From Cetobacterium sp. NK01 (GTDB taxonomy: Bacteria > Fusobacteriota > Fusobacteriia > Fusobacteriales > Fusobacteriaceae), in assembly GCF_024506395.1 (NCBI RefSeq), contig NZ_JANIBO010000002.1, positions 186,001 through 250,000 on the forward strand: a stretch of 64,000 nucleotides of DNA. The letters are read 5' to 3'. Every line of letters begins with the position of its first letter. Positions within the stretch are counted from its first letter, which is position 1. The translations under genes and the position numbers were made by a program. Under the pieces are notes generated by a model. That model did not search any database and was not told where the DNA came from. It worked only from the letters and a program-made list of their open reading frames with translations. This document shows positions 1 to 64,000 of the stretch, piece after piece.

Positions 1-520
1 TTACAACTTCATTATTATTAAATATAACTACTCCATCTTTTACAAGTTCTGGTATTGTATATCTAGTTTCTAAAAAACTACTCATTAACTCCTCTGGAGT
101 TTCTACATCCCCTATTTTTAAAAGAGTTTTCTTTTTATCAGAATGTTCTAATATTAAAACACCAATTATTTCATTACTCTCATTTTTTATAGCAATTACA
201 TTTTGTAAAACTGTTTCTCCCTCTTGAGTTATAGCTTTATAGTTTTTAGATGGCATTCCTGTTTGCAAAGTTCTTAAAACAGCCGGTTCATTTTTATAAA
301 GAGCCACTTCACCTGCTATATTTTTAGAATAAATACTTCCTACTTCCGGTTTAGAATGATGTACAACTAAAGCTTTTTCTCCATCTTTTGTAGGGCAATC
401 TATAAAGGTATCTACTCCCAAAACATTACTTAAAATTATAGCTGTTTCTTCTAATTTTTCTATTTTATCTATATCCTGCGCTGTTAGAGTAGCACACATT
501 TTACAATAAGTTTTTATCAT
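1..520 (-). CDS. eutW: EutW-type sensor histidine kinase, N-terminal part (runs off left edge)
   Basis: Only the first ~173 codons are in the window; the kinase domain lies beyond the left edge. The start ATG overlaps the stop of eutV as ATGA, so the two are translationally coupled. The protein begins with a short segment containing C6 and C9 (YCKMCATLT) followed by a GAF-like region, as in the N-terminal domain of PdtaS/EutW kinases. Known role of the family: cytosolic histidine kinase that senses ethanolamine and phosphorylates the antiterminator EutV. Identification rests on this N-terminal domain and on the eutS-eutP-eutV context; the catalytic part cannot be checked here. Confidence 0.85.
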   Translation of the reverse strand, partial: MIKTYCKMCATLTAQDIDKIEKLEETAIILSNVLGVDTFIDCPTKDGEKALVVHHSKPEVGSIYSKNIAGEVALYKNEPAVLRTLQTGMPSKNYKAITQEGETVLQNVIAIKNESNEIIGVLILEHSDKKKTLLKIGDVETPEELMSSFLETRYTIPELVKDGVVIFNNNEVV

Positions 521-1095
521 AAAAGCTCTCCAGTAGTATTTATAATTTCAGAAAGTTGAGAAATTGTTATTCTCTTTTCCATGCTTATTTTTCTTATTTT
601 AGTATATGCTTCATCTTCAGTTAAAGAGTATTTATACATTAAAATACCCTTTGCTTTTTCTAATATTTTTCTTTCTCTTAATTTTCTCTCACTTATTTCT
701 AAGGCATTTTTTAGTTTTATTTTTTCGCTATAATTTTTATATAATAAATCCATCTGAGATAGTAGAATTTTTTCATCTAATGGCTTTATTAAATATCCTG
801 ACACATCATATTCTGTAGCTTCTTTTATATAATTTTCCATGCTATAAGCTGTTAGCATAATTATGCAATTTTTGTACTCCTTTTCTTTTAAAATCTTTGC
901 TACATTCGTTCCTAAAAGAAATGGCATTTTTAAATCTAAAAGTAAAATATCTGGCGTATGTCTTAGAGCTAATTCTACAGCTTCTAATCCATCTTTAGCC
1001 TCTCCAAGAACATCATATTCGTTTTCCTTTAATATTTCCACAAGGTCCATTCTTATTAACGAATCATCCTCTGCCACAACAACTGTTTTTCTCAT
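517..1095 (-). CDS. eutV: EutV, ANTAR-domain response regulator / antiterminator
   Basis: 192 residues. An N-terminal receiver domain carries the acidic pair D10/D11, phospho-acceptor D54 (in LLLDLKMP), T82 and K104. It is joined by a coiled-coil linker (about 115-140) to a C-terminal ANTAR RNA-binding domain (about 140-188, with the AKGILM and EDEAY motifs). In the family, phosphorylated EutV dimerises and binds paired hairpins in nascent eut mRNA to prevent termination. It sits between eutP (4-base gap) and eutW (ATGA overlap). Length and domain order are those of the Enterococcus/Listeria proteins. Confidence 0.95.
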   Translation of the reverse strand: MRKTVVVAEDDSLIRMDLVEILKENEYDVLGEAKDGLEAVELALRHTPDILLLDLKMPFLLGTNVAKILKEKEYKNCIIMLTAYSMENYIKEATEYDVSGYLIKPLDEKILLSQMDLLYKNYSEKIKLKNALEISERKLRERKILEKAKGILMYKYSLTEDEAYTKIRKISMEKRITISQLSEIINTTGELL

Positions 1096-1099
1096 TAAC

Positions 1100-1519
1100 T
1101 CACCTCAAAAAAGTTTTTAAGCACTCCACTCCCTTTAAACTTTTCAAGTCTAAATGAAAGATTTTTTCGACTCCAGCATTTTCTAGTACATCTTCTGCAC
1201 CCTTATAATTTTCTTCTAAATCAATTTTAGTTATAACTCCTAAAACTTTTTTTCCTAAAAACATACTTGCAAAATTTGGTGGATATAGATTTTCCTCATC
1301 CGCTGCTGATTGAATTAATATTATAATATCTGCATCTATAGAAACAACATTTAGAGCTTTATAATATACTTTATTTTCTAAGTACTCTCCTGGTGTATCA
1401 ATTATTTTTCCAATATAATCTACCATTTGTGTTTTTTTATACTCAACTTTTTGATTATTTAAAATTTGAGTCAATGTTGTTTTTCCACTTCCAGTTTTTC
1501 CTATTAACATTATTTTCAT
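1100..1519 (-). CDS. eutP: EutP, P-loop NTPase of ethanolamine utilisation
   Basis: 139 residues with a Walker A motif GKTGSGKTT at residues 7-15, a switch region IIDTPGEY and the guanine-specificity motif TKID near residue 113, so the fold is a small Ras-like GTPase. EutP homologues are assigned as GTPase-like proteins, and an acetate kinase activity has been reported for the family; which applies here cannot be seen. It lies 3 bases after eutS and 4 bases before eutV, so it is inside the eut operon. Confidence 0.9.
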   Translation of the reverse strand: MKIMLIGKTGSGKTTLTQILNNQKVEYKKTQMVDYIGKIIDTPGEYLENKVYYKALNVVSIDADIIILIQSAADEENLYPPNFASMFLGKKVLGVITKIDLEENYKGAEDVLENAGVEKIFHLDLKSLKGVECLKTFLR

Positions 1520-1522
1520 ATT

Positions 1523-1864
1523 TTAAGACCTCGAAATATTTGTAATTGAAAAATTTAAGGATGCTTTTAAATACTCCATAATTGCTTCTAAAGAACTTTC
1601 TATACTAGAAACATCTCCTGTTATTACTAAAGTTCCACTAAATCTATCTAAAAAACCAATCTCTATGGCTCCTGATTTAGTTGCAATATCTGCTGCTATT
1701 ATTGCCGCTTCTCCTGGTGTAATTGTCAATATTCCAATAGCATTTTTATTTTCTACATTTAATCCCATTTTTTTATAAATATCTAAATTTGGGTGAGCTA
1801 TTAAGTGTGCTAACGTTACTTGCTTTCCTGGTACATATTCCTGAATCATTCTAACTTTTTCCAT
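1523..1864 (-). CDS. eutS: EutS, bacterial microcompartment shell protein
   Basis: 113 residues, the normal length of EutS. The N-terminal stretch [17 protein letters not shown] is the circularly permuted BMC start of this family, followed by [24 protein letters not shown], the BMC core. EutS hexamers form part of the shell around the ethanolamine ammonia-lyase pathway. It is the first gene of the visible eut operon. The ATG is preceded by AGAGGT at a suitable distance. The upstream region to the tRNA holds no obvious rho-independent terminator or ANTAR hairpin pair on this strand. Confidence 0.93.
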
Positions 1865-2001
1865 GGTTATACCTCTTTTGTTTTTATTTTACTTCATTTG
1901 TTTATAATTAAATCACAAAGAACACATTTTTTCAAGAGCAAAAAAATACACTCTCTATAAAATTACACTTAATACAGTTTTATAAGTTTATATTTTTGTT
2001 C

Positions 2002-2030
2002 TTGACTTAATTACAATTCCATGATATTAT
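2002..2030 (+). promoter_or_regulatory. promoter of the initiator tRNA gene
   Basis: TTGACT, 17-base spacer, TATTAT. Transcription would start near 2037, about 11 bases before the tRNA 5' end. Good sigma-70 type match. Confidence 0.75.
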
Positions 2031-2047
2031 ACTAATATATAAGAAAT

Positions 2048-2123
2048 CGCGGGATAGAGCAGTTGGCAGCTCGTCGGGCTCATAACCCGAAGGTCGTTGG
2101 TTCGAGTCCAGCTCCCGCCACCA
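2048..2123 (+). tRNA. tRNA-fMet (CAU), initiator
   Basis: A full cloverleaf can be folded: acceptor GCGGGA/TCCCGC, T-arm with TTCGAGT loop, anticodon loop CTCATAA with anticodon CAU, and genome-encoded CCA. Two initiator hallmarks are present: no Watson-Crick pair at position 1-72 (here C1 opposite C72) and three consecutive G-C pairs at the base of the anticodon stem (GGG/CCC). It has its own promoter and terminator, so it is transcribed alone. Confidence 0.95.
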
Positions 2124-2142
2124 AAATTTAAACTAAGATTTC

Positions 2143-2173
2143 AAGTTATCTATATTTAAGATAACTTTTTTTT
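2143..2173 (+). terminator. terminator of the tRNA gene
   Basis: Perfect 9-bp stem AAGTTATCT/AGATAACTT with a 7-base loop, running into eight T. Confidence 0.85.
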
Positions 2174-2183
2174 ATTAAACAAA

Positions 2184-2215
2184 TAAAAAAAGAGTCACTT
2201 TGACTCTATTTTTTT
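2184..2215 (-). terminator. bidirectional terminator after the 211-aa gene
   Basis: Stem AGAGTCA/TGACTCT with a 3-base loop, flanked by an A run on one side and a T run on the other. It overlaps the stop codon of the minus-strand gene and could also back up the tRNA terminator. Confidence 0.75.
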
Positions 2216-2841
2216 ATTATTATTTTAAATTTTTGCTCTTCCTCACTATACTCAAATTTTTCATTTAATTCTTTTACAAAATTTTTAGTCCATATATTTC
2301 TCAAACTATAAAAAACATTCACATCTATATTCTCTTTTTCCCAAATATCTTTATGCACACAAATTCTTCTTATCCAAACAACTTTATCATTTTCAGATAC
2401 TTCAATAATATTAACTCTATCACACGGCATTCCATCTAATATATAATCATTTATACTATTGTATAAATCTATCGCACTTTCAAAATATTTCTCTTTTTTA
2501 GCTTCTTTTGCAGCTAATTTTCCTTCTTCCTCAAAGATTTTTTCTAATTTTTCTATAGAATCTTTATTGTTCTCTAAAATAACCTTTATCCAAGCTGCTA
2601 ATCTTCCTTCTGAAGAATGAATCCTATTTTGCAACCAACCATGAATATTCTCTAAATCAATTATTTCTTCTAGATTTCTATTTTCTAATTTTTTTCCGTA
2701 TTTATTTTCAATCTCAATTTTTATTTTTACAACATTCAATTTATTCTCTACAGCTAATTTTACTACTTTATCTTCTAAATTTTCAAACCATAATATCTTA
2801 TTAAAAAGCCAATAGTGTATTTTACCTAAATATAAACTCAT
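2206..2841 (-). CDS. conserved hypothetical protein linked to the siroheme/DUF1858 operon
   Basis: 211 residues, rich in Lys and Glu, no signal peptide and no membrane segment. I do not recognise a named domain. The most family-like stretch is HGWLQNRIHSSEGRLAAWI near residues 67-85; a single CD pair lies near residue 141. It is the last gene of a three-gene minus-strand operon (siroheme protein, DUF1858, this), 13 bases after the DUF1858 gene, and ends in a terminator. A role in the same redox process is an inference from position only. Confidence 0.7.
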   Translation of the reverse strand: MSLYLGKIHYWLFNKILWFENLEDKVVKLAVENKLNVVKIKIEIENKYGKKLENRNLEEIIDLENIHGWLQNRIHSSEGRLAAWIKVILENNKDSIEKLEKIFEEEGKLAAKEAKKEKYFESAIDLYNSINDYILDGMPCDRVNIIEVSENDKVVWIRRICVHKDIWEKENIDVNVFYSLRNIWTKNFVKELNEKFEYSEEEQKFKIIIKK

Positions 2842-2854
2842 AATTACTCCTTAA

Positions 2855-3040
2855 TTATTTTTCATTTAATTTATTTAAAACTTCATCCAAACTTAAACCA
2901 TGTATTTCACAAGCTTGTTGTAAATTTTCCATTTGAGCAGAAGGGCATCCTATACAACCCATTCCATAATTCATTAATATTTCTGCTGCTTTTGGATTTA
3001 TTTTTATTATATCTGCTATTAGTGTGTCTTTAGTTATCAT
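2855..3040 (-). CDS. DUF1858 (hydrid-cluster-associated-type) small protein
   Basis: 61 residues, entirely a DUF1858 domain: ITKDTLIADIIKINPKAAEIL followed by GMGCIGCP with C29 and C32 as the conserved CxxC pair. The biochemical function of this family is not established; such domains are found alone or fused to redox proteins, and the CxxC pair suggests metal, thiol or Fe-S chemistry. It is packed 3 bases after the siroheme-protein gene, so co-transcription is almost certain. Confidence 0.85.
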   Translation of the reverse strand: MITKDTLIADIIKINPKAAEILMNYGMGCIGCPSAQMENLQQACEIHGLSLDEVLNKLNEK

Positions 3041-3043
3041 TTT

Positions 3044-3721
3044 TTATATCTCCTCTTTTTTTAATATTTTAACGATATCTACTTTAAATTTTTCAATTGT
3101 TATTCGATCAATGAAATGTCCTAGTTTTTCACCTAATTGAGCTCTTTCTTTGTAATATATTAATATTACTTTAACAATGTCAAAGGCCTCGCTCTCTGAA
3201 ATTCCATCAATTAAAATATCAGCACTTCTTGGATAAAATCCAGAACTTCCTCCAACTGTTATAAAAAATTTCCCATCTAAATCTACAAGTACTCCTATAT
3301 CTTTTGAATAAGCACTAGTACAAGCATTTCTACACCCAACTACAGCTATTTTTGTTCTACATGGAAGTTCCATTCCATGAAAACTATTACTTATCTTCAT
3401 TCCCAATCCTATTGTTGGATATTTAGACCTTTTACAAAAATTTGCAGGACATATTTCTACATTTTTTACTGAATTTTGTATTTTAACAGCTGGTTCCATA
3501 TTTAATTCAGTCCATATTTTAGGCAAGTCTTCTTCTTTTAAATTAGTTATTAATATTCTTTGTCCTGAAGTTATTTTTAAAATACCTTTATATTTTTTTG
3601 TTACTTCTGCTATTCTTATCAAAGTATCAGGAGTTACAAATCCACCTGGAATATGAGGTGTAATTCCAAATCTTCTTTTACCACTTCTTATCTTTTGTAA
3701 GTTTCCACCATAATTTCCCAT
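3044..3721 (-). CDS. short nitrite/sulfite reductase-like siroheme/[4Fe-4S] protein
   Basis: 225 residues, about half the length of a full assimilatory siroheme reductase. It has one ferredoxin-like half domain (FGITPHIPGGFVTPDTL...) and one siroheme/4Fe-4S domain. Candidate cluster ligands are C91 and C96 (ICPANFC), C130 and C134 (GCRNAC), with an extra C121. The usual first motif is Cx5C; here it is Cx4C in the DNA, a deviation worth noting. It heads the operon with DUF1858 and the 211-residue protein. Substrate (sulfite, nitrite or other) cannot be told. Confidence 0.85.
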   Translation of the reverse strand: MGNYGGNLQKIRSGKRRFGITPHIPGGFVTPDTLIRIAEVTKKYKGILKITSGQRILITNLKEEDLPKIWTELNMEPAVKIQNSVKNVEICPANFCKRSKYPTIGLGMKISNSFHGMELPCRTKIAVVGCRNACTSAYSKDIGVLVDLDGKFFITVGGSSGFYPRSADILIDGISESEAFDIVKVILIYYKERAQLGEKLGHFIDRITIEKFKVDIVKILKKEEI

Positions 3722-3748
3722 TTATATCTCTCCTTTCTTTGAATATAT

Positions 3749-3778
3749 CTTATACTATTTTTTATATTTTTTCTGTAA
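3749..3778 (-). promoter_or_regulatory. promoter of the siroheme/DUF1858 operon
   Basis: On the minus strand TTACAG, 18-base spacer, TATAAG, about 25 bases before the RBS region. The weak -35 overlaps the palindrome just upstream, as expected for an activator-dependent promoter. Confidence 0.5.
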
Positions 3779-3789
3779 CATAAGTTACA
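3774..3789. promoter_or_regulatory. Crp/Fnr-like palindrome TGTAAC-N4-GTTACA
   Basis: A perfect 6+6 inverted repeat with a 4-base spacer, centred about 40 bases before the predicted transcription start of the siroheme operon, the class II activator position. Spacing and shape are those of Crp/Fnr-family operators. HcpR, a nitrosative-stress regulator of that family, is one plausible binder given the downstream gene; this is inference. Confidence 0.55.
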
Positions 3790-3798
3790 TTTTATTTT

Positions 3799-4197
3799 TT
3801 ATATTTTACTTAATAACTTCAATTCTTTTAATTCTTCTTCAAGATCTTTTAATAATAATTTTTTATCATTTATTGCCATTCCCATTAATACTCCTTCTAC
3901 CAAAGGAGCATCCATTATTTTTATTTTTTCTTTATCATATTCTTCACTATCTAAAAACTCTAACGCTAACTCTGCATTTAGTATAGAGCTACCTAAATCA
4001 CCAAAGATGGCAACTCCATCTTCTACATAAGCTTTTTTTATAGCCTCAGCTATAATTAAAGGGTTTGAGCCTAAATAATCCTCTTCTGTTCCACTTCCGT
4101 TAACTACGGGAAAATTATATTTTTTCATTTCGTTACATAATTCAATTACCTCATCAGCAAGTCTTTTACTATGAGATACTATAACAAATCCTAACAT
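3799..4197 (-). CDS. dhaM: DhaM, phosphotransferase subunit of PTS-dependent dihydroxyacetone kinase
   Basis: 132 residues, a single EIIA-mannose-type domain: LGFVIVSHSKRLADEV with the phospho-accepting H9, then FGDLGSSILNAELALEFL. It carries phosphate from HPr to the ADP bound on DhaL. Unlike the Escherichia coli protein it has no fused HPr or EI domain, the usual form in low-GC bacteria. Third gene of dhaK-dhaL-dhaM, 8 bases after dhaL. Confidence 0.92.
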   Translation of the reverse strand: MLGFVIVSHSKRLADEVIELCNEMKKYNFPVVNGSGTEEDYLGSNPLIIAEAIKKAYVEDGVAIFGDLGSSILNAELALEFLDSEEYDKEKIKIMDAPLVEGVLMGMAINDKKLLLKDLEEELKELKLLSKI

Positions 4198-4205
4198 ATT
4201 ATCAC

Positions 4206-4814
4206 CTACTTTAAATTTTTACAAATAGTATCAATAATTAAATATGAAGACATAGCTCCTGGATCTAAATGCCCTATACTTCTTTCTCCTAAGTAACTAG
4301 CTCTTCCTTTAGTTGCTTTCATATCTTTTGTTGAATCCACTCCATTTTTAGCTATTATTTGAATTTTTTTTAATAATTCATTTAGTTCTTCATTTTTATT
4401 TTCTTTTAAAGTTTCTACCACGGGAACTATAGTATCTAACATAGTCTTTTCTCCACATTGAGCTTTTCCTCTCATTTTTATCCCTTCTACCATCGCATCT
4501 GCTGCTTTTATAATATTTTCTCTATCCAATTTATTTGTACCCTTTAAACTCTGAGCTACTTTCATAAGTCCTGTTCCATATATTGCTCCAGAAGCTCCAC
4601 CTACATTCGATATAAGAATCATTGCTATTTTATTAAAAAAATCTGAGTAACTTAAATTTTTCAAACTTTCTTTTTCCTCTTTTATCTTTTGAAATCCTCT
4701 AGAAAGATTTACTCCATGATCACTATCTCCTATTACTCTATCTAATTCACTCAAATAATCTTTATTTTCATATATTACATCAGCTATTTTGTCCACTAAT
4801 ATGATTAAATCCAT
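4206..4814 (-). CDS. dhaL: DhaL, ADP-binding subunit of dihydroxyacetone kinase
   Basis: 202 residues. The N-terminal motif VIGDSDHGVNLSRG (D30, D32, H33) supplies Mg-ADP ligands, and the loop NVGGASGAIYGTGLM and the C-terminal GRASYLGERSIGHLDPGA motif are typical DhaL. ADP remains bound as a coenzyme and is rephosphorylated by DhaM; phosphate then passes to dihydroxyacetone on DhaK. Located 14 bases after dhaK in the same operon, with an AGGAGG ribosome site. Confidence 0.95.
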   Translation of the reverse strand: MDLIILVDKIADVIYENKDYLSELDRVIGDSDHGVNLSRGFQKIKEEKESLKNLSYSDFFNKIAMILISNVGGASGAIYGTGLMKVAQSLKGTNKLDRENIIKAADAMVEGIKMRGKAQCGEKTMLDTIVPVVETLKENKNEELNELLKKIQIIAKNGVDSTKDMKATKGRASYLGERSIGHLDPGAMSSYLIIDTICKNLK

Positions 4815-4828
4815 ATACTATAGTCCTC

Positions 4829-5821
4829 CTAAAATGTTTTTAATGCAATTGTATCTGATTTACTTTTTAGTAGTTTTTCTATTTCATCTGTTAACTTTAA
4901 AATAGTTATTGAGAATCCACCCATATCAAGTGAAGTCATATAATTTCCTACTAACGTTGTTTCTACAATTATATTTTTTTCCTTCAAAATATCTGCCACT
5001 CTATTATTAACAATGAATAACTCTATTAACGTTGTTTCTCCCAAACCATTTATCAAAACAGCAACTTTTTCTTTATTTATTTTAGATTCTTCTAAAACTT
5101 TTGCTAAAATATGTTCTACATGGGTATTTGCGTTTGAAAATTTTTCCCTATGTGTTCCTGGTTCACCATGAATTCCCAAGCCTATTTCAACTTCATCATC
5201 ACCTAAATCAAAACTATTTTTTCCAGTTGTAAATACAGTACACGATTTTAAAGACATTCCCATAGTTTTTATATTATTCACAACCTCTTTTCCAAGTTTC
5301 TCTAGGTTCTCTAAAGAATATCCTTGCTCTGCTGCTGCTCCTAAAATTTTATGTACAAATATTGTTCCAGCTATTCCTCTTCGACCAACAGTATATGTAC
5401 TATTCTCTACAGCTATATCATCATCTACAATTACTTTTCCTACTTTTATTCCATCTATTTCTGCCATTTCTGCTGCCATTTCAAAATTCATTACATCTCC
5501 ACTATAATTTTTAATTATAAGAAGAACTCCCTCTCCCGAATCTACAGCTTTTATGGCTTCATATACTTTATCTGCACTTGGAGATGTAAAAACTTCTCCT
5601 GCTACAGCAGCATCTAGCATCCCATATCCTACAAAACCTGCATGAGCTGGTTCATGACCGCTTCCTCCTCCACTTACTAATGCAACTTTTCCATACTTTT
5701 TCTCTTTTCTCACAATAATAGGTAAATCTTTTATACTTTCAATATTCTTTGGAAAAGCTTTTACCATTCCTTCAATCATTTCTTTAACAATATCCTCTTT
5801 TTTATTGATAAGTTTTTTCAT
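4829..5821 (-). CDS. dhaK: DhaK, dihydroxyacetone-binding subunit
   Basis: 330 residues. SGGGSGHEPAH carries H56, D109 lies in NYSGDVMNFEMA, and H218 in GIHGEPGTHR is the residue that forms the hemiaminal with dihydroxyacetone; these numbers coincide with the Escherichia coli enzyme. First gene of dhaKLM, with a good promoter and a GGAGG site. No glycerol dehydrogenase is adjacent, so dihydroxyacetone must come from elsewhere. Confidence 0.95.
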   Translation of the reverse strand: MKKLINKKEDIVKEMIEGMVKAFPKNIESIKDLPIIVRKEKKYGKVALVSGGGSGHEPAHAGFVGYGMLDAAVAGEVFTSPSADKVYEAIKAVDSGEGVLLIIKNYSGDVMNFEMAAEMAEIDGIKVGKVIVDDDIAVENSTYTVGRRGIAGTIFVHKILGAAAEQGYSLENLEKLGKEVVNNIKTMGMSLKSCTVFTTGKNSFDLGDDEVEIGLGIHGEPGTHREKFSNANTHVEHILAKVLEESKINKEKVAVLINGLGETTLIELFIVNNRVADILKEKNIIVETTLVGNYMTSLDMGGFSITILKLTDEIEKLLKSKSDTIALKTF

Positions 5822-5857
5822 AAATTTCCTCCTATATTTGAGTTAGTTTAATATTTT

Positions 5858-5886
5858 TATATACTTTAATTTTTTTATTTTGTCAA
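5858..5886 (-). promoter_or_regulatory. promoter of dhaKLM
   Basis: On the minus strand TTGACA, 17-base spacer, TATATA, about 37 bases before the dhaK start codon. Confidence 0.75.
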
Positions 5887-5984
5887 ATATAATAAATCTA
5901 TGAATTTATTTGTAGGATTCCTTCTTTCATTACAGTAAAAATATATTGAATATTAAAATAAATAATTTTAAGGAGGAATAAAAA

Positions 5985-6212
5985 GTGGAAATGAATAAAA
6001 TAGAGGCTTTAAAACTTTATAAACAATATTTTACTGAAAAGGATTTTGAGGATTTTTTAAATTCTCCATACATTGCTGAAGATTCAGATGATTTTGAAGA
6101 TTACTATCCTGAAGGTACTCCTAATCTTTTTTCCAAAGAAAAAAGTTATTTAACTTTTACTGCATATAAACTAAATGAAAATACATTATCTATAACATTA
6201 GAGAATAAATAA
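5985..6212 (+). CDS. small acidic hypothetical protein, 75 aa (GTG start)
   Basis: 75 residues, very acidic in the middle (EDSDDFEDYYPEG), no Cys, no membrane segment. I do not recognise the family. The GTG start is chosen because AGGAGG lies 8 bases before it, while the next ATG is 14 bases away. It stands alone, divergent from dhaKLM, and ends in a strong hairpin terminator, so it looks like a real one-gene unit. Confidence 0.7.
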   Translation: MEMNKIEALKLYKQYFTEKDFEDFLNSPYIAEDSDDFEDYYPEGTPNLFSKEKSYLTFTAYKLNENTLSITLENK

Positions 6213-6215
6213 AAA

Positions 6216-6238
6216 AGAGGCTATTAGCCTCTTTTTTT
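6216..6238. terminator. bidirectional terminator
   Basis: Perfect 7-bp stem AGAGGCT/AGCCTCT with ATT loop, A run before and T run after. Serves the 75-residue gene and the ABC ATPase gene that converge here. Confidence 0.85.
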
Positions 6239-6241
6239 ATA

Positions 6242-7366
6242 TTAAATTGTTATATTTTTTTCTGTTTCTATGTCAAACAAATGACATTTATCCATTTCAA
6301 AATAGAAGTTTTCTTGTTGGTTAAAATTAGCTCCAGTAGATTTTTCTGCAGGTATTCTAGCTGTATATTGTGTATCTCCAACAAAGAAATAAATAAACTC
6401 TTCATTACCCATTTGCTCTACAATATTTACTTTTCCTACAATTGATGAGTCTCCATCTTTCGCAGTATTTTTATTTCCAACATTTTCTGGTCTGATTCCA
6501 AACCAAACATCTTTTCCTACATGTCCTTTTACTTTATCAGCTTTCTCTTTTGGCAATTCTAATTTATCACCATTTGTTAATTTTACAAAAGTTTTATTGT
6601 CTTCTAAAATTAATGAAGCTTTAACTATATTCATTGCAGGTGATCCTATAAATCCAGCTACAAACTTATTTGCAGGTGTATTATATAAATTTAATGGTGT
6701 ATCAACTTGCATAATTTTTCCATAATTTAATACACAAATTCTATCTCCCATTGTCATTGCTTCAACTTGATCATGAGTTACATAGATCATTGTTGCATTT
6801 TGTCCCTCTTCTTTTAACTGTTTGTGAAGTTGAGTTATTCTTACTCTCATAGAAACTCTAAGTTTAGCATCTAAGTTTGATAAAGGTTCATCAAATAAGA
6901 AAACTTCTGGTTTTCTTACAATTGCTCTTCCAACTGCAACCCTTTGTCTTTGTCCTCCTGACATCTCTTTTGGTTTTCTATCTAAAAGATCTGTGATCTC
7001 AAGTTTTTCTGCAGCTTCTTTAACTCTTTTATCTATCTCATTTTTAGGAACTTTTGCCATTTTTAATCCAAATGCCATATTATCATAAACTGTCATATGT
7101 GGATAAAGCGCATAGTTTTGGAAAACCATTGCAATTCCTCTGTCTTTTGGAGGTAAGTCATTAACTAGCTTATCCCCTATATAGATTTCTCCACCAGTAA
7201 TTTCCTCTAATCCTGCAACCATTCTTAAAGTTGTTGATTTTGCACAACCAGATGGCCCTACAAAAACCATAAATTCTCCATCTTTAATATTTAAGTCAAT
7301 TCCATGAACTGCCTTAAATCCATTTGGGTATTGTTTTTCTACTTTTTTTAGTACTACTTCTGCCAT
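6242..7366 (-). CDS. MalK/MsmX/UgpC-type sugar ABC transporter ATPase
   Basis: 374 residues from the ATG preceded by AAGGAGGAAGAATTAAT; an upstream in-frame ATG would add 33 residues with no ribosome site. Walker A GPSGCAKSTT (note Ala instead of the common Gly), Q-loop VFQNYALYPHM, signature LSGGQ-type MSGGQRQRV, Walker B VFLFDEPLSNLDA, His-loop THDQ. The C-terminal ~130 residues form the TOBE/OB regulatory domain. No permease or binding protein is adjacent, so it may be a shared ATPase for several CUT1 sugar importers. Proximity to galactose genes fits. Confidence 0.9.
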   Translation of the reverse strand: MAEVVLKKVEKQYPNGFKAVHGIDLNIKDGEFMVFVGPSGCAKSTTLRMVAGLEEITGGEIYIGDKLVNDLPPKDRGIAMVFQNYALYPHMTVYDNMAFGLKMAKVPKNEIDKRVKEAAEKLEITDLLDRKPKEMSGGQRQRVAVGRAIVRKPEVFLFDEPLSNLDAKLRVSMRVRITQLHKQLKEEGQNATMIYVTHDQVEAMTMGDRICVLNYGKIMQVDTPLNLYNTPANKFVAGFIGSPAMNIVKASLILEDNKTFVKLTNGDKLELPKEKADKVKGHVGKDVWFGIRPENVGNKNTAKDGDSSIVGKVNIVEQMGNEEFIYFFVGDTQYTARIPAEKSTGANFNQQENFYFEMDKCHLFDIETEKNITI

Positions 7367-7489
7367 ATTAATTCTTCCTCCTTGTTTTTTACTAAATCTG
7401 AGGTTATTATATAGCATCTTTTTATTTTTTTCAACACTTTTGTTTAATTTATAATCTTTTTTCACATTTTATTTACATTTTATCTGTAT

Positions 7490-8494
7490 TTAAGCATTAA
7501 AAACAAATGTTGTATTTGTATTATAACTTTGTTTTTCACCATAAATTTTAGCTTTTCTAGGCATAAAATTAAAAATATCTGGATAATCTTGCATTTCAAA
7601 ACATATACCATTATGCTTTTTATCTAAAAAATTCCCTGTATATATAACTGCTATCGGTTCACTAGATTTAACTTTTATACTTCTTCCACTTTTTTCATCT
7701 TTCAATTCAATATCATATTCAAATTTCTTTGAAAGTTGGAAAGGATGATCAATTCCTCCACCAACAATTTTAATTTGCTCATGATTAGATTTCAAAATAT
7801 TATTTAATTTTTCATATATTTCAAATTGAACAAACTTATTTTCGGCTTCTAATTTTACAGGAATAGTATTCTTATCTACCCATCCATAGCTATTTGCATT
7901 AATTTTTAGTAAACTTTCTTTTATATCTTCTTTACTATTTCCACTTAAATTAAAATATGAATGATTTGTTAAATTTATATATGTTTCTCTGTCACATTCT
8001 CCAAAATACTCTATATTTAATCTATTTTTTTCTAAAGTATATATTACCTTAAAGTTCACTTCTCCAGGAAATCCATTTTCTAAATGAGGACTTTTATATG
8101 TTAATATCAAAATTCCTTTTTCTCCCTCTACTCTTGCTTCTCCTAACCAAACTTTACTATTTAGTCCATTTGGTCCTCCATGTAAATTATTTCCACTATT
8201 ATTTTTTTCAAGTTGATATACTTTATCATTTATTTTTAAAAGGCCATCTTTTGTTCTTCCTGCAATTCTCCCAGTTATACATCCATAAAAGTACTCATTT
8301 TCTTCATAATCTTTTAAATTATCATAACCCAACACTATATTTTTGTATTTGTTTTTGTTATCGGGCGTTTTTAAAGATTTTATAATGCCTCCCAAAGAAA
8401 TTATTTCCAAATCTACGTACTCATTTTTTAAATTATATAGAAATACTTTTTCTCCTTTTAAAGTTTCGCCAAATTTTCGTGTACTTAATTTCAA
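7490..8494 (-). CDS. galM: aldose 1-epimerase (galactose mutarotase)
   Basis: 334 residues. Conserved galactose-mutarotase features: GCITGRIAGR, NNLHGG-type GNNLHGGPNGLNSKVW, the NLTNHSYFNLSG motif with the catalytic His, and the C-terminal FCFEMQ-like GICFEMQDYPD containing the catalytic Glu. It interconverts alpha and beta galactose before galactokinase. Its start overlaps the stop of the ROK regulator gene as ATGA, so the pair is co-translated. Confidence 0.93.
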   Translation of the reverse strand: MKLSTRKFGETLKGEKVFLYNLKNEYVDLEIISLGGIIKSLKTPDNKNKYKNIVLGYDNLKDYEENEYFYGCITGRIAGRTKDGLLKINDKVYQLEKNNSGNNLHGGPNGLNSKVWLGEARVEGEKGILILTYKSPHLENGFPGEVNFKVIYTLEKNRLNIEYFGECDRETYINLTNHSYFNLSGNSKEDIKESLLKINANSYGWVDKNTIPVKLEAENKFVQFEIYEKLNNILKSNHEQIKIVGGGIDHPFQLSKKFEYDIELKDEKSGRSIKVKSSEPIAVIYTGNFLDKKHNGICFEMQDYPDIFNFMPRKAKIYGEKQSYNTNTTFVFNA

Positions 8495-9663
8495 ATTTCA
8501 TCCCTCCATATATTTTTCTTAAATAGATTATGTCTTACTACTGATATCGGGTTATAAGTATGCATCTCATCTAAAATATCAGAAACTATTAAGTCGTATT
8601 TTTGTTCCTCTAAAGTTACTTTTTGCAACTCTAGTTTTAATGTATTTAAAAGTAATTTCTCTTTAAATAATTCTCCTACTAATATTATTTTATCTGGATT
8701 TATCAAAGATATTATCATATCTATGCTATGAGCTATTATTACCATTGCCTCTGTACTTATTTTAGTACTTAAAAAATCTCTTTCTTTTACTCCTTCTAGA
8801 ACATCTAAAATTCCAATCTGTCCTTTTGATATTAATTTCTCTTTTAAAGAACTGTAATTATTTAACTTTATCATAGATACTAATCTATTTATAATTGCCT
8901 TATTAGAAGCCTCAGCTTCTAAGCATCCTCTTTTACCACACGAACATTTTCTTAAACTGCTTCTATCCATTACTACATGGCCTATCTCACCAGATATAAA
9001 ACCATGCCCAGATAATAAAGTTCCATTTACAAAAATAGAACTTCCTATTCCTTCTGAAACATTTAAAACAACATAATTTTCACTTTCTTGAGCATTTCCA
9101 AAGTATTTTTCTGTTAATGCCATAGCTCTAACATCATTTTCAATTACTGTTGGTAATTGAAATCTATTTTCTATTTTTTCTTTTATTTTTATTTTTTTTC
9201 TTTTATAGTGAGGTGAAAATACGATAATTCCATTTTCCGAATTTATAAGTCCGGTGATAGCCATTGATATTACCTTTATCCCACTTTCATCTTTCAATTC
9301 TTTATCAATTACTTCTTCTAAATACTCAGTTAATTCTTTCGTTTCATCAATTTTATAGCTTTTACTTTTAAAAATCTCTCCCGCTATATTTCCAACTGAT
9401 ACAACTAAAGATGTAGGAGTTAATGATATCCCCAATATTTTTCCTATCCAATATTTATTTAGAGATAAATCAATTGCCCTTCTTCCACCCGTTGATTCTC
9501 TTTGAGCAACTTCTAAAACTATTCCACTTTGTAGAAGAGGTTCTATAGATTTTGTTATTGCTGCAGGAGTTAAATTTAACTCTTGTGCTATTTTTTTTCT
9601 TGATATTTTATTTTTATTCTTTATCATCTCTAATATTCTCAATTGAGATTGTGTAAATTCCAT
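8491..9663 (-). CDS. ROK-family transcriptional regulator of the galactose locus
   Basis: 390 residues. The N-terminal ~60 residues form a winged helix-turn-helix (KISRKKIAQELNLTPAAITKSIEPLLQSG). The ROK sugar-kinase-like part includes GHVVMD and the zinc motif KCSCGKRGCLEAEAS. NagC/XylR-type ROK proteins repress sugar genes until the sugar or its phosphate binds. Divergent from galK-galT and co-transcribed with galM, so it probably controls both directions. It is more likely a regulator than a kinase because of the HTH. Confidence 0.9.
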   Translation of the reverse strand: MEFTQSQLRILEMIKNKNKISRKKIAQELNLTPAAITKSIEPLLQSGIVLEVAQRESTGGRRAIDLSLNKYWIGKILGISLTPTSLVVSVGNIAGEIFKSKSYKIDETKELTEYLEEVIDKELKDESGIKVISMAITGLINSENGIIVFSPHYKRKKIKIKEKIENRFQLPTVIENDVRAMALTEKYFGNAQESENYVVLNVSEGIGSSIFVNGTLLSGHGFISGEIGHVVMDRSSLRKCSCGKRGCLEAEASNKAIINRLVSMIKLNNYSSLKEKLISKGQIGILDVLEGVKERDFLSTKISTEAMVIIAHSIDMIISLINPDKIILVGELFKEKLLLNTLKLELQKVTLEEQKYDLIVSDILDEMHTYNPISVVRHNLFKKNIWRDEI

Positions 9664-9691
9664 ATATTCCTCCCTATTTATCTATAATTTT

Positions 9692-9721
9692 ATAATACCT
9701 CTATACTATACTTTAAGTCAA
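9692..9721 (-). promoter_or_regulatory. promoter of ROK regulator-galM
   Basis: On the minus strand TTGACT, 18-base spacer, TATTAT. Confidence 0.65.
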
Positions 9722-9752
9722 TGTATTTAACTTCATCTTTTTTTACTTTTTT

Positions 9753-9779
9753 AATTAAGTTTGTTTTAAAACTTTAATT
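9753..9779. promoter_or_regulatory. candidate ROK operator between the divergent galactose promoters
   Basis: Near-palindrome AATTAAGTTT-G...AAAACTTTAATT in the middle of the divergent intergenic region, between the -35 regions of the two promoters. Composition resembles AT-rich ROK/XylR operators. A second inverted pair, TATACTTTAA near 9707 and TTAAAGTATA at 9801, flanks it. Confidence 0.4.
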
Positions 9780-9783
9780 TTAC

Positions 9784-9812
9784 TTTTAACTAATCTATTT
9801 TTAAAGTATACT
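9784..9812 (+). promoter_or_regulatory. possible promoter of galK-galT
   Basis: TTTTAA, 17-base spacer, TATACT, about 43 bases before galK. Weak -35, plausible for a regulated promoter. Confidence 0.4.
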
Positions 9813-9854
9813 CAAATCAAAATAAATAAATATAGATAAAGGGGAGAATAATTT

Positions 9855-11042
9855 ATGGAACTTATTACAAACTTAGTAAAAAATTTTAAAAAAGAATTCA
9901 CAAAAGAAAATAACACTCCAGCAGAGGTTTTCTTTGCTCCAGGTAGAGTAAATTTAATAGGTGAACACATTGATTACAACGGTGGAAAAGTTTTTCCATG
10001 TGCATTAGATTTTGGGACTTATGCAGTTGTTTCTAAAAGAGATGATAAAACTTTTAGAGTGTATTCTGAAAATTTTAAAAATTTAGGTATCATTGAATTT
10101 TCATTAGATTCTTTAATTTATGATAAAAAAGATGATTGGGCTAACTATCCTAAAGGCGTTATTAAAACTTTTTTAGATGCTGGTTTTAATATAAATAGTG
10201 GTTTTGATGTTTTATATTTTGGAAATATTCCAAATGGAGCTGGTCTTTCATCTTCAGCATCAATTGAAGTTTTAACTTCAGTTATTTTAAAAGATCTATT
10301 TAAATTAGATATTAACATGGTAGAAATGGTTAAACTAAGTCAAAAAACAGAAAATGAGTTTATTGGAGTAAATTGCGGTATTATGGATCAATTCTCTATT
10401 GGAATGGGAAAAAAAGATAATGCTATTCTTTTAGATTGCAACACTCTTGATTATAGCTATGCTCCGTTTATTTTAAAAGACGCCTCTATCGTTATTGCTA
10501 ATACAAATAAAAGAAGAGGTCTTGGAGAATCAAAATACAATGAGCGAAGAGCTTCTTGTGAATCAGCATTAGAAGACTTAAAAAATAGTGGTTTAAAAAT
10601 CTCTTCTCTTTGTGATATGAATATGAAAATTTTTGAAGAGAACAAACACCTTATAAAATCAGAGGAAGCTATCCCTCGTGTTAAACATGCTGTTAGCGAA
10701 AATGAAAGAGTATTAAAAGCTATGGAGTGCTTAAACAATGGAGACATAAATACTTTTGGGGAGCTTATGAATAGTTCTCATACCTCTTTAAAAGATGATT
10801 ACGAAGTTACTGGATTTGAACTTGATAGTCTTGTTGAGGCTGCTTGGGAAGAGCAAGGAACAATTGGTTCTAGAATGACTGGAGCTGGTTTTGGTGGATG
10901 CACTGTTTCATTAGTTAAAAATGAATATATTGAAACTTTTATAAAAAATGTTGGAAAAAAATACAAAGAAAAAACAGGTCTTGAAGCTGCATTTTACATT
11001 GGAAATCCAGGAGATGGAGCTAGAAAGTTAGGTGATTTTTAA
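9855..11042 (+). CDS. galK: galactokinase
   Basis: 395 residues. GHMP-kinase motifs: APGRVNLIGEHIDYNGG (residues 29-44, galactokinase signature), the ATP-binding NGAGLSSSASIEV, and the C-terminal SRMTGAGFGGCTVSL. Catalytic Asp lies in NCGIMDQFSIG. It phosphorylates alpha-D-galactose at C1. GGGGAG precedes the ATG. The stop codon shares one base with the galT start (TAATG). Confidence 0.96.
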   Translation: MELITNLVKNFKKEFTKENNTPAEVFFAPGRVNLIGEHIDYNGGKVFPCALDFGTYAVVSKRDDKTFRVYSENFKNLGIIEFSLDSLIYDKKDDWANYPKGVIKTFLDAGFNINSGFDVLYFGNIPNGAGLSSSASIEVLTSVILKDLFKLDINMVEMVKLSQKTENEFIGVNCGIMDQFSIGMGKKDNAILLDCNTLDYSYAPFILKDASIVIANTNKRRGLGESKYNERRASCESALEDLKNSGLKISSLCDMNMKIFEENKHLIKSEEAIPRVKHAVSENERVLKAMECLNNGDINTFGELMNSSHTSLKDDYEVTGFELDSLVEAAWEEQGTIGSRMTGAGFGGCTVSLVKNEYIETFIKNVGKKYKEKTGLEAAFYIGNPGDGARKLGDF

Positions 11043-12529
11043 TGATTTTTTCTTTAATTCAAGAAGTTTTAAATTATGCCTTAAATAAAAATTTAATTGA
11101 TTCGTCTGAAGAAATTTACTCTAGAAACTTAATATTAGATGTATTAAATATCGATGATTGGAAAATTGAAAAAGTTAAAGGTGAAAGAGATATTGAACTT
11201 ATTCTTTTAGATATCTGTAAGTGGGCAATTATCAATAACTTAATAAATGATTCTCCTGCTGAAATGGAACTTTTAGATACAAAAATAATGAACTGTGTAA
11301 CTCCAAGACCAAAAGAAGTTATAAGACAATTTAATGATGATTTTAAAGTTTCACCAGAAATTGCCACTGCTAACTACTATGATTTTTCTAAAAATACTAA
11401 TTATATTAGAGAAGCTCGAATTAAAAGAAATCTTCATTGGTTTTCAAAAACTTCTTATGGAGATTTAGAAATTACAATAAACTTGGCAAAACCTGAAAAA
11501 GATCCTAAAGATATCGAAAGAGAAAAAAATATGCCTAAATCTTCATATCCTAGCTGTCTTTTATGTCTAGAAAATGTTGGTTATAGAGGACGTTTAAATC
11601 ATCCTGCAAGAGAAACTCATAGAGTTATTCCTTTAAACTTAAAATCTGAAAATTGGTATTTTCAATTTTCTCCTTATGTTTATTATAACGAACACTCCAT
11701 TGTATTTTGTGAAGAGCATAGACCAATGAAAATGGGAAAAGATACTTTTGACAGACTTTTAGAATTTATAGAATTATTTCCTCATTATTGTATTGGTTCT
11801 AATGCGGATCTTCCAATCGTTGGAGGCTCTATTTTATCTCACGATCATTATCAAGCTGGAAAACATACTTTTCCTATGGAGAAGGCTCCTATTGAAAATT
11901 ATTTTTCTATGAAAAATTTCCCTAACATAAATTGTGGGACTATCAAATGGCCTATGTCAGTGATTAGAATTTCATCTAAAAATAAAGAAGAGTTATCAAA
12001 AGCAGCTGAATATATTTTTGAAAAATGGAAAAATTATACCGATGAAAGTGTAGATATTTTAGCTTACTCTAAAAATAATCCACATAATACCGTAACTCCT
12101 ATTGCTAGAAAAGTTAACAACGAATTTCAAATAGACTTAGCTTTGAGAAACAATAGAACTTCATTGGAGCATCCTATGGGAATATTCCATCCTCATAGTG
12201 AGGTTCATAATATAAAAAAAGAAAATATTGGTCTTATAGAAGTTATGGGATTAGCTATTTTACCTGGTAGATTGCAAGAGGAAATGTTTCTTTTAGAAAA
12301 AGAGTTGAGAAATTCAAACTGGGAATCATCTTTAAAAGAAAATTCAATTCTTAATAAACATTACAATTGGATTAAAAATATAGTTTCTAAAAATCATGGA
12401 GAGATAACAGTTGATATATTAAAAGAAGAAATCGGAAAAACGTTCTCTAAAGTTTTAGAGCACGCTGGTGTTTTCAAAAGAGATGACATTGGAAAAAAGG
12501 CTTTTCAAAAATTTACTAATACATTATAA
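11042..12529 (+). CDS. galT: galactose-1-phosphate uridylyltransferase, type 2
   Basis: 495 residues, the long low-GC Gram-positive/Fusobacterium form rather than the ~350-residue enterobacterial one. Visible markers: CLLCLENVGYRGRLNHPAR, the conserved SILSHDHYQAGKHTFPM, and the late NPHNTVTPIARK and HPHSEVH motifs. It swaps UMP between UDP-glucose and galactose-1-phosphate. Coupled to galK by TAATG. UDP-glucose 4-epimerase (galE), needed to complete the pathway, is not in this window. Confidence 0.95.
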   Translation: MIFSLIQEVLNYALNKNLIDSSEEIYSRNLILDVLNIDDWKIEKVKGERDIELILLDICKWAIINNLINDSPAEMELLDTKIMNCVTPRPKEVIRQFNDDFKVSPEIATANYYDFSKNTNYIREARIKRNLHWFSKTSYGDLEITINLAKPEKDPKDIEREKNMPKSSYPSCLLCLENVGYRGRLNHPARETHRVIPLNLKSENWYFQFSPYVYYNEHSIVFCEEHRPMKMGKDTFDRLLEFIELFPHYCIGSNADLPIVGGSILSHDHYQAGKHTFPMEKAPIENYFSMKNFPNINCGTIKWPMSVIRISSKNKEELSKAAEYIFEKWKNYTDESVDILAYSKNNPHNTVTPIARKVNNEFQIDLALRNNRTSLEHPMGIFHPHSEVHNIKKENIGLIEVMGLAILPGRLQEEMFLLEKELRNSNWESSLKENSILNKHYNWIKNIVSKNHGEITVDILKEEIGKTFSKVLEHAGVFKRDDIGKKAFQKFTNTL

Positions 12530-12558
12530 TATAACAAAATTATTATAGTGGAGAAGAT

Positions 12559-12843
12559 ATGATTTCAAATAAAAAATGGTACGTCTATATTTTAAGATGT
12601 GAAAACAACTCTTTATACACAGGAATTACAACAGATATTGAAAGAAGATTTAAAGAACATCTATCTGGAAAAGGTGCTAAATACACTAAAGTTCATAAAC
12701 CATTAAAAATAGAAGCTATTTTCCTTCAAGAAAATAGATCCTCTGCTACAAAAGAGGAACTTCGAATAAAACGTCTTACAAAATGCAAAAAAGAGATATT
12801 GTGCAAATCAGCTTTTAATGATATACTCAAAATAAATAATTAA
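12559..12843 (+). CDS. GIY-YIG domain protein (UPF0213/YhbQ-like)
   Basis: 94 residues, all one GIY-YIG nuclease-like domain: WYVYILRCENNSLYTGITTDIERRFKEH with the YVYIL and YTGIT forms of the motif and the conserved Arg. Stand-alone members of this family have weakly defined nuclease roles. Starts 29 bases after galT, preceded by GTGGAG, so it may be read from the same transcript. Confidence 0.88.
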   Translation: MISNKKWYVYILRCENNSLYTGITTDIERRFKEHLSGKGAKYTKVHKPLKIEAIFLQENRSSATKEELRIKRLTKCKKEILCKSAFNDILKINN

Positions 12844-12858
12844 CTAGGGGGCGTTTTA

Positions 12859-13647
12859 ATGTTAGAAACCTTTTTTTCAGAGATTTCTTTAATTAACTTT
12901 ATGTTTTTAGCATCAGCTTGTTTTTGTGCAGCTTTTGTTGATGCAATAGCTGGTGGGGGAGGATTAATAAGTTTACCTGCTTTTTTAGCTGCAGGTCTTG
13001 ATCCACATATGGCGCTTGGAACAAATAAGTTAGCGGCTTTTTTCTCAAGTAGTGGAAGTGCATTCAAATTCGCTAGATCTGGAAAAATAAATTGGGATTT
13101 AATTAAATATTTAATTCCATTCTCTTTTATAGGAGCTATTTTAGGAGTTAAAGCTGTTATATTAATTGACTCTAAATACCTTTATCCTATTGCTTTTTTC
13201 CTACTAGTTTTTGTTCTTTTATACACTTTAAAAAATAAAAATTTAGGAAGTCATGATGGATATAATGGAACTAATTCTAAAAATTTAAAACTAGGAATTT
13301 TAATGGCTTTTGCTTTAGGTTTTTATGATGGTTTTTTTGGTCCTGGTACTGGATCTTTTATAATATTCGCATTTATTGAAATTTTTAAACTTGATTTTAT
13401 TAGAGCTAGTGGAAATTCTAAATTTTTAAATTTAGCTAGTAATATTGCCAGTGTTATAACTTTTATTTACTATGGCAAAATAGCCTATATGTATGCTCTT
13501 ACAGTTGGAATCGTTATGTTAATTGGAGCCAATGTAGGTGCTAAAGTTGCAGTCACTAGAGGAACTAAATTTATAAGACCTGTTTTTCTCATAATTACAA
13601 CTATTGTTACAGCTAAAATGGCAATTACATTTTTACAACAACTTTAA
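12859..13647 (+). CDS. TSUP (TauE/SafE) family permease
   Basis: 262 residues with about eight hydrophobic segments. The N-terminal FVDAIAGGGGLISLPA and the internal repeat FYDGFFGPGTGSFI are the duplicated TSUP signatures. The family moves sulfite, sulfoacetate or other organosulfur and carboxylate anions, driven by protons; the substrate here cannot be assigned. Sixteen bases after the GIY-YIG gene, then a terminator. Confidence 0.9.
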   Translation: MLETFFSEISLINFMFLASACFCAAFVDAIAGGGGLISLPAFLAAGLDPHMALGTNKLAAFFSSSGSAFKFARSGKINWDLIKYLIPFSFIGAILGVKAVILIDSKYLYPIAFFLLVFVLLYTLKNKNLGSHDGYNGTNSKNLKLGILMAFALGFYDGFFGPGTGSFIIFAFIEIFKLDFIRASGNSKFLNLASNIASVITFIYYGKIAYMYALTVGIVMLIGANVGAKVAVTRGTKFIRPVFLIITTIVTAKMAITFLQQL

Positions 13648-13653
13648 AAAAAG

Positions 13654-13680
13654 TCCCCTTTTAATATAAGGGGATTTTTT
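13654..13680 (+). terminator. terminator after the TSUP permease
   Basis: Stem TCCCCTT/AAGGGGA with 7-base loop followed by a T run. Confidence 0.85.
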
Positions 13681-13684
13681 AAGT

Positions 13685-15094
13685 TTATTCTAATACCATA
13701 TTTATATCATCTTCTATATACTGAAAAAACTCGTTATATCTAAGTCTATATAATAAATTCGGTGAAAGATAAAGTGAATTATTTTCACCTTTTAAATTTA
13801 ATTTTCCCAACATAGAATCTTTTCCGTAAATTTTATTGTTATATGATATCGGAATTGCAACATGTGATAATGAAAAATTTGATGGATTCCACTTTAAACT
13901 ACTATTTTTTTCTTCAAAAAATTTTCCTTGATTATAATTTAAAATTTCTATACCTTCATCTGTTTTGGTGTTAAAATTAGATATAAAAGCTACATTAAAT
14001 TTAAAATTTAAATCTTTTATTTCATTCTTTAGATTCAATCTAATTAAATTTGGTTTAAAAAATTCTTCAAATTTTCTATTTACATCAAAAATTACTAACT
14101 TATTAGATGGATTTTCCATTTTAAAAAAAATATCATACAAATCTTTATCTAAAACAGTAGAATCTACAAGAGATGTATAACTATATATAGGTGGTAGATT
14201 CTTTCTTTCTTCAATACTTAATTTTGAAAAATTTAACTTAGCTTTTTTTATTAAGTAGTATACTTGTATCCCTGGATTTTTAGGAAAAGAATTATATTTA
14301 GCCGGGTCATATTCTGGATTTATATCTAACCATTGAAATTTTTTAAAATACGGTATCATACTTACCCACATATCTAAAAATCCAAATTTTGCTGCTGGTG
14401 ATACTCCCATAGCTGGCGATAACCAAAATACTTTTTTAGGTTTTAATAAAGTGCTATCTTTTTTCATATTACTAGTTATATATTGTAAAGTTGCTGCTGC
14501 CCCTGTTGAAAATCCTACCATATAAAACTCTGAATTATTTATATTTTTTAATTTTTCTTTTATCATTTTAGAACCAAATACTGCCGTTTCTTCAAAATCA
14601 CTTTGTGATATCTTCGTTAGTTCTCCTGGAAATGTTCCATGATACTTATACCTCATTCCAAGAACATAATATCCCTTATTATAAAAAATTTTAGCTAAAT
14701 CTCTCATCATATATGGTGAATCTGTAAGTCCGTGCAGTAACAATACCCCACCTTTTATATTTTGAGGAATTAATTCGAAAGATGCATTAATATTCCCTCC
14801 TTTTTCATCTATTGGAGATAATATTCCATTTCTTGAAAATCTAGTTAAACTATCATCAGATTTTATTTCTACTTCTGAAAAAGTTTTCTCTAAAAAATCT
14901 TTTTCAGTTGCTAAATACTCCTCAATTGTTGTAAAATTTTTATAATCTGGTTCATTATATTTGCTTTTTTCATGCCATCTCTTTAAATCAGGAGCTGTTT
15001 TATTATATATATACGCTCTCACAAATTGGATACTTAAAATTATTATTATAAGTAAAACTGTTATTTTCTTTAATAATTCAAATATTTTTTTCAT
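13685..15094 (-). CDS. membrane-anchored alpha/beta hydrolase
   Basis: 469 residues from the ATG preceded by AGGAGAAAA; an in-frame ATG 11 codons upstream lacks a ribosome site. One N-terminal hydrophobic helix (about residues 9-25) acts as anchor or signal. Then an alpha/beta hydrolase fold: GVLLLHGLTDSPYMM (oxyanion HG), nucleophile elbow GFSTGAA, and a late histidine in SLSHVAIP. Serine esterase or lipase-like activity outside the cytoplasmic membrane is likely; substrate unknown. Single gene facing the TSUP terminator. Confidence 0.78.
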   Translation of the reverse strand: MKKIFELLKKITVLLIIIILSIQFVRAYIYNKTAPDLKRWHEKSKYNEPDYKNFTTIEEYLATEKDFLEKTFSEVEIKSDDSLTRFSRNGILSPIDEKGGNINASFELIPQNIKGGVLLLHGLTDSPYMMRDLAKIFYNKGYYVLGMRYKYHGTFPGELTKISQSDFEETAVFGSKMIKEKLKNINNSEFYMVGFSTGAAATLQYITSNMKKDSTLLKPKKVFWLSPAMGVSPAAKFGFLDMWVSMIPYFKKFQWLDINPEYDPAKYNSFPKNPGIQVYYLIKKAKLNFSKLSIEERKNLPPIYSYTSLVDSTVLDKDLYDIFFKMENPSNKLVIFDVNRKFEEFFKPNLIRLNLKNEIKDLNFKFNVAFISNFNTKTDEGIEILNYNQGKFFEEKNSSLKWNPSNFSLSHVAIPISYNNKIYGKDSMLGKLNLKGENNSLYLSPNLLYRLRYNEFFQYIEDDINMVLE

Positions 15095-15128
15095 TTTTCT
15101 CCTAAATATTATTTTAATACAAATCAAT

Positions 15129-15171
15129 AAAAGCTACTATCAAACTTTTTTGATTTGACAGTAGCTTTTCT
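15129..15171 (-). terminator. long inverted repeat, terminator of the lipoprotein gene
   Basis: Sixteen-base arms AAAAGCTACTATCAAA and its near-perfect complement with one mismatch. It lies downstream of the glycine-zipper lipoprotein gene on the minus strand and just upstream of the hydrolase gene. Confidence 0.7.
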
Positions 15172-15210
15172 TTTATTTTAATACTAAACTAATATGTACA
15201 AAGTAATCCT

Positions 15211-15432
15211 TTAATTACCTAATACATTACCTGTTTTATTGTAGTTATCCACTGCTGCTCCACCTAAAGCTCCTACACCAGCTCCTATTAAAGCACCTTT
15301 AGAATCTCCTAAAGCAGAACCTACTAAAGCTCCAGCTCCAGCTCCTACTAGGGCACTTTTCTCTCTAGATGTCATATTTGAACATCCAACTAATAATAAT
15401 CCTAAAATTAAACCTGCAAATAATTTTTTCAT
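15211..15432 (-). CDS. glycine-zipper lipoprotein
   Basis: 73 residues from the ATG that follows AAGGAGGTCCTTAAA; an earlier in-frame ATG would put the ribosome site inside the gene. Signal peptide with lipobox LLLVGC, Cys at about residue 17. The remainder is a glycine-zipper domain with repeated GAGAGALVG and GALIGAGVGALGG, like the 2TM/SlyB-type zippers of outer-membrane lipoproteins. Likely anchored in the outer membrane; role structural or unknown. Confidence 0.85.
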   Translation of the reverse strand: MKKLFAGLILGLLLVGCSNMTSREKSALVGAGAGALVGSALGDSKGALIGAGVGALGGAAVDNYNKTGNVLGN

Positions 15433-15510
15433 TTTAAGGACCTCCTTTAAATTCAATTAATATAATATGTTTTATTTATACAACTAAATATTAAAGTTTC
15501 CTTTGAAATT

Positions 15511-15750
15511 TTAAACTAACTCTCTCAATAATTTCGCCAATTGATCAGGACAAGAAGTTCCTCTTTCTGAACAATCAATTCCTTCTAATCTTTTTATAAC
15601 TTCTTCTATAGACATACCTTCAACTAATTTTTCAATAGCAACAGTATTTCCATCGCATCCGCCAAAAAATTCAATTTTTTCAATAATATTTCCCTCTAAT
15701 TTAATTCCAATCTCTTTTGCACAAACACCTTTTGTTTTTAAAATTTTCAT
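15511..15750 (-). CDS. TSCPD domain protein
   Basis: 79 residues, wholly a TSCPD-type small domain: C10, GGCDGN (C32), C60 and the namesake TSCPDQL (C67). The four conserved Cys suggest metal or thiol chemistry, but the function of the stand-alone family is not known. Forty-three bases after the Rrf2 gene, so perhaps part of its regulon or operon. Confidence 0.85.
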   Translation of the reverse strand: MKILKTKGVCAKEIGIKLEGNIIEKIEFFGGCDGNTVAIEKLVEGMSIEEVIKRLEGIDCSERGTSCPDQLAKLLRELV

Positions 15751-15793
15751 TTTCCAAAATCTCCCTTTAAAATTCTTGCTAATTTAAAGATTA

Positions 15794-16210
15794 TTAAGAG
15801 TCAAATCCAGAGCAATTCTCTAACTTATCCATAGTTATTTTCTCCAGTTCCTCTTTTATCTTTATATTTACTCCTTCTAATCTACATCTTAATCCACATA
15901 AAGCCATTTTAGAAGTTGTGCAACTTGTTTTATCTTCGAAGCAGCCATTTACCTTAATTCCACCTTCTAAAACTTCTACTATATCGTACACACTTATATC
16001 TTCAGGTTTCTTTGCAGCAACATATCCACCTTTTGCACCACGAAATGATTCTACTAAATCAGATGAAGTTAATTTTCCAAGAATTTTTAGTGTAAACCTT
16101 ATAGAAACACCTGAAATTTCAGAAATCTCCTTTGCATCCATTTTTCTATTTGCTTCACACAATAAAAGTACGATTCTTATACCGTAATCAACTTCTCTAC
16201 TTATTAACAT
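15794..16210 (-). CDS. Rrf2-family transcriptional regulator
   Basis: 138 residues from the ATG preceded by GGAGGAACA; fifteen further in-frame codons upstream lack a site. Winged helix with SREVDYGIRIVLLLCE and the recognition region ISGVSIRFTLKILGKL, then FRGAKGGYVAAKKPEDI, the Rrf2 wing. A cysteine cluster C90, C97, C105 and C109 could hold an Fe-S cluster as in IscR/NsrR. Target genes are not evident; the TSCPD gene downstream is the first candidate. Confidence 0.9.
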   Translation of the reverse strand: MLISREVDYGIRIVLLLCEANRKMDAKEISEISGVSIRFTLKILGKLTSSDLVESFRGAKGGYVAAKKPEDISVYDIVEVLEGGIKVNGCFEDKTSCTTSKMALCGLRCRLEGVNIKIKEELEKITMDKLENCSGFDS

Positions 16211-16305
16211 TGTTCCTCCATTTTTTTTTATTTCAATACTAATATTGTAGACCATTTTTCAGTATAAATCAATACATATTTTATATAATTTAATTGATTT
16301 TCACA

Positions 16306-16512
16306 TCAATTGAAAAGGGTAAAAAATAATATAACAATAAAATCTACTATAAAAATTTTAGTTAGAAGACTTTTTCTATACATTGGATTACTAAATAATC
16401 TAATATAATCATTTATCCCTAAATACCCTCTATATTTTTCATTCATAAAAAAATATGTAAAAGCATCAAAAGTTAGTACTATTAAGTTATATATTATCAA
16501 CCTTTGAACCAT
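16306..16512 (-). CDS. small membrane protein, 68 aa
   Basis: Two hydrophobic segments (about residues 5-22 and 50-67) around a basic loop with KYRGYLGINDYIRLF. AAGGAGGAATAC precedes the ATG, so translation is likely. I do not recognise a family. Confidence 0.65.
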   Translation of the reverse strand: MVQRLIIYNLIVLTFDAFTYFFMNEKYRGYLGINDYIRLFSNPMYRKSLLTKIFIVDFIVILFFTLFN

Positions 16513-16689
16513 GTATTCCTCCTTAAAAATCTTTGATATAGTAATATATTACTTTATGTATTATATATTGTCAAATATTTGAAGAATACTATATTTTAAA
16601 TTGAATTTTTGATTAAAATGAATTATAATGATATCAGTTAGTATAATATCTATATATAAATAAAGTATTAATCTATAAGGGGGAGAGAC

Positions 16690-17382
16690 ATGAGTTTTTT
16701 ATTTAAACTTTTTAACAATAAGAACATCAAGGAACTCGAAAAAATTAATCTAACTTTAAACCAAAAATTATTAAATCTTCAGAAAGAGTTAGAAGAGAAA
16801 GAGGTTCTTATTAGCAACTACTCTTCTTTACAATCTAAGCCAAATACTGACTATTCTAAACAATGGCAACTTATGGAAAAAAACCTTAGAAATCTACAAG
16901 AAGAAAATAGAATGTTAAAAGAAAATTTTATTAAATTAAATAGAATTATTCCTAAGCAACAGTGGCAATACTCTTTTTTAGTTGATTTACATCATTTTTA
17001 TTCAGCTAATAAATTTGTTAGCATCAGAGAAAAACTTTTTGAAGCTGGAATTAAATATTTACAAGATATAAATGAAGAAATGTTTTCAACAATTTTAAAA
17101 GAGGAACGTTATGTACAAGAGGGGCTTCAAAAATTTTTAGACTATAAAAATGGGGTTGTTGATTGGGATGTGAAAACTTTCCTAATAAAAGGCGATAGAG
17201 TTACAAGAATTTATCAAAAATCTAGAAAATTTTTAAATATTTTATCTGAAAAAAATATTGAGTTTATGGTTGAATTAGAATCCTTTGACTTTCAATCACT
17301 TAGTGAATCTGGATTTTCTCAAGAGGATATTGACGCTTTTAAACAAAAATATGAATCATATAATGCCGAAAGAAAAATATAA
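16690..17382 (+). CDS. coiled-coil hypothetical protein, 230 aa
   Basis: Begins with a basic segment, then a long coiled coil (about residues 13-90, many Leu/Glu/Lys heptads), then an unknown helical domain with QWQYSFLVDLHHFYSANKFVSIREKLFEAG. The last ~30 residues (FQSLSESGFSQEDIDAFKQKY) look like a single helix-hairpin-helix or similar helical pair. GGGGGAGAGAC is the ribosome site. Fifty-three bases upstream of the sigma4-like gene, so probably one operon. No function assigned. Confidence 0.7.
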   Translation: MSFLFKLFNNKNIKELEKINLTLNQKLLNLQKELEEKEVLISNYSSLQSKPNTDYSKQWQLMEKNLRNLQEENRMLKENFIKLNRIIPKQQWQYSFLVDLHHFYSANKFVSIREKLFEAGIKYLQDINEEMFSTILKEERYVQEGLQKFLDYKNGVVDWDVKTFLIKGDRVTRIYQKSRKFLNILSEKNIEFMVELESFDFQSLSESGFSQEDIDAFKQKYESYNAERKI

Positions 17383-17435
17383 TAGCTTTTACCTAGTTTA
17401 TATATTAGGCGTAGAGTTTTGGGGAGGAAATTTTG

Positions 17436-19268
17436 ATGAGTACATACAAATTATGGTGCAACTACCTTAGAATTGATAGATTTATTTATCCGGATGAAAA
17501 AAAATTAAAATTTTTAAATTTTTGTCAAGAAAATAATGCTATCTATCTATCTGAAATAGATGAGGAGTTACTAACTCAATACTCCAAAGTACCTGGTGTT
17601 GGTCCTGGAAGAATTGCAGATATAAAAAATGATCTTTCAGAGATTGTAGAAAGATTTTCAAAGCAAAAAACTTTTAAAAAGATTGTTGATTGTCGTTTAG
17701 ATAATATAATTTTCAATATTAAACATATTGAAGGAATTACTGTTGGAGAATTTTTGAACTATACCCAAAAAGATATTGACTCTTTACATCTATCTAATAA
17801 TGAGTTAGAAAGAATCTATGAAATATGCACTACTACTCTTCCACTAGAAGAAACTTTAAAAAAAATTAAAAGTACTCTTTCTCAGGAAGATATACAACTT
17901 TTAATAGATAGACTTGAAAATAATAAAACATTAGAGGAAATCGGAAGCCAAAGAAATATAAGTCGTGAGAGAACAAGACAAATAGAGATAAAATTAAAAC
18001 AAATTATTGCAAATATATTTAGAAATACAAATTTAAATATAGCTTTAAAAATTGAAGCTAATTTTAAAGATGAAATATCTTTATGTGAGATGTCTAAGCT
18101 TTTTGGTGATAATTATCGTTTTTTAGTTAGCTTTTTGAAAAGAAATGAGATTTTCTCAAGACCTTTTTATATTGATTTTTTAGATTTATTCCTTTTTGAT
18201 AGAAGAGAAAGATTTTTTAAGATCTTTTATTCTCTAGAGTTTACTAATATCTTAACTACTGAAAATGTAAAAACAATTAGAAGTAGTTTTAAAAGCTTTA
18301 AATGGATAACTCAAGATGAAATCGAAAAAATAATTACAAAACTTGGATATGAAAAACATGGGAAATATTATGTTCAAAATAGTGGGTACAAAGATATTCT
18401 TGAACTTTATTTTGTAAAATTAGTTTCTCATCCTTTAAGAGTTGATGAAAATACCATTAAATTAATAATAGAAGATATCAATTCAAGATTAGATTATAAT
18501 CTTTATTCTGAAGAAATAAAAAATATGAATGATAATACAGCGATATATTTAGCTCGTAGATTAGAAGGGTTATTATCTAGAATAGATGGTATTATAATGA
18601 CGGATTCAAGAACTTATATTCATATAAATAAAATTAAATACAATGTAGAAGAGTTTTTAAATCTAAAAAATACTATTTTATCTTTTAATGAAAATTATAT
18701 TGATAGTATTGCTGTTTATAAAAATTTAGAAACTACTTTAAATAGTATTGGAATTTATTCTGATCACGTTTTTTACTCTCTATTTAAATATCATTTTGCC
18801 CAAGAGCTAAATTTAACTACAAATGGAAATAGTAGAGTTTTAACTATTGGAGACCAAGGTTTTAATAGAGTTGAAGAGCTTGAAAAATTTATTGAAACTG
18901 AAGGAAAAATTCTTGAAAAAAGTTATATTCAAGAAAAACTTAATTATTCAAATGTTTCTTTAAATAATGCTATTGATAATTCAAATAAAATTATAAGTTT
19001 TGATAGATCATTTATTGGTCTTATAAATTTTGTCCAAATGACTAAAAATGAAATTGAACTTTTTAAAACTTTAGTTATTTCTAACGATAATGATGGAAAT
19101 ATATCTATTCCAGAATTAATAAGTAAAATAAATTTAAATAAAAGCTTTAAAGCTTTTATCAAGAAAAATAATATAAATAAATACTTTATTGCATCTTTAG
19201 TTAGATATTACTTCCCTGAATATAAAGGCGGTTGTAACTTATTAAGCAAAAAAAGTATTATTAAATGA
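17436..19268 (+). CDS. large protein with helix-hairpin-helix and sigma-70 region-4-like HTH
   Basis: 610 residues from the ATG following GGGGAGGAAA at 8 bases; a TTG directly before it is less likely. Around residues 50-66 there is a helix-hairpin-helix (VPGVGPGRIADIKN), as in DNA-repair proteins and the RNA polymerase alpha C-terminal domain. Residues ~147-192 match a sigma-70 region 4 helix-turn-helix (TLEEIGSQRNISRERTRQIE). The remaining 400 residues are unknown and helical. Regions 2 and 3 of a sigma factor are absent, so it is not a complete sigma factor. A DNA-binding or transcription-associated role is inferred. Confidence 0.7.
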   Translation: MSTYKLWCNYLRIDRFIYPDEKKLKFLNFCQENNAIYLSEIDEELLTQYSKVPGVGPGRIADIKNDLSEIVERFSKQKTFKKIVDCRLDNIIFNIKHIEGITVGEFLNYTQKDIDSLHLSNNELERIYEICTTTLPLEETLKKIKSTLSQEDIQLLIDRLENNKTLEEIGSQRNISRERTRQIEIKLKQIIANIFRNTNLNIALKIEANFKDEISLCEMSKLFGDNYRFLVSFLKRNEIFSRPFYIDFLDLFLFDRRERFFKIFYSLEFTNILTTENVKTIRSSFKSFKWITQDEIEKIITKLGYEKHGKYYVQNSGYKDILELYFVKLVSHPLRVDENTIKLIIEDINSRLDYNLYSEEIKNMNDNTAIYLARRLEGLLSRIDGIIMTDSRTYIHINKIKYNVEEFLNLKNTILSFNENYIDSIAVYKNLETTLNSIGIYSDHVFYSLFKYHFAQELNLTTNGNSRVLTIGDQGFNRVEELEKFIETEGKILEKSYIQEKLNYSNVSLNNAIDNSNKIISFDRSFIGLINFVQMTKNEIELFKTLVISNDNDGNISIPELISKINLNKSFKAFIKKNNINKYFIASLVRYYFPEYKGGCNLLSKKSIIK

Positions 19269-19271
19269 TTC

Positions 19272-19303
19272 GAGTCTGGTTAAATCTAGACTCTTTTTCT
19301 TTT
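19272..19303 (+). terminator. terminator after the sigma4-like gene
   Basis: Stem GAGTCT/AGACTC with a 10-base loop region, followed by TTTTTCTTTTT. It separates the first two genes of the set from the helicase gene. Confidence 0.75.
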
Positions 19304-19308
19304 TAATA

Positions 19309-19333
19309 AGTTAAATATCTTGAAAATTTAACT
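19309..19333. promoter_or_regulatory. inverted repeat AGTTAAAT-N9-ATTTAACT at the helicase promoter
   Basis: Perfect 8+8 inverted repeat whose right half abuts and partly covers the -35 element of the helicase promoter. It could be a repressor operator. The regulator is unknown. Confidence 0.45.
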
Positions 19334-19348
19334 AAAATAATATAATAT
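19320..19348 (+). promoter_or_regulatory. promoter of helicase-hydrogenase unit
   Basis: TTGAAA, 17-base spacer, TAATAT, about 30 bases before the start codon. Confidence 0.65.
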
Positions 19349-19378
19349 CTAATTAAGTCAAATTTTTGGAGTATGCTT

Positions 19379-22240
19379 ATGAAATTTTTAATTACTGACT
19401 ATTTTTTTAAAAGTGTACCTATAGAAAAAAATGAAAAAGTTTTAGATAAACTTTATTTTTTTTATAACACTATTAAAAACTATAAAATTTTAACCTATAA
19501 CTTGCCAAAAGGCTATTGGATAAAAAAAATTGCTGGTACAAATTCATTATATGAATTTAGAATTGATAGTGGTGACCGAATTTTTTTTCTATTTAACACT
19601 ATTATTCGTGATGATAGTCAAGGAAGTATTATTTTTTTAATCTATTCTTCTCATGATATGGCTGTAAAAAAAGCTAAAAGAAAAGAAGTTAACAATAGTA
19701 ATCTAAAAGAATTTATTGTATTTGATCAAGATAATAATATTACATCAGTTGATGAGAACTTTTTTAATTATAATAACTTAATAACTTATGAAATTATTCA
19801 AGATTCTCACTTTATTGAAAATTTTGAAAATAAAAAATATAAATACTATTATCTAAATGATGAACAATATTCATGCCTTATTGATTCTCCACCATACTTT
19901 GTCGCTGGAAGTGCTGGAAGTGGAAAAAGTACAATAACCCTTAGAAAGCTATTAAATCTAGAAGAAAATCAAGAATTCTATGACATGTCTAAAGTTTTGT
20001 ATTTAACATCTAATAGATATTTAAAAGATAACTCTTACGAACAATATCTAGAATTTCGAAAGTCCAACATTAAAATAGGGAATTTTTTTACCTTAAAAGA
20101 ATTTTTATGTAAATTTTTAAATGTTTCTTCCAAGCAAATTGTAGAATTTTCTAAATTTAAAGAGTTTTTTATTTTTTCTTATCCTAATAGAAAAAAAATT
20201 GAACTTTCTATTGAAGAAATTTACTCTGAAATAAATGGAATAATTAAAGGCCTTATGATAAAAGGTGAAGCTGATAATTGGAATAGAAATCTTTCTAAAT
20301 CGTCTTTATCTTTAGAAGATTATTTAAATTTAAGCTCTAAATATTCCACTTTAAATAGAGAACAACGTATATTTTTTTATGAAGTTTGTCAAAAATATAA
20401 TCTTTGGTTAAAGAAAAACAATCTTTTTGATTTAAATGACTTATCCATTGAACTTTTAAAAAATGATATTACTTTTGATTTTATAATAATCGATGAAATT
20501 CAAGACTTAACAGAGTTACAAATTTTTGCTTTAACATCTCTTGTTAAAAATAAAGATAATATTTTTTTAGCTGGAGATATACATCAAATGATAAATTCTA
20601 CTTTTTTTAGCTTTGAAAGAATTAAAAATCTTTTTTATTCAAGGTATAAACAGAAAGTTAATATTAAAGTACTATCTAAAAATTACAGAAGTTGTAAAAA
20701 AATAGTAGATTTAGCTAATTACTTTGGTGAGTTAAGAAGCTCACATATAGGTAACTTGGGTAGCGATGATTATAAAGAGATTGCTATTCAAAAGGATGGA
20801 GAAGTTAATCTAACATCTGTCAACCTTTCTCTTTTAGATAATGCCCAAAATGATGCTCATTCGGCAATTGTAGTTGCTAACGAGGCCGTAAAATCAGAGC
20901 TTCTTGATAAATTACAAAATAAACATAGAATTTTTACTATTCAAGAGATAAAGGGATTAGAATATACTAATATTATTTGTTACAATCTTTCTTCAACATA
21001 TCAAGAACAATGGAAAAAAATTTTTGCTAAAAATGCCAAACACGATCAAAAATACAGAAAATATTTTAATATTTTTTATGTTGGTATAACTAGAGCTCAG
21101 GAAAACCTTATAATAATGGAATCAAATATATATGATAATCAAGTTCTAAAAGAACTACATAGTTTTTTAACTCCTAACGAGAATATAAATATTACTAAAA
21201 ATAAAGATAATATACTGAGAGAAAAAGAAGAGTGGTTGAAAGAAGGAATTAAACTGTACAAATTAGAACAATTAAGTGAAGCTCAATATGCTTTTGAAAA
21301 AGCAGGAGAACCAACTTGGATTTTAGAGCGAGATATTGAAAATGATATTTCACAACTTAACTTTAAACACGCTATAAATAAATTATCTATAAAATCTTTA
21401 AAAAGTAAAGAAGTCTATTACAGAAAGTTAATAATTGACACTGCAATTGATAACAACCTTTTCTTTATAGCTGCTGAATCTAATCGAATCTTTGGTATTT
21501 CTTACAAAGATAAGGAAATTAAAGAGGGCATAAAAAAAGGTATTGAAGATAACCTTTTTACTCAAAAAGAACTTCAAAAAATAATTCAATTATATAAAGA
21601 AAAGAAGGATTCTAGTTTCGTTGGAGATTTACTATTAAAAATGAAACGATTTAATGAAGCTTTAATATTTTATCAAAACTTAAATAATCCAGTTGGAATA
21701 CGTTTAGCTAGAACTGGTATTTTAGAAGATTTTTTTAAATTTTTACCTAATTTCCAAGAAAAAATCTTTGAATTAGATGATATTATTCTTAATAAAAATA
21801 TCAATAGTTTCGATAAAAAAGATAAATTAACAGCTTTACATAGAGCTCTTTTAATAAAAGAAGATCCTATTCTCTTTGAAATGATTCTACATTTAGGAGG
21901 TAACATAAATACTTTTGTTAAAAGTAAAGAATTAGTTCCTTTTTACTGCTTTAATAAAATGAATCTTTCAAAAGAGATTCAACTAAAATTCTTAGATGTC
22001 TTTACTAAATTTAATTTTGATTTTAATAATACTCAATTTTTTCAAATATATTTAAAAAATATTAAATTATTTAAGCTTTTAATAAAAAAAGGAATTTTAC
22101 ACTTAAATATCTTCTCCGAATTAATTGATAAAGCACTTATTAATTTAGAAGATATTTCCAATGACAATGTTGAAAAAAGGAAATTAATTTTATATAAGAA
22201 TATAATTAAAAACTACAAAAATAAAAAGGAGAATTTATGA
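19379..22240 (+). CDS. RelE-like / UvrD-type helicase / TPR-ankyrin-like fusion protein
   Basis: 953 residues from the second ATG, 7 bases after GGAG. Residues ~1-100 resemble a RelE/ParE toxin fold ([22 protein letters not shown], then [18 protein letters not shown]). A superfamily 1 helicase follows: Walker [12 protein letters not shown] near 175-185, Walker [15 protein letters not shown], motif [20 protein letters not shown], motif [13 protein letters not shown], motif [16 protein letters not shown]. From ~615 on come helical TPR-like repeats ([22 protein letters not shown]) and ankyrin-like units ([28 protein letters not shown]). The architecture recalls eukaryotic TRANK1-type proteins. 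A role in DNA or RNA repair or defence is inferred. Confidence 0.8.
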
Positions 22241-24168
22241 ACAAGAAACAAAACTTACTTAGAACAACTTTAGGTTCTGTCTTTATGGAAAGTGATCTTA
22301 TGGGAGGCCTTGTAGGAGAGAATAGGCTTATTACAATCTCTGGTAAAGTTAATAACCCTGGAATTTATGAAATTCCTGAAAATGCAACTCTAAAGGATAT
22401 TTTAGATATTGCTGGTGGTATGAAAAACGGTAAAGACTTCAAAGCGGCTCAATTTGGTTTACCTTTTGGTGGGTTCGCAACAAAAGAGTCTTTAAATGAA
22501 ATTGTTGATTTTGATCATTTTTTTGATTCAAAGCATCCAAAAGCATTGATAGTTTTATCTAATGAAAGCTGTGTTGTCCAATTTGCAAAATATTATATTG
22601 AGTTTATTTTAGGAAAATTATCTAAAGGAGAATACAGAGAATATCTTATTGCTAAATTTGAAATAGAGAGATCTTGGAGGGTTTTAGATAGAATTTCTAA
22701 AGGTAAAGGAAATATGAGAGATTTGTATCTTTTAAGACAACTATCTAAAAATATAAAAGAAACTACTCAACAAAAACACAATCTTATTGAAGAAGCTATT
22801 GATGCTTTTTATCACGAATTTGAAGAACATATTGAAGAACATAGATGCTATACTGGAGAGTGTCCACAACTTGTTAAATTTAGAATAACAAGCAAATGTA
22901 TTGGATGTACTGCTTGCGCTAGAGTTTGTCCTGTTCATTGTATCGAGGGAAAAATAAAAGAAAGACATCGTATTGACATTGAAAGATGCACTCATTGCGG
23001 TCAATGTGTTGCTGCCTGTCCTGTAAATGCCATCAATGAGGGTGATAACAGTTTAAAATTCTTAAGGGATCTTTCGACTCCAGGAAAAATAGTAATTACA
23101 CAAATGGCTCCTGCTGTTAGAGTAGCTTTAGGAGAAGCTTTTGGATTTGAAGCTGGTGTTAATATTGAGAAAAAAATTAATGGTGCTTTAAGAATGCTTG
23201 GAGTTGACTATGTATTTGACACTACATGGGCTGCTGATTTGACTATTATGGAAGAAGCTACTGAATTTCAACAAAGACTAGAAGCTTTCTTTAAAGGTGA
23301 TGACAATGTTAGACTTCCTATTCTTACATCTTGTTGTCCTGCTTGGGTTAAATTTATAGAACAAAGCTATCCCGACATGTTAGATGTTCCTTCAACTGTT
23401 AAATCCCCTATGCAAATTTTTTCAACTATTGCTAAAGATATTTGGGCTAAAGAAAAAGGTTATAAAAGAGATGAAGTAACTACAGTTGCTATTATGCCTT
23501 GTTTAGCTAAAAAATATGAAGCTGCAAGAGATGAATTCTCTAGAGGAGATAATTATGATACTGATTATGTTATTACTACTAGAGAATTAATCAAGATTCT
23601 AAAAGAAACTGAGATAGATTTAAATGCTGTTGAAGAAGAAGAGTTTGATAATCCATTGGGTGAATACTCTGGTGCAGGTATTATTTTCGGTAGAACCGGA
23701 GGAGTTATTGAGGCTGCTACAAGATCTACTATTGAAATGATTACAGGTGAGAGAATCGATAATATTGAATTTGAAGCCTTAAGAGGTTGGGATGGATTTA
23801 GAAGTTGTGATCTAACAATTGGACATATAGAACTTAGAATCGGTATTGCTCACGGACTTGAAGAAGCTAAAAAAATGCTTGATAAAATTAGAAGTGGTGA
23901 AGAATTCTATCACGCTATAGAAATTATGGCATGTAAAGGTGGATGTATTGGTGGTGGTGGTCAACCTAAAGCCATCAAAAAACAAGAAACACTTGAAAAA
24001 AGAGCACAAGGTCTTAATAATATAGATACAGCTTCTGAATATAGAAGATCTCATGAAAATCCTCAAGTACTAGCAATTTATGAAAAGTATCTAGATTATC
24101 CTTTAAGTAGAAAAGCTCATGAACTTTTACATACTAAGTACTTTCCGAAAATAAAAACACACAGATAA
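22237..24168 (+). CDS. [FeFe] hydrogenase with SLBB/NuoF-like N-terminus
   Basis: 643 residues. Residues ~30-90 are an SLBB domain ([23 protein letters not shown]) and ~100-200 match the C-terminal tail of NuoF/HydB. Then two ferredoxin [4Fe-4S] sites ([12 protein letters not shown] at 221-231, [12 protein letters not shown] at 251-261) and the H-cluster domain with TSCCPAW (C366, C367), MPCLAKK (C421) and [12 protein letters not shown] (C566, C570), plus the small-subunit-type C-terminus. All catalytic ligands are present, so it should make or consume H2. In the NuoF-like tail the four cluster cysteines are missing. Start overlaps the helicase stop as ATGA, with AAGGAG before it. Confidence 0.93.
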
Positions 24169-24181
24169 AAATAAATTTGAT

Positions 24182-24213
24182 ATAGAAGCCTATAAATAGG
24201 CTTCTATATTTTT
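24182..24213 (+). terminator. terminator after the hydrogenase
   Basis: Stem ATAGAAGCCTA/TAGGCTTCTAT with a 4-base loop, then a short T run. Confidence 0.7.
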
Positions 24214-24252
24214 ACTCCTATTTAATGATTAAATTTTTAACAAGGAGGTTTT

Positions 24253-25695
24253 ATGAAAACTAAAAACTTTTTTTATTTTTTAACTTTAGGTTTATTAATA
24301 AATTCAAATATTTATACTGAAGATACTTCTTCTAAAATCGATATTGATATTACTATGAAAAAATCTATTGTTGAAAATATTATTAACAATCAACTTCCAT
24401 ACACTATTGAAGATACAGGTTCTGGTAATCAAATCTTTAATGGAAATAAAAATAATATCTTAGGTATGGGATTAGACATTCTTGGAGCTGTAGATAAAAA
24501 GTTTTCACAATTTTCCGAATCTTTTGTTTGGGCATATAAAATAAATCGTTCACCTATTAGTTTTTCTGCACAAGAACAGGAAATTCAAGCCATAACTGAT
24601 ATCAGCGGTTTATTTAAAGCAAGCTGGAGTAGACAAAGTCAGAGTACAGAGATTGCTTTAAATGGTACTGCTGGAATTAATAGTATCGTTAGTATCTCAC
24701 CTAATTGGCAAATAAATGCTAACAGCAAACCCTTTTTAAATATCTCTAATAATGATCTGCCTTTAACTCTAAATATTTATGGTCTTAGTTTCAAAACTGA
24801 TATTAACATTGGAGATAGCCTGGAAAAAAGTGTTGTTTCAAAATTAAGAAAAGCTACTAATGAACTTGATTCTAAAATACAATCTTTTGATCTTAGATCA
24901 TTAGTAGAAAAATATTGGCTTAAATTTAAAGAACCTATACTTGTAAATCCTGAATATAATCTTTGGTTAACAGTTAACCCTAAATCAGCAAGATATTCAA
25001 ATCTTGTAACTACACAAGATCAACTAGGAATTAAGGTTGGAACAGATACTGATCTTCATCTTTATTTTGGAGAAAAGCCTTCTCCTGTTAACCTTACTAC
25101 ACTTCCGAGTATGAACTTTGGTTTTGTTAATGATTCTTTTAATATTATTTTACCTGTTTCAGCCTCATATAAAAGCTTAAATGAAATTATAAATAAAAAT
25201 CTAGATAACAAAGAGTTTAAAATTTTTTCTGGAGTTTCTTCTATCGTAAAAAATATAACTTTATCGTCTGAAACTTCAACTCTTAACGCTGTTACTGATT
25301 TTAGTTTAAATATTTTTGGCTTTTTAAATCCCACTGGAACTATAAAAGCTAATGTTAAGCCAAGTTTTGATCAAAATACAGGAACTTTAGTTGGTAATAA
25401 TTTTGACTATTCCCTTGAAACTAATAGTTTTATTCTTAAATTTGTTAACTCTATATTTAAAAATAAAATAAAGGAAACTATTCAAAATAAATATTTATCT
25501 TTTAATTCTACATCTGAAATTAAACTTGCACAAAATTATTTGCAACAGAAGGTTGAAAATATTGAATTAGAAAAAAATGTACATCTAAAATCATCTATTA
25601 ATACATTTAAAATCATAAATTTAGATATAAATAATGATTTTATATCTATTACATTTAATACAACTGGAAAATCTAGTTTAGAAATTTCTGAGTAA
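24253..25695 (+). CDS. DUF4403-type exported protein
   Basis: 480 residues. N-terminal signal peptide (KTKNFFYFLTLGLLINSNIYT) without a lipobox. The mature part is beta-rich with the DUF4403 pattern: a repeated barrel-like half (WSRQSQSTEIALNGTAGINSIVSISPNW..., and a second NIILPVSASYKSLNEIINKNL). The family may be a periplasmic lipid-binding tubular (BPI-like) protein, but its role is unproven. AAGGAGG is well placed. Single gene between two terminators. Confidence 0.7.
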   Translation: MKTKNFFYFLTLGLLINSNIYTEDTSSKIDIDITMKKSIVENIINNQLPYTIEDTGSGNQIFNGNKNNILGMGLDILGAVDKKFSQFSESFVWAYKINRSPISFSAQEQEIQAITDISGLFKASWSRQSQSTEIALNGTAGINSIVSISPNWQINANSKPFLNISNNDLPLTLNIYGLSFKTDINIGDSLEKSVVSKLRKATNELDSKIQSFDLRSLVEKYWLKFKEPILVNPEYNLWLTVNPKSARYSNLVTTQDQLGIKVGTDTDLHLYFGEKPSPVNLTTLPSMNFGFVNDSFNIILPVSASYKSLNEIINKNLDNKEFKIFSGVSSIVKNITLSSETSTLNAVTDFSLNIFGFLNPTGTIKANVKPSFDQNTGTLVGNNFDYSLETNSFILKFVNSIFKNKIKETIQNKYLSFNSTSEIKLAQNYLQQKVENIELEKNVHLKSSINTFKIINLDINNDFISITFNTTGKSSLEISE

Positions 25696-25702
25696 AATAC
25701 AA

Positions 25703-25730
25703 AAAAGAGGAGTTCAAACTCCTCTTTTTT
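25703..25730. terminator. bidirectional terminator
   Basis: Stem AAAGAGGAGTT/AACTCCTCTTT with flanking A and T runs between converging genes. Confidence 0.85.
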
Positions 25731-26676
25731 AATTACTTCTTAATATTTTTATAACCTCTTTGGATATCTCTTTCGTATTAATTTCTGATTCAACTTTTCC
25801 TAATTTTATTAATTGTAAAAATTCTTGCAATTCATAAATCATACTATTTTCTTCTTGAGGTACACTTATATCCTCTATCTCTCCATTTTTATAATAAATT
25901 TTAACATTTTCTATATTTGATATACCTGTTATTACAATAGATCCTTTTTCTCCTTGAATCTCACTCCCTATATAACTATTTGTTATTTTAGAATATACAA
26001 TTGAAGCTACCATATTTTCATATTCTAAAATTACAGTTCCTATTCCAGATACTCCACTATCTAAAATATACTCTACTTTTTCACTCTTTAGAGGATTTCC
26101 AAAAAGTTTCAAAGCAAAATACAATGGATAAACTCCAATATCTAAGTTTGCTCCTCCACCAAATTTTGGATCAAAAATATTTGTTAACTCTCCATTTTTT
26201 AAATTATCGTATCTCGATGAATATTGACAAAAATTTCCTATAAAACCTCTTAGAGGTCCAATTTTATCTAAACTTTTTTTTATTATTTTAAAATTTGGCA
26301 AAAATGTATTTTTCATTGCTTCCATTAATGTCATTTTATTTTTGTATGCAACTCTATACATTTCTTCTACTTCTTGTTCAGTTACTCCCATTGGTTTTTC
26401 ACACAAAATATGTTTTTTATTCTCTAATAGTTTTAAACTTTGCTCAAAATGTAATGAGTTAGGACTAGCTATATAAACCATATCTATATCTTTTCTATTA
26501 CAAAGTTCTTTAAAATCTACAATTATATCATCCACTTTATAATTTTTAGCGAACTCATAACCTTTTTCATAACTTCTAGAATATACTGCTTTAAGTTGAC
26601 AATCTTTCACTTTTTCGACTGCTTGGGCAAATTCATGAGATATTTTACTTGTTCCAATAATCGCTATTTTTACCAT
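25729..26676 (-). CDS. Gfo/Idh/MocA family oxidoreductase
   Basis: 315 residues from the ATG preceded by AAGGAGAAAAATTG (thirteen upstream in-frame codons are rejected). N-terminal Rossmann fold VKIAIIGTSKISHEF, then YIASPNSLHFEQ and the signature ILCEKPMG with the catalytic Lys. C-terminal GFO-fold domain includes GGGANLDIGVYPL. NAD(P)-dependent sugar or inositol-type dehydrogenase; substrate not assignable. Immediately upstream of the hut terminator, transcribed separately. Confidence 0.88.
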   Translation of the reverse strand: MVKIAIIGTSKISHEFAQAVEKVKDCQLKAVYSRSYEKGYEFAKNYKVDDIIVDFKELCNRKDIDMVYIASPNSLHFEQSLKLLENKKHILCEKPMGVTEQEVEEMYRVAYKNKMTLMEAMKNTFLPNFKIIKKSLDKIGPLRGFIGNFCQYSSRYDNLKNGELTNIFDPKFGGGANLDIGVYPLYFALKLFGNPLKSEKVEYILDSGVSGIGTVILEYENMVASIVYSKITNSYIGSEIQGEKGSIVITGISNIENVKIYYKNGEIEDISVPQEENSMIYELQEFLQLIKLGKVESEINTKEISKEVIKILRSN

Positions 26677-26701
26677 CAATTTTTCTCCTTTTAAATTTAA
26701 T

Positions 26702-26728
26702 AAAAAAGATGACACAAGTGTGTCATCT
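26702..26728 (-). terminator. terminator of the hut operon
   Basis: Perfect 10-bp stem AGATGACACA/TGTGTCATCT with a 2-base loop; the T run is on the minus strand. Confidence 0.85.
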
Positions 26729-26738
26729 CAACTTTTAA

Positions 26739-27377
26739 CTATACACTGTCATTAACTACATTCAAAATTTCATCCTTAATCTCCTTTGAAGATATCAAGA
26801 TTCTTTCTAACTGATTTAAAGTTTCCATTTTAAATATCTCATCGTTTAAACTACTTAAGTTTATCTTAACATTTAAAATTCCACCCTCTATCCCCGAATA
26901 TAATAATATTGTAGATACACCCAAATCTGTAATTGCATTTTTATTTCCATATTTTAATATAATTTTTAATAATTTTAAAGTTTTTTCTGAAATTTTACAA
27001 ATTTCTAAAGGTGTTTCAATAGCTAATTTTAAATTATTTTCTATTGTTATTCTTCTTATTTTTATTTCATCTTCTGTTTCTTTAGGAAGTTTATATCCTG
27101 CCATAACTAGGTTATATGCTACTGTATCTTTATCAATTAATTCTTCTAGTATTCTTCTACAATCATTAAGCTCGTCAAAAGCAGATTTAAAATTTTTTTG
27201 CTCCCATTCAGGTAATTCCTTAAATTTTTTTTTATCAAAAGTTAAATGAGCAACCATTCGTCCTAAAGTGCATCCTAGTGCAGATACTAAAGCAGATACT
27301 GATCCTCCACCAGGGGCTGGACTTTTTGAATCTACTATATTTAAAAAATCATTGACCGATAAATCTACTAACTTCAT
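26739..27377 (-). CDS. formiminotetrahydrofolate cyclodeaminase
   Basis: 212 residues, the stand-alone FTCD_C domain: KLVDLSVNDFLNIVDSKSPAPGGGSVSALVSALG, whose PAPGGGSVSA loop is the family signature, followed by KDTVAYN. It converts 5-formiminotetrahydrofolate to methenyltetrahydrofolate and ammonia. It partners the separately encoded glutamate formiminotransferase two genes upstream. Eight bases after hutI; last gene of the operon. Confidence 0.93.
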   Translation of the reverse strand: MKLVDLSVNDFLNIVDSKSPAPGGGSVSALVSALGCTLGRMVAHLTFDKKKFKELPEWEQKNFKSAFDELNDCRRILEELIDKDTVAYNLVMAGYKLPKETEDEIKIRRITIENNLKLAIETPLEICKISEKTLKLLKIILKYGNKNAITDLGVSTILLYSGIEGGILNVKINLSSLNDEIFKMETLNQLERILISSKEIKDEILNVVNDSV

Positions 27378-27385
27378 TTTCCCTC

Positions 27386-28633
27386 CTATTTTTTAAAAAC
27401 TAAGCATCCATTTTTAAAAACTTTTTTTGTATGATTTACTCCAAAATGATATAAAATATACTCTATATTTTTTGCATCAAACATTACAAAATCAGCCTTT
27501 TTTCCCTCCTCGATAGATCCAATTCTCTTTTCTCTTCCAATGGACTTTGCAGCATTTATTGTCACTGCTTTAAAAATCTCTTTAGGTTTCATTTTTAATT
27601 TTAATGCTGCTATTTGCATAATTAACTGCAGATTTTCTGTTGGACATGATCCTGGATTGTAATCTGTAGATAAAGCAACCTGTACTCCTTCATCTATCAT
27701 TTTTCTTGCAGGAGCATAATTTTTACCTAAACTAAATGATGTCCCTGGTAAAATATTTGCGATTGTTTTGCTATTTTTTAAAGCCTCTATTCCCTCTTGA
27801 CTTATTGCCATTAAATGATCAGCAGAGTACATATTTAATTCTTTTGCTAACTCAGCTCCCTTGGTATTCACAATTTCATCTGCATGTATTCTTAATTTAA
27901 ATCCATATTTTTGAGCTTCTAAGTACATTCTTTTACTTTCCTCATTGGAAAATACTCCCTCCTCACAAAATACATCAAAAAATTCAGCTAAATTTCTTTC
28001 TTTTATTATTGGTAATAAATCAATTACTTTTTGTATATACTCATCCCGTTTATCTCTATATTCTTGGGGTAATGCGTGGGCTCCCATAAACGTTGATACA
28101 ATTTCTATTTCTTGCTCATGGTTTAATCGCTCGTTAACTCTTAATTGCTTTAATTCTGTCTCATTATCAAGTCCATATCCACTTTTAGATTCCACAGTTG
28201 TAACTCCAAAAGAAAGCATTGTTCTTAATGTTTTTTTTGCCTTATCTAAAAGCTCATCCTCTGATAATTCTTTCGTTGCTTTTACACTGCTTAAAATTCC
28301 TCCCCCCTTTTTTAAAATATCTATATATGGAACCCCTTGAATTTTATCTAAAAATTCATTTTCTCTAGAGCCTCCGTGCACTAGGTGAGTATGAGAGTCT
28401 ATCATTCCTGGAACTACTACACATCCTTCTGCATCAACTAGTTTTGTTGTAAATTTTATCAATTTCGATGGAACTTCTCCATGACCAACTGTCATTATTT
28501 CATTTCCTGAAATAGCTATATATCCATTTTCTAAAATCTCTATATTTTCCATCGGACTTTCATTCTCTTTTAATGGCAATTCTTTTCCAGTAACTAATTG
28601 ACCTATGTTGTAAATTATTAAATCTGCATTCAT
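27386..28633 (-). CDS. hutI: imidazolonepropionase
   Basis: 415 residues. Amidohydrolase fold with DSHTHLVHGGSRENEF near the N-terminal third, FKLRIHADEI and the SADHLMAIS motif, then STDYNPGS with the metal Asp. It hydrolyses imidazolone propionate to N-formiminoglutamate. Located between ftcD and the cyclodeaminase. Its substrate is made by urocanase, for which there is no gene here. Confidence 0.95.
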   Translation of the reverse strand: MNADLIIYNIGQLVTGKELPLKENESPMENIEILENGYIAISGNEIMTVGHGEVPSKLIKFTTKLVDAEGCVVVPGMIDSHTHLVHGGSRENEFLDKIQGVPYIDILKKGGGILSSVKATKELSEDELLDKAKKTLRTMLSFGVTTVESKSGYGLDNETELKQLRVNERLNHEQEIEIVSTFMGAHALPQEYRDKRDEYIQKVIDLLPIIKERNLAEFFDVFCEEGVFSNEESKRMYLEAQKYGFKLRIHADEIVNTKGAELAKELNMYSADHLMAISQEGIEALKNSKTIANILPGTSFSLGKNYAPARKMIDEGVQVALSTDYNPGSCPTENLQLIMQIAALKLKMKPKEIFKAVTINAAKSIGREKRIGSIEEGKKADFVMFDAKNIEYILYHFGVNHTKKVFKNGCLVFKK

Positions 28634-28654
28634 AAACTCACCTCATAAAAATTC

Positions 28655-29551
28655 TTATTTCAACAATTCATTTTCGATTATTTTGTCAACTTTAAATCCA
28701 TCTAATCCCAGATAGTATTCAATTGAATCAGAAAGTGCTTCCATCGGAACTGCGCCTATTATTTCACTTCCAAGAACATTAACTCCGTATCTTCTAGCTT
28801 CCATCTTAACAGCTTCAAAAACTCTATAGATTGGATTTTTTTTATAATCTTTTATATTCATAGTAACTTGAACAATCCCTTTTTCCTTCATTTCAGCTGG
28901 TCCAGCCTGAATAAATCTAAATCCACCACTTGAAAATCTTATAGCTTTAGATATCTCTTTAGCTATGTTTATATTTGTTGTATCTAAATTTATATTAAAT
29001 GCTATTAATGGCATTCTCCCTCCAACAGCTGTAACTCCTGCTGTTGGATGAGGTGCTCTCTCTCCAAAATCTGGTTTCCATTCTTCTATCTTTAACTTTT
29101 CTTTCATCCCTTCATACTCACCTTTTCTAATAGAAGGAAGAGAAACTCTATTTTGAGCTGTTGCAGATTCTTCATATAAAAATATTGGTACTCTATACTC
29201 TTCCCAAATTTTTTGAGCTACTATTTTTGAAATCTCTACACATTCAGCCATTGTTATATCTTTTATAGGAATAAATGGAATAACGTCTGTTGCTCCCATT
29301 CTTAAATGTTCTCCTTTTTGAGTATTCATATCTATTAATTCTGTAGCTATTCCTACAGACTCTACTACAGCTTTTATTATATCTTCAGGCTCACCTATCA
29401 CAGTTATTACAGTTCTATTGTAATCTGCATCTGGTTCACATCCCATAAATTTTATATTTTTATTTTTTTTAAACGGTGCTGCTATTTTTTCTATCTTTTC
29501 CAAATCCTTTCCTTCACTATAATTTGGAACACACTGAACTAATTTTTTCAT
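28655..29551 (-). CDS. ftcD: glutamate formiminotransferase
   Basis: 298 residues, the formiminotransferase half only: VQCVPNYSEGKDLEKIEKIAAPF (signature VPNxSEG), GMGATDVIPFIP-type RMGATDVIPFIPI, and the substrate-binding GERAPHPTAGVTAVGGR. It moves the formimino group of formiminoglutamate to tetrahydrofolate, yielding glutamate. The cyclodeaminase half is a separate gene in the same operon. Confidence 0.94.
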   Translation of the reverse strand: MKKLVQCVPNYSEGKDLEKIEKIAAPFKKNKNIKFMGCEPDADYNRTVITVIGEPEDIIKAVVESVGIATELIDMNTQKGEHLRMGATDVIPFIPIKDITMAECVEISKIVAQKIWEEYRVPIFLYEESATAQNRVSLPSIRKGEYEGMKEKLKIEEWKPDFGERAPHPTAGVTAVGGRMPLIAFNINLDTTNINIAKEISKAIRFSSGGFRFIQAGPAEMKEKGIVQVTMNIKDYKKNPIYRVFEAVKMEARRYGVNVLGSEIIGAVPMEALSDSIEYYLGLDGFKVDKIIENELLK

Positions 29552-29564
29552 TTTACTCCCCCAA

Positions 29565-31097
29565 TTACATTTTTAACTTTCCTACATTTTCTTCAACTTT
29601 TTCAATTATTTTATTAGTTTTTATTAACTCTTCAACTTTTTCAATATCTATATACATAACTCTATCTTTATCATAAAATTCTACGATTTCCCTTACTAAA
29701 GTATGAGCTTCATTTGTCCCTTTTCCTAATCTTTTAACATCTCTTAAATCTATTCCTTGGCATGCAGCTAAAATCTCCATTGCAACAACTTTTCTTACAT
29801 TTCCTAAAATTTCATTGGCTTTTCTTGCCGCTATAGTTCCCATTGATACATGGTCCTCTTGATTAGCTGACGATGGTATAGAGTCAACTGAAGCAGGATG
29901 AGCTAAAACTTTATTTTCAGAAACTAATGAGGCTGCACTATACTGAACTATCATAAATCCAGAGTTTACTCCTCCATTTTCAACTAAAAATGCAGGTAAT
30001 CCATTATTTAAAGATGGATTAACCAATCTTTCTAATCTTCTCTCAGATATATTAGCCATTTCAGCTAAAGCTATTCCCAAAAAATCAAATGGTAATGCCA
30101 TTGGCTGCCCATGGAAATTTCCACCTGATAATACCTCATTCTCATTTGGAAAAATAATAGGATTATCTGTAACTGCATTCATTTCTATTTCTACTTTTTC
30201 TCTTATATAATTTAAAGCATCTTTACTTGCTCCATGAACTTGAGGTGTACATCTTAATGCATACGGGTCTTGAACTCTTAATTCTCCCTGTTTTGTTATT
30301 GATGTACTATTTTTTAAAATTTTATTTATATTTTTTGCAGTATTAATTTGACCTAAGTGTCCTCTAACTTCTTGAATTTTTGGATCAAAAGCACAAATTA
30401 TTCCATTTAATGCTTCCATAGATAAACTTGCTGCAATATCTAAATGTTTCATTAAATTTATTGCATCATATATAGCGTGAGCTCCAATAGATGTCATAAC
30501 TTGTGTTCCATTAATAAGAGCCAATCCTTCTTTAGAAGATAAACTTTTTATAGGTTTGACTTTAGCTTTCTTTAAAGCTTCTTCACCTTCATAAAGCTCG
30601 CCTTTATAATATGCTTTTCCTAAACCAAGCATAACTAAAACCATATGAGATAGTGGAGCTAAGTCTCCCGATGCACCTAATGATCCTTTTTCAGGTATAT
30701 AAGGAGTCACACCTTTATTAATCATCTCTACCAATAGATCTAAAACTTTCTGACGTATTCCAGAATGTCCTTGAATTAAATTATTAACTCTTAATAACAT
30801 TATTCCTCTAACTTGATCTATTGCTAGTGGATTTCCAACGCCACAAGCATGACTTATTATTAAATTTCGCTGTAAAGTTGCAGTTTCCTCTTTAGAAATA
30901 ACTGTATCTGAAAATTTTCCAAATCCCGTCGTTATTCCATAAGATATTTTTCCCTCTTCTATGTAGTCATCAACTAATTTTCTTGCAATGGCAACTTTTT
31001 CTTTAGCCTCTTCTGAAATTTTTACTTCATAACCATTTCTTGTTACATTAATTAAATCCTCTAAAGTTAGTCTTTTGTTTCCTATTAGTAGTTCCAA
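29565..31097 (-). CDS. hutH: histidine ammonia-lyase
   Basis: 510 residues. The cofactor-forming triad A142-S143-G144 (GSLGASGDLAPLSH) has the same numbering as the Pseudomonas enzyme, and GGNFHGQP and NQEDHVSMG are conserved active-site segments. It deaminates histidine to urocanate. Start is probably TTG, ten bases after AGGAGG; no ATG fits. Second gene of the operon, after the transporter. Confidence 0.96.
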   Translation of the reverse strand: MELLIGNKRLTLEDLINVTRNGYEVKISEEAKEKVAIARKLVDDYIEEGKISYGITTGFGKFSDTVISKEETATLQRNLIISHACGVGNPLAIDQVRGIMLLRVNNLIQGHSGIRQKVLDLLVEMINKGVTPYIPEKGSLGASGDLAPLSHMVLVMLGLGKAYYKGELYEGEEALKKAKVKPIKSLSSKEGLALINGTQVMTSIGAHAIYDAINLMKHLDIAASLSMEALNGIICAFDPKIQEVRGHLGQINTAKNINKILKNSTSITKQGELRVQDPYALRCTPQVHGASKDALNYIREKVEIEMNAVTDNPIIFPNENEVLSGGNFHGQPMALPFDFLGIALAEMANISERRLERLVNPSLNNGLPAFLVENGGVNSGFMIVQYSAASLVSENKVLAHPASVDSIPSSANQEDHVSMGTIAARKANEILGNVRKVVAMEILAACQGIDLRDVKRLGKGTNEAHTLVREIVEFYDKDRVMYIDIEKVEELIKTNKIIEKVEENVGKLKM

Positions 31098-31114
31098 ATC
31101 AATCCTGCCTCCTT

Positions 31115-32413
31115 TTAAAATAATACTCCTCCAATAACTCCTGCTATAATAAGTGGTATGTTATAATGCATAAATGTTGGAATACAAGTATCCCTTATAT
31201 GATCATGTTGGCCATCAGCATTTAATCCTGCTGTAGGTCCCAACGTTGAATCCGAAGCTGGAGAGCCTGCATCCCCTAAAGCACCAGCACACGCTATTAA
31301 TACAATTGTTCCCATTGGAGATATACCTAACTCCATACATAATGGTACATAGATTGCTGCCAAAATTGGTATTGTCCCAAAAGAAGTTCCTATTCCCATT
31401 GTTACAAATAATCCAACTAATAACATTACAAAAGACCCCATCAATTTGCTTCCACCTACAACTCCTACAACTCCTTGAACTAATGGTGCTATAGCTCCAG
31501 TTTCTCTTATTACACTTCCGTAACCTGCAGCAACTAGCATGATAAAAGCTATTAATCCCATTATTCCAATACCACCACTTATCAACCCATCAATTTCATT
31601 CCATCTAATAACTTTTGTAGCCAGCATAAATCCTATTGCTACAATAGCTCCCAATGGTAATGAACCTGTATATAGTTGTATTCCAAAAGCTATAATTGCA
31701 GATATTAACGTGTACCAATGTTTTAGTTCCATTTTTTCTGGAACATCTTCATGGATTCCTCCTATTGATAAATTTTTGTACTCTCTTGGTTTACTATAAC
31801 TTGCAAAAATTGCAATTAAAAGTCCAATTAGCATAGCAATTCCTAGAATCCAAGTTGCTTTCCAAACTTGATTTAGTTCTATATTCATTCCATTACTTAC
31901 AATTTGATCTCTTATTATTCCATGGAATATTAAACCAAAACCTACTGGAAGGACAATATACGGCATTTTTAATCCAAATGTTAGCGAACATGCCATTGAT
32001 CTTCTATCCATTTTTAAACTATCCATTAACTTTAATAAAGGAGGTATTAAAATTGGAATAAAAGCTATATGAACTGGTATTAAGTTTTGAGAAAAACAAG
32101 CTATTACAGCTATTATTAAAGCTAGTATCCATTTTTTCCCACTTACTACTTTAGAAATCTTTTTTGATAATAAAGCTGCTACTCCTGTACTATTAATAGC
32201 TACTGCTAAAGTACCCAAAAGAATATAACTTAAAGCTGTTTCAGAGTTTCCTCCCATCCCTCCTATTAAAGTTCTCATAGTTTCATTAACACCTATTCCC
32301 GAAGTTGCTCCTGCTACCAAAGCTGCCACTAATATTGCTAGAATTACATTTAATTTTAATAAACTTAGTACAATCATAGTAGTAACCGAAAGTATTACTG
32401 GATTAAAAATCAT
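31115..32413 (-). CDS. Na+/H+ antiporter-family permease, probable histidine or urocanate transporter
   Basis: 432 residues with about eleven hydrophobic segments, related to the NhaC-type antiporter families: PVHIAFIPILIPPLLKLM, GIGTSFGTIPILAAIYVPL, and GALGDAGSPASDSTLGPTAGLNADGQHDH near the C-terminus. Members near amino-acid pathways often act as amino-acid/cation carriers. As first gene of the hut operon, histidine uptake is the simplest guess. GGGAGG precedes the ATG. Confidence 0.8.
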   Translation of the reverse strand: MIFNPVILSVTTMIVLSLLKLNVILAILVAALVAGATSGIGVNETMRTLIGGMGGNSETALSYILLGTLAVAINSTGVAALLSKKISKVVSGKKWILALIIAVIACFSQNLIPVHIAFIPILIPPLLKLMDSLKMDRRSMACSLTFGLKMPYIVLPVGFGLIFHGIIRDQIVSNGMNIELNQVWKATWILGIAMLIGLLIAIFASYSKPREYKNLSIGGIHEDVPEKMELKHWYTLISAIIAFGIQLYTGSLPLGAIVAIGFMLATKVIRWNEIDGLISGGIGIMGLIAFIMLVAAGYGSVIRETGAIAPLVQGVVGVVGGSKLMGSFVMLLVGLFVTMGIGTSFGTIPILAAIYVPLCMELGISPMGTIVLIACAGALGDAGSPASDSTLGPTAGLNADGQHDHIRDTCIPTFMHYNIPLIIAGVIGGVLF

Positions 32414-32457
32414 ATTAGCCCTCCCTATTAATTTTTTAACTTCTTTTAGTGGTACTA

Positions 32458-32486
32458 ATATTACCTCACAGTTATTTTGAAGTCAA
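32458..32486 (-). promoter_or_regulatory. promoter of the hut operon
   Basis: On the minus strand TTGACT, 17-base spacer, TAATAT, about 45 bases before the transporter start. Confidence 0.75.
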
Positions 32487-32498
32487 TAGCAAAATAGA

Positions 32499-32540
32499 AA
32501 AAAGCTCTCTTTACTAAATCATTAGTAAAGAGAGCTTTTT
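32499..32540 (-). terminator. terminator of hydE-hydG-hydF
   Basis: Perfect 19-bp stem (AAAAAGCTCTCTTTACTAA and complement) with a 4-base loop, immediately after hydF. Confidence 0.9.
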
Positions 32541-33726
32541 ATTTAAATATTTCTAAAGATTTATCTAAAATTCCAGTCACTTCTGCTATAACTAATCCAT
32601 AGTTAGTTATAGCTACATTTGCAGACATCGATTCATCTATTCTACTTTGCATTAATTTTTTATTTATCATACATGCCCCACAATGAACTACCAAAGCATA
32701 CTTTGATAAGTCTTCTGGAAAATCTTTTCCACCCATAAAAACAAATTCAATTTCTTTCCCAGTAAATTTTTTTATTAATTTTGGTATTTTCACTCTTCCT
32801 ATATCTTCATGAGATGTATTGTGAGTACAAGTTTCTGCAATTAATATCTTATCTCCATGATTTAAAGATTTAAGTTTTTTTACACCTCTAACTAAATCCT
32901 CTAAATCTCCCTTTTGTCTAGCAAAAAGAATTGAAAAGCTTGTTAATTTAACTCTATTATTTAAAATTTTATCCACATTTTTAAAAGCTTGAGAATCTGT
33001 TACAACTAAATCAATATCTCTAATATCTTCCAAAGCACTTTCTAATTCAGTATCCCTTACAACATAACTTTTTATTCCATGGTCAAGACAATCTCTTATA
33101 AGTTGAACTTGAGGGAGTATTAATCTTCCTTTAGGAGCTTCTGAATCCACAGGTACAACCATCAAAACTTTTCCATCATAGGGAACTAAATCTCCTAAAA
33201 GTTTAGGCTCTTCTTTTTCTTTTTTTATCTCTTTTAAAATATTCTCTTTTAACTTCAAAATCGAATCTCTATCTTTAGTTGAAACAAAAATAGCTTTTGG
33301 AAAAACTCCTCTTATAATCTCTTTTTCATCCTTCGATAAAAGGTCCTCTTTATTTAATACAAATATAAATGGAATATTATATTTTTTCAACTGATGTTCT
33401 TGTTCTTTATAAAATTCTATATCAATTTTTGTAGCATCCATAACTAAAATGGCGAAATCAGTTCTTTTTAATTCTTCTAAAGTTTTTTTTACTCTTAACT
33501 TTCCAAGAGGTGTATTATCCTCTAATCCAGCAGTATCTATAAATAATACTGGCCCAAATGGTAAAAATTCCATAGCTTTTACTACAGAATCAGTTGTAGT
33601 TCCTTCAATTTCTGAAACTATCGCTATATTTTGCTCTGTAATAGCATTTAAAAGAGACGATTTTCCAGAGTTAGTTTTTCCAAAAATCCCTATATGCAAC
33701 CTATTTGAATTTGGGGTATTTTTCAT
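32539..33726 (-). CDS. hydF: HydF, [FeFe] hydrogenase maturation GTPase
   Basis: 395 residues. GTPase domain with P-loop GKTNSGKSS (16-24), DTAGLED and NKED. C-terminal cluster-binding domain with the HydF motif CxH (ETCTHNT) and HCGAC, supplying Cys for the [4Fe-4S] cluster. It is the scaffold that carries the 2Fe subcluster to apo-hydrogenase. Nine bases after hydG; last gene of hydEGF. Confidence 0.96.
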   Translation of the reverse strand: MKNTPNSNRLHIGIFGKTNSGKSSLLNAITEQNIAIVSEIEGTTTDSVVKAMEFLPFGPVLFIDTAGLEDNTPLGKLRVKKTLEELKRTDFAILVMDATKIDIEFYKEQEHQLKKYNIPFIFVLNKEDLLSKDEKEIIRGVFPKAIFVSTKDRDSILKLKENILKEIKKEKEEPKLLGDLVPYDGKVLMVVPVDSEAPKGRLILPQVQLIRDCLDHGIKSYVVRDTELESALEDIRDIDLVVTDSQAFKNVDKILNNRVKLTSFSILFARQKGDLEDLVRGVKKLKSLNHGDKILIAETCTHNTSHEDIGRVKIPKLIKKFTGKEIEFVFMGGKDFPEDLSKYALVVHCGACMINKKLMQSRIDESMSANVAITNYGLVIAEVTGILDKSLEIFK

Positions 33727-33735
33727 AAGCTCCTC

Positions 33736-35127
33736 CTAAAGATACAAATCTCTCTCTCCATTTTTTATTTTTTCTAATTTCTCTAAAGTTAATATTTTAA
33801 TATCTTCTCTTTTTATATTTTCTATCTCTCTTGCTATAACTTTTTCAACTTTTTCTGTTAATTCTAAATCTCCATAATCCACAGCATATTCCATTAAAGT
33901 CAACAATGCATTTGGTGAACAAACATTTTGAATATTTCCACTTTTAGCTAATTGCATAAATCTATCTCCTGTTCTTCCCATTCTATAGCATGCTGTACAA
34001 TAACTTGGTATACAATCTTGATCTAAAAGTTCTTTCAGTACCTCTAAAGGTGTTCTATGATCAGCTAACTCAAATTGTGTCTGAGTTTTACCTTCTTCTC
34101 TGTCTGTATATCCTCCAACATCAGCAGAAGATCCTGCACTTATTTGAGAAATTCCATATTTTATTAACTCTCTTCTTAACTCAGCAGTTTCTCTCGTTGA
34201 AAGAATCATTCCAGTAAATGGAACAGCTAATCTTATTATGGCCACAATATTTCTAAATGTATCATCATCTATTTGATGAGGATATTCATCTAAACTCATT
34301 CCTTCAGCTTTTTTTATTCTAGGTACAGATATTGTATGGAATCCTACTCCATAATGCTTTTCTAAATATTCATTATGCATCATTAACGCTATAATTTCAA
34401 ATTTATAATCTGCTAATCCAAAAAGAACTCCTGCACCAACATCATCTATTCCACCTTCCATTGCTCTATTAAAAGCAGTTAAATGATATTCATAATCTCC
34501 TTTTAGAGATTTAGGATGAACTTTCTCATAAGTTGGCTTATGATATGTTTCTTGAAATAAAATATATGTCCCTATTTCAGCATCTTTTAATTTTTTATAA
34601 TTTTCAACTGTTGTTGCTGCAATATTTACATTTATTCTTCTTATAGAACCATTTTCAAATTTAGTTGTATAAACTGCATCAATAGCTTCTACTACATAAT
34701 CAATAGGTACATTTACAGGATCTTCTCCTAATTCTAAAGCAAGTCTTTTATGTCCCATTTTTTCCAATAATTTAACTTCATTTTGAATTTGCTCTCTAGT
34801 TAATTTTTTTCTTGGAAATTTATTGTCTCTTTTGTATCCACAATATGTGCAGTTATTTACGCAGTAATCACTCACATAAAGAGGTGCAAAAACAACTATT
34901 CTATTTCCATAAATTGATTTTTTTAACTCTCCTGCAATTTCATAAAGTCTTTTTTTTTGATTTTCATCTTTTATCTGTAAAAGAGATGCAACCTCTTTAT
35001 GTGTTAATCCCTCTTTATTACTGGCTTTATCTAATATTCTATCTATCTCTTTATAATCTGTTATTTTAGATTCTTCTAATAGTTTTTCTATATACTCTTG
35101 ATCAATAAAATTTATTTTCTTTTCCAT
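33736..35127 (-). CDS. hydG: HydG, radical SAM tyrosine lyase
   Basis: 463 residues. Radical SAM CxxxCxxC at C89, C93 and C96 (CVNNCTYC) and the C-terminal second-cluster motif CTACYRMGRTGDRFMQLAKSG followed by C. Cleaves tyrosine to give the CO and CN ligands of the H-cluster. The start lies inside the last 16 bases of hydE, with GGAG ten bases before it. Confidence 0.96.
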   Translation of the reverse strand: MEKKINFIDQEYIEKLLEESKITDYKEIDRILDKASNKEGLTHKEVASLLQIKDENQKKRLYEIAGELKKSIYGNRIVVFAPLYVSDYCVNNCTYCGYKRDNKFPRKKLTREQIQNEVKLLEKMGHKRLALELGEDPVNVPIDYVVEAIDAVYTTKFENGSIRRINVNIAATTVENYKKLKDAEIGTYILFQETYHKPTYEKVHPKSLKGDYEYHLTAFNRAMEGGIDDVGAGVLFGLADYKFEIIALMMHNEYLEKHYGVGFHTISVPRIKKAEGMSLDEYPHQIDDDTFRNIVAIIRLAVPFTGMILSTRETAELRRELIKYGISQISAGSSADVGGYTDREEGKTQTQFELADHRTPLEVLKELLDQDCIPSYCTACYRMGRTGDRFMQLAKSGNIQNVCSPNALLTLMEYAVDYGDLELTEKVEKVIAREIENIKREDIKILTLEKLEKIKNGERDLYL

Positions 35128-36158
35128 CTGACATTATCTCCTCTTGTTAGTACTGGCTGAAAACCAGCTTCTAAAATGCTATTTTCAATTTTTAGTTTCT
35201 CTTCTGCTGATTCTTTTCCTAAAAAAACTTTTCCGTTGTACAAAGTATATTTTTTCCTGCATTCCATGGGAGAAAGATTAGGCATAATTACGTTAGCTCC
35301 TGCTTTAAACCCTTTTTCTCTTCCTTTAGGATCTATTGTTCCTAAAGCAGTTGTTGCTGGCAATAATACATCTGGTAAAAGAAGTCTTATTATTGCAAGT
35401 AAAGTAATGGTATCATAAGCAGTTCCTCCTTTTTCATTTTTTAAAGGAGTATCTTCATGTGGAATAAATGGACCTATCCCTACCATATGTGGCCTAAGTT
35501 CTTTTAAAAAAATTAAATCTTTAGCGTAGTCTATCAGTTTTAAATTGGGTAATCCTATTAAAAAACCGCTTCCCACTTGATATCCTATTGCTTTAAGAGA
35601 TTCTAAACATTTTTTTCTATTATCTAAAGACATACTTGGGTGAAGTTCTTTATAAAGTTTTTCATTCACTGTTTCATGCCTCAATAAGTATCTATCTGCT
35701 CCTGCTTCATACAATCTTTTAAAAGACTCTTCTCCTCTTTCACCAAGGGAAAGGGTAATAGCTATATCTGAATATTTATTTTTTAAAGTTTTTATTATAC
35801 TTTCTAAAAGTTCATCAGAAAAATAACTATCTTCTCCGCCTTGAAAAACAAAGGTCCTATATCCTAGGGAATATCCTCTATAACAACATTCTAAAATTTC
35901 ATCTTTAGACAATCTATATCTATTAGCTTTTTTATTAGAAGCCCTAATACCACAGTAAAAACAATCGTACTTACATATATTAGAAATTTCTATTAATCCT
36001 CTAAAAAAAACAGTATTTCCATAATATTGTTTTCTTACTTCATATGCTTTATCTATTAAATAATCTCTATCCTCTTCTGTTAGATTAGTAAGTAATATCT
36101 CTAACTCTTCTTGTGATAAATCATTTTCCATAGATAATTTATCTATTAAATACCTCAC
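35112..36158 (-). CDS. hydE: HydE, radical SAM maturase of [FeFe] hydrogenase
   Basis: 348 residues. CxxxCxxC at C62, C66 and C69 (CKYDCFYC), GGEDSYF SAM motif, and IGPFIPHEDTPL, typical of HydE. Contributes to the dithiomethylamine bridge and diiron precursor. GTG start is supported by GGAGG at 6 bases; the first ATG nine codons later has no site. First gene of the operon behind its own promoter. Confidence 0.95.
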   Translation of the reverse strand: MRYLIDKLSMENDLSQEELEILLTNLTEEDRDYLIDKAYEVRKQYYGNTVFFRGLIEISNICKYDCFYCGIRASNKKANRYRLSKDEILECCYRGYSLGYRTFVFQGGEDSYFSDELLESIIKTLKNKYSDIAITLSLGERGEESFKRLYEAGADRYLLRHETVNEKLYKELHPSMSLDNRKKCLESLKAIGYQVGSGFLIGLPNLKLIDYAKDLIFLKELRPHMVGIGPFIPHEDTPLKNEKGGTAYDTITLLAIIRLLLPDVLLPATTALGTIDPKGREKGFKAGANVIMPNLSPMECRKKYTLYNGKVFLGKESAEEKLKIENSILEAGFQPVLTRGDNVRWKRK

Positions 36159-36188
36159 CCTTCACCTCCAAAAGTATACAATATACCA

Positions 36189-36218
36189 ATTATATACCCT
36201 TTTTATCCAGAAAGACAA
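36189..36218 (-). promoter_or_regulatory. promoter of hydE-hydG-hydF
   Basis: On the minus strand TTGTCT, 18-base spacer, TATAAT, about 30 bases before the GTG start. Confidence 0.7.
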
Positions 36219-36233
36219 GTTTATTTTTTCTTT

Positions 36234-37214
36234 TTATAACAATGGAATATTTTTAGCTTTACATTCCTCTATCACTTCTTGTGGCCATAAAGAGGCCTGA
36301 ACTTCTCCTATATGTAATTTATCTAAGAAGAATAGGCATAATCTTGATTGACCAATTCCCCCACCTATTGTATATGGTAACTCTCCTGCTAAAAGTTTTT
36401 TATGAAACTCTAACTCTTTTCTTCCTTCTGCTCCTGCTATCTCCAATTGCTTGGCTAAAGATTCTTCTGATACACGAATTCCCATTGATGATAACTCTAA
36501 ACCTATTTTTAACGGTTCATAATATACGATTATATCTCCGTTTAAATCCCAATCATCATAATCAGGTGCTCTTCCATCATGTTTCTCTCCTGACTCTAAA
36601 ACCTTTCCTATTTCACTTATAAATATTGCTCCATGTCTTTTTGCATGTTCATGCTCTCTTTCTTTTGGAGTTAATTCTGGATATAGCTTTTCTAATTCTT
36701 GTGAAGTTATAAAAGTTATTTCTTCTGGTAATTTTTTTGAAAGTTGAGGATAGATATCTCTAATATAACTTTCTGTATCTTTTAATGAACTATATATTTT
36801 TTTTACAGTTTCTTGTAAAGTTTCAGTTGTTCTATCGTCCTTTTCTAAAACTTTTTCCCAGTCCCATTGATCTACATAATATGAGTGAATCGGACTTAAA
36901 TCTTCATCTCTCCTAATTGCGTTCATATCTGTATAGAGACCTTTTCCAGAGTTAAAACCATATTTATGAAGAGCCATTCTTTTCCATTTTGCTAAAGAGT
37001 GAACTATCACTGCATCTTGTTTACACTTTGTATCAAAAGCTACAGCTCTTTCAATACCATTTAAATCATCATTTAAACCACTTTCAGGTGTCACGAATAA
37101 AGGTGCTGAAACTCTTGTTAAATCAAGCTTTTTAGCTAAATCTCTTTCAAAGAAATCCTTTACTTCTTTAATTGCAATCTCTGTTTCCATGATATCTAAC
37201 TTTGTCTTATACAT
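36234..37214 (-). CDS. asnA: aspartate-ammonia ligase (asparagine synthetase A)
   Basis: 326 residues from the ATG after GGAGGTAGTATT, close to the usual 330; an upstream in-frame ATG would start inside the attenuator terminator. Class II aminoacyl-tRNA-synthetase-like fold: [28 protein letters not shown], and the C-terminal [14 protein letters not shown] motif. Makes asparagine from aspartate, ammonia and ATP. Preceded by an asparagine-rich leader peptide and an intrinsic terminator, so expression is probably attenuated by asparagine supply. Confidence 0.96.
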
Positions 37215-37239
37215 AATACTACCTCCAATTTTTTTATAA

Positions 37240-37286
37240 AAATAAAAAACTCTTAACATCTCCATTAGCGGAAATAGTTAAGAGTT
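37240..37286 (-). terminator. intrinsic terminator (attenuator) in the asnA leader
   Basis: On the minus strand a 10-bp stem AACTCTTAAC/GTTAAGAGTT, a bulged T, a further 6-bp stem ATTTCC/GGAGAT, a 6-base loop, and TTTTTTATTTTT. It lies between the leader peptide and the asnA ribosome site. The sequence AATGTTAA just upstream (around 37295) can pair with TTAACTATT of the 5' arm, a possible but weak antiterminator. Confidence 0.85.
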
Positions 37287-37359
37287 CTAATTTAACATTA
37301 TATAATACATCTACTTAAAGATGCACATAAATAAATTTACTTAAATCAAATAAATCTAC

Positions 37360-37491
37360 CTAAATTAAATTTAAATTCTTTTTTATTTCAAGATAACGGA
37401 AATTATTCATCACAAATTTCAATAAATTATTATTGTTATTATTGTTATTATTATTACAATTATAATTATTATTATTGAAATTTATAGACAT
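37360..37491 (-). CDS. asnA leader peptide, 43 aa, asparagine-rich
   Basis: Small gene in the region that would otherwise look empty. ATG preceded by GAGGAGGAAGTT; 43 codons; TAG stop. The peptide begins MSINFNNNNYNC, then ten consecutive Asn (codons 13-22, AAT or AAC), then LLKFVMNNFRYLEIKKNLNLI. Twenty of 43 residues are Asn. It sits between a consensus promoter and an intrinsic terminator upstream of asnA, as leader peptides of trp or his operons do. Ribosome stalling on Asn codons when charged tRNA-Asn is scarce would be the sensor. The mechanism is inferred; the reading frame, ribosome site and terminator are seen. Confidence 0.8.
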   Translation of the reverse strand: MSINFNNNNYNCNNNNNNNNNNLLKFVMNNFRYLEIKKNLNLI

Positions 37492-37534
37492 AACTTCCTC
37501 CTCTTTTTAAAAATTTATTTTTATTATTGGACTA

Positions 37535-37563
37535 ATAATAAAACTTTTTTGTAAAAATGTCAA
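37535..37563 (-). promoter_or_regulatory. promoter of the asnA leader and asnA
   Basis: On the minus strand TTGACA, 17-base spacer, TATTAT: nearly perfect sigma-70 consensus. Start of transcription near 37528, giving a ~310-base leader before asnA. Confidence 0.88.
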
Positions 37564-37570
37564 GTTTTTT

Positions 37571-38287
37571 TTATAAAATTTCTACATCTGCTGAAACTTT
37601 ATAAATAACGTCTTTTCTTTCTACAAATATTTCAGTTTTATTTTTTAAATTTTCTTCTGTTTTTATTTTTAACAATAACTCTCTCGATGGGTTTATAGCT
37701 CTAGGATGTCCTACAAGATTAAGCATACTATAGTCTCCATTCGTGTCTCCATATGCATAGCTTTCTGCTAAATCAATATCATATTTTTCACAAAAATTGT
37801 TTATTGCTATCATTTTATTTTTCGAATCCCACATTGGTGAAATATCCCCTGAAAGCTTTCCATCTTCAAAATGATATATTGATCCACAGTAGTCATCTGC
37901 TCCCCATTTTTTAGCCATTCTTGAAACTAAAAAATCTGGACTTCCAGAGATAAAAATTACTTTATGTCCTTGTTCTTTATGCCATTTTATCATATCTCTT
38001 GTAAATTTATATACTCTATTTCCTTTCAACTCTAATACTTGATCAGAAATAAAATCATTATACTGAAGTGATAGTCCCTTTATTGCATCTACATATGTTG
38101 TTGTTATCTCTTCTAAATATTTATCATAATCCCCAACTCTTTCATCCCATTTCTTAAAAGCATCTTTTACTTTTAACTCGTACTCTCTTATATCAAGTAA
38201 TTCATACTTTATTAGTTTTTTAAAATGTTCTGTTAATAATGAATTTCTATAAATTGTTCCATCAATATCAAAAAATGCTGCTTTCAT
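37571..38287 (-). CDS. HAD-superfamily phosphatase (subfamily IB, SerB-like)
   Basis: 238 residues. Motif I FFDIDGTIYRNS with D7 and D9, motif II VIFISGSPDF, and motif IV YGDTNGDYSML. The helical cap between motifs I and II matches the HAD-IB phosphoserine-phosphatase-like group. Substrate unknown. Twenty-five bases after the nucleoside phosphorylase gene, probably co-transcribed. Confidence 0.88.
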   Translation of the reverse strand: MKAAFFDIDGTIYRNSLLTEHFKKLIKYELLDIREYELKVKDAFKKWDERVGDYDKYLEEITTTYVDAIKGLSLQYNDFISDQVLELKGNRVYKFTRDMIKWHKEQGHKVIFISGSPDFLVSRMAKKWGADDYCGSIYHFEDGKLSGDISPMWDSKNKMIAINNFCEKYDIDLAESYAYGDTNGDYSMLNLVGHPRAINPSRELLLKIKTEENLKNKTEIFVERKDVIYKVSADVEIL

Positions 38288-38312
38288 AATTATACCTCCT
38301 GCGAGTCTGCTA

Positions 38313-39125
38313 TTATAATTCTTTTACTGTTTCAGCAATCCATTTACAAAATCTTTCTCCTGTTTGGTTTGCTATTTCTACAACCTCTTCATGTGAATGT
38401 GGTTTAGTAGCTATTCCAGTAGCCATATTAGTTATACAAGATATTCCCAATATTTTAATTCCTAAATAATTAGCTACTATTGATTCTGGAACTGTAGACA
38501 TTCCAACTGCTGATGCTCCCATTGTCATCATCATTTTCACTTCTGCAGCTGTTTCATATGTTGGACCTGAAGACCCTAAATATACTCCCTCTTCAAATTC
38601 AATATTCAATCTGTTAGCTACATCTTTAGCTTTTACAATTAAATCTTTATTGTATGTTTCTGACATATCTGGGAATCTTGGTCCAAACCTTTCGTCATTT
38701 GATCCAATTAATGGATTTGTTCCAAAAAAGTTTATATGATCATTAATTATCATTAATGTTCCTGGCTTAAAATCTCTATTTGCTCCACCTGCTGCATTAC
38801 TCACAATCATTGTCTCTATTCCAAATTTCTTAAATACATATTGAGGATAAGTAACCTCTTTCATATTATACCCTTCATAGTAGTGAAATCTTCCTTTCAT
38901 TACTAAAACTTCAACATTATTTATTGTACCAAAAACTAATTCTCCTGCATGTCCTGCTACTGTTGAAACTGGAAAGTTTGGAATATCTTTATATGGTATT
39001 ATAACCTTATTCTCAACATATTCTACTAATCCACCTAACCCAGATCCTAAAATTATTGCTATTTTAGGTCTATTTATAACCTTAGAATTTAAAAACTCTA
39101 CCGTTTCCATTACTTTATTATACAT
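38313..39125 (-). CDS. punA: purine nucleoside phosphorylase (trimeric, PNP-I)
   Basis: 270 residues. IILGSGLGGLVEYVE phosphate loop, GRFHYYEGY, VSNAAGGANRDFKPGTLM, GTYETAAEVKMM-type PTYETAAEVKMM and the ITNMATG site. Phosphorolysis of guanosine and inosine. GGGGAG precedes the ATG. Follows the fabK terminator. Confidence 0.95.
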   Translation of the reverse strand: MYNKVMETVEFLNSKVINRPKIAIILGSGLGGLVEYVENKVIIPYKDIPNFPVSTVAGHAGELVFGTINNVEVLVMKGRFHYYEGYNMKEVTYPQYVFKKFGIETMIVSNAAGGANRDFKPGTLMIINDHINFFGTNPLIGSNDERFGPRFPDMSETYNKDLIVKAKDVANRLNIEFEEGVYLGSSGPTYETAAEVKMMMTMGASAVGMSTVPESIVANYLGIKILGISCITNMATGIATKPHSHEEVVEIANQTGERFCKWIAETVKEL

Positions 39126-39149
39126 ATATTTTCTCCCCTTTATTTTAGA

Positions 39150-39175
39150 TAAAAAGGGTAGATCCCTCCACCCTT
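39150..39175 (-). terminator. terminator of the nucleoside-permease/PHP/fabK unit
   Basis: On the minus strand AAGGGT...ACCCTT stem followed by TTTTTATC. Confidence 0.65.
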
Positions 39176-39189
39176 GTATTGCTTCACTA

Positions 39190-40146
39190 TTAGAAAGTTA
39201 TTTTTGAAATTGTTTCATCTAATCTTACTTTTTCCTCTTTTAACTCTCTCATTAGCTTATCTACAATCTCTTGGCAACTTAAAGCTTCTTTTACTAACCC
39301 TGCAACTTGTCCAGACATAACACTTCCATTTTCTACATCTCCATCTACAACCGCTAATCTAAGCTTCCCTTTTCCTAAATCCTCAATTTCCTGTTTTGGA
39401 GCTCCTTTTACTTCTAATTCTAAAATTGCTTTAGCAAATTTATTATTCAATACCCTAACAGGGTGTCCTGTATAATTTCCAGTCGTAACTGTTGATCTAT
39501 CTTTAGCTTTTAATACTAAATTTTTATAATTTTCGTGAACATCACATTCATGAGCTACGATAAAGATAGTTCCCACTTGAACTGCTTCTCCACCTAAAGC
39601 TAATGCTGCTAAAAATTGTTCTCCACTAGCAATTCCTCCAGCAACTACAACTGGTATAGAAACTTCTCTTGCAACTTGTGTAGCTAAAGACATTGTTGTT
39701 ATTTCCCCTATATGTCCACCTGCTTCTAATCCTTCTGCTACAACTGCGTCTGCTCCTATTTTTTCCATTCTTTTTGCTAATGCCACAGATGCTACAACTG
39801 GTATTACCTTTATTCCTGCTGCTTTTAATTTTTCCATATATACTCCAGGATTTCCAGCACCTGTTGTTACTACTTTAACTCCCTCTTCTATGCAAACATC
39901 TATTTGTTCAGCAACACTTTCCATCATTAACATTAAATTAACACCAAAAGGATTATCCGTTATAGACTTTGCCTTCTTAATTTCTTGTCTTAATATCTCT
40001 GGAGGCATTCCTCCACCTGCTATTATCCCTAATCCACCTGCTTTAGACACATGTCCTGCTAAGTTTCCATTTGATATCCACGCCATCGCTCCTTGGATAA
40101 TCGGATATTTAATTCCTAATAATTCACATATTCTATTTTTTTGCAT
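39190..40146 (-). CDS. fabK: enoyl-ACP reductase II, FabK type
   Basis: 318 residues from the ATG preceded by GGGAGGAAAGAAG; a start five codons earlier would consume the ribosome site. FMN-binding TIM barrel of the nitronate monooxygenase superfamily: [26 protein letters not shown], the [12 protein letters not shown] motif with the catalytic His, [11 protein letters not shown] and GEAVQVGT. FabK rather than nitronate monooxygenase is favoured by length and the EAGGHIG motif. No other fatty-acid genes adjoin. Confidence 0.85.
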
Positions 40147-40163
40147 CTTCTTTCCTCCCAAAA

Positions 40164-40913
40164 TTAAGAATTAACATCTATTGACCTTAACTCTTGTCTC
40201 AGCTTTAAAAATTTCTCAAAAGTTTCTTTTGAACTATTTATTATTAAATCCTCTGGATAATTTACTTCTTCTAATAGTTCAATAGCTCTTTGAAACTCTC
40301 CTATATGACCAGAATAATGAGCATCTGTTCCTAAAGATATGTAACATCTCTCTTTTTTTGCTAGTTCCAGCATTTTTTTACAGTTTTTCTTTGAACCAAC
40401 TCTTGTGATTGTTCCTAAGGAAGTATTATTAACTTCTAAAGCTACATTATTTTCTTTAGCTACTTTTACTATTCTCTCATAGTCTACTGGAAAAATTGGA
40501 TTTCCCAGATGAACTATTATATCAGCTTTTTGCTTTTTTATCAAATTCAATATAGCTGTTGTGTTTTTCTCAATATTACTTATATCTCCATACTCATCTA
40601 CAGTATGGAAACCAGCTAAAACTAACTCCATTTTTTCATAAATTTTTTGATTTATATCTAACGTCCCATTTTCATCTAGTATATTAGCTTCCACACTTTT
40701 TATTACCCTTACACCTTCTATTATATCAGGAAGAATAGCTATATTTACAAGATGCCACCAATGTGGAGTATCTTGCAAAGCCGGTCCATGGTTAGTTATC
40801 GCTATTATATCCATATTTTTTTTTGCTGCTGCTTTTATATTTTCTTCTAATGTACTAAATGCATGAGGATTTACATTTGTATGTATATGTAAATCAATTT
40901 TATATTCTTTCAT
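40164..40913 (-). CDS. PHP-domain phosphoesterase (YcdX-like)
   Basis: 249 residues. PHP metal motifs: [34 protein letters not shown] and [11 protein letters not shown], so a trinuclear-metal phosphoesterase is expected. Related to the YcdX family; substrate not certain. Seventeen bases before fabK, 20 bases after the membrane protein gene. Confidence 0.88.
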
Positions 40914-40933
40914 TTTATATGTCCTCCATAAAT

Positions 40934-42094
40934 TTATACAAATATCGTATATAAAATATTTGCAACTACTCCTGCGACAATTCCTCCAATTGTATGACTA
41001 AAAATAGCCTTACCCGTTAATTTTCTATACCCTAGACTATCCATCATAGCAACATGAGTACTTAAATATCCACTCCATGTCATTCCCATGGCTGTAAAAA
41101 CAGCAATCTCTCTTGACGTTATAGCTTTATCAATAATAAACTGAGGAACTAATCCTAAGGCAGCTCCTACAGCTCCTAATGATGTTATTGGAAACGCTAA
41201 TGCTTTAGCACTTGTAAAACCAAATAAAGGCTTTAAAATAAATTGTAACTTTTCTCCTATATATGGTAGTAAAGCTATACCTTGATAAGCTTCTCCCGTA
41301 TATCCTTGAGCTCCCGGTCCATTAGTTAATAATAGCACTGTGGTACAAATTATTAAAACTCCAGGTATTATCTCCATACCCATTTGTACTCCATTTTTTC
41401 CACCTTCTAAAAGTGCCTCTAGTAATCTTTCAAGTATATTTCCATCTCTAATATCTCTGTATTCAAAAAAATCAGAAACTGTAGATCCATCTTCTAAATC
41501 TTCTTTTGTTTCATGAAAAACTTTTTTAGTAAAATTAATCATCAGATTTACACTTACAATACTTCCTACAAAAGCTCCTAAATTTCCTAAAATAACTGGA
41601 AATACTAAGTTTTCATTCATACTTCCACTTTGTGCGATCATAAATGTAGAAACTATAAATCCCATTCCAAAAGATGTTCCTAAATTTGTTAAAGCTGGTA
41701 ATTGGTATTTTTTAAAATATTTAGTAAAACCTTTATCTGCAGATAAGCTCAATATTGCTGGATTATCAGAAATATATGTTGTTAAAATTCCCAATGCAGC
41801 AGCTCCAGGTAACCTATATAATGGTTTCATCAATGGTGATAATAATTTATTTAATATAGCAATTACTCCAAACTCTGATAAAATGCCTGCAAATGCTCCT
41901 GCTATAACCGATACTCCCATTATGAAAAACACTGTATTTAACAATAAATCATGTGCAGTTTTTATTATGGTGTTAATCATATTAATTCCACCCATTTTAC
42001 TAGATGCTAAATAGATTAATGTAGAAAGTATTGCAATACACACAACGCCCTCTAAACCCATAGCTTTTTTTCTTCTTGATTTTTTTGCATCCAT
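40934..42094 (-). CDS. nucleoside-recognition (Gate) domain membrane protein
   Basis: 386 residues with about nine membrane segments. Gate-domain pattern: VSVIAGAFAGILSEFGVIAILNKLLSPLMKPLYRLPGAAALG and a second copy around PYIGEKLQFILKPLFGFTSAKALAFPITSLGAVGA. A cytoplasmic basic start (DAKKSRRKKAM). Family members are thought to move nucleosides or related solutes. Purine nucleoside phosphorylase downstream fits, but is separated by a terminator. Confidence 0.75.
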   Translation of the reverse strand: MDAKKSRRKKAMGLEGVVCIAILSTLIYLASSKMGGINMINTIIKTAHDLLLNTVFFIMGVSVIAGAFAGILSEFGVIAILNKLLSPLMKPLYRLPGAAALGILTTYISDNPAILSLSADKGFTKYFKKYQLPALTNLGTSFGMGFIVSTFMIAQSGSMNENLVFPVILGNLGAFVGSIVSVNLMINFTKKVFHETKEDLEDGSTVSDFFEYRDIRDGNILERLLEALLEGGKNGVQMGMEIIPGVLIICTTVLLLTNGPGAQGYTGEAYQGIALLPYIGEKLQFILKPLFGFTSAKALAFPITSLGAVGAALGLVPQFIIDKAITSREIAVFTAMGMTWSGYLSTHVAMMDSLGYRKLTGKAIFSHTIGGIVAGVVANILYTIFV

Positions 42095-42147
42095 ATTTTT
42101 TTCTCCTCTTTATCTCTTTACTACCCTATAGAATATCCTAATTTTTA

Positions 42148-42969
42148 TTATTTTTCAATTTTTTTTATAGGAATATATATATCTACTATACCTCCAAAGC
42201 CAGTTTCAAGAGGAACAACTACTTCATTTCCAATCTCTATCGAATCACCAACTATTTCATATTGATTATCTTTTATAAATTTATATAAATTTTCATAGGT
42301 CAATTTAATCATATCAAAAGTTGCTTTATGTCTTAACATTACACAATTTTGACTTTTCAAAATCTCTTCACCTACTATTGAATATCCATCAGAAATATGT
42401 ATGCCAATCTTATCTAAAAGAAGTTTTGATCCTTCATATAAATTATCTTTTTTAACTGTTGATATATATATTATTTCTTTTATCCCATTTTTATTGCCTA
42501 ACCTTTGTAATTTATCATAAGTTTCTGCAATCTCTTTTTCATCCAGTGGATTTTTTATTTTTATAAAATAAACTTTTTTTTCTTTTTGTAAAACAACTTT
42601 AACTTTTTCTTCTAAGTTAATCTGCATATCTTTTAAACATTCTATTTTTTCATTTATAGTATTTTTACTTTTTACTAATTCATTTATTTTTCTATCAATA
42701 TCATGAATTTTTTCTTCTAAAAATTTTATATTTTCTAAAGGTTTTTTCACTTTTATATATTTTTTTATTTCATCTAAAGAAAATCCTGCTTCTTTTAAAG
42801 TTAAAATAAAAAACAAATCCCAAATTTGAGAATTTGAATAATATCTATAGCTATTTTCTTCATCTATATATTCTGGAATTAATATCCCTTTTTTATGATA
42901 AAAAATAAGTGTTTGTTTAGAAATATTTACAATCTTAGCTAATTCAGAAATTTTATATCTATTTTTCAT
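42148..42969 (-). CDS. MerR-family drug-sensing regulator
   Basis: 273 residues. N-terminal MerR winged helix: YKISELAKIVNISKQTLIFYHKKGILIP, then a dimerising coiled coil (about 75-120). The C-terminal ~150 residues look like a GyrI/BmrR-type effector pocket. Divergent from a MATE exporter with a perfect dyad in a 20-base spacer, the usual MerR activation set-up. It probably senses a toxic cation or drug. Confidence 0.9.
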   Translation of the reverse strand: MKNRYKISELAKIVNISKQTLIFYHKKGILIPEYIDEENSYRYYSNSQIWDLFFILTLKEAGFSLDEIKKYIKVKKPLENIKFLEEKIHDIDRKINELVKSKNTINEKIECLKDMQINLEEKVKVVLQKEKKVYFIKIKNPLDEKEIAETYDKLQRLGNKNGIKEIIYISTVKKDNLYEGSKLLLDKIGIHISDGYSIVGEEILKSQNCVMLRHKATFDMIKLTYENLYKFIKDNQYEIVGDSIEIGNEVVVPLETGFGGIVDIYIPIKKIEK

Positions 42970-42978
42970 ATTTTCTCC

Positions 42979-43010
42979 TTGACATTATACTTAAGTATAT
43001 AGTTTATAAT
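42979..43010 (+). promoter_or_regulatory. MATE promoter with MerR-type operator
   Basis: TTGACA, 20-base spacer, TATAAT. The spacer holds the perfect 14-base palindrome TATACTTAAGTATA (42986-42999). An over-long spacer with an internal dyad is the hallmark of promoters activated by MerR proteins through DNA distortion. Confidence 0.85.
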
Positions 43011-43055
43011 ATCACATATAGATATTTATTAATATTATTTTATAGAGGAGAAAAA

Positions 43056-44372
43056 ATGGTACAAAATATTACTCTTGAAAATGGATGTGTAAAAAAATTA
43101 TTTTTTAAATTTGCAATACCTAGTATTTTAGGAATGCTCATTGTTTCTTTACAAATTATGGTCGATGGACTATTTTTGAGTAAAGGTGTTGGATCAAATG
43201 GATTAGCAGCAGTTAATCTTTCTATGCCACTTATTAACCTTTTACTTAGTATTGCTCTTATGATTTGTATTGGAGGAGGTGTTCTTGTGGGAATAGCTTC
43301 TGGAAATAAAGATTATGATAGGGCTAAAGGTTTAACTAGCTTAACTTTGATTTTACTACTATCAGTATTATTAATTATCTCAATCGGCTTATTACTAAAT
43401 TTTGAGACCGTTATAAAACTTTTAGGGACTGATTCAGAAACATATTTCCTAGTAAAAGGATATCTTGCAATCCTTATTCCTGGTTCTATTTTTTTTAGCA
43501 TGCCTATTTTTACAGAGACTTTCGTTAGAATCGCAGGAAAACCAAATCAAGTTTTTATAAGTGGATCAATTTGTTTTATAGTGAATGTTTTTTTAGATTA
43601 TATTTTTGTTATAACACTAGGAATGGGTATGGAAGGTGCCGCAATAGCTTCATGTTTTGCTAATATGTTTGGTGCTTTATCTCTATTTTATCATATTGAA
43701 TTTGGAAAAATAATTGGAACTTTTAAAGATATTAAAGAAATTTTTTATAATGGAAGTTCAGAGATGCTAACAGTTATTTCAAGTGCTATTACTACTTATA
43801 TTTTTAATATTATAATAATGAAAAATATAGGTGTTCTTGGAGTTTCTGCTTTAACAATTGTTTTTTATATCAATTCAATTGTTAATATATCTTTATATGG
43901 CTTATCTCAAGCTTTACAACCTATTATTTCTTATAATTTAGGTGCTAATAGAATTGATAAAATCAAAGATGTTTTGAAAATTGCTTTAAAATCTGGTGCT
44001 TCTATTGGTTTAATTACATTCATTGTTATGCATATTTTTGGTGATAAAATCGTTCATCTTTTTTCCAATGGAAATAAAGAGTTAGCCAATTTAACAAATA
44101 AAGCTGTGTTCTTCTTCACATTTGCGTATTTACTATCATTTATTAATATAATTTCTAGTAGCTTTCATACTTCTATCGAAAAACCCTTTGAATCTGCATT
44201 TATTTCCTGTGGTCGTTCTATAATATTTGTTTTGATTCCATTATTTACTTTACCCTTTTTTGTTGGTGAAATTGGCATTTGGTTAGCTATTCCTATTGCT
44301 GAACTTATTTGTCTTACTGTCAGCATACCTTTAATGAAAAAATCATTAAAAAGACTTCCTCTTAATATCTAA
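43056..44372 (+). CDS. MATE-family multidrug efflux protein
   Basis: 438 residues with twelve predicted membrane segments in two related halves (KLFFKFAIPSILGMLIVSLQIMVDGLFLSKGVG; second half NISLYGLSQALQPIISYNLGANR). MATE exporters expel cationic drugs in exchange for Na+ or H+. GAGGAG precedes the ATG. Regulated by the divergent MerR protein. Confidence 0.93.
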   Translation: MVQNITLENGCVKKLFFKFAIPSILGMLIVSLQIMVDGLFLSKGVGSNGLAAVNLSMPLINLLLSIALMICIGGGVLVGIASGNKDYDRAKGLTSLTLILLLSVLLIISIGLLLNFETVIKLLGTDSETYFLVKGYLAILIPGSIFFSMPIFTETFVRIAGKPNQVFISGSICFIVNVFLDYIFVITLGMGMEGAAIASCFANMFGALSLFYHIEFGKIIGTFKDIKEIFYNGSSEMLTVISSAITTYIFNIIIMKNIGVLGVSALTIVFYINSIVNISLYGLSQALQPIISYNLGANRIDKIKDVLKIALKSGASIGLITFIVMHIFGDKIVHLFSNGNKELANLTNKAVFFFTFAYLLSFINIISSSFHTSIEKPFESAFISCGRSIIFVLIPLFTLPFFVGEIGIWLAIPIAELICLTVSIPLMKKSLKRLPLNI

Positions 44373-44388
44373 GAGGAAGTCTTTATTT
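44352..44388. terminator. bidirectional terminator
   Basis: Perfect 13-bp stem AGACTTCCTCTTA/TAAGAGGAAGTCT with T run; it covers the 3' ends of both converging genes. Confidence 0.85.
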
Positions 44389-45079
44389 TTCCTGCTATAT
44401 AAAATGGAACTACATTACAAATATCTATTTTGGTGCAATATTCTAAGTCATCTTTATAACCAATTTTTTTTAAATAATCATAGTGTTTACTTCCCTCTAA
44501 TACCTTAGTTATTCCTGGAGAATATCTAGCTAATTTTTCTAAAGATAAAACAAAGTCATCCATTTCCACTTTTAATTTATCACTTATTTTTTGCGTGATT
44601 ATTCCAGCACATAAACTATCATCTAATGAAAATTTATCATCTGTTCCTGAGCATAAAATTATAATATCCTTCGTATCTAACAAAAGTTTATTTACAACAG
44701 CAGAAATATTCAAATAACAAGCTATATATAAATTATCTCCATCAATAGAATTTTCTATTGCTCTTGTTCCATTGCTAGTTGTCATGTAAATCTCTTTTCC
44801 TTCTACTTTTTCTTTTGTAAATTCTAGAGGAGAATTCCCAAAATCAAATCCTAAAATTTTCATTCCTTTTCTTTCTCCAGCCAAAAGTCCATTTTGACTT
44901 AACTTACATTTATCTCTAGCATCTTCAATTTCTTTAAAGGGATATATACATTTTGCACCATTTTCTAAAGCTGTTACCATAACAGTTGTGGCCCTTAAAA
45001 CATCTATTACAACAACATTTTTACCTTTAAAACTTCTTCCAAGAGCTTCTTTTGCTGATTTTAAAATTTCAATTTTCAT
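44369..45079 (-). CDS. comB: ComB-family 2-phosphosulfolactate phosphatase
   Basis: 236 residues with ComB hallmarks: VVIDVLRATTVMVTALENGA, LLAGERKG, GFDFGNSPLEF, MTTSNGTRAI and the LCSGTDDKFSLDDSLCAG motif. ComB removes phosphate from 2-phosphosulfolactate in coenzyme M synthesis. No ComA, ComC or other sulfonate gene is nearby, so the substrate here may differ. Stands alone. Confidence 0.88.
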   Translation of the reverse strand: MKIEILKSAKEALGRSFKGKNVVVIDVLRATTVMVTALENGAKCIYPFKEIEDARDKCKLSQNGLLAGERKGMKILGFDFGNSPLEFTKEKVEGKEIYMTTSNGTRAIENSIDGDNLYIACYLNISAVVNKLLLDTKDIIILCSGTDDKFSLDDSLCAGIITQKISDKLKVEMDDFVLSLEKLARYSPGITKVLEGSKHYDYLKKIGYKDDLEYCTKIDICNVVPFYIAGKIKTSS

Positions 45080-45181
45080 AATATCATCTCCTTTTTCGTT
45101 ATTTTATAATATTTTTTTTGAAATTTAAAGAATTATATGGTAATAATAACAATATAGATTTATAAAACAGGGGGAATTTTA

Positions 45182-46234
45182 ATGGGTAAAGATAGTTTTT
45201 ATATAAAACTTGTTAGAGATAATATAATTCATAATTTCAATTATATCAAAATGAGCACTCAAAAAGAAATCATAGCTGTTGTTAAAGCAAATGCTTATGG
45301 TCATGGTTTAAAAGAAGTAGTTCCTATTTTGGTGGACGCTGGATGTACTTATTTTGCTGTTGCTAGAGAGTCAGAGGCTTTTGAAATACTTTCATTAAAC
45401 ATCTCCAAAATTAAAATTTTAATTTTTGAAACTATTGAAAATTTCTCTCTTTTAAAAAATTTTAAAAATTTAGAAATGGTTGTAAATAGTATAGAGGAAC
45501 TTCAAGAGTTGATTAGAATTAAAGTAGATCCTTTACAACTCCATTTAAAATTTGATTTTGGTTTTGCTAGAAATGGTTTTACTGAAAAGGAGATTGAAGT
45601 TGTTAAAAATATTATTATAAATAATAATATCCATTTTCAAGGAGCTATGACTCATTTTTTTAGTTCCAATACTGAAGAAACTATTAGCGTACAAAATAAA
45701 TTTTTAGATTCAATTGAATACATTGGTAAAGAGTACTTTAATATTATTCACTCTCAAAATAGTGCTGCAACTCTTTTGGGATTAGGTGACGGTTCTACCC
45801 ATGTAAGATGTGGAATTAGCTTACTGGGGATGCTAGATCCTGGAATTTATAATAATAATATCAAACGTTCTTGGTCTCTTTCCGGCCCCATATATGATAT
45901 AAAAGATTTTTCAAGTTTAAATTTTATTGGATACGAACGTATTAAAAATATACCCGTAGAAAACTATCATAAGGTTGCTAAAATTAAACTTGGATATGGT
46001 GATGGCTTTTCTAAAAAAAATACAAATATTTTATGTCATGTAAATAGTAAAGAGTTTCCTATCATTCATATTAGTATGGATACTTCTTTTATTCTTGTTG
46101 ATGATTCCATAAAAACAGGAGATTTAGTTGAAGTTTATAGAGATTTTGAAAAATCTAATGACTTTTTGAAAATGGATCACTATGAATATACTACCCTTAT
46201 TAATAACAGAATTCCACGAGTTGTTATTAAATAA
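45182..46234 (+). CDS. alr: alanine racemase
   Basis: 350 residues, fold-type III PLP enzyme. PLP lysine K35 in AVVKANAYGHG; FDFGFARNGF and HSQNSAAT match racemase segments; the C-terminal domain has KLGYGDGF with the second catalytic Tyr, and MDTSFI at the entry site. Supplies D-alanine for cell wall. GGGGGAATTTTA precedes the ATG. Slightly shorter than usual (~370). Confidence 0.92.
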   Translation: MGKDSFYIKLVRDNIIHNFNYIKMSTQKEIIAVVKANAYGHGLKEVVPILVDAGCTYFAVARESEAFEILSLNISKIKILIFETIENFSLLKNFKNLEMVVNSIEELQELIRIKVDPLQLHLKFDFGFARNGFTEKEIEVVKNIIINNNIHFQGAMTHFFSSNTEETISVQNKFLDSIEYIGKEYFNIIHSQNSAATLLGLGDGSTHVRCGISLLGMLDPGIYNNNIKRSWSLSGPIYDIKDFSSLNFIGYERIKNIPVENYHKVAKIKLGYGDGFSKKNTNILCHVNSKEFPIIHISMDTSFILVDDSIKTGDLVEVYRDFEKSNDFLKMDHYEYTTLINNRIPRVVIK

Positions 46235-46296
46235 TTAAAAAAGATTTTTCCCTCAACATTGGTATAATAAATTAAGTATCTTGTGGAGGTGTTAAT

Positions 46297-46908
46297 ATGA
46301 ATTTTAAAGACGTTGTTACCAAAAGAAGAAGTGTTAATTTTTTTGATCCAAATAAAGAGCTTGATTTAAAACTTTTTGAAGAGATTATAAATGAAGCAGT
46401 TCTAGCTCCTTCTGCCTTTAATCTGCAACCATGGGAAATTATTGCCGTTCGATCTTCTGAAGCTAAAGAAAAACTATTTACAGCTTGTAATCAGCCTAAG
46501 ATAAAAGAAGCATCTATGACTCTTATATTAGTTGGAGATACTTTTGGATATGGTAGGGATAATCCTATGTGGAATATTAAAATTGATTTAGGATTAAAAG
46601 AAGAAAAAGTTGGGCAACTTATTAATATGTGTGAAACTGTTTTATACCCTACTGAAGTTAAAAGAAATGCTATGGCTGTAAGAGACGTATCTCTTTTAGC
46701 TATGACTTTAATGCTTTGTGCCAAAGATCACGGTGTTGATACTCATCCTATGATTGGTTTTAACGAAGAAAAAGTTAAGGAATTGTTTAATATTGATGAG
46801 GATAAAACTGTTGTAATGTTACTATCAATAGGATATTTTGATGAAACTAAGACTCTTAACCCAAGAGAAAAAAGACTTAATTTCAATGAAATTTGTACAG
46901 TTGTATAA
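46297..46908 (+). CDS. nitroreductase-family FMN oxidoreductase
   Basis: 203 residues. KRRSVNFFDPNKELD (FMN-binding Arg pair), APSAFNLQPWEIIAV and the C-terminal HPMIGFNEEKVKELF are the usual nitroreductase segments. NAD(P)H-dependent reduction of nitro compounds or quinones; natural substrate unknown. Ends in a strong terminator. Confidence 0.92.
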   Translation: MNFKDVVTKRRSVNFFDPNKELDLKLFEEIINEAVLAPSAFNLQPWEIIAVRSSEAKEKLFTACNQPKIKEASMTLILVGDTFGYGRDNPMWNIKIDLGLKEEKVGQLINMCETVLYPTEVKRNAMAVRDVSLLAMTLMLCAKDHGVDTHPMIGFNEEKVKELFNIDEDKTVVMLLSIGYFDETKTLNPREKRLNFNEICTVV

Positions 46909-46912
46909 AATA

Positions 46913-46944
46913 AAAAGCAAGGAAATTTCTACTTCCTTGCTTTT
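46913..46944. terminator. bidirectional terminator
   Basis: Stem AAAAGCAAGGAA/TTCCTTGCTTTT with an 8-base loop between converging genes. Confidence 0.85.
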
Positions 46945-46951
46945 CTTTATT

Positions 46952-48139
46952 TTAATAATTTTTTAGCGCTCTCTCTATTCTTTCTAAAGCTTTTTCTAAA
47001 ATAGATCTATGACAAGCAAAATTTAATCTTATAAATCCAACTCCCTCATTTCCAAAAATTTCTCCACCATCTATTACAATTTTAGCTTCTTGTTCTAACT
47101 TAACTTTTAATTCTTCATTTGTTAAATTTAATGATCTTAAATCTATCCAAGCCAAATATGTTCCTTCTAAAGGTAAGCATTTTATTTTAGGCAATTTTTC
47201 TTCTAAATATTTTTTTAAATATAGATAATTTTCTTCTAAATACACTATTAGATTTTCTAGCCATTTTTCACCCTCAGCAGAATAACAACATTCAACTCCT
47301 ATTGCTCCAAAAATATTTGGAGATGGTTTTGAACCAACTTTAAGCATTTCATTTATGAATTTTTCTCTTAAGTTATTGTTTGGAATAATTATATTTGATG
47401 CCTTTAATCCTGCTAAATTAAATGTTTTACTTATTGAAGTACAAACTACCAAATAATTTTTTATATCATCATTTAAAGTTCCCATCGATGTGAAATTATT
47501 ATTAAATAGTATTAAATCGCTATGAATTTCATCTGAAATTAATATTTTTTTATATTTTAAACACAATGTTACAATTCTTTCTAACTCATCTTTTTTCCAA
47601 ACTCTTCCAACTGGGTTATGAGGATTACATAAAATCATCATTTTATTTTTAGGTTCTTTTAATTTTTCTTCTAAATCATCAAAATCCATCTCATATCTAT
47701 CACCTATTAATTTTAATGGATTATTTATTACATTTCTTGCATTAAGTTCTACTGAACCTCTAAATGGAGGATAAACTGGATTTTGAACTATCACTCCGTC
47801 TCCAACTTCAGTAAACGCTTTTACTGCATAACATAATGCTGGTACAACTCCACTTGTAGGAACTATCCACGATTGATTTATATCCCAATTATTTTTATTT
47901 TTTAACCAAAGTTTAATACTTTCAAAATAAGATTCTTTTGCAATATTATAACCAAATACCCCATGCTCAATTCTTTCTATTAAAGCTTTTTGAACAAATT
48001 CTGGAGCTTTAAAATCCATATCTGCAACCCACATAGGAATGCTACTTTCATCTACATAAGATGCCATTTCATACATTCCTTTCAAATCCCATTTTCTTGA
48101 ATCGCTTCCTTTTCTTTCAACATAGTCATTAAAACTCAT
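46952..48139 (-). CDS. MalY/PatB-type cystathionine beta-lyase / aminotransferase
   Basis: 395 residues from ATG (a GTG directly before it is less likely). Fold-type I PLP enzyme: WVADMDFKAPEFVQKAL, GVVPALCYAVKAFTE, NPHNPVGRVW, SDEIHSDLI and the PLP lysine in SISKTFNLAGLKAS. MalY/PatB enzymes split C-S bonds of cystathionine or cysteine to pyruvate, ammonia and thiol, possibly producing H2S. Eighteen bases after the acetyltransferase gene; likely co-transcribed. Confidence 0.92.
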   Translation of the reverse strand: MSFNDYVERKGSDSRKWDLKGMYEMASYVDESSIPMWVADMDFKAPEFVQKALIERIEHGVFGYNIAKESYFESIKLWLKNKNNWDINQSWIVPTSGVVPALCYAVKAFTEVGDGVIVQNPVYPPFRGSVELNARNVINNPLKLIGDRYEMDFDDLEEKLKEPKNKMMILCNPHNPVGRVWKKDELERIVTLCLKYKKILISDEIHSDLILFNNNFTSMGTLNDDIKNYLVVCTSISKTFNLAGLKASNIIIPNNNLREKFINEMLKVGSKPSPNIFGAIGVECCYSAEGEKWLENLIVYLEENYLYLKKYLEEKLPKIKCLPLEGTYLAWIDLRSLNLTNEELKVKLEQEAKIVIDGGEIFGNEGVGFIRLNFACHRSILEKALERIERALKNY

Positions 48140-48157
48140 CACTTCACTTCCCCTTTA

Positions 48158-48733
48158 TTAATTTATTCCAAACTCTTTAGGATATTCAACTAATCCCTTT
48201 ACATTAGATAAAGCTCCTGGATAAAGTTCAATTGCCATAAAATTTTCATCTGGAACTTCAATAGGACAGTTTATTCCCCATTTCGAAGCAGGCTCATAAC
48301 CAAATTTTTTATAATAATCTGGATGACCCAAAACCACAACTCCTTTATATCCTAAATCCTTTGCTATTTTATGTCCTTTTTCTACTAAACTTTTCCCTAT
48401 ACCTTTTTTTTGAAATCTTGGTAATACTGCTAATGGTGCTAAAGCTAATAAGGTTTCATTTCCTACTTTTACTTTTGTAAAAAGTATATATCCTACTATC
48501 ATACCTTTAAATTTTGCAGTTAAAGATAACTCTTTTATAAATGCATCACTCTTTAATAGATCTTTTACCAATTTATGTTCATTGTGATCTGAAAACTTTT
48601 CTCTAATAAATGTTTTTTGTACCATTTCACAGACTAAATCCTCTTCTGTCATCTTTTTATATTTCTTTTTTTGAAAAATATAAACTGCTAAACTTCCTAG
48701 AACAAAAAATAGTACTCCTAATATTACGTTCAT
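48158..48733 (-). CDS. GNAT N-acetyltransferase with N-terminal membrane helix
   Basis: 191 residues. Residues 1-20 form a hydrophobic segment (NVILGVLFFVLGSLAVYIF), then a GNAT domain with ALAPLAVLPRFQKKGIGKSLVEKG (motif A, acetyl-CoA pyrophosphate loop) and VVLGHPDYYKKFGYEPA, typical of the YhbS type. The membrane anchor is unusual for the family but is in frame and has GGAGGGGGAAT before the ATG. Confidence 0.85.
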   Translation of the reverse strand: MNVILGVLFFVLGSLAVYIFQKKKYKKMTEEDLVCEMVQKTFIREKFSDHNEHKLVKDLLKSDAFIKELSLTAKFKGMIVGYILFTKVKVGNETLLALAPLAVLPRFQKKGIGKSLVEKGHKIAKDLGYKGVVVLGHPDYYKKFGYEPASKWGINCPIEVPDENFMAIELYPGALSNVKGLVEYPKEFGIN

Positions 48734-48873
48734 ATTCCCCCTCCTAATTTTTTTATTATATATTTATATATACCATAATAGCAAATAGAAATCCTTTTTC
48801 CAAGTTGTTTTTAATTTACATTTTTTTATTTAACTGTTATACTGTGAAAAATACATTATTGGGAGGTTTTATC

Positions 48874-49491
48874 TTGAAAGCTTTGATTGTTGTTGATATT
48901 CAAAATGATTTTTGTGAAGGAGGATCTTTAGCTGTTAAAAATGCAGCTAGTATTATTCCAATAGCTAATAGGGTTATTAGTTATTTTGCTAAAAACAATG
49001 ATTTTATTGTTGCCACAATGGATTGGCATCCATCTAACCACAAAAGTTTTGCTAAAAACTCCAACGGTATTGTAGGGGAGCTTGGCACTCTAAATAATCT
49101 CCCACAAATTTGGTGGCCTGAGCATTGTGTTCAAGAAAGTTTTGGAGCTGATTTTCATCCGAATCTTATAAAAATTGAAAATATTATTTATAAAGGAACT
49201 AATCCTGAAATAGATTCTTATAGCGGATTTTTTGATAATGGAAAATTAAAAAATACAGAACTTTTAAATCTTTTAAAAGCCAATAATATCTCTGAACTTT
49301 TTGTATTAGGTCTAGCTACAGATTATTGTGTTAAATATACTGTTTTAGACGCCTTAGAACTAGGATTTAAAGTTAGTGTTATTGAAGATGGATGCAAAGG
49401 TGTAAACTTATCATCAGAAGACTCTTTTAAAGCACTTAAAGAAATGGAAAAAAAAGGTGCAAAAATAATAAAAAGTGACGATTTAATATAA
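48874..49491 (+). CDS. pncA: nicotinamidase
   Basis: 205 residues from a TTG start, 7 bases after GGGAGG; an upstream ATG 23 codons away has no site. KALIVVDIQNDFCEGGSLAV carries the catalytic Asp, TMDWHPSNHKSF the metal ligands, and LGLATDYCVKYT the nucleophilic Cys. Converts nicotinamide to nicotinate for NAD salvage. Confidence 0.92.
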   Translation: MKALIVVDIQNDFCEGGSLAVKNAASIIPIANRVISYFAKNNDFIVATMDWHPSNHKSFAKNSNGIVGELGTLNNLPQIWWPEHCVQESFGADFHPNLIKIENIIYKGTNPEIDSYSGFFDNGKLKNTELLNLLKANNISELFVLGLATDYCVKYTVLDALELGFKVSVIEDGCKGVNLSSEDSFKALKEMEKKGAKIIKSDDLI

Positions 49492-49507
49492 TCGTCACTT
49501 TATTTTT
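49472..49507. terminator. bidirectional terminator
   Basis: Stem AAAGTGACGATT/AATCGTCACTTT with T run, between converging genes. Confidence 0.85.
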
Positions 49508-51129
49508 TAAAACTCTTCTAATCTTCTTTCATACATATAATTACTAAAAGTAATATCATAAACTTGTAATACTTCTAGATAATCTCTAAATAAAGATTTT
49601 ACAAGAAGTGGAATCTCATCTATTGGTAAAATTAAATTTGGAATTTCAAATGCTAATGATTGAATAGATTCTGTTAGAATACCTCCCATGTAAACTTGCA
49701 TACAATCTACTAATTTATCATTTATCTTCTTTTTTAATCCTATAAATCCTAATGGTGCCACAGGCACTCCAGCACAAGAACTAGGACATCCTGAAATTCT
49801 AATATTTTTTGCTTCTTTAAATATTATTTTTCTATATTGAGGAAATTCTTTTGCAAGATCATCTAATTCGTCTCCTATTTCGTCAGCTATCGAAGCTGAA
49901 TCTTGAACTCCAATCATACAAACTTTTGCCCCAACACACGCTCTAATTTGTCCTCTTATAGATATAGTTTGTGTTACTATTTCTGGAATTTGTTCATTTA
50001 AATATTTATAAATATAAGGAATAGCTGATCTATGAACTAATGGAATAACTAAATTTTGATTTATTGTAGCTCTTATTGTTGGAGTATTTATATCTTTCAT
50101 TAACACATAAAGTTTTTCTATATCTGTTGCTGTTAAATCTCCATTTTTTACATATAAAACTAAAGAAACTACATCTTTGAATTTAGTATCTTTTGTACAA
50201 ATATCTTTCCATAAATTGAATACCTCAGAATTTTCAACTGTATCAAAATGTTTTAACTCTCTTATTTTCTTTTCATAATTTATTTTAGATATTTTCCCAT
50301 TTTTTATATTTTCTTTTTCAAAATAATCTAAATACAGTTTTTTAAAACCTTCAAATCCCATTTTTTCAACTAGAAATCTTAATCTAGCTTGCATTCTATT
50401 AACTCTATCTCCACGATCATAGAATAAATCTATTAAAGCTTTTACTGCTCTTAGTAAATCCTCTTCAGGCAAAAATTCTATTAAAACATGACCTATTTTA
50501 CTTCCTCTTCCCATTCCTCCACCACAATAAACTTTAAATCCTCTTTCACCATTTATCTCTTTTGCTACAAATCCCATATCTTGAACAGCCATAACAAACT
50601 CGTCATCTAATGAATTTGAAAATCCAATTTTTAATTTTCTTCCAAAATCAAAAGCTTTATCCATGAAAAAGACTTCGTTTTCAACCATTCTAGCATACGG
50701 CATTACATCAAAAATATTTCTTTTATCCACTCCTGTATATGTTGAAACTAAAATACTTCTAAAAGTATTTCCACCTCCACCTCTAAAATACATCTCTTTT
50801 GAATTACACTGTTCTATTGTCTCTTTTACTTTTTCAAAATCAACTTCATGCAGTTGATAATTTTGTCTTGTAGAAAGATGCAAATACGGAATTTCTTCTC
50901 TCTCCATTATATTTGCCAATGATTTAAATTTCTCAATTGAAAGCTCTCCACCTACAGCTTTTAATCTTAACATCATTTTTTTACCTTTTTGCTCATAAAT
51001 TCCAAATTTTGATCCTCTTTTTTTTAAATCTGCTGATTTTAAATTATTATTTGAGTATTCTGTTATACCTTCTTGAAGTTCTAAATATTCTTTTTCAATG
51101 TCTTTTAATTTTTCTTCAATTCTTTCCAT
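49507..51129 (-). CDS. assimilatory siroheme sulfite/nitrite reductase
   Basis: 540 residues, full-length with two ferredoxin-like half domains and two siroheme/Fe-S domains: GGGGNTFRS-type start FRGGGGNTFRSI, GGGMGRGSKIGHVLIEF, RMQARLRFLVEKMG, and the cluster ligands CVGAKVC (Cx5C) with GCPSSC (Cx3C). Ferredoxin-type enzyme of sulfite or nitrite reduction; the choice cannot be made from sequence alone. Single gene. Contrast with the half-size protein at 3 kb. Confidence 0.88.
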   Translation of the reverse strand: MERIEEKLKDIEKEYLELQEGITEYSNNNLKSADLKKRGSKFGIYEQKGKKMMLRLKAVGGELSIEKFKSLANIMEREEIPYLHLSTRQNYQLHEVDFEKVKETIEQCNSKEMYFRGGGGNTFRSILVSTYTGVDKRNIFDVMPYARMVENEVFFMDKAFDFGRKLKIGFSNSLDDEFVMAVQDMGFVAKEINGERGFKVYCGGGMGRGSKIGHVLIEFLPEEDLLRAVKALIDLFYDRGDRVNRMQARLRFLVEKMGFEGFKKLYLDYFEKENIKNGKISKINYEKKIRELKHFDTVENSEVFNLWKDICTKDTKFKDVVSLVLYVKNGDLTATDIEKLYVLMKDINTPTIRATINQNLVIPLVHRSAIPYIYKYLNEQIPEIVTQTISIRGQIRACVGAKVCMIGVQDSASIADEIGDELDDLAKEFPQYRKIIFKEAKNIRISGCPSSCAGVPVAPLGFIGLKKKINDKLVDCMQVYMGGILTESIQSLAFEIPNLILPIDEIPLLVKSLFRDYLEVLQVYDITFSNYMYERRLEEF

Positions 51130-51232
51130 TTCTTTACCTCTTTCTCAAAATTTAGTAATATCATTTTCTTCAAAATTTCTTCTTTTTTCCTTTTTAATAA
51201 ATTTTTAATTTATTTTTTTAAAAAAATAAAGT

Positions 51233-51261
51233 TTGACTTTAATTTGTATTTAGTGTATATT
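51233..51261 (+). promoter_or_regulatory. promoter of the D-threonine-aldolase-like gene
   Basis: TTGACT, 17-base spacer, TATATT, about 30 bases before the ATG. Confidence 0.75.
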
Positions 51262-51291
51262 TTATTAGAAATTAAATTGGAGGTTTTTATT

Positions 51292-52410
51292 ATGAATAAA
51301 AAAAATATAGCATCACTTACAACGCCTAGTTTTTTGGTTAATCTTTCTACTCTTGAAAATAATATAAATAAATATCAAAAATTAGCTGATGAAAACTCTG
51401 TTGAATTGTTTCCAATGTTAAAAACTCATAAAAGTAGTGAAATCACAAAAATGCAAATTGATAAAGGTGCAAAAGGAGTTTTAGTTGGTACTTTAGATGA
51501 AGCTGAAAAAGTTATCAAAAAAAGTGGAGTTAAAAAAGTTATGCTTGCTTATCCTGTTATTGGAGATACGAATTTAGATAGAGTAATCAATCTTAGCAAA
51601 GAATGTGATCTTTTTGTTGCTTTTGACAATGAAATTCCTGCGATAGAACTTTCTAAAAAATTAAATAATACTAAAATTAATTATCAGATAATTATAAATA
51701 GTGGTCTAAATAGATTTGGAGTTTCTCCTGAGGATAGTGTTTTACTATACAATACACTAAAAAAATATCCAAATCTTGTTTTTAAAGGAATTTCAACTCA
51801 CACAGGACAAGTTTATGGTTTTTCTAAAGATTATATAAATAAAATAACTGAAAAAGAGATTAGTACAATGACTTTAGCAAAAAAGCTTTTAATTGAAAAT
51901 GGAGCTGACGTTGAATTTGTAGCTACTGGAACCACTCCTACCTTTGAAAGTGCTATTAAATCATCTGAAATAACAATTTCTAGACCTGGAAACTATGTAT
52001 TTTTTGATGCAATACAAGTTGCATTAGGTGCTGCTACAGAAGATGATTGTGCATTAAGTGTTCTAGCTACAGTGGTATCTCATCCTTCTGAAGATTTATT
52101 TATCTTAGATTGTGGTAGCAAATGTTTAGGTCTTGATCAAGGAGCTCACGGTAATTCATTAACTAAAGGATTTGGAATAATTAAAAATCATCCTGAACTT
52201 ACTATTATTGGTTTATCTGAAGAAGTTGCAAAAGTAAAAAAGGAAGGATCTACAACTCTAAAAATTGGTGATAAAATTGAGATTATACCTAATCACTCTT
52301 GTTCTGCTGCTAATATGACAAATTATTTAATTGGTCATAGATCTGGAGTTATTGAAAAGATTATTGAAGTTGATATTAGAGGTAATTCTAGAAAGATTTG
52401 TATTGATTAA
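51292..52410 (+). CDS. D-threonine aldolase / D-serine dehydratase-like PLP enzyme
   Basis: 372 residues from the ATG after TTGGAGG; sixteen in-frame codons upstream overlap the promoter. Fold-type III barrel: TPSFLVNLSTLENNINKYQ, PMLKTHKS with the PLP lysine, NSGLNRFGV, STHTGQVYG, and the C-terminal metal motif PNHSCSAANM (HxC). Such enzymes cleave D-threonine to glycine and acetaldehyde, or dehydrate D-serine. Which reaction is uncertain. Confidence 0.88.
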   Translation: MNKKNIASLTTPSFLVNLSTLENNINKYQKLADENSVELFPMLKTHKSSEITKMQIDKGAKGVLVGTLDEAEKVIKKSGVKKVMLAYPVIGDTNLDRVINLSKECDLFVAFDNEIPAIELSKKLNNTKINYQIIINSGLNRFGVSPEDSVLLYNTLKKYPNLVFKGISTHTGQVYGFSKDYINKITEKEISTMTLAKKLLIENGADVEFVATGTTPTFESAIKSSEITISRPGNYVFFDAIQVALGAATEDDCALSVLATVVSHPSEDLFILDCGSKCLGLDQGAHGNSLTKGFGIIKNHPELTIIGLSEEVAKVKKEGSTTLKIGDKIEIIPNHSCSAANMTNYLIGHRSGVIEKIIEVDIRGNSRKICID

Positions 52411-52449
52411 TTACTTTTTAATATTCTCTATTTATTTTATAAAAATATA

Positions 52450-52476
52450 AAAGGCGAAAAAATTTTCGCCTTTTTC
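52450..52476. terminator. bidirectional terminator
   Basis: Stem AAAGGCGAAAA/TTTTCGCCTTT with T run. Confidence 0.85.
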
Positions 52477-52485
52477 TTTATATCA

Positions 52486-52896
52486 TTATTTTAAACTTTT
52501 ATTAATTTTTTTGTTTTCCTTATATTGTAAAGTTGATCCATCTTTTAAAGTAAAAATTAATATATCATCTTCTATTCTAACTGTTTCAACTGTATCTAAT
52601 TTTTGTAAATATTCTGTTTCCATTTTCATAACTTTATCTGATCCAGCCATTAAAGTTGATCCTAATTTTTCTAATTTTATTTTATTTCCTTTTTTCTCAT
52701 ATCTTCCAAAATAATTATTCAGTCCAGAGAATCCATAAAAGTTATGTTCGTCAAAACCTATTAATACATTTGGAATAGAATTTTCTTGAATCAAAATATA
52801 TTCCTTTCCTACTAATCTTTTATTTTTTGTTGTTAAGCTTGAACATCCTCCAAATAAAACTGAAATCATTAATAGTAGTCCTAAGATTTTCTTCAT
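52486..52896 (-). CDS. META-domain-like lipoprotein
   Basis: 136 residues. Signal peptide KKILGLLLMISVLFGGC with lipobox FGGC (Cys 18). The mature part resembles a META/HslJ domain: IGFDEHNFYGFSGLNNYFGRYEKKGNKIKLEKLGSTLMA, with the typical N.Y.G.Y pattern. Surface or outer-membrane lipoprotein of unknown role. Its start codon shares a base with the lgt stop, so the two are co-translated. Confidence 0.82.
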   Translation of the reverse strand: MKKILGLLLMISVLFGGCSSLTTKNKRLVGKEYILIQENSIPNVLIGFDEHNFYGFSGLNNYFGRYEKKGNKIKLEKLGSTLMAGSDKVMKMETEYLQKLDTVETVRIEDDILIFTLKDGSTLQYKENKKINKSLK

Positions 52897-53768
52897 TATT
52901 TATCACTCCCTGATTTTTTATTAATAACTATTATAATTATTGTAGCAATTAACAACATTATAAAACTCACAACATGTGGGGCTCTAAAACCATATAACAT
53001 TAAATCTTCTGCTCTAAAGAAACTTACAATTATACGATTTATACTATAAATTATTATATATGCCCACCATATAGTTCCTGTAGCATAGTTTTTATTTCTC
53101 ATAAAGAAATACAAAAAAAAGAAACCAATAAAATTAAGTCCTGCTTCATATAGCATTGCTGGATGAAGTGGTAAATTTGGAAATTCTGCTCCTGCTGGGG
53201 ATGATGTTGGGAATACTAATCCCCAAGGTACTAACTCTTTATATTGTGCTTTTTCAGATAAACTCATCAAATTATAATTATTATACCATTGGTAAAAACT
53301 TGGCTTTAAATTAAATATTACTTTTAACGGTGTAAAAGTAGGTACTCCATGAACTTCTCCATTTGCTAAATTTCCAAATCTTCCAATTCCTTGTCCTAGA
53401 AGAAGTAATGGTGCTACCATATCTCCTAATAAAAAAGGGTTTAATTTTTTTCTATGTGCGTATATTAGAGTTCCTATAAATCCTCCTAATATACCACCAT
53501 GAATTGCCATTCCACCTTTCCACACAGCTATTATATCTTGTGGGTGAGAAAAATAATAACTATAGTTAAATAATACATAGTATAATCTTCCTCCTAATAA
53601 ACCTGATAACATAGCTACAAAAGCATAGTCTTCTATAACATTTTTTGTAATTCCTTTTTTAACAGCTTCTTTTTTTAATAGCTCTATTCCTATAAAAAAC
53701 GCTATTGCATAGCATAGTCCATAATAGCTTAATTTAAAACTTCCTATTTGTAAAAATATTGGATTCAT
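52896..53768 (-). CDS. lgt: prolipoprotein diacylglyceryl transferase
   Basis: 290 residues, seven membrane segments. Lgt signature GRFGNLANGEVHG with the catalytic Arg, preceded by GKGMAIHGGILGGFIG-type WKGGMAIHGGILGG. Transfers diacylglycerol to the lipobox Cys of prolipoproteins at the inner membrane. The next gene of the pair encodes such a lipoprotein. Confidence 0.96.
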   Translation of the reverse strand: MNPIFLQIGSFKLSYYGLCYAIAFFIGIELLKKEAVKKGITKNVIEDYAFVAMLSGLLGGRLYYVLFNYSYYFSHPQDIIAVWKGGMAIHGGILGGFIGTLIYAHRKKLNPFLLGDMVAPLLLLGQGIGRFGNLANGEVHGVPTFTPLKVIFNLKPSFYQWYNNYNLMSLSEKAQYKELVPWGLVFPTSSPAGAEFPNLPLHPAMLYEAGLNFIGFFFLYFFMRNKNYATGTIWWAYIIIYSINRIIVSFFRAEDLMLYGFRAPHVVSFIMLLIATIIIIVINKKSGSDK

Positions 53769-53954
53769 ATAAAATCTCCCTATTTGTAATTTTTGTGTAT
53801 CTAGCTTTAGATTGATTATATCACCACTTGTAATTTTCGTAAAACTTTTTTTATTTTTTTCTACATTATTTAATTATCCACTGTGCTTTTTATATTTTTT
53901 TTGTATAGTTTTTGTTAACCTATATTTAATTATTGTTTATTTTTGCAATTATAG

Positions 53955-53983
53955 TTGAATTTTTAGAAGTTTTAGATTAAAAT
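53955..53983 (+). promoter_or_regulatory. promoter of the flavodiiron protein gene
   Basis: TTGAAT, 17-base spacer, TAAAAT, about 40 bases before the ATG. The rest of the 255-base gap to lgt is AT-rich and I see no gene, terminator or operator in it. Confidence 0.6.
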
Positions 53984-54023
53984 ATAGTGAGTTAATATAT
54001 ATTAAAATATCAAGGAGGAAAAT

Positions 54024-55235
54024 ATGCATTATCATGCGCCTATTACAGAAAAAGTTTTCTGGATTGGAACTAACGATAGAAAAACTGAAAGATTTGAAAA
54101 TTACTTGCCATTACCGCAAGGTGTTGCTTATAACTCGTACTTAATAAACGATGAAAAAACTTGTATAATTGATACAGTTGACTTCTCTACTGCTGGGTTA
54201 TTTATTGAAAAGATAAATGGAATATTAAAAGGAAAGGCTCTAGATTACATTATAGTTAATCATATGGAGCCAGATCACTCTGGTTCTTTAGGTGAAGTTA
54301 TGGCTCACTTCCCTGAAGCTAAACTTATTGGAAACGTAATCACATTAAAGATGATTAAAGCTTTTATTCCTGATTTTGATGAATCAAAATTTATATGTAT
54401 AAAAGAAGGAGATCAGTTAAGTTTAGGTCATCATACTTTAACTTTTGCTATGGTCCCTATGGTTCACTGGCCTGAATCAATGGTTACATACGATATGACT
54501 GATAAAATTTTATTCTCTAATGACGCTTTTGGAAGTTTCGGAACTTTAGATGGTGGAATTTTTGACGACGAAATTAACTTCTCTTTTTATGAAGATGAGA
54601 TGAGAAGATATTACTCTAATATTGTAGGGAAATATGGTCCTCAAGTTTTAAATGCTATAAATAAATTAGGAGGACTTGAAATAAAATATATTTGTCCTTC
54701 ACATGGAATTTTATGGAGAAAAGATATCTCTGTTGTTATTAATCACTTTGCAAATTGGGCAAGTTTTACCCCTGAAGAAGAAGGAGTTGTAATTGTTTAC
54801 GGTACTCTTTATGGAACAACTGCAAAAATGGCAAATGTTATTGCTAGAGAACTAGCTTGGAATGGAATTAAAAATATAAAAATATACGATGCTTCAAAAA
54901 CTGATCACTCTTATATTATTAGCGATATTTGGAAATATAAAGGGCTTATTATTGGATCTGCAGCTCATAACAATGATGTTTATCCTGTTTTACAAGGACT
55001 TTTACATAAATTAAGAAATTACGGTTTAAAAAATAGATATCTTGGAATTTTCGGAAATATGCTATGGAGCGGTGGAGGAGTAAGAGGAATACAGGCTTTT
55101 GCTGATGCTCTTCCTGGTTTAGAGGTTATTGCTGATGCTGTTGAAGCTAAGGGAGAACCAACTCTAGAGGATCAAAGAAAATTAGAAAATATTGCTAAAG
55201 CTATGGCTGAAAAATTAAAAAGCGAGAGACAATAG
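54024..55235 (+). CDS. A-type flavodiiron protein (FprA-like)
   Basis: 403 residues. Metallo-beta-lactamase domain with diiron ligands H80, E82, D84 and H85 (NHMEPDHSG), VHWPES, NDAFGSFG and CPSHGILW. Flavodoxin domain from ~255 (VIVYGTLYGTTAKMANVIA, phosphate loop). Reduces O2 to water or NO to N2O, protecting anaerobic enzymes such as the hydrogenases. AAGGAGG at good distance; single gene. Confidence 0.95.
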   Translation: MHYHAPITEKVFWIGTNDRKTERFENYLPLPQGVAYNSYLINDEKTCIIDTVDFSTAGLFIEKINGILKGKALDYIIVNHMEPDHSGSLGEVMAHFPEAKLIGNVITLKMIKAFIPDFDESKFICIKEGDQLSLGHHTLTFAMVPMVHWPESMVTYDMTDKILFSNDAFGSFGTLDGGIFDDEINFSFYEDEMRRYYSNIVGKYGPQVLNAINKLGGLEIKYICPSHGILWRKDISVVINHFANWASFTPEEEGVVIVYGTLYGTTAKMANVIARELAWNGIKNIKIYDASKTDHSYIISDIWKYKGLIIGSAAHNNDVYPVLQGLLHKLRNYGLKNRYLGIFGNMLWSGGGVRGIQAFADALPGLEVIADAVEAKGEPTLEDQRKLENIAKAMAEKLKSERQ

Positions 55236-55248
55236 TATCTAAAACTTT

Positions 55249-55277
55249 AAAGAGAGCATACTCTGCTCTCTTTTTTT
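55249..55277 (+). terminator. terminator after the flavodiiron protein gene
   Basis: Stem AGAGAGCA/TGCTCTCT with a 5-base loop and seven T. Confidence 0.85.
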
Positions 55278-55294
55278 ACGTTGAGGAGGTTTTT

Positions 55295-55537
55295 ATGAGT
55301 AAAAATATTAAACAAATTAATAAGGAAGCAATTATAACATGCATTTTATATTTATTTTATTTTTGTTGGTGGTATTATTTTGCATACATATATAAAGTAG
55401 ATACCAACAAATTTATTTGGGGCTTACCTAGTTGGTTTTTTTATTCATGTGTTTTGGGTTTAATTGTTATAAATATCTTAGTTTTTATAGCTGTTAAACT
55501 TTTTTTCAAAGATATTAATTTAGATCAGGAGGATTAA
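55295..55537 (+). CDS. YhdT-family (DUF997) small membrane protein
   Basis: 80 residues, two membrane segments (about 14-32 and 46-66), with the family-typical FYFCWWYYFAY and WGLPSWFFYSC. YhdT homologues lie directly before panF in many bacteria and may form a complex with it. The stop shares a base with the panF ATG (TAATG), so translation is coupled. Confidence 0.9.
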   Translation: MSKNIKQINKEAIITCILYLFYFCWWYYFAYIYKVDTNKFIWGLPSWFFYSCVLGLIVINILVFIAVKLFFKDINLDQED

Positions 55538-56985
55538 TGCTTATACTTTTACCTATTATTCTATATCTTTTTTTAATGTTAGGAGTTGCTTGGAAAGTTA
55601 ACAAAATCAAAAATAATGGTGAAGTTAATTTTATGGAGGAATATTTTATTGGTAGTCGAAATATGGGTGGATTTGTTCTTGCCATGACTATTATAGCCAC
55701 TTATATTGGAGCAAGCTCTTTTATTGGTGGTCCTGGTGTAGCCTATAAACTTGGCCTTGGATGGGTTTTATTGGCTTGCATTCAAACTCCTACTGCATTT
55801 TTAACTTTGGGCATACTTGGAAAACGTTTGGCTATAATATCTCGTAAAATTGGAGGTCTTACAATTACTGATCTACTTCGAGCAAGATATAAAAACGATA
55901 TTGTAGTTATTTTAGGCTCTGTCATTATGTTAGTTTTCTTTATAGGTACAGTTGTTGCTAACTTTGTAGGAGGTGCTAGACTTTTTGAAAGTGTAACTGG
56001 TCTTCCATATATTGTAGGATTAATTATTTTCTCCTTTGTTATAATAACGTATACTACTATTGGTGGTTTTAGAGCTGTTGCTTTAACCGATGCTATTCAA
56101 GGTGGAGTTATGTTAATTGCCTCAGGAATTCTATTTGTTACACTTTTAAAAACTGGTGGCGGAATGGAAAATATAATGAGAACTATTGAACATACAAACC
56201 CAGCACTATTGACACCTGATTCTGGTGGAGCTATCGCTAAACCTTTTATTCTTTCCTTTTGGATGCTAGTTGGTGTTGCAATTTTAGGATTACCTGCAAC
56301 TTCTGTTCGATGCATGGGATTCAAAGATAGCAAATCTATGCATAATGCAATGATTATTGGAACTTCTGTTGTAGGAATTTTAATGCTTATTATGCATCTT
56401 ATTGGCGTAATGGGAGTGGCAATACTTCCTGGGATAACTATTGGAGATAAAATTATTCCAACTTTAGCTATTTCAAAACTTCATCCTATTTTAGCAGGAG
56501 TATTTATTGGTGGCCCTTTAGCTGCTATTATGTCAACAGTTGACTCCTTTTTAATTTTATCTTCTGCTACTATTGTTAAAGATTTATACATTAACTATAT
56601 TAATCCAAATCCAGGAGATAGAAAAATTAAAAAATTATCACTATTTACTTCACTTTTTATAGGTATAATTGTTTTTCTTCTATCTCTTGATCCACCAGAT
56701 CTTTTAGTTTGGATAAATCTTTTTGCTTTAGCTGGTCAAGAAGCTGCATTTTTTTGTCCGATTATTATGGGGTTATATTGGAAAAGAGCTAATGCTTTAG
56801 GTGCTATTTCATCTATGATTTTTGGAGTAGCTTCGTATATATATTTTTCTGTATTTAAAATTACTTTTTCTGGGCTACATCAAATTGTACCAGTTATTAT
56901 TATGAGTTTAATAGTATTTATCTTAGGGTCTCTTTTTGGAGAGAAACCAGATGATGAAACTATCGATATTTTTTTCAATCTTTAA
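55537..56985 (+). CDS. panF: sodium/pantothenate symporter
   Basis: 482 residues, sodium:solute symporter family with about thirteen membrane segments: EEYFIGSRNMGGFVLAMTIIATYIGASSFIGGPG, TYTTIGGFRAVALTDAIQGGVM, and GGPLAAIMSTVDSFLILSSATIVKDLY. PanF imports pantothenate with Na+, feeding coenzyme A synthesis. The assignment over other SSS members is supported by the YhdT neighbour. Confidence 0.92.
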   Translation: MLILLPIILYLFLMLGVAWKVNKIKNNGEVNFMEEYFIGSRNMGGFVLAMTIIATYIGASSFIGGPGVAYKLGLGWVLLACIQTPTAFLTLGILGKRLAIISRKIGGLTITDLLRARYKNDIVVILGSVIMLVFFIGTVVANFVGGARLFESVTGLPYIVGLIIFSFVIITYTTIGGFRAVALTDAIQGGVMLIASGILFVTLLKTGGGMENIMRTIEHTNPALLTPDSGGAIAKPFILSFWMLVGVAILGLPATSVRCMGFKDSKSMHNAMIIGTSVVGILMLIMHLIGVMGVAILPGITIGDKIIPTLAISKLHPILAGVFIGGPLAAIMSTVDSFLILSSATIVKDLYINYINPNPGDRKIKKLSLFTSLFIGIIVFLLSLDPPDLLVWINLFALAGQEAAFFCPIIMGLYWKRANALGAISSMIFGVASYIYFSVFKITFSGLHQIVPVIIMSLIVFILGSLFGEKPDDETIDIFFNL

Positions 56986-56988
56986 AAA

Positions 56989-57020
56989 TAAAATGCTCGA
57001 GATTATCTCGAGCATTTTAT
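56989..57020. terminator. bidirectional terminator
   Basis: Perfect stem AAAATGCTCGAGA/TCTCGAGCATTTT with a 3-base loop, between converging panF and moeA-like genes. Confidence 0.88.
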
Positions 57021-58901
57021 TTCTATTATTTTTCCTGGTTTATTTAAACTATATCCTTCTAAATTACCAATTTTCTCTTTTAAAAAGTCTGATTTTAAAA
57101 ATTCAATAAATTCTTGGATCTTTTTATCATTTTTTATTTCTGGGCTAATCAAGAAATCGTACTCCTCTTTGGATAAAGGAATAAATTCTAAATCAGCTAT
57201 TTTTGCAGCTTCCATTATTCCTAACCCTGCTTCTGCTATTCCATTTTTTATAGCCATGGCAACATCTAAATGTGTTGCTACCTCATAATCATATCCATTT
57301 AATTTTCTAAAATCTAAGCCTTCTTTTTTTAACCAATAATCTAAAAGTATTCTTGTTCCAGATCCTCTTTGTCTATTTACAAATCTAATATTTTTCTTAA
57401 ATAACTCTTCAATACTCTTTATATTCAATGGATTACCTTTTTCCACCATTAATCCTTGAATTCTTTCAACACCCTTTACTAAAGTCATATCTTCGTTTGG
57501 AAAATATTTTTTTATAAAAGAAATATTATATTCACCACTCTCTTCATCTAACATATGGATTGGTGCAATATCTGTATTCTTTTGTTTAATTGCTAATATT
57601 CCACCAAAGCTGCCTACATGAGTAGAACAAAGTTTTATAGAATCCCCTATTAAATCCATAACAATGTCATGACTTCCTATTGAAACTAAATTATCATCTA
57701 TTTCTTTTAACGGTTTTAATAACTTTACTTTGACTCTTTCTCCTGCTTCAATACCTTCAATTGATTTAGGAATTTCTAAAATAGCATCTGCCTTAGATAA
57801 ACTTGTTGTAATTCCAGCACCCCTAGCTAAAGGCATGATTATATAGTCATCTAAACTTTTATGTAGTGTAACTCTTATTAACTCTTTATGTTTTAAGGAT
57901 GATACTATACTTTTCCCTAATTTTCCTTCTATAAAATTTTCTACATTAAAAATACTAGTTACTTTCTCCAAAAGAGGCTTTACAAAAATATCCATAGCTA
58001 AAAATGCTGAAACTGGATATCCTGGTATTCCTATGACAGGCTTATTATTAACTTTTCCCAATATTGTTGGTTTTCCAGGTTTTATTGCAACTCCATGAAT
58101 AATAACTTCTCCTATTTCTTCAATTACACTCTTTGCATAATCTTTACTTCCTGCCGACGATCCTGCATTTATTATTACAATGTCGTAATTTTTAGAAAAC
58201 TCACTTATTTTTTGTTTCATTTCATTGTAATCATCTTTTAATCTTTCTTGAATATATGGAACGCCACCCCATTCTTTTATTTGTGCAGAAAAAATATATG
58301 AATTACAATCTATTACTGATTTTTCTTTGAACTCTTCTTTAAATATATCAATAACTTCATCTCCAGTTGGAATAATTGCTACAGTTGGTTTTTTATAAAC
58401 CTCTATTTCCTTTACTCCTCCAGTTATAAGGGCCCCTAAATCTTGAGGTAAAATTTTATGATTAGATTTCATTAACATTTCTCCAGCTATAATATCTTCA
58501 CCTATCGGTCTTATATGTTGCCAAGGCTTAGCATTTTTTATAACTTTAAAGTTTCCATCAGATAAATTTATTAACTCCTCTATCATAACAACACAATCAC
58601 CCAAAGATAAATCTAAAGGATTTCCTGTATTAACATATATAAAGTCGTTTTTAGTTAAATACACTGGATTGACTTCTGTAGCTTCCTTTATTTTCTGAGA
58701 AAATATAAAAATTCCATCCATTGCACTTGCTGCATATGTCGGTGAACAATAATTTGCATAAATAGCTTTAAATGTAACTCTTCCTACTGAATCTAAAACT
58801 GATATTTTTTCACTTTTTACTTTTAATGGTATCTCAGAAAAATATTTTTCTAAAGCTATATCTACATCAATATTATCTATATAAATATTTCTTTTAGTCA
58901 T
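57003..58901 (-). CDS. moeA: MoeA fused to a periplasmic-binding-protein-like domain
   Basis: 632 residues. Residues ~1-405 are MoeA (YAASAMDGIFIF, NTGNPLD, PTGDEVID, INAGSSAGSKDYA, IKPGKPTILG, GIPGYPVSAF). Residues ~410-632 are a PBP-like domain of the LysR-substrate or ModA type (VNRQRGSGTRILLDYWL and EAGLGIMEAA). MoeA inserts molybdate or tungstate into adenylylated molybdopterin; the added domain may sense oxyanion or cofactor. Overlaps the second moeA gene by 8 bases. Confidence 0.92.
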   Translation of the reverse strand: MTKRNIYIDNIDVDIALEKYFSEIPLKVKSEKISVLDSVGRVTFKAIYANYCSPTYAASAMDGIFIFSQKIKEATEVNPVYLTKNDFIYVNTGNPLDLSLGDCVVMIEELINLSDGNFKVIKNAKPWQHIRPIGEDIIAGEMLMKSNHKILPQDLGALITGGVKEIEVYKKPTVAIIPTGDEVIDIFKEEFKEKSVIDCNSYIFSAQIKEWGGVPYIQERLKDDYNEMKQKISEFSKNYDIVIINAGSSAGSKDYAKSVIEEIGEVIIHGVAIKPGKPTILGKVNNKPVIGIPGYPVSAFLAMDIFVKPLLEKVTSIFNVENFIEGKLGKSIVSSLKHKELIRVTLHKSLDDYIIMPLARGAGITTSLSKADAILEIPKSIEGIEAGERVKVKLLKPLKEIDDNLVSIGSHDIVMDLIGDSIKLCSTHVGSFGGILAIKQKNTDIAPIHMLDEESGEYNISFIKKYFPNEDMTLVKGVERIQGLMVEKGNPLNIKSIEELFKKNIRFVNRQRGSGTRILLDYWLKKEGLDFRKLNGYDYEVATHLDVAMAIKNGIAEAGLGIMEAAKIADLEFIPLSKEEYDFLISPEIKNDKKIQEFIEFLKSDFLKEKIGNLEGYSLNKPGKIIEIKCSR

Positions 58902-60099
58902 TTAATAAAACCTCCACTAATTCTCCCTTATAAAGTCCCTCTTTATAATCAGGTATCGATATATATCCATCACCATCTAAAAGTGGTCTTATCATCGAAG
59001 ATTTACTCATTAATGGGTAAACCAATATTTTTTGGCTTTCTATTTTCAACTTTACATTTATAAAGCATGTTTTTCCAGGATCACCATAAATATTTTCCCC
59101 TAATTCTCCATATATTTTAATTCTTTTTCTATTCAAAAATATCGGTTCTACTAAGGCTTTAAAAACATTTATTCCAGACTGTGGATGTCCAGGCATTCCA
59201 AAAATAAATTTATTTTTATATTTTGCTACTATAGTAGGTTTTCCAGGTTTCAAAGAAAGTCCATGAATAAATATCTCTCCACCAATATCTTCAATTGCTC
59301 TTTCAGTGAAGTCTCTAACTCCCACTGAGCTTCCTCCAGATATTAGTACAACATTTGCATTTTTTACAGCTTTTTCTAACGTTAAGGATAGTGTATCTAA
59401 ATTATCTTTAACCAAAAATGTAGTTGTCACTTCACCTAATCCTTCTTCTATTAGAGCTCTAAAAGCATTTGTATTTATATCATAAACTTCACCTATTTTT
59501 AAAGGTTTTCCTAGTTCTATAATTTCATCACCTGTTGAAATTATAGAAAATTTTATTTTTTTGTAAACTTTGACTTTCGATACACCAACAGATGATAAAA
59601 CTCCTATGTGACTTGATGTTATTCTCTCTCCTACTTTAACCAGTAAATCCTCATATCTTACTTCTGATCCCTTTATGATTATGTTTGAAAATTCAGAAAC
59701 ACCTTTATTTATAAGTACCTCTTCTCCTAGATTTTCACAATCTTCTATCATAACCATTGCATCAGATCCGTTAGGCAACATTCCACCTGTTGGAATATAC
59801 ATACACTCTCCTAAATCTATTGAATTGGCATTCTCTTCTCCCATTTTGCCATCTCCAATATTTTTTAATAAAACTGGAGAAAATTCACTTGCTCCATGAA
59901 CATCTTTTGCTTTAACCGCGTATCCATCTACAGTAGATCTATTAAATGATGGTAAATCTATATTTGAAGCTACTTCTTCTGCTATAACTCTATTTAAAGC
60001 CTTTTCTATTGATACCTCTTCTATTTCTAATTTTTTATCTAATTTTTCTTCTATCTTATCTATAGCTTCTTTTAAGCTTATAGTTTTAAAAAATTTCAT
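58894..60099 (-). CDS. moeA: molybdopterin molybdenumtransferase MoeA
   Basis: 401 residues, a stand-alone MoeA: FNRSTVDGYAVKAKDV, IPTGGMLPNGSDAMVMIED, STGDEII, ISGGSSVGVRDFTE, LSLKPGKPTIVA and GMPGHPQSG. With the fused paralogue next to it, the two may be specialised for molybdate and tungstate, as proposed for archaea with two MoeA; here that is inference. AGGAGG just before the ATG. Confidence 0.94.
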   Translation of the reverse strand: MKFFKTISLKEAIDKIEEKLDKKLEIEEVSIEKALNRVIAEEVASNIDLPSFNRSTVDGYAVKAKDVHGASEFSPVLLKNIGDGKMGEENANSIDLGECMYIPTGGMLPNGSDAMVMIEDCENLGEEVLINKGVSEFSNIIIKGSEVRYEDLLVKVGERITSSHIGVLSSVGVSKVKVYKKIKFSIISTGDEIIELGKPLKIGEVYDINTNAFRALIEEGLGEVTTTFLVKDNLDTLSLTLEKAVKNANVVLISGGSSVGVRDFTERAIEDIGGEIFIHGLSLKPGKPTIVAKYKNKFIFGMPGHPQSGINVFKALVEPIFLNRKRIKIYGELGENIYGDPGKTCFINVKLKIESQKILVYPLMSKSSMIRPLLDGDGYISIPDYKEGLYKGELVEVLLND

Positions 60100-60235
60100 T
60101 ACTCCTCCTGATATTTATTTATTAACCAACAAACTCCTATACTCAACTGTAATAATAATATCATTGGAAATTCTTATATAATAACTAGAAATATTAATAA
60201 TCTATTATTATCTACTTAACTTTCTAGATATAATA

Positions 60236-60955
60236 TTATTTTATTCTCTCTTTATATGTATAAATTATTGGTTCATTTTTTCCAATTCTTCCGATTAAAC
60301 AAACTCCTAACTTTTCAGCTAGCTCTATTGCTAAACTACTAGGAATACTTATTGTAGCAACAACAGGTATTTTAGTTGCAACAGCTTTAAGTACCATATC
60401 TAAAGATAATCTTCCTGTTGTTGTAATAACGGAATTTTTTAAATCAAACTCTTTATTTAAGGCTGCTCCAATTACCTTATCAACAGCATTGTGTCTTCCT
60501 ATATCCTCTCTGACTACTATTTCCTCTTTTATATTTCCAATTGCTGCACAATGCATTCCACCACTATTTTTATACATAATTGCATTTTCTAACATTTCTC
60601 TAGCAACCTTTTTTATTCTTTCTAGTGATATTTGTTCTAGATATTCTATTTTTTCTTTTTCCATAATTTTTTCATCAAAAAGTGCTCCATTTCCACATCC
60701 ACTTAAAACTACTTTTGGAATTGTAAATAAATCATCTTTTACTTCATTCGAAGTATAAGTTGCTATAAGTTTTGCATCTTTACAAGCGGCTACACTTTCT
60801 AATTCATTTTTTTCTTTTATTATCCCTCTTGTATAGAGATGTCCTAATGCTAAATCTTCTAAATCATAAGGTGAACACATAAAAGTTACTAATTTCTCCC
60901 TATTTACTAGAAGTTCTACCGGTGCTTCTTCACATACATTACTTTTTTTTAACAT
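60236..60955 (-). CDS. fdhD: FdhD, sulfurtransferase for formate dehydrogenase
   Basis: 239 residues from the ATG after AAGGAG. Marked by EEAPVELLVNREKLVTFMCSPYDLEDLALGHLYTRGII and the later GGMHCAAIG and VREDIGRHNAVDKVIGAAL. FdhD moves sulfur from IscS to the bis-MGD cofactor. The catalytic loop is SGCGNGALF, with one Cys rather than the CxxC of Escherichia coli. Shows that a formate dehydrogenase is present in the organism. Confidence 0.93.
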   Translation of the reverse strand: MLKKSNVCEEAPVELLVNREKLVTFMCSPYDLEDLALGHLYTRGIIKEKNELESVAACKDAKLIATYTSNEVKDDLFTIPKVVLSGCGNGALFDEKIMEKEKIEYLEQISLERIKKVAREMLENAIMYKNSGGMHCAAIGNIKEEIVVREDIGRHNAVDKVIGAALNKEFDLKNSVITTTGRLSLDMVLKAVATKIPVVATISIPSSLAIELAEKLGVCLIGRIGKNEPIIYTYKERIK

Positions 60956-60998
60956 ATTACTCCTTATACACAACTTTTATATTTAAACATTATCAAAT

Positions 60999-61598
60999 TT
61001 ATTTTAGAGATAATTTTCCTTCATCTACTTCATAAATACAATCACTTATTCTTACTGCTTGCTCATAGTCATGAGTTATTATAATTATTAATTTCCCTGC
61101 ATCTCTCATATTTTTTAATATATTCTCTACTAAATAGCTACTTTTTTTATCCATACTTGCCGTTGGCTCATCAAATAACATTATCTTTTTATTATAAAGT
61201 ATTGTTCTTATAAATTGAACTTTTGCTTTTTCTCCTCCAGATAAATTGTTAACTTTAGCCTCTTTTAAATTTGCTATTTGAAATATATCTAATAATTCTA
61301 AGATTTGTTCTAAATCTATTTTTTCATCAATTAATTTAAATGGTTCTGTTAAATTATAAATAACATTTCCTTTTAAAAAAAGTGGTTCTTGAGTACATAG
61401 AATTGTATTATCAACATTATATTCTAATTCTCCTTCATCAGAAGATAAAATACCACCTAAAATTTTTAGTAGTGTGCTCTTTCCAGCCCCATTTCTCCCT
61501 AATATTGAATAAATTTTTCTCTCTGAGAATTTTAGATTTTCTATTTCTAAAATTAATTTTTTATCATAATACTTTTTTAATTTTTTGATTTCTATCAT
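60999..61598 (-). CDS. tupC: tungstate ABC transporter ATPase (TupC-type)
   Basis: 199 residues from the ATG that overlaps the permease stop as ATGA. Walker A GRNGAGKSTLLK, signature NLSGGEKAKVQ, Walker B IMLFDEPTASMD and ITHD His-loop. Short ATPase without a regulatory domain, as in Tup systems. Last of tupA-tupB-tupC. Confidence 0.88.
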   Translation of the reverse strand: MIEIKKLKKYYDKKLILEIENLKFSERKIYSILGRNGAGKSTLLKILGGILSSDEGELEYNVDNTILCTQEPLFLKGNVIYNLTEPFKLIDEKIDLEQILELLDIFQIANLKEAKVNNLSGGEKAKVQFIRTILYNKKIMLFDEPTASMDKKSSYLVENILKNMRDAGKLIIIITHDYEQAVRISDCIYEVDEGKLSLK

Positions 61599-62227
61599 TC
61601 TTTCACCCATTTTATTAAAAAATTTAGTAAAAAAGAGAGAGTAAATAATATCAACGCTATTGTTAATGAAGTATTATAATTTCCCATAGATGTAGAAAGT
61701 GCAATATAAGTTGTCATTACTCTTGTAGATCCTTTAATATTTCCTCCCACAAGCATAACTGACCCTACTTCAGAAATTCCTCTTGCAAAAGCTATCAAAA
61801 ATATTCCTAAAAATCTTGATTTTAACTCTCTAAAAAAAACTTGATTTAATTTTTTTCTAGGTATATGTAATATTTTACAAGTTGTTAGAATTTTTATTCC
61901 TTCACTTTCTAAAAGCTCCGAACACAAGGTTACTACCAATGGTAATAGTAATAAAAATTGTGCTATTATTATAGCCGTTGGAGTAAATAATAAATTTAAT
62001 GGTCCTAAAATACCTCTTCTTGAAAGAGCTAATAAAACTATTAATCCAAAAATTATAGTAGGAACTCCAGTTAATGCCCTAAAAAACTCTAATATTTTTT
62101 TAAATCCCTTACCTTTTTTAAAAAACAACCATAAACTTATAAAAAAACCAGCTACTGAGCTTAATATACTTGCGATTCCTGTAACAAATATAGAGAGTAA
62201 AACTATATCTATTATCTCCCTCTCCAC
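61595..62227 (-). CDS. tupB: tungstate ABC transporter permease (TupB-type)
   Basis: 210 residues, about five membrane segments, with the EAA-type loop FARGISEVGSVMLVGGNIKGSTRVMTTYI. The region RALTGVPTIIFGLIVLLALSRRG is typical of TupB. Starts one base after the tupA stop. Forms the membrane channel with TupC. Confidence 0.9.
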   Translation of the reverse strand: MEREIIDIVLLSIFVTGIASILSSVAGFFISLWLFFKKGKGFKKILEFFRALTGVPTIIFGLIVLLALSRRGILGPLNLLFTPTAIIIAQFLLLLPLVVTLCSELLESEGIKILTTCKILHIPRKKLNQVFFRELKSRFLGIFLIAFARGISEVGSVMLVGGNIKGSTRVMTTYIALSTSMGNYNTSLTIALILFTLSFLLNFLIKWVKE

Positions 62228-62228
62228 A

Positions 62229-63014
62229 TTATTTACCTACAAAAAATAATGGTGTTCCGAATTCATTTTTTCCATAACTCTTCATGATTTCTTCAGCTTC
62301 TTTAGATTGCATGAACTCTATAAATATTTTTATATCATCTTTTTTACTATCTTTAACATCTGAAAGCTCTAAAATTGAATATATATTTTTCAAAGGTTCT
62401 TTTTCATTTAATGGTACCTCTTGCAACTTAAAGTTTTCTTTAACTTTTAAAAATGTTCCACTATCAGATAAAGTAAATCCTTGTAATTCAGAAGTTAAAT
62501 TTAAAGTTTTTGCCATTCCTAGTCCAGCTTCTTTATAATTCTTAAAATCCTTATCAACCTTAGCTTCTTTCCACATTGAAAGCTCTTTAGAGTGAGTTCC
62601 AGATTTATCTCCTCTTGATATAAACGTTAAATTTTCCTTAGAAATTTTATTTAATAATTCATTTAAATTTTTAGGATAGTTTGTTAAATCTTTCTCATTA
62701 TCTGTTACAACAACAAAATAATTATACATTAAAGGGTACCTTCTTACTCCATAACCATCCTCTATAAACTTTTTTTCTCTCCCAGGGTCATGAGTAAAAA
62801 GAATATCTACATCTCCTCTTTTTCCCAACTCTAAAGCTTCACCAGTTCCTTTTGCTATCCACTTTAATTCGACACCTTTTTTTTCTTTTAATGTTTTTGA
62901 AATTTCAGTTAAAAATCCAGTGTCATCTAATGATGTTGTTGTTCCCATTAATATTTCACCTGCGTAAATATTTGCACATAACAATACTCCCGCTAAAAAT
63001 ATAGATTTTTTCAT
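62229..63014 (-). CDS. tupA: tungstate-binding periplasmic protein (TupA-type)
   Basis: 261 residues with a cleaved signal peptide (KKSIFLAGVLLCANIYAG). The mature start MGTTTSLDDTGFL matches the TupA TTTS..DSGLL motif that binds the oxyanion, and AKGTGEALELGKRGDVDILFTHDPG and SRGDKSGTHSKEL are conserved. TupA proteins prefer tungstate over molybdate. Context with moeA, mobA and fdhD agrees. Confidence 0.93.
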   Translation of the reverse strand: MKKSIFLAGVLLCANIYAGEILMGTTTSLDDTGFLTEISKTLKEKKGVELKWIAKGTGEALELGKRGDVDILFTHDPGREKKFIEDGYGVRRYPLMYNYFVVVTDNEKDLTNYPKNLNELLNKISKENLTFISRGDKSGTHSKELSMWKEAKVDKDFKNYKEAGLGMAKTLNLTSELQGFTLSDSGTFLKVKENFKLQEVPLNEKEPLKNIYSILELSDVKDSKKDDIKIFIEFMQSKEAEEIMKSYGKNEFGTPLFFVGK

Positions 63015-63156
63015 CTCAATCCCTCCTCATAAAATATGAACAATTATACTATTATACTAGTTTTTTTACAACTTTTTTTATTCCTTTTGTTTTATTTTAC
63101 TTTTTTTTATACTAAAATAGGAAAAAATTAAAATAGGATAAATTTTAAAATTTATC

Positions 63157-63741
63157 CTACATTTTTTCCATTAATTTTAAATCTTCAAAAGTATTAATGT
63201 TGAAAAAACTGCTTGAAATTTTATTAAAATTTTCAAACTCATTAATATTTATCCAATTTATTTTTAAATTTTTAAAAATATTAGCTATTTTAAACTCTTT
63301 ATTATTAATACAATTTATTATTTCATCCATACTACTTTTTTTATACAATGCACATAACGGTTCTCTAAAAGAGTTATGAATAGGTATAGAAATATCATAA
63401 TCACCTTTGAATCTTCCTAAATATTCTAAAAACTCTTCTTCTAAAAATGGTGTATCACAAGATAAAATAAGACACTCTTCATTTGTGGCATTTTTTAATC
63501 CTGTTAAAATTCCTCCCAATGGACCTACATTTTTTATTTCATCCTTTATAACCTTTAAATTATAACCTAAATATTTTTCTGGGGAATTAGATATTATTAT
63601 AATTTCTGAAAATTTGGAAAGTTTTTCAATAATAATTTCAACAAATGTTTTTCCATTAAATTTTAAAAAACTTTTATCAATATAATTTAATCTACTTCCT
63701 TTTCCACCTGCTAATAAAACTACACTTTTATCATACTTCAT
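63157..63741 (-). CDS. mobA: molybdenum cofactor guanylyltransferase
   Basis: 194 residues. Nucleotidyltransferase start VVLLAGGKGSRLNYIDKSFLKFNGK (LAGGxGxR) and metal-binding LILSCDTPFL. Attaches GMP to molybdopterin, giving the MGD cofactor used by formate dehydrogenases. Five bases after the hydrogenase gene, so in the same operon as it; the 142 bases to tupA are AT-rich with no clear feature. Confidence 0.9.
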   Translation of the reverse strand: MKYDKSVVLLAGGKGSRLNYIDKSFLKFNGKTFVEIIIEKLSKFSEIIIISNSPEKYLGYNLKVIKDEIKNVGPLGGILTGLKNATNEECLILSCDTPFLEEEFLEYLGRFKGDYDISIPIHNSFREPLCALYKKSSMDEIINCINNKEFKIANIFKNLKINWININEFENFNKISSSFFNINTFEDLKLMEKM

Positions 63742-63746
63742 ATTTT

Positions 63747-64000
63747 TTACTTTTTAGAGTATGTAGTATGTAAAATATGGTGGCTTTTATGACCACAAGG
63801 TTCTTTCAAGTAGTTTTTATAAAGGCTAGATACTTCTTCATTTTCATGTGATTTTCGTAAATTTGAAGTTGAATCAAATAGATACATTCCATTCATTCTA
63901 GATTTTCTTATTTCTAAATTATCTGGGATAGGTGCTCCACCGCCACTTATGCATCCACCATAACAAGCCATAACTTCTATAAAATCAAATGAAACCTCTT
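63747..64000 (-). CDS. [FeFe] hydrogenase, C-terminal end (runs off right edge)
   Basis: Only the last ~84 codons are visible, open to the window edge. They contain the third H-cluster motif VMACYGGCISGGG with both cysteines and a small-subunit-type tail (SRMNGMYLFDSTSNLRKSHEN, then SLYKNYL and HHILHTTY). A second hydrogenase, distinct from the one at 22 kb. Its place before mobA and the formate-dehydrogenase accessory genes suggests a formate-coupled enzyme. Confidence 0.9.
   Translation of the reverse strand, partial: EVSFDFIEVMACYGGCISGGGAPIPDNLEIRKSRMNGMYLFDSTSNLRKSHENEEVSSLYKNYLKEPCGHKSHHILHTTYSKK

Follow-up and report, generated by a model that had tools for sequence, protein, structure and literature searches.

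A probable asparagine leader-peptide attenuator ahead of asnA in Cetobacterium and other Fusobacteriota

The region upstream of asnA in Cetobacterium sp. NK01 very probably encodes a ribosome-mediated attenuator that adjusts asnA transcription to the supply of charged tRNA-Asn. A leader frame with a run of asparagine codons, segments for mutually exclusive antiterminator and terminator helices, and asnA downstream of them are all present in the sequence. We propose that, when asparagine is plentiful, the leading ribosome would pass the Asn codons, reach the stop codon and cover the 5' strand of the antiterminator (AT5); the terminator would then form, and transcription would stop short of asnA. 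A shortage of Asn-tRNA would stall the ribosome within the Asn run, before it reaches AT5, leaving AT5 free to pair with the 3' strand (AT3), which holds the left arm of the terminator; RNA polymerase would then read into asnA. Inner hairpins would bridge the long gap between the two antiterminator strands.

The genome has AsnRS, and AsnB above the cut-off is absent from it. Since AsnB-type asparagine synthetases above the cut-off were found only in genera without asnA, AsnA is likely to be the sole source of asparagine here, which makes tRNA-Asn charging a sensible signal for such a switch.

Layout of the leader and its asparagine codons

The stretch examined comprises 356 bases (37215-37570) on the minus strand of the window, by which we mean the whole 64,000-nucleotide piece of the 3.1-Mb genome that was analysed. 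The earlier note had described a near-consensus promoter, a ribosome site and an Asn-rich frame closed by a TAG stop, and each of these was read at the expected place (Table 1). The leader frame of one genome of the genus (G005) is only partial, a contig end cutting it. Downstream of asnA, at 32539-36158 on the minus strand of the window, lie HydE (TIGR03956) and two HydG-/HydF-like genes, a hydrogenase-maturation cluster.

Table 1. Features of the asnA leader region, with positions in the window; RNA helices are predicted.
Feature	Position	Strand	Observation
Sigma-70-type promoter, TTGACA-17-TATTAT	37535..37563	-	11/12 consensus matches; aligned and similar in ten Cetobacterium leaders
Ribosome-binding site of leader frame, GAGGAGG	37497..37503	-	direct reading; GGAGG retained in relatives
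Leader frame MSINFNNNNYNCNNNNNNNNNNLLKFVMNNFRYLEIKKNLNLI, 43 codons, 20 Asn, stop TAG	37360..37491	-	shared by all 11 genomes of the genus that have asnA
Ten consecutive Asn codons	37426..37455	-	sole AAYx6 place in the genome; AAT and AAC mixed
P0, long hairpin round the Asn run: GGAAGUUAU with AUAAUUUCC, UAAAUUUCAAUAA with UUAUUGAAAUUUG	37398..37498	-	
AT5, antiterminator 5' strand, within the end of the leader frame	37364..37389	-	
P2 hairpin, between AT5 and AT3	37305..37326	-	92% of cells paired; both-side changes at two pairs
AT3, antiterminator 3' strand, overlapping the left arm of the terminator	37271..37296	-	
Intrinsic terminator hairpin, 17 pairs	37247..37287	-	-19 kcal/mol, z -7.3 against shuffles
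Terminator U tract TTTTTTATTTTTAT	37236..37249	-	direct reading
asnA ribosome site, GGAGGT	37226-37221	-	
asnA, aspartate--ammonia ligase (product asparagine)	36234..37214	-	TIGR00669, 335.7 bits, cut-off 292.8

The Asn codons of the leader are 18 AAT and 2 AAC; the genome was covered by pattern searches for at least six consecutive Asn codons (AAYx6). In the Asn cores of 32 leaders we counted 285 AAT, 34 AAC and no AAA or AAG, the latter two being the remaining third-base changes, a pattern suggesting that selection in the core acts on asparagine itself. The region ahead of asnA thus holds a short frame rich in codons for the amino acid that the gene's product makes, as seen from the Asn share of its codons, its good ribosome site and third-base changes that are synonymous only. 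The longest Asn run ranges from 3 to 12 codons per leader; theory predicts that many control codons together with a long leader give steep attenuation (PMC1183508).

The same codons bear on two other explanations. The leader might report a property of NAY-decoding tRNAs (for example the queuosine of tRNA-Asn) or general translation speed in place of asparagine supply, as the large excess of AAT over AAC and the few Tyr codons breaking the run would allow. We regard this as improbable, because Asn codons alone dominate, the controlled gene makes asparagine, and an AT-rich genome would favour AAT in any case. It is hardly credible that the run arose by chance as an AAT microsatellite, or encodes a small functional protein, with a terminator that serves an upstream gene: AAT repeats do arise easily in AT-rich DNA, and Asn runs within longer proteins exist elsewhere in the family, but the run before asnA is unique in its genome, recurs at the equivalent place in eight genera, changes synonymously, comes together with the terminator and is preceded by a promoter. 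The conserved peptide flanks INF and LLKF, which might point to a small protein, are accounted for by the P0 helix.

Long stretches of Asn codons elsewhere in the family were rejected as leaders: they lie within longer proteins or lack a start codon. One locus (L171, G008:C3:309500-314500) has 21 consecutive Asn within a 92-residue frame for a small membrane-like protein, and this frame argues against a leader.

P0 occurs in the lowest-energy fold of 11/11 leaders, and its base takes in the start codon and some of the ribosome site. Its inner helix carries U-A for C-G, changed on both sides, in the leader L041 from another genus. P0 may pause RNA polymerase or, once a first ribosome has passed, shut the ribosome site. 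On the 3' side of the Asn run the reading frame drifts among relatives, being shifted in L033 and having differing stops, which would be tolerable if the RNA is what counts there.

Terminator, antiterminator and the position of the ribosome

The rho-independent terminator before asnA is present as the earlier note had it, with one pair more than the 16 bp given there. In the leader alignment 97.5% of its cells are paired and four pairs are changed on both sides, and together with P2 it reaches 95.8% of cells paired and six both-side-changed pairs in the ten-leader alignment. The whole leader RNA has a folding z of -6.7.

The predicted antiterminator joins GAAAUAAAAAAGAAUUUAAAUUUAAU, the last ~26 nt and final codons of the leader frame, to GUUAAAUUAGAACUCUUAACUAUUUC, which includes the left arm of the terminator. 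When the RNA ends just before the right arm of the terminator, nearly all leaders fold into the antiterminator. In the ten-leader alignment, the antiterminator, P1 and P2 have 92.5% of cells paired against at most 52% for slid versions, and both partners have changed in four pairs, of which two belong to the antiterminator itself; compensatory changes are fewer there than in the terminator. In L041, the letters are quite different and a duplex is possible at the antiterminator position. The short antiterminator drawn in the earlier note, AATGTTAA with TTAACTATT, has 5 pairs in the window, is broken in L035 and L038 and was dropped as only partly kept among relatives; the longer one fits better. 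The coupling across the gap of ~125 nt between the Asn run and the antiterminator first drawn, which the earlier note had left open, would be provided by an antiterminator 5' strand that is itself the end of the leader frame.

Folding with the ribosome in place agrees with this in 11/11 leaders: 8-12 of the 18 terminator-arm bases are paired upstream when the ribosome sits at the final Asn codon of the run, and 0.5-6 of 18 when it sits at the stop codon. Mean arm pairing falls in every leader when the 5' strand is shuffled, with p of only 0.01-0.27 per sequence because AU-rich RNA pairs easily, and the duplex energies of the antiterminator are close to shuffled ones in several leaders. Single-sequence duplex statistics are weak against this AU-rich background, so the argument for the antiterminator rests on conservation. 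The terminator is locally the more stable of the two, and the antiterminator must therefore form first. An antiterminator with its 5' strand at the frame end is probable, at moderate support; the conserved alternative helices and the folding in 11/11 leaders suggest, with moderate statistics, that it would exclude the terminator and depend on where the ribosome stands.

Under the classical logic of trp, a stalled ribosome would instead break P0/P1 round the Asn run and free a downstream strand, and an untranslated leader would terminate by default. P0 and P1 are conserved and flank the Asn run, and the full untranslated leader folds with its terminator formed, as that logic would have it. We nevertheless think it unlikely, though not remotely so, because RNA cut before the right arm forms the antiterminator in most leaders with no ribosome present (4.7-12.4 of 18 arm bases paired), and because the stop codon lies within AT5 or ~10 nt from it in ten of ten Cetobacterium leaders, which fits masking of AT5 by a ribosome that finishes the frame.

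Distribution across Fusobacteriota and a second structural class

AsnA was found in 78 of 98 Fusobacteriota genomes, and the region upstream of each asnA was taken, 80 regions in all; one of the loci (L025) could not be scored, its contig being masked there. An Asn-run frame precedes asnA in 33 genomes of eight genera. The long Asn-rich frame is found in the asnA-bearing genomes of the window's genus and in a single genome from each of genera g2 and g11. Part of genus g4 and genera g5, g13 and g14 have a shorter Asn frame, whose run mostly leads into Met-(Ser/Arg)-Gly-Phe or a sequence close to it, and L069, from another family of the class, carries MKTVVTSIANNNNL. No Asn frame precedes asnA in family f4 or in several Fusobacteriaceae (g3, g6 and part of g4).

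A single detector (-12 kcal/mol or better, within 260 nt) found a terminator in 34/35 asnA regions with an Asn frame versus 0/45 without, counts whose rows are related and hence are not independent events, the pattern being seen in several lineages of the AsnA tree. Taken with the z-score of the hairpin and its compensatory pairs, this co-occurrence identifies an intrinsic terminator between frame and gene. Across genera, an alignment of the asnA upstream regions, the check that had been suggested, retains the Asn frame and the terminator with compensatory pairs. The joint occurrence of the two, the synonymous AAT/AAC changes and this conservation argue for the original reading of the region as an Asn-rich leader attenuator.

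The exception among the regions with a frame is L062, from a partial metagenome genome (G056), where the Asn frame abuts the asnA ribosome site and the helices and terminator region are absent, through either a natural deletion or an assembly fault. Among Fusobacteriaceae, asnB above the family cut-off occurs in G041-G043, G046, G050 and G052, only in genomes without asnA, and in G041-G043 and G046 it lies directly upstream of asnS, sharing its contig and strand. In the relatives that lack asnA, a search ahead of asnB found no Asn leader.

Leaders of some relatives (g4 and g5) belong to a second structural class, built from different helices. They can be divided into four segments, with segment 1 in the end of the frame, followed by 2 and 3, and with segment 4 in the left arm of the terminator. 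Helices 1:2 and 3:4 have 95.3% of cells paired and the alternative, 2:3 with the terminator, has 94.2%, both with compensatory changes; slid versions stay below 50%. In this short class, a stalled ribosome would leave segment 1 free, so that 1:2 and 3:4 form and the gene is on, and a ribosome at the stop codon would mask segment 1, so that 2:3 and the terminator form and the gene is off. The direction of the folding difference agrees in 13/13 leaders, the difference being small in some, and in genus g14 equilibrium folding does not tell the two states apart.

The AsnA tree requires seven label changes for presence of the leader, and a single origin of the Asn leader is not supported. We hold it to be an evenly balanced question whether two things are true together: that a finishing ribosome covers the antiterminator strand in the frame end, leaving asnA on without translation, the reverse of trp, and that Asn leaders of unlike RNA structure may have arisen more than once in the Fusobacteriota.

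Relation to known attenuators and T-boxes

Leader-peptide switches are known for several amino acids other than asparagine. The asnA leader shares with the trp, his, leu, thr and phe attenuators of Proteobacteria a translated leader rich in the product amino acid, alternative helices and a terminator before a biosynthetic gene. It differs in amino acid, gene and phylum, in having 20 control codons in 43, and in an antiterminator strand that is the end of the coding frame and is predicted to be masked by the finishing ribosome. The four-segment layout of trp (codons in segment 1, antiterminator strand past the stop, termination as the untranslated default) does not describe it, because AT5 is part of the coding frame, ahead of the stop, and ribosome-free folding favours the antiterminator. 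The trp/his-type layout first proposed for this region thus stands for its elements, the Asn leader, terminator and antiterminator, and not for its wiring, in which the finishing ribosome, and not a competing RNA segment, is the predicted blocker.

The His leader of Bacillus hisS/hisZ is a further case of a leader peptide beyond the Proteobacteria and Actinobacteria, and relatives have a T-box on that gene; it differs in amino acid, gene and phylum (PMC2965389); that paper makes no mention of Asn or of Fusobacteria. The Asn T-box before asnA of Firmicutes (RF00230) is a tRNA-responsive element on the same gene, but it binds the tRNA directly, with no need of a translated frame. Its covariance model matched neither the window nor any of the scanned Fusobacteriota asnA loci, and as a positive control Rfam recognized T-boxes before asnA in seven of nine scanned Firmicutes loci; no Asn leader was found before asnA among the Firmicutes loci examined. 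When the leader and those of the relatives were compared with Rfam families, none matched the leader.

As the earlier note had supposed, no previous Asn leader peptide came to light in the full text of open-access papers, attenuator surveys included; a relevant 2010 subscription survey (Lopatovskaya and colleagues) lies outside this scope. From its sequence and conservation, the element appears to belong to the leader-peptide attenuators, among which its amino acid, gene, phylum and wiring are new.

The genome of the window has a likely His leader, MSLLFVVLNSLHHHHRY, with a ribosome site (L192, contig C1 near 1873809, minus strand), followed by alternative helices, the terminator GCCATCTAGATACATTCTAGATGGCTTTTTT and a protein resembling an amino-acid ABC-transporter binding protein. 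In another genus (L175, G054:C2:785500-788800), a closely similar terminator precedes a similar transporter protein, and then a short frame with an ATA run. This likely His leader, standing ahead of an amino-acid transporter, suggests that control by leader peptides is general in this group.

If our reading is right, leader peptides sense asparagine as well as the amino acids known before, and this type of control reaches into the Fusobacteriota. One gene, asnA, would then have T-boxes ahead of it in Firmicutes and leader peptides here, and the placement of the antiterminator inside the coding frame yields a sharp prediction opposite to that for trp.
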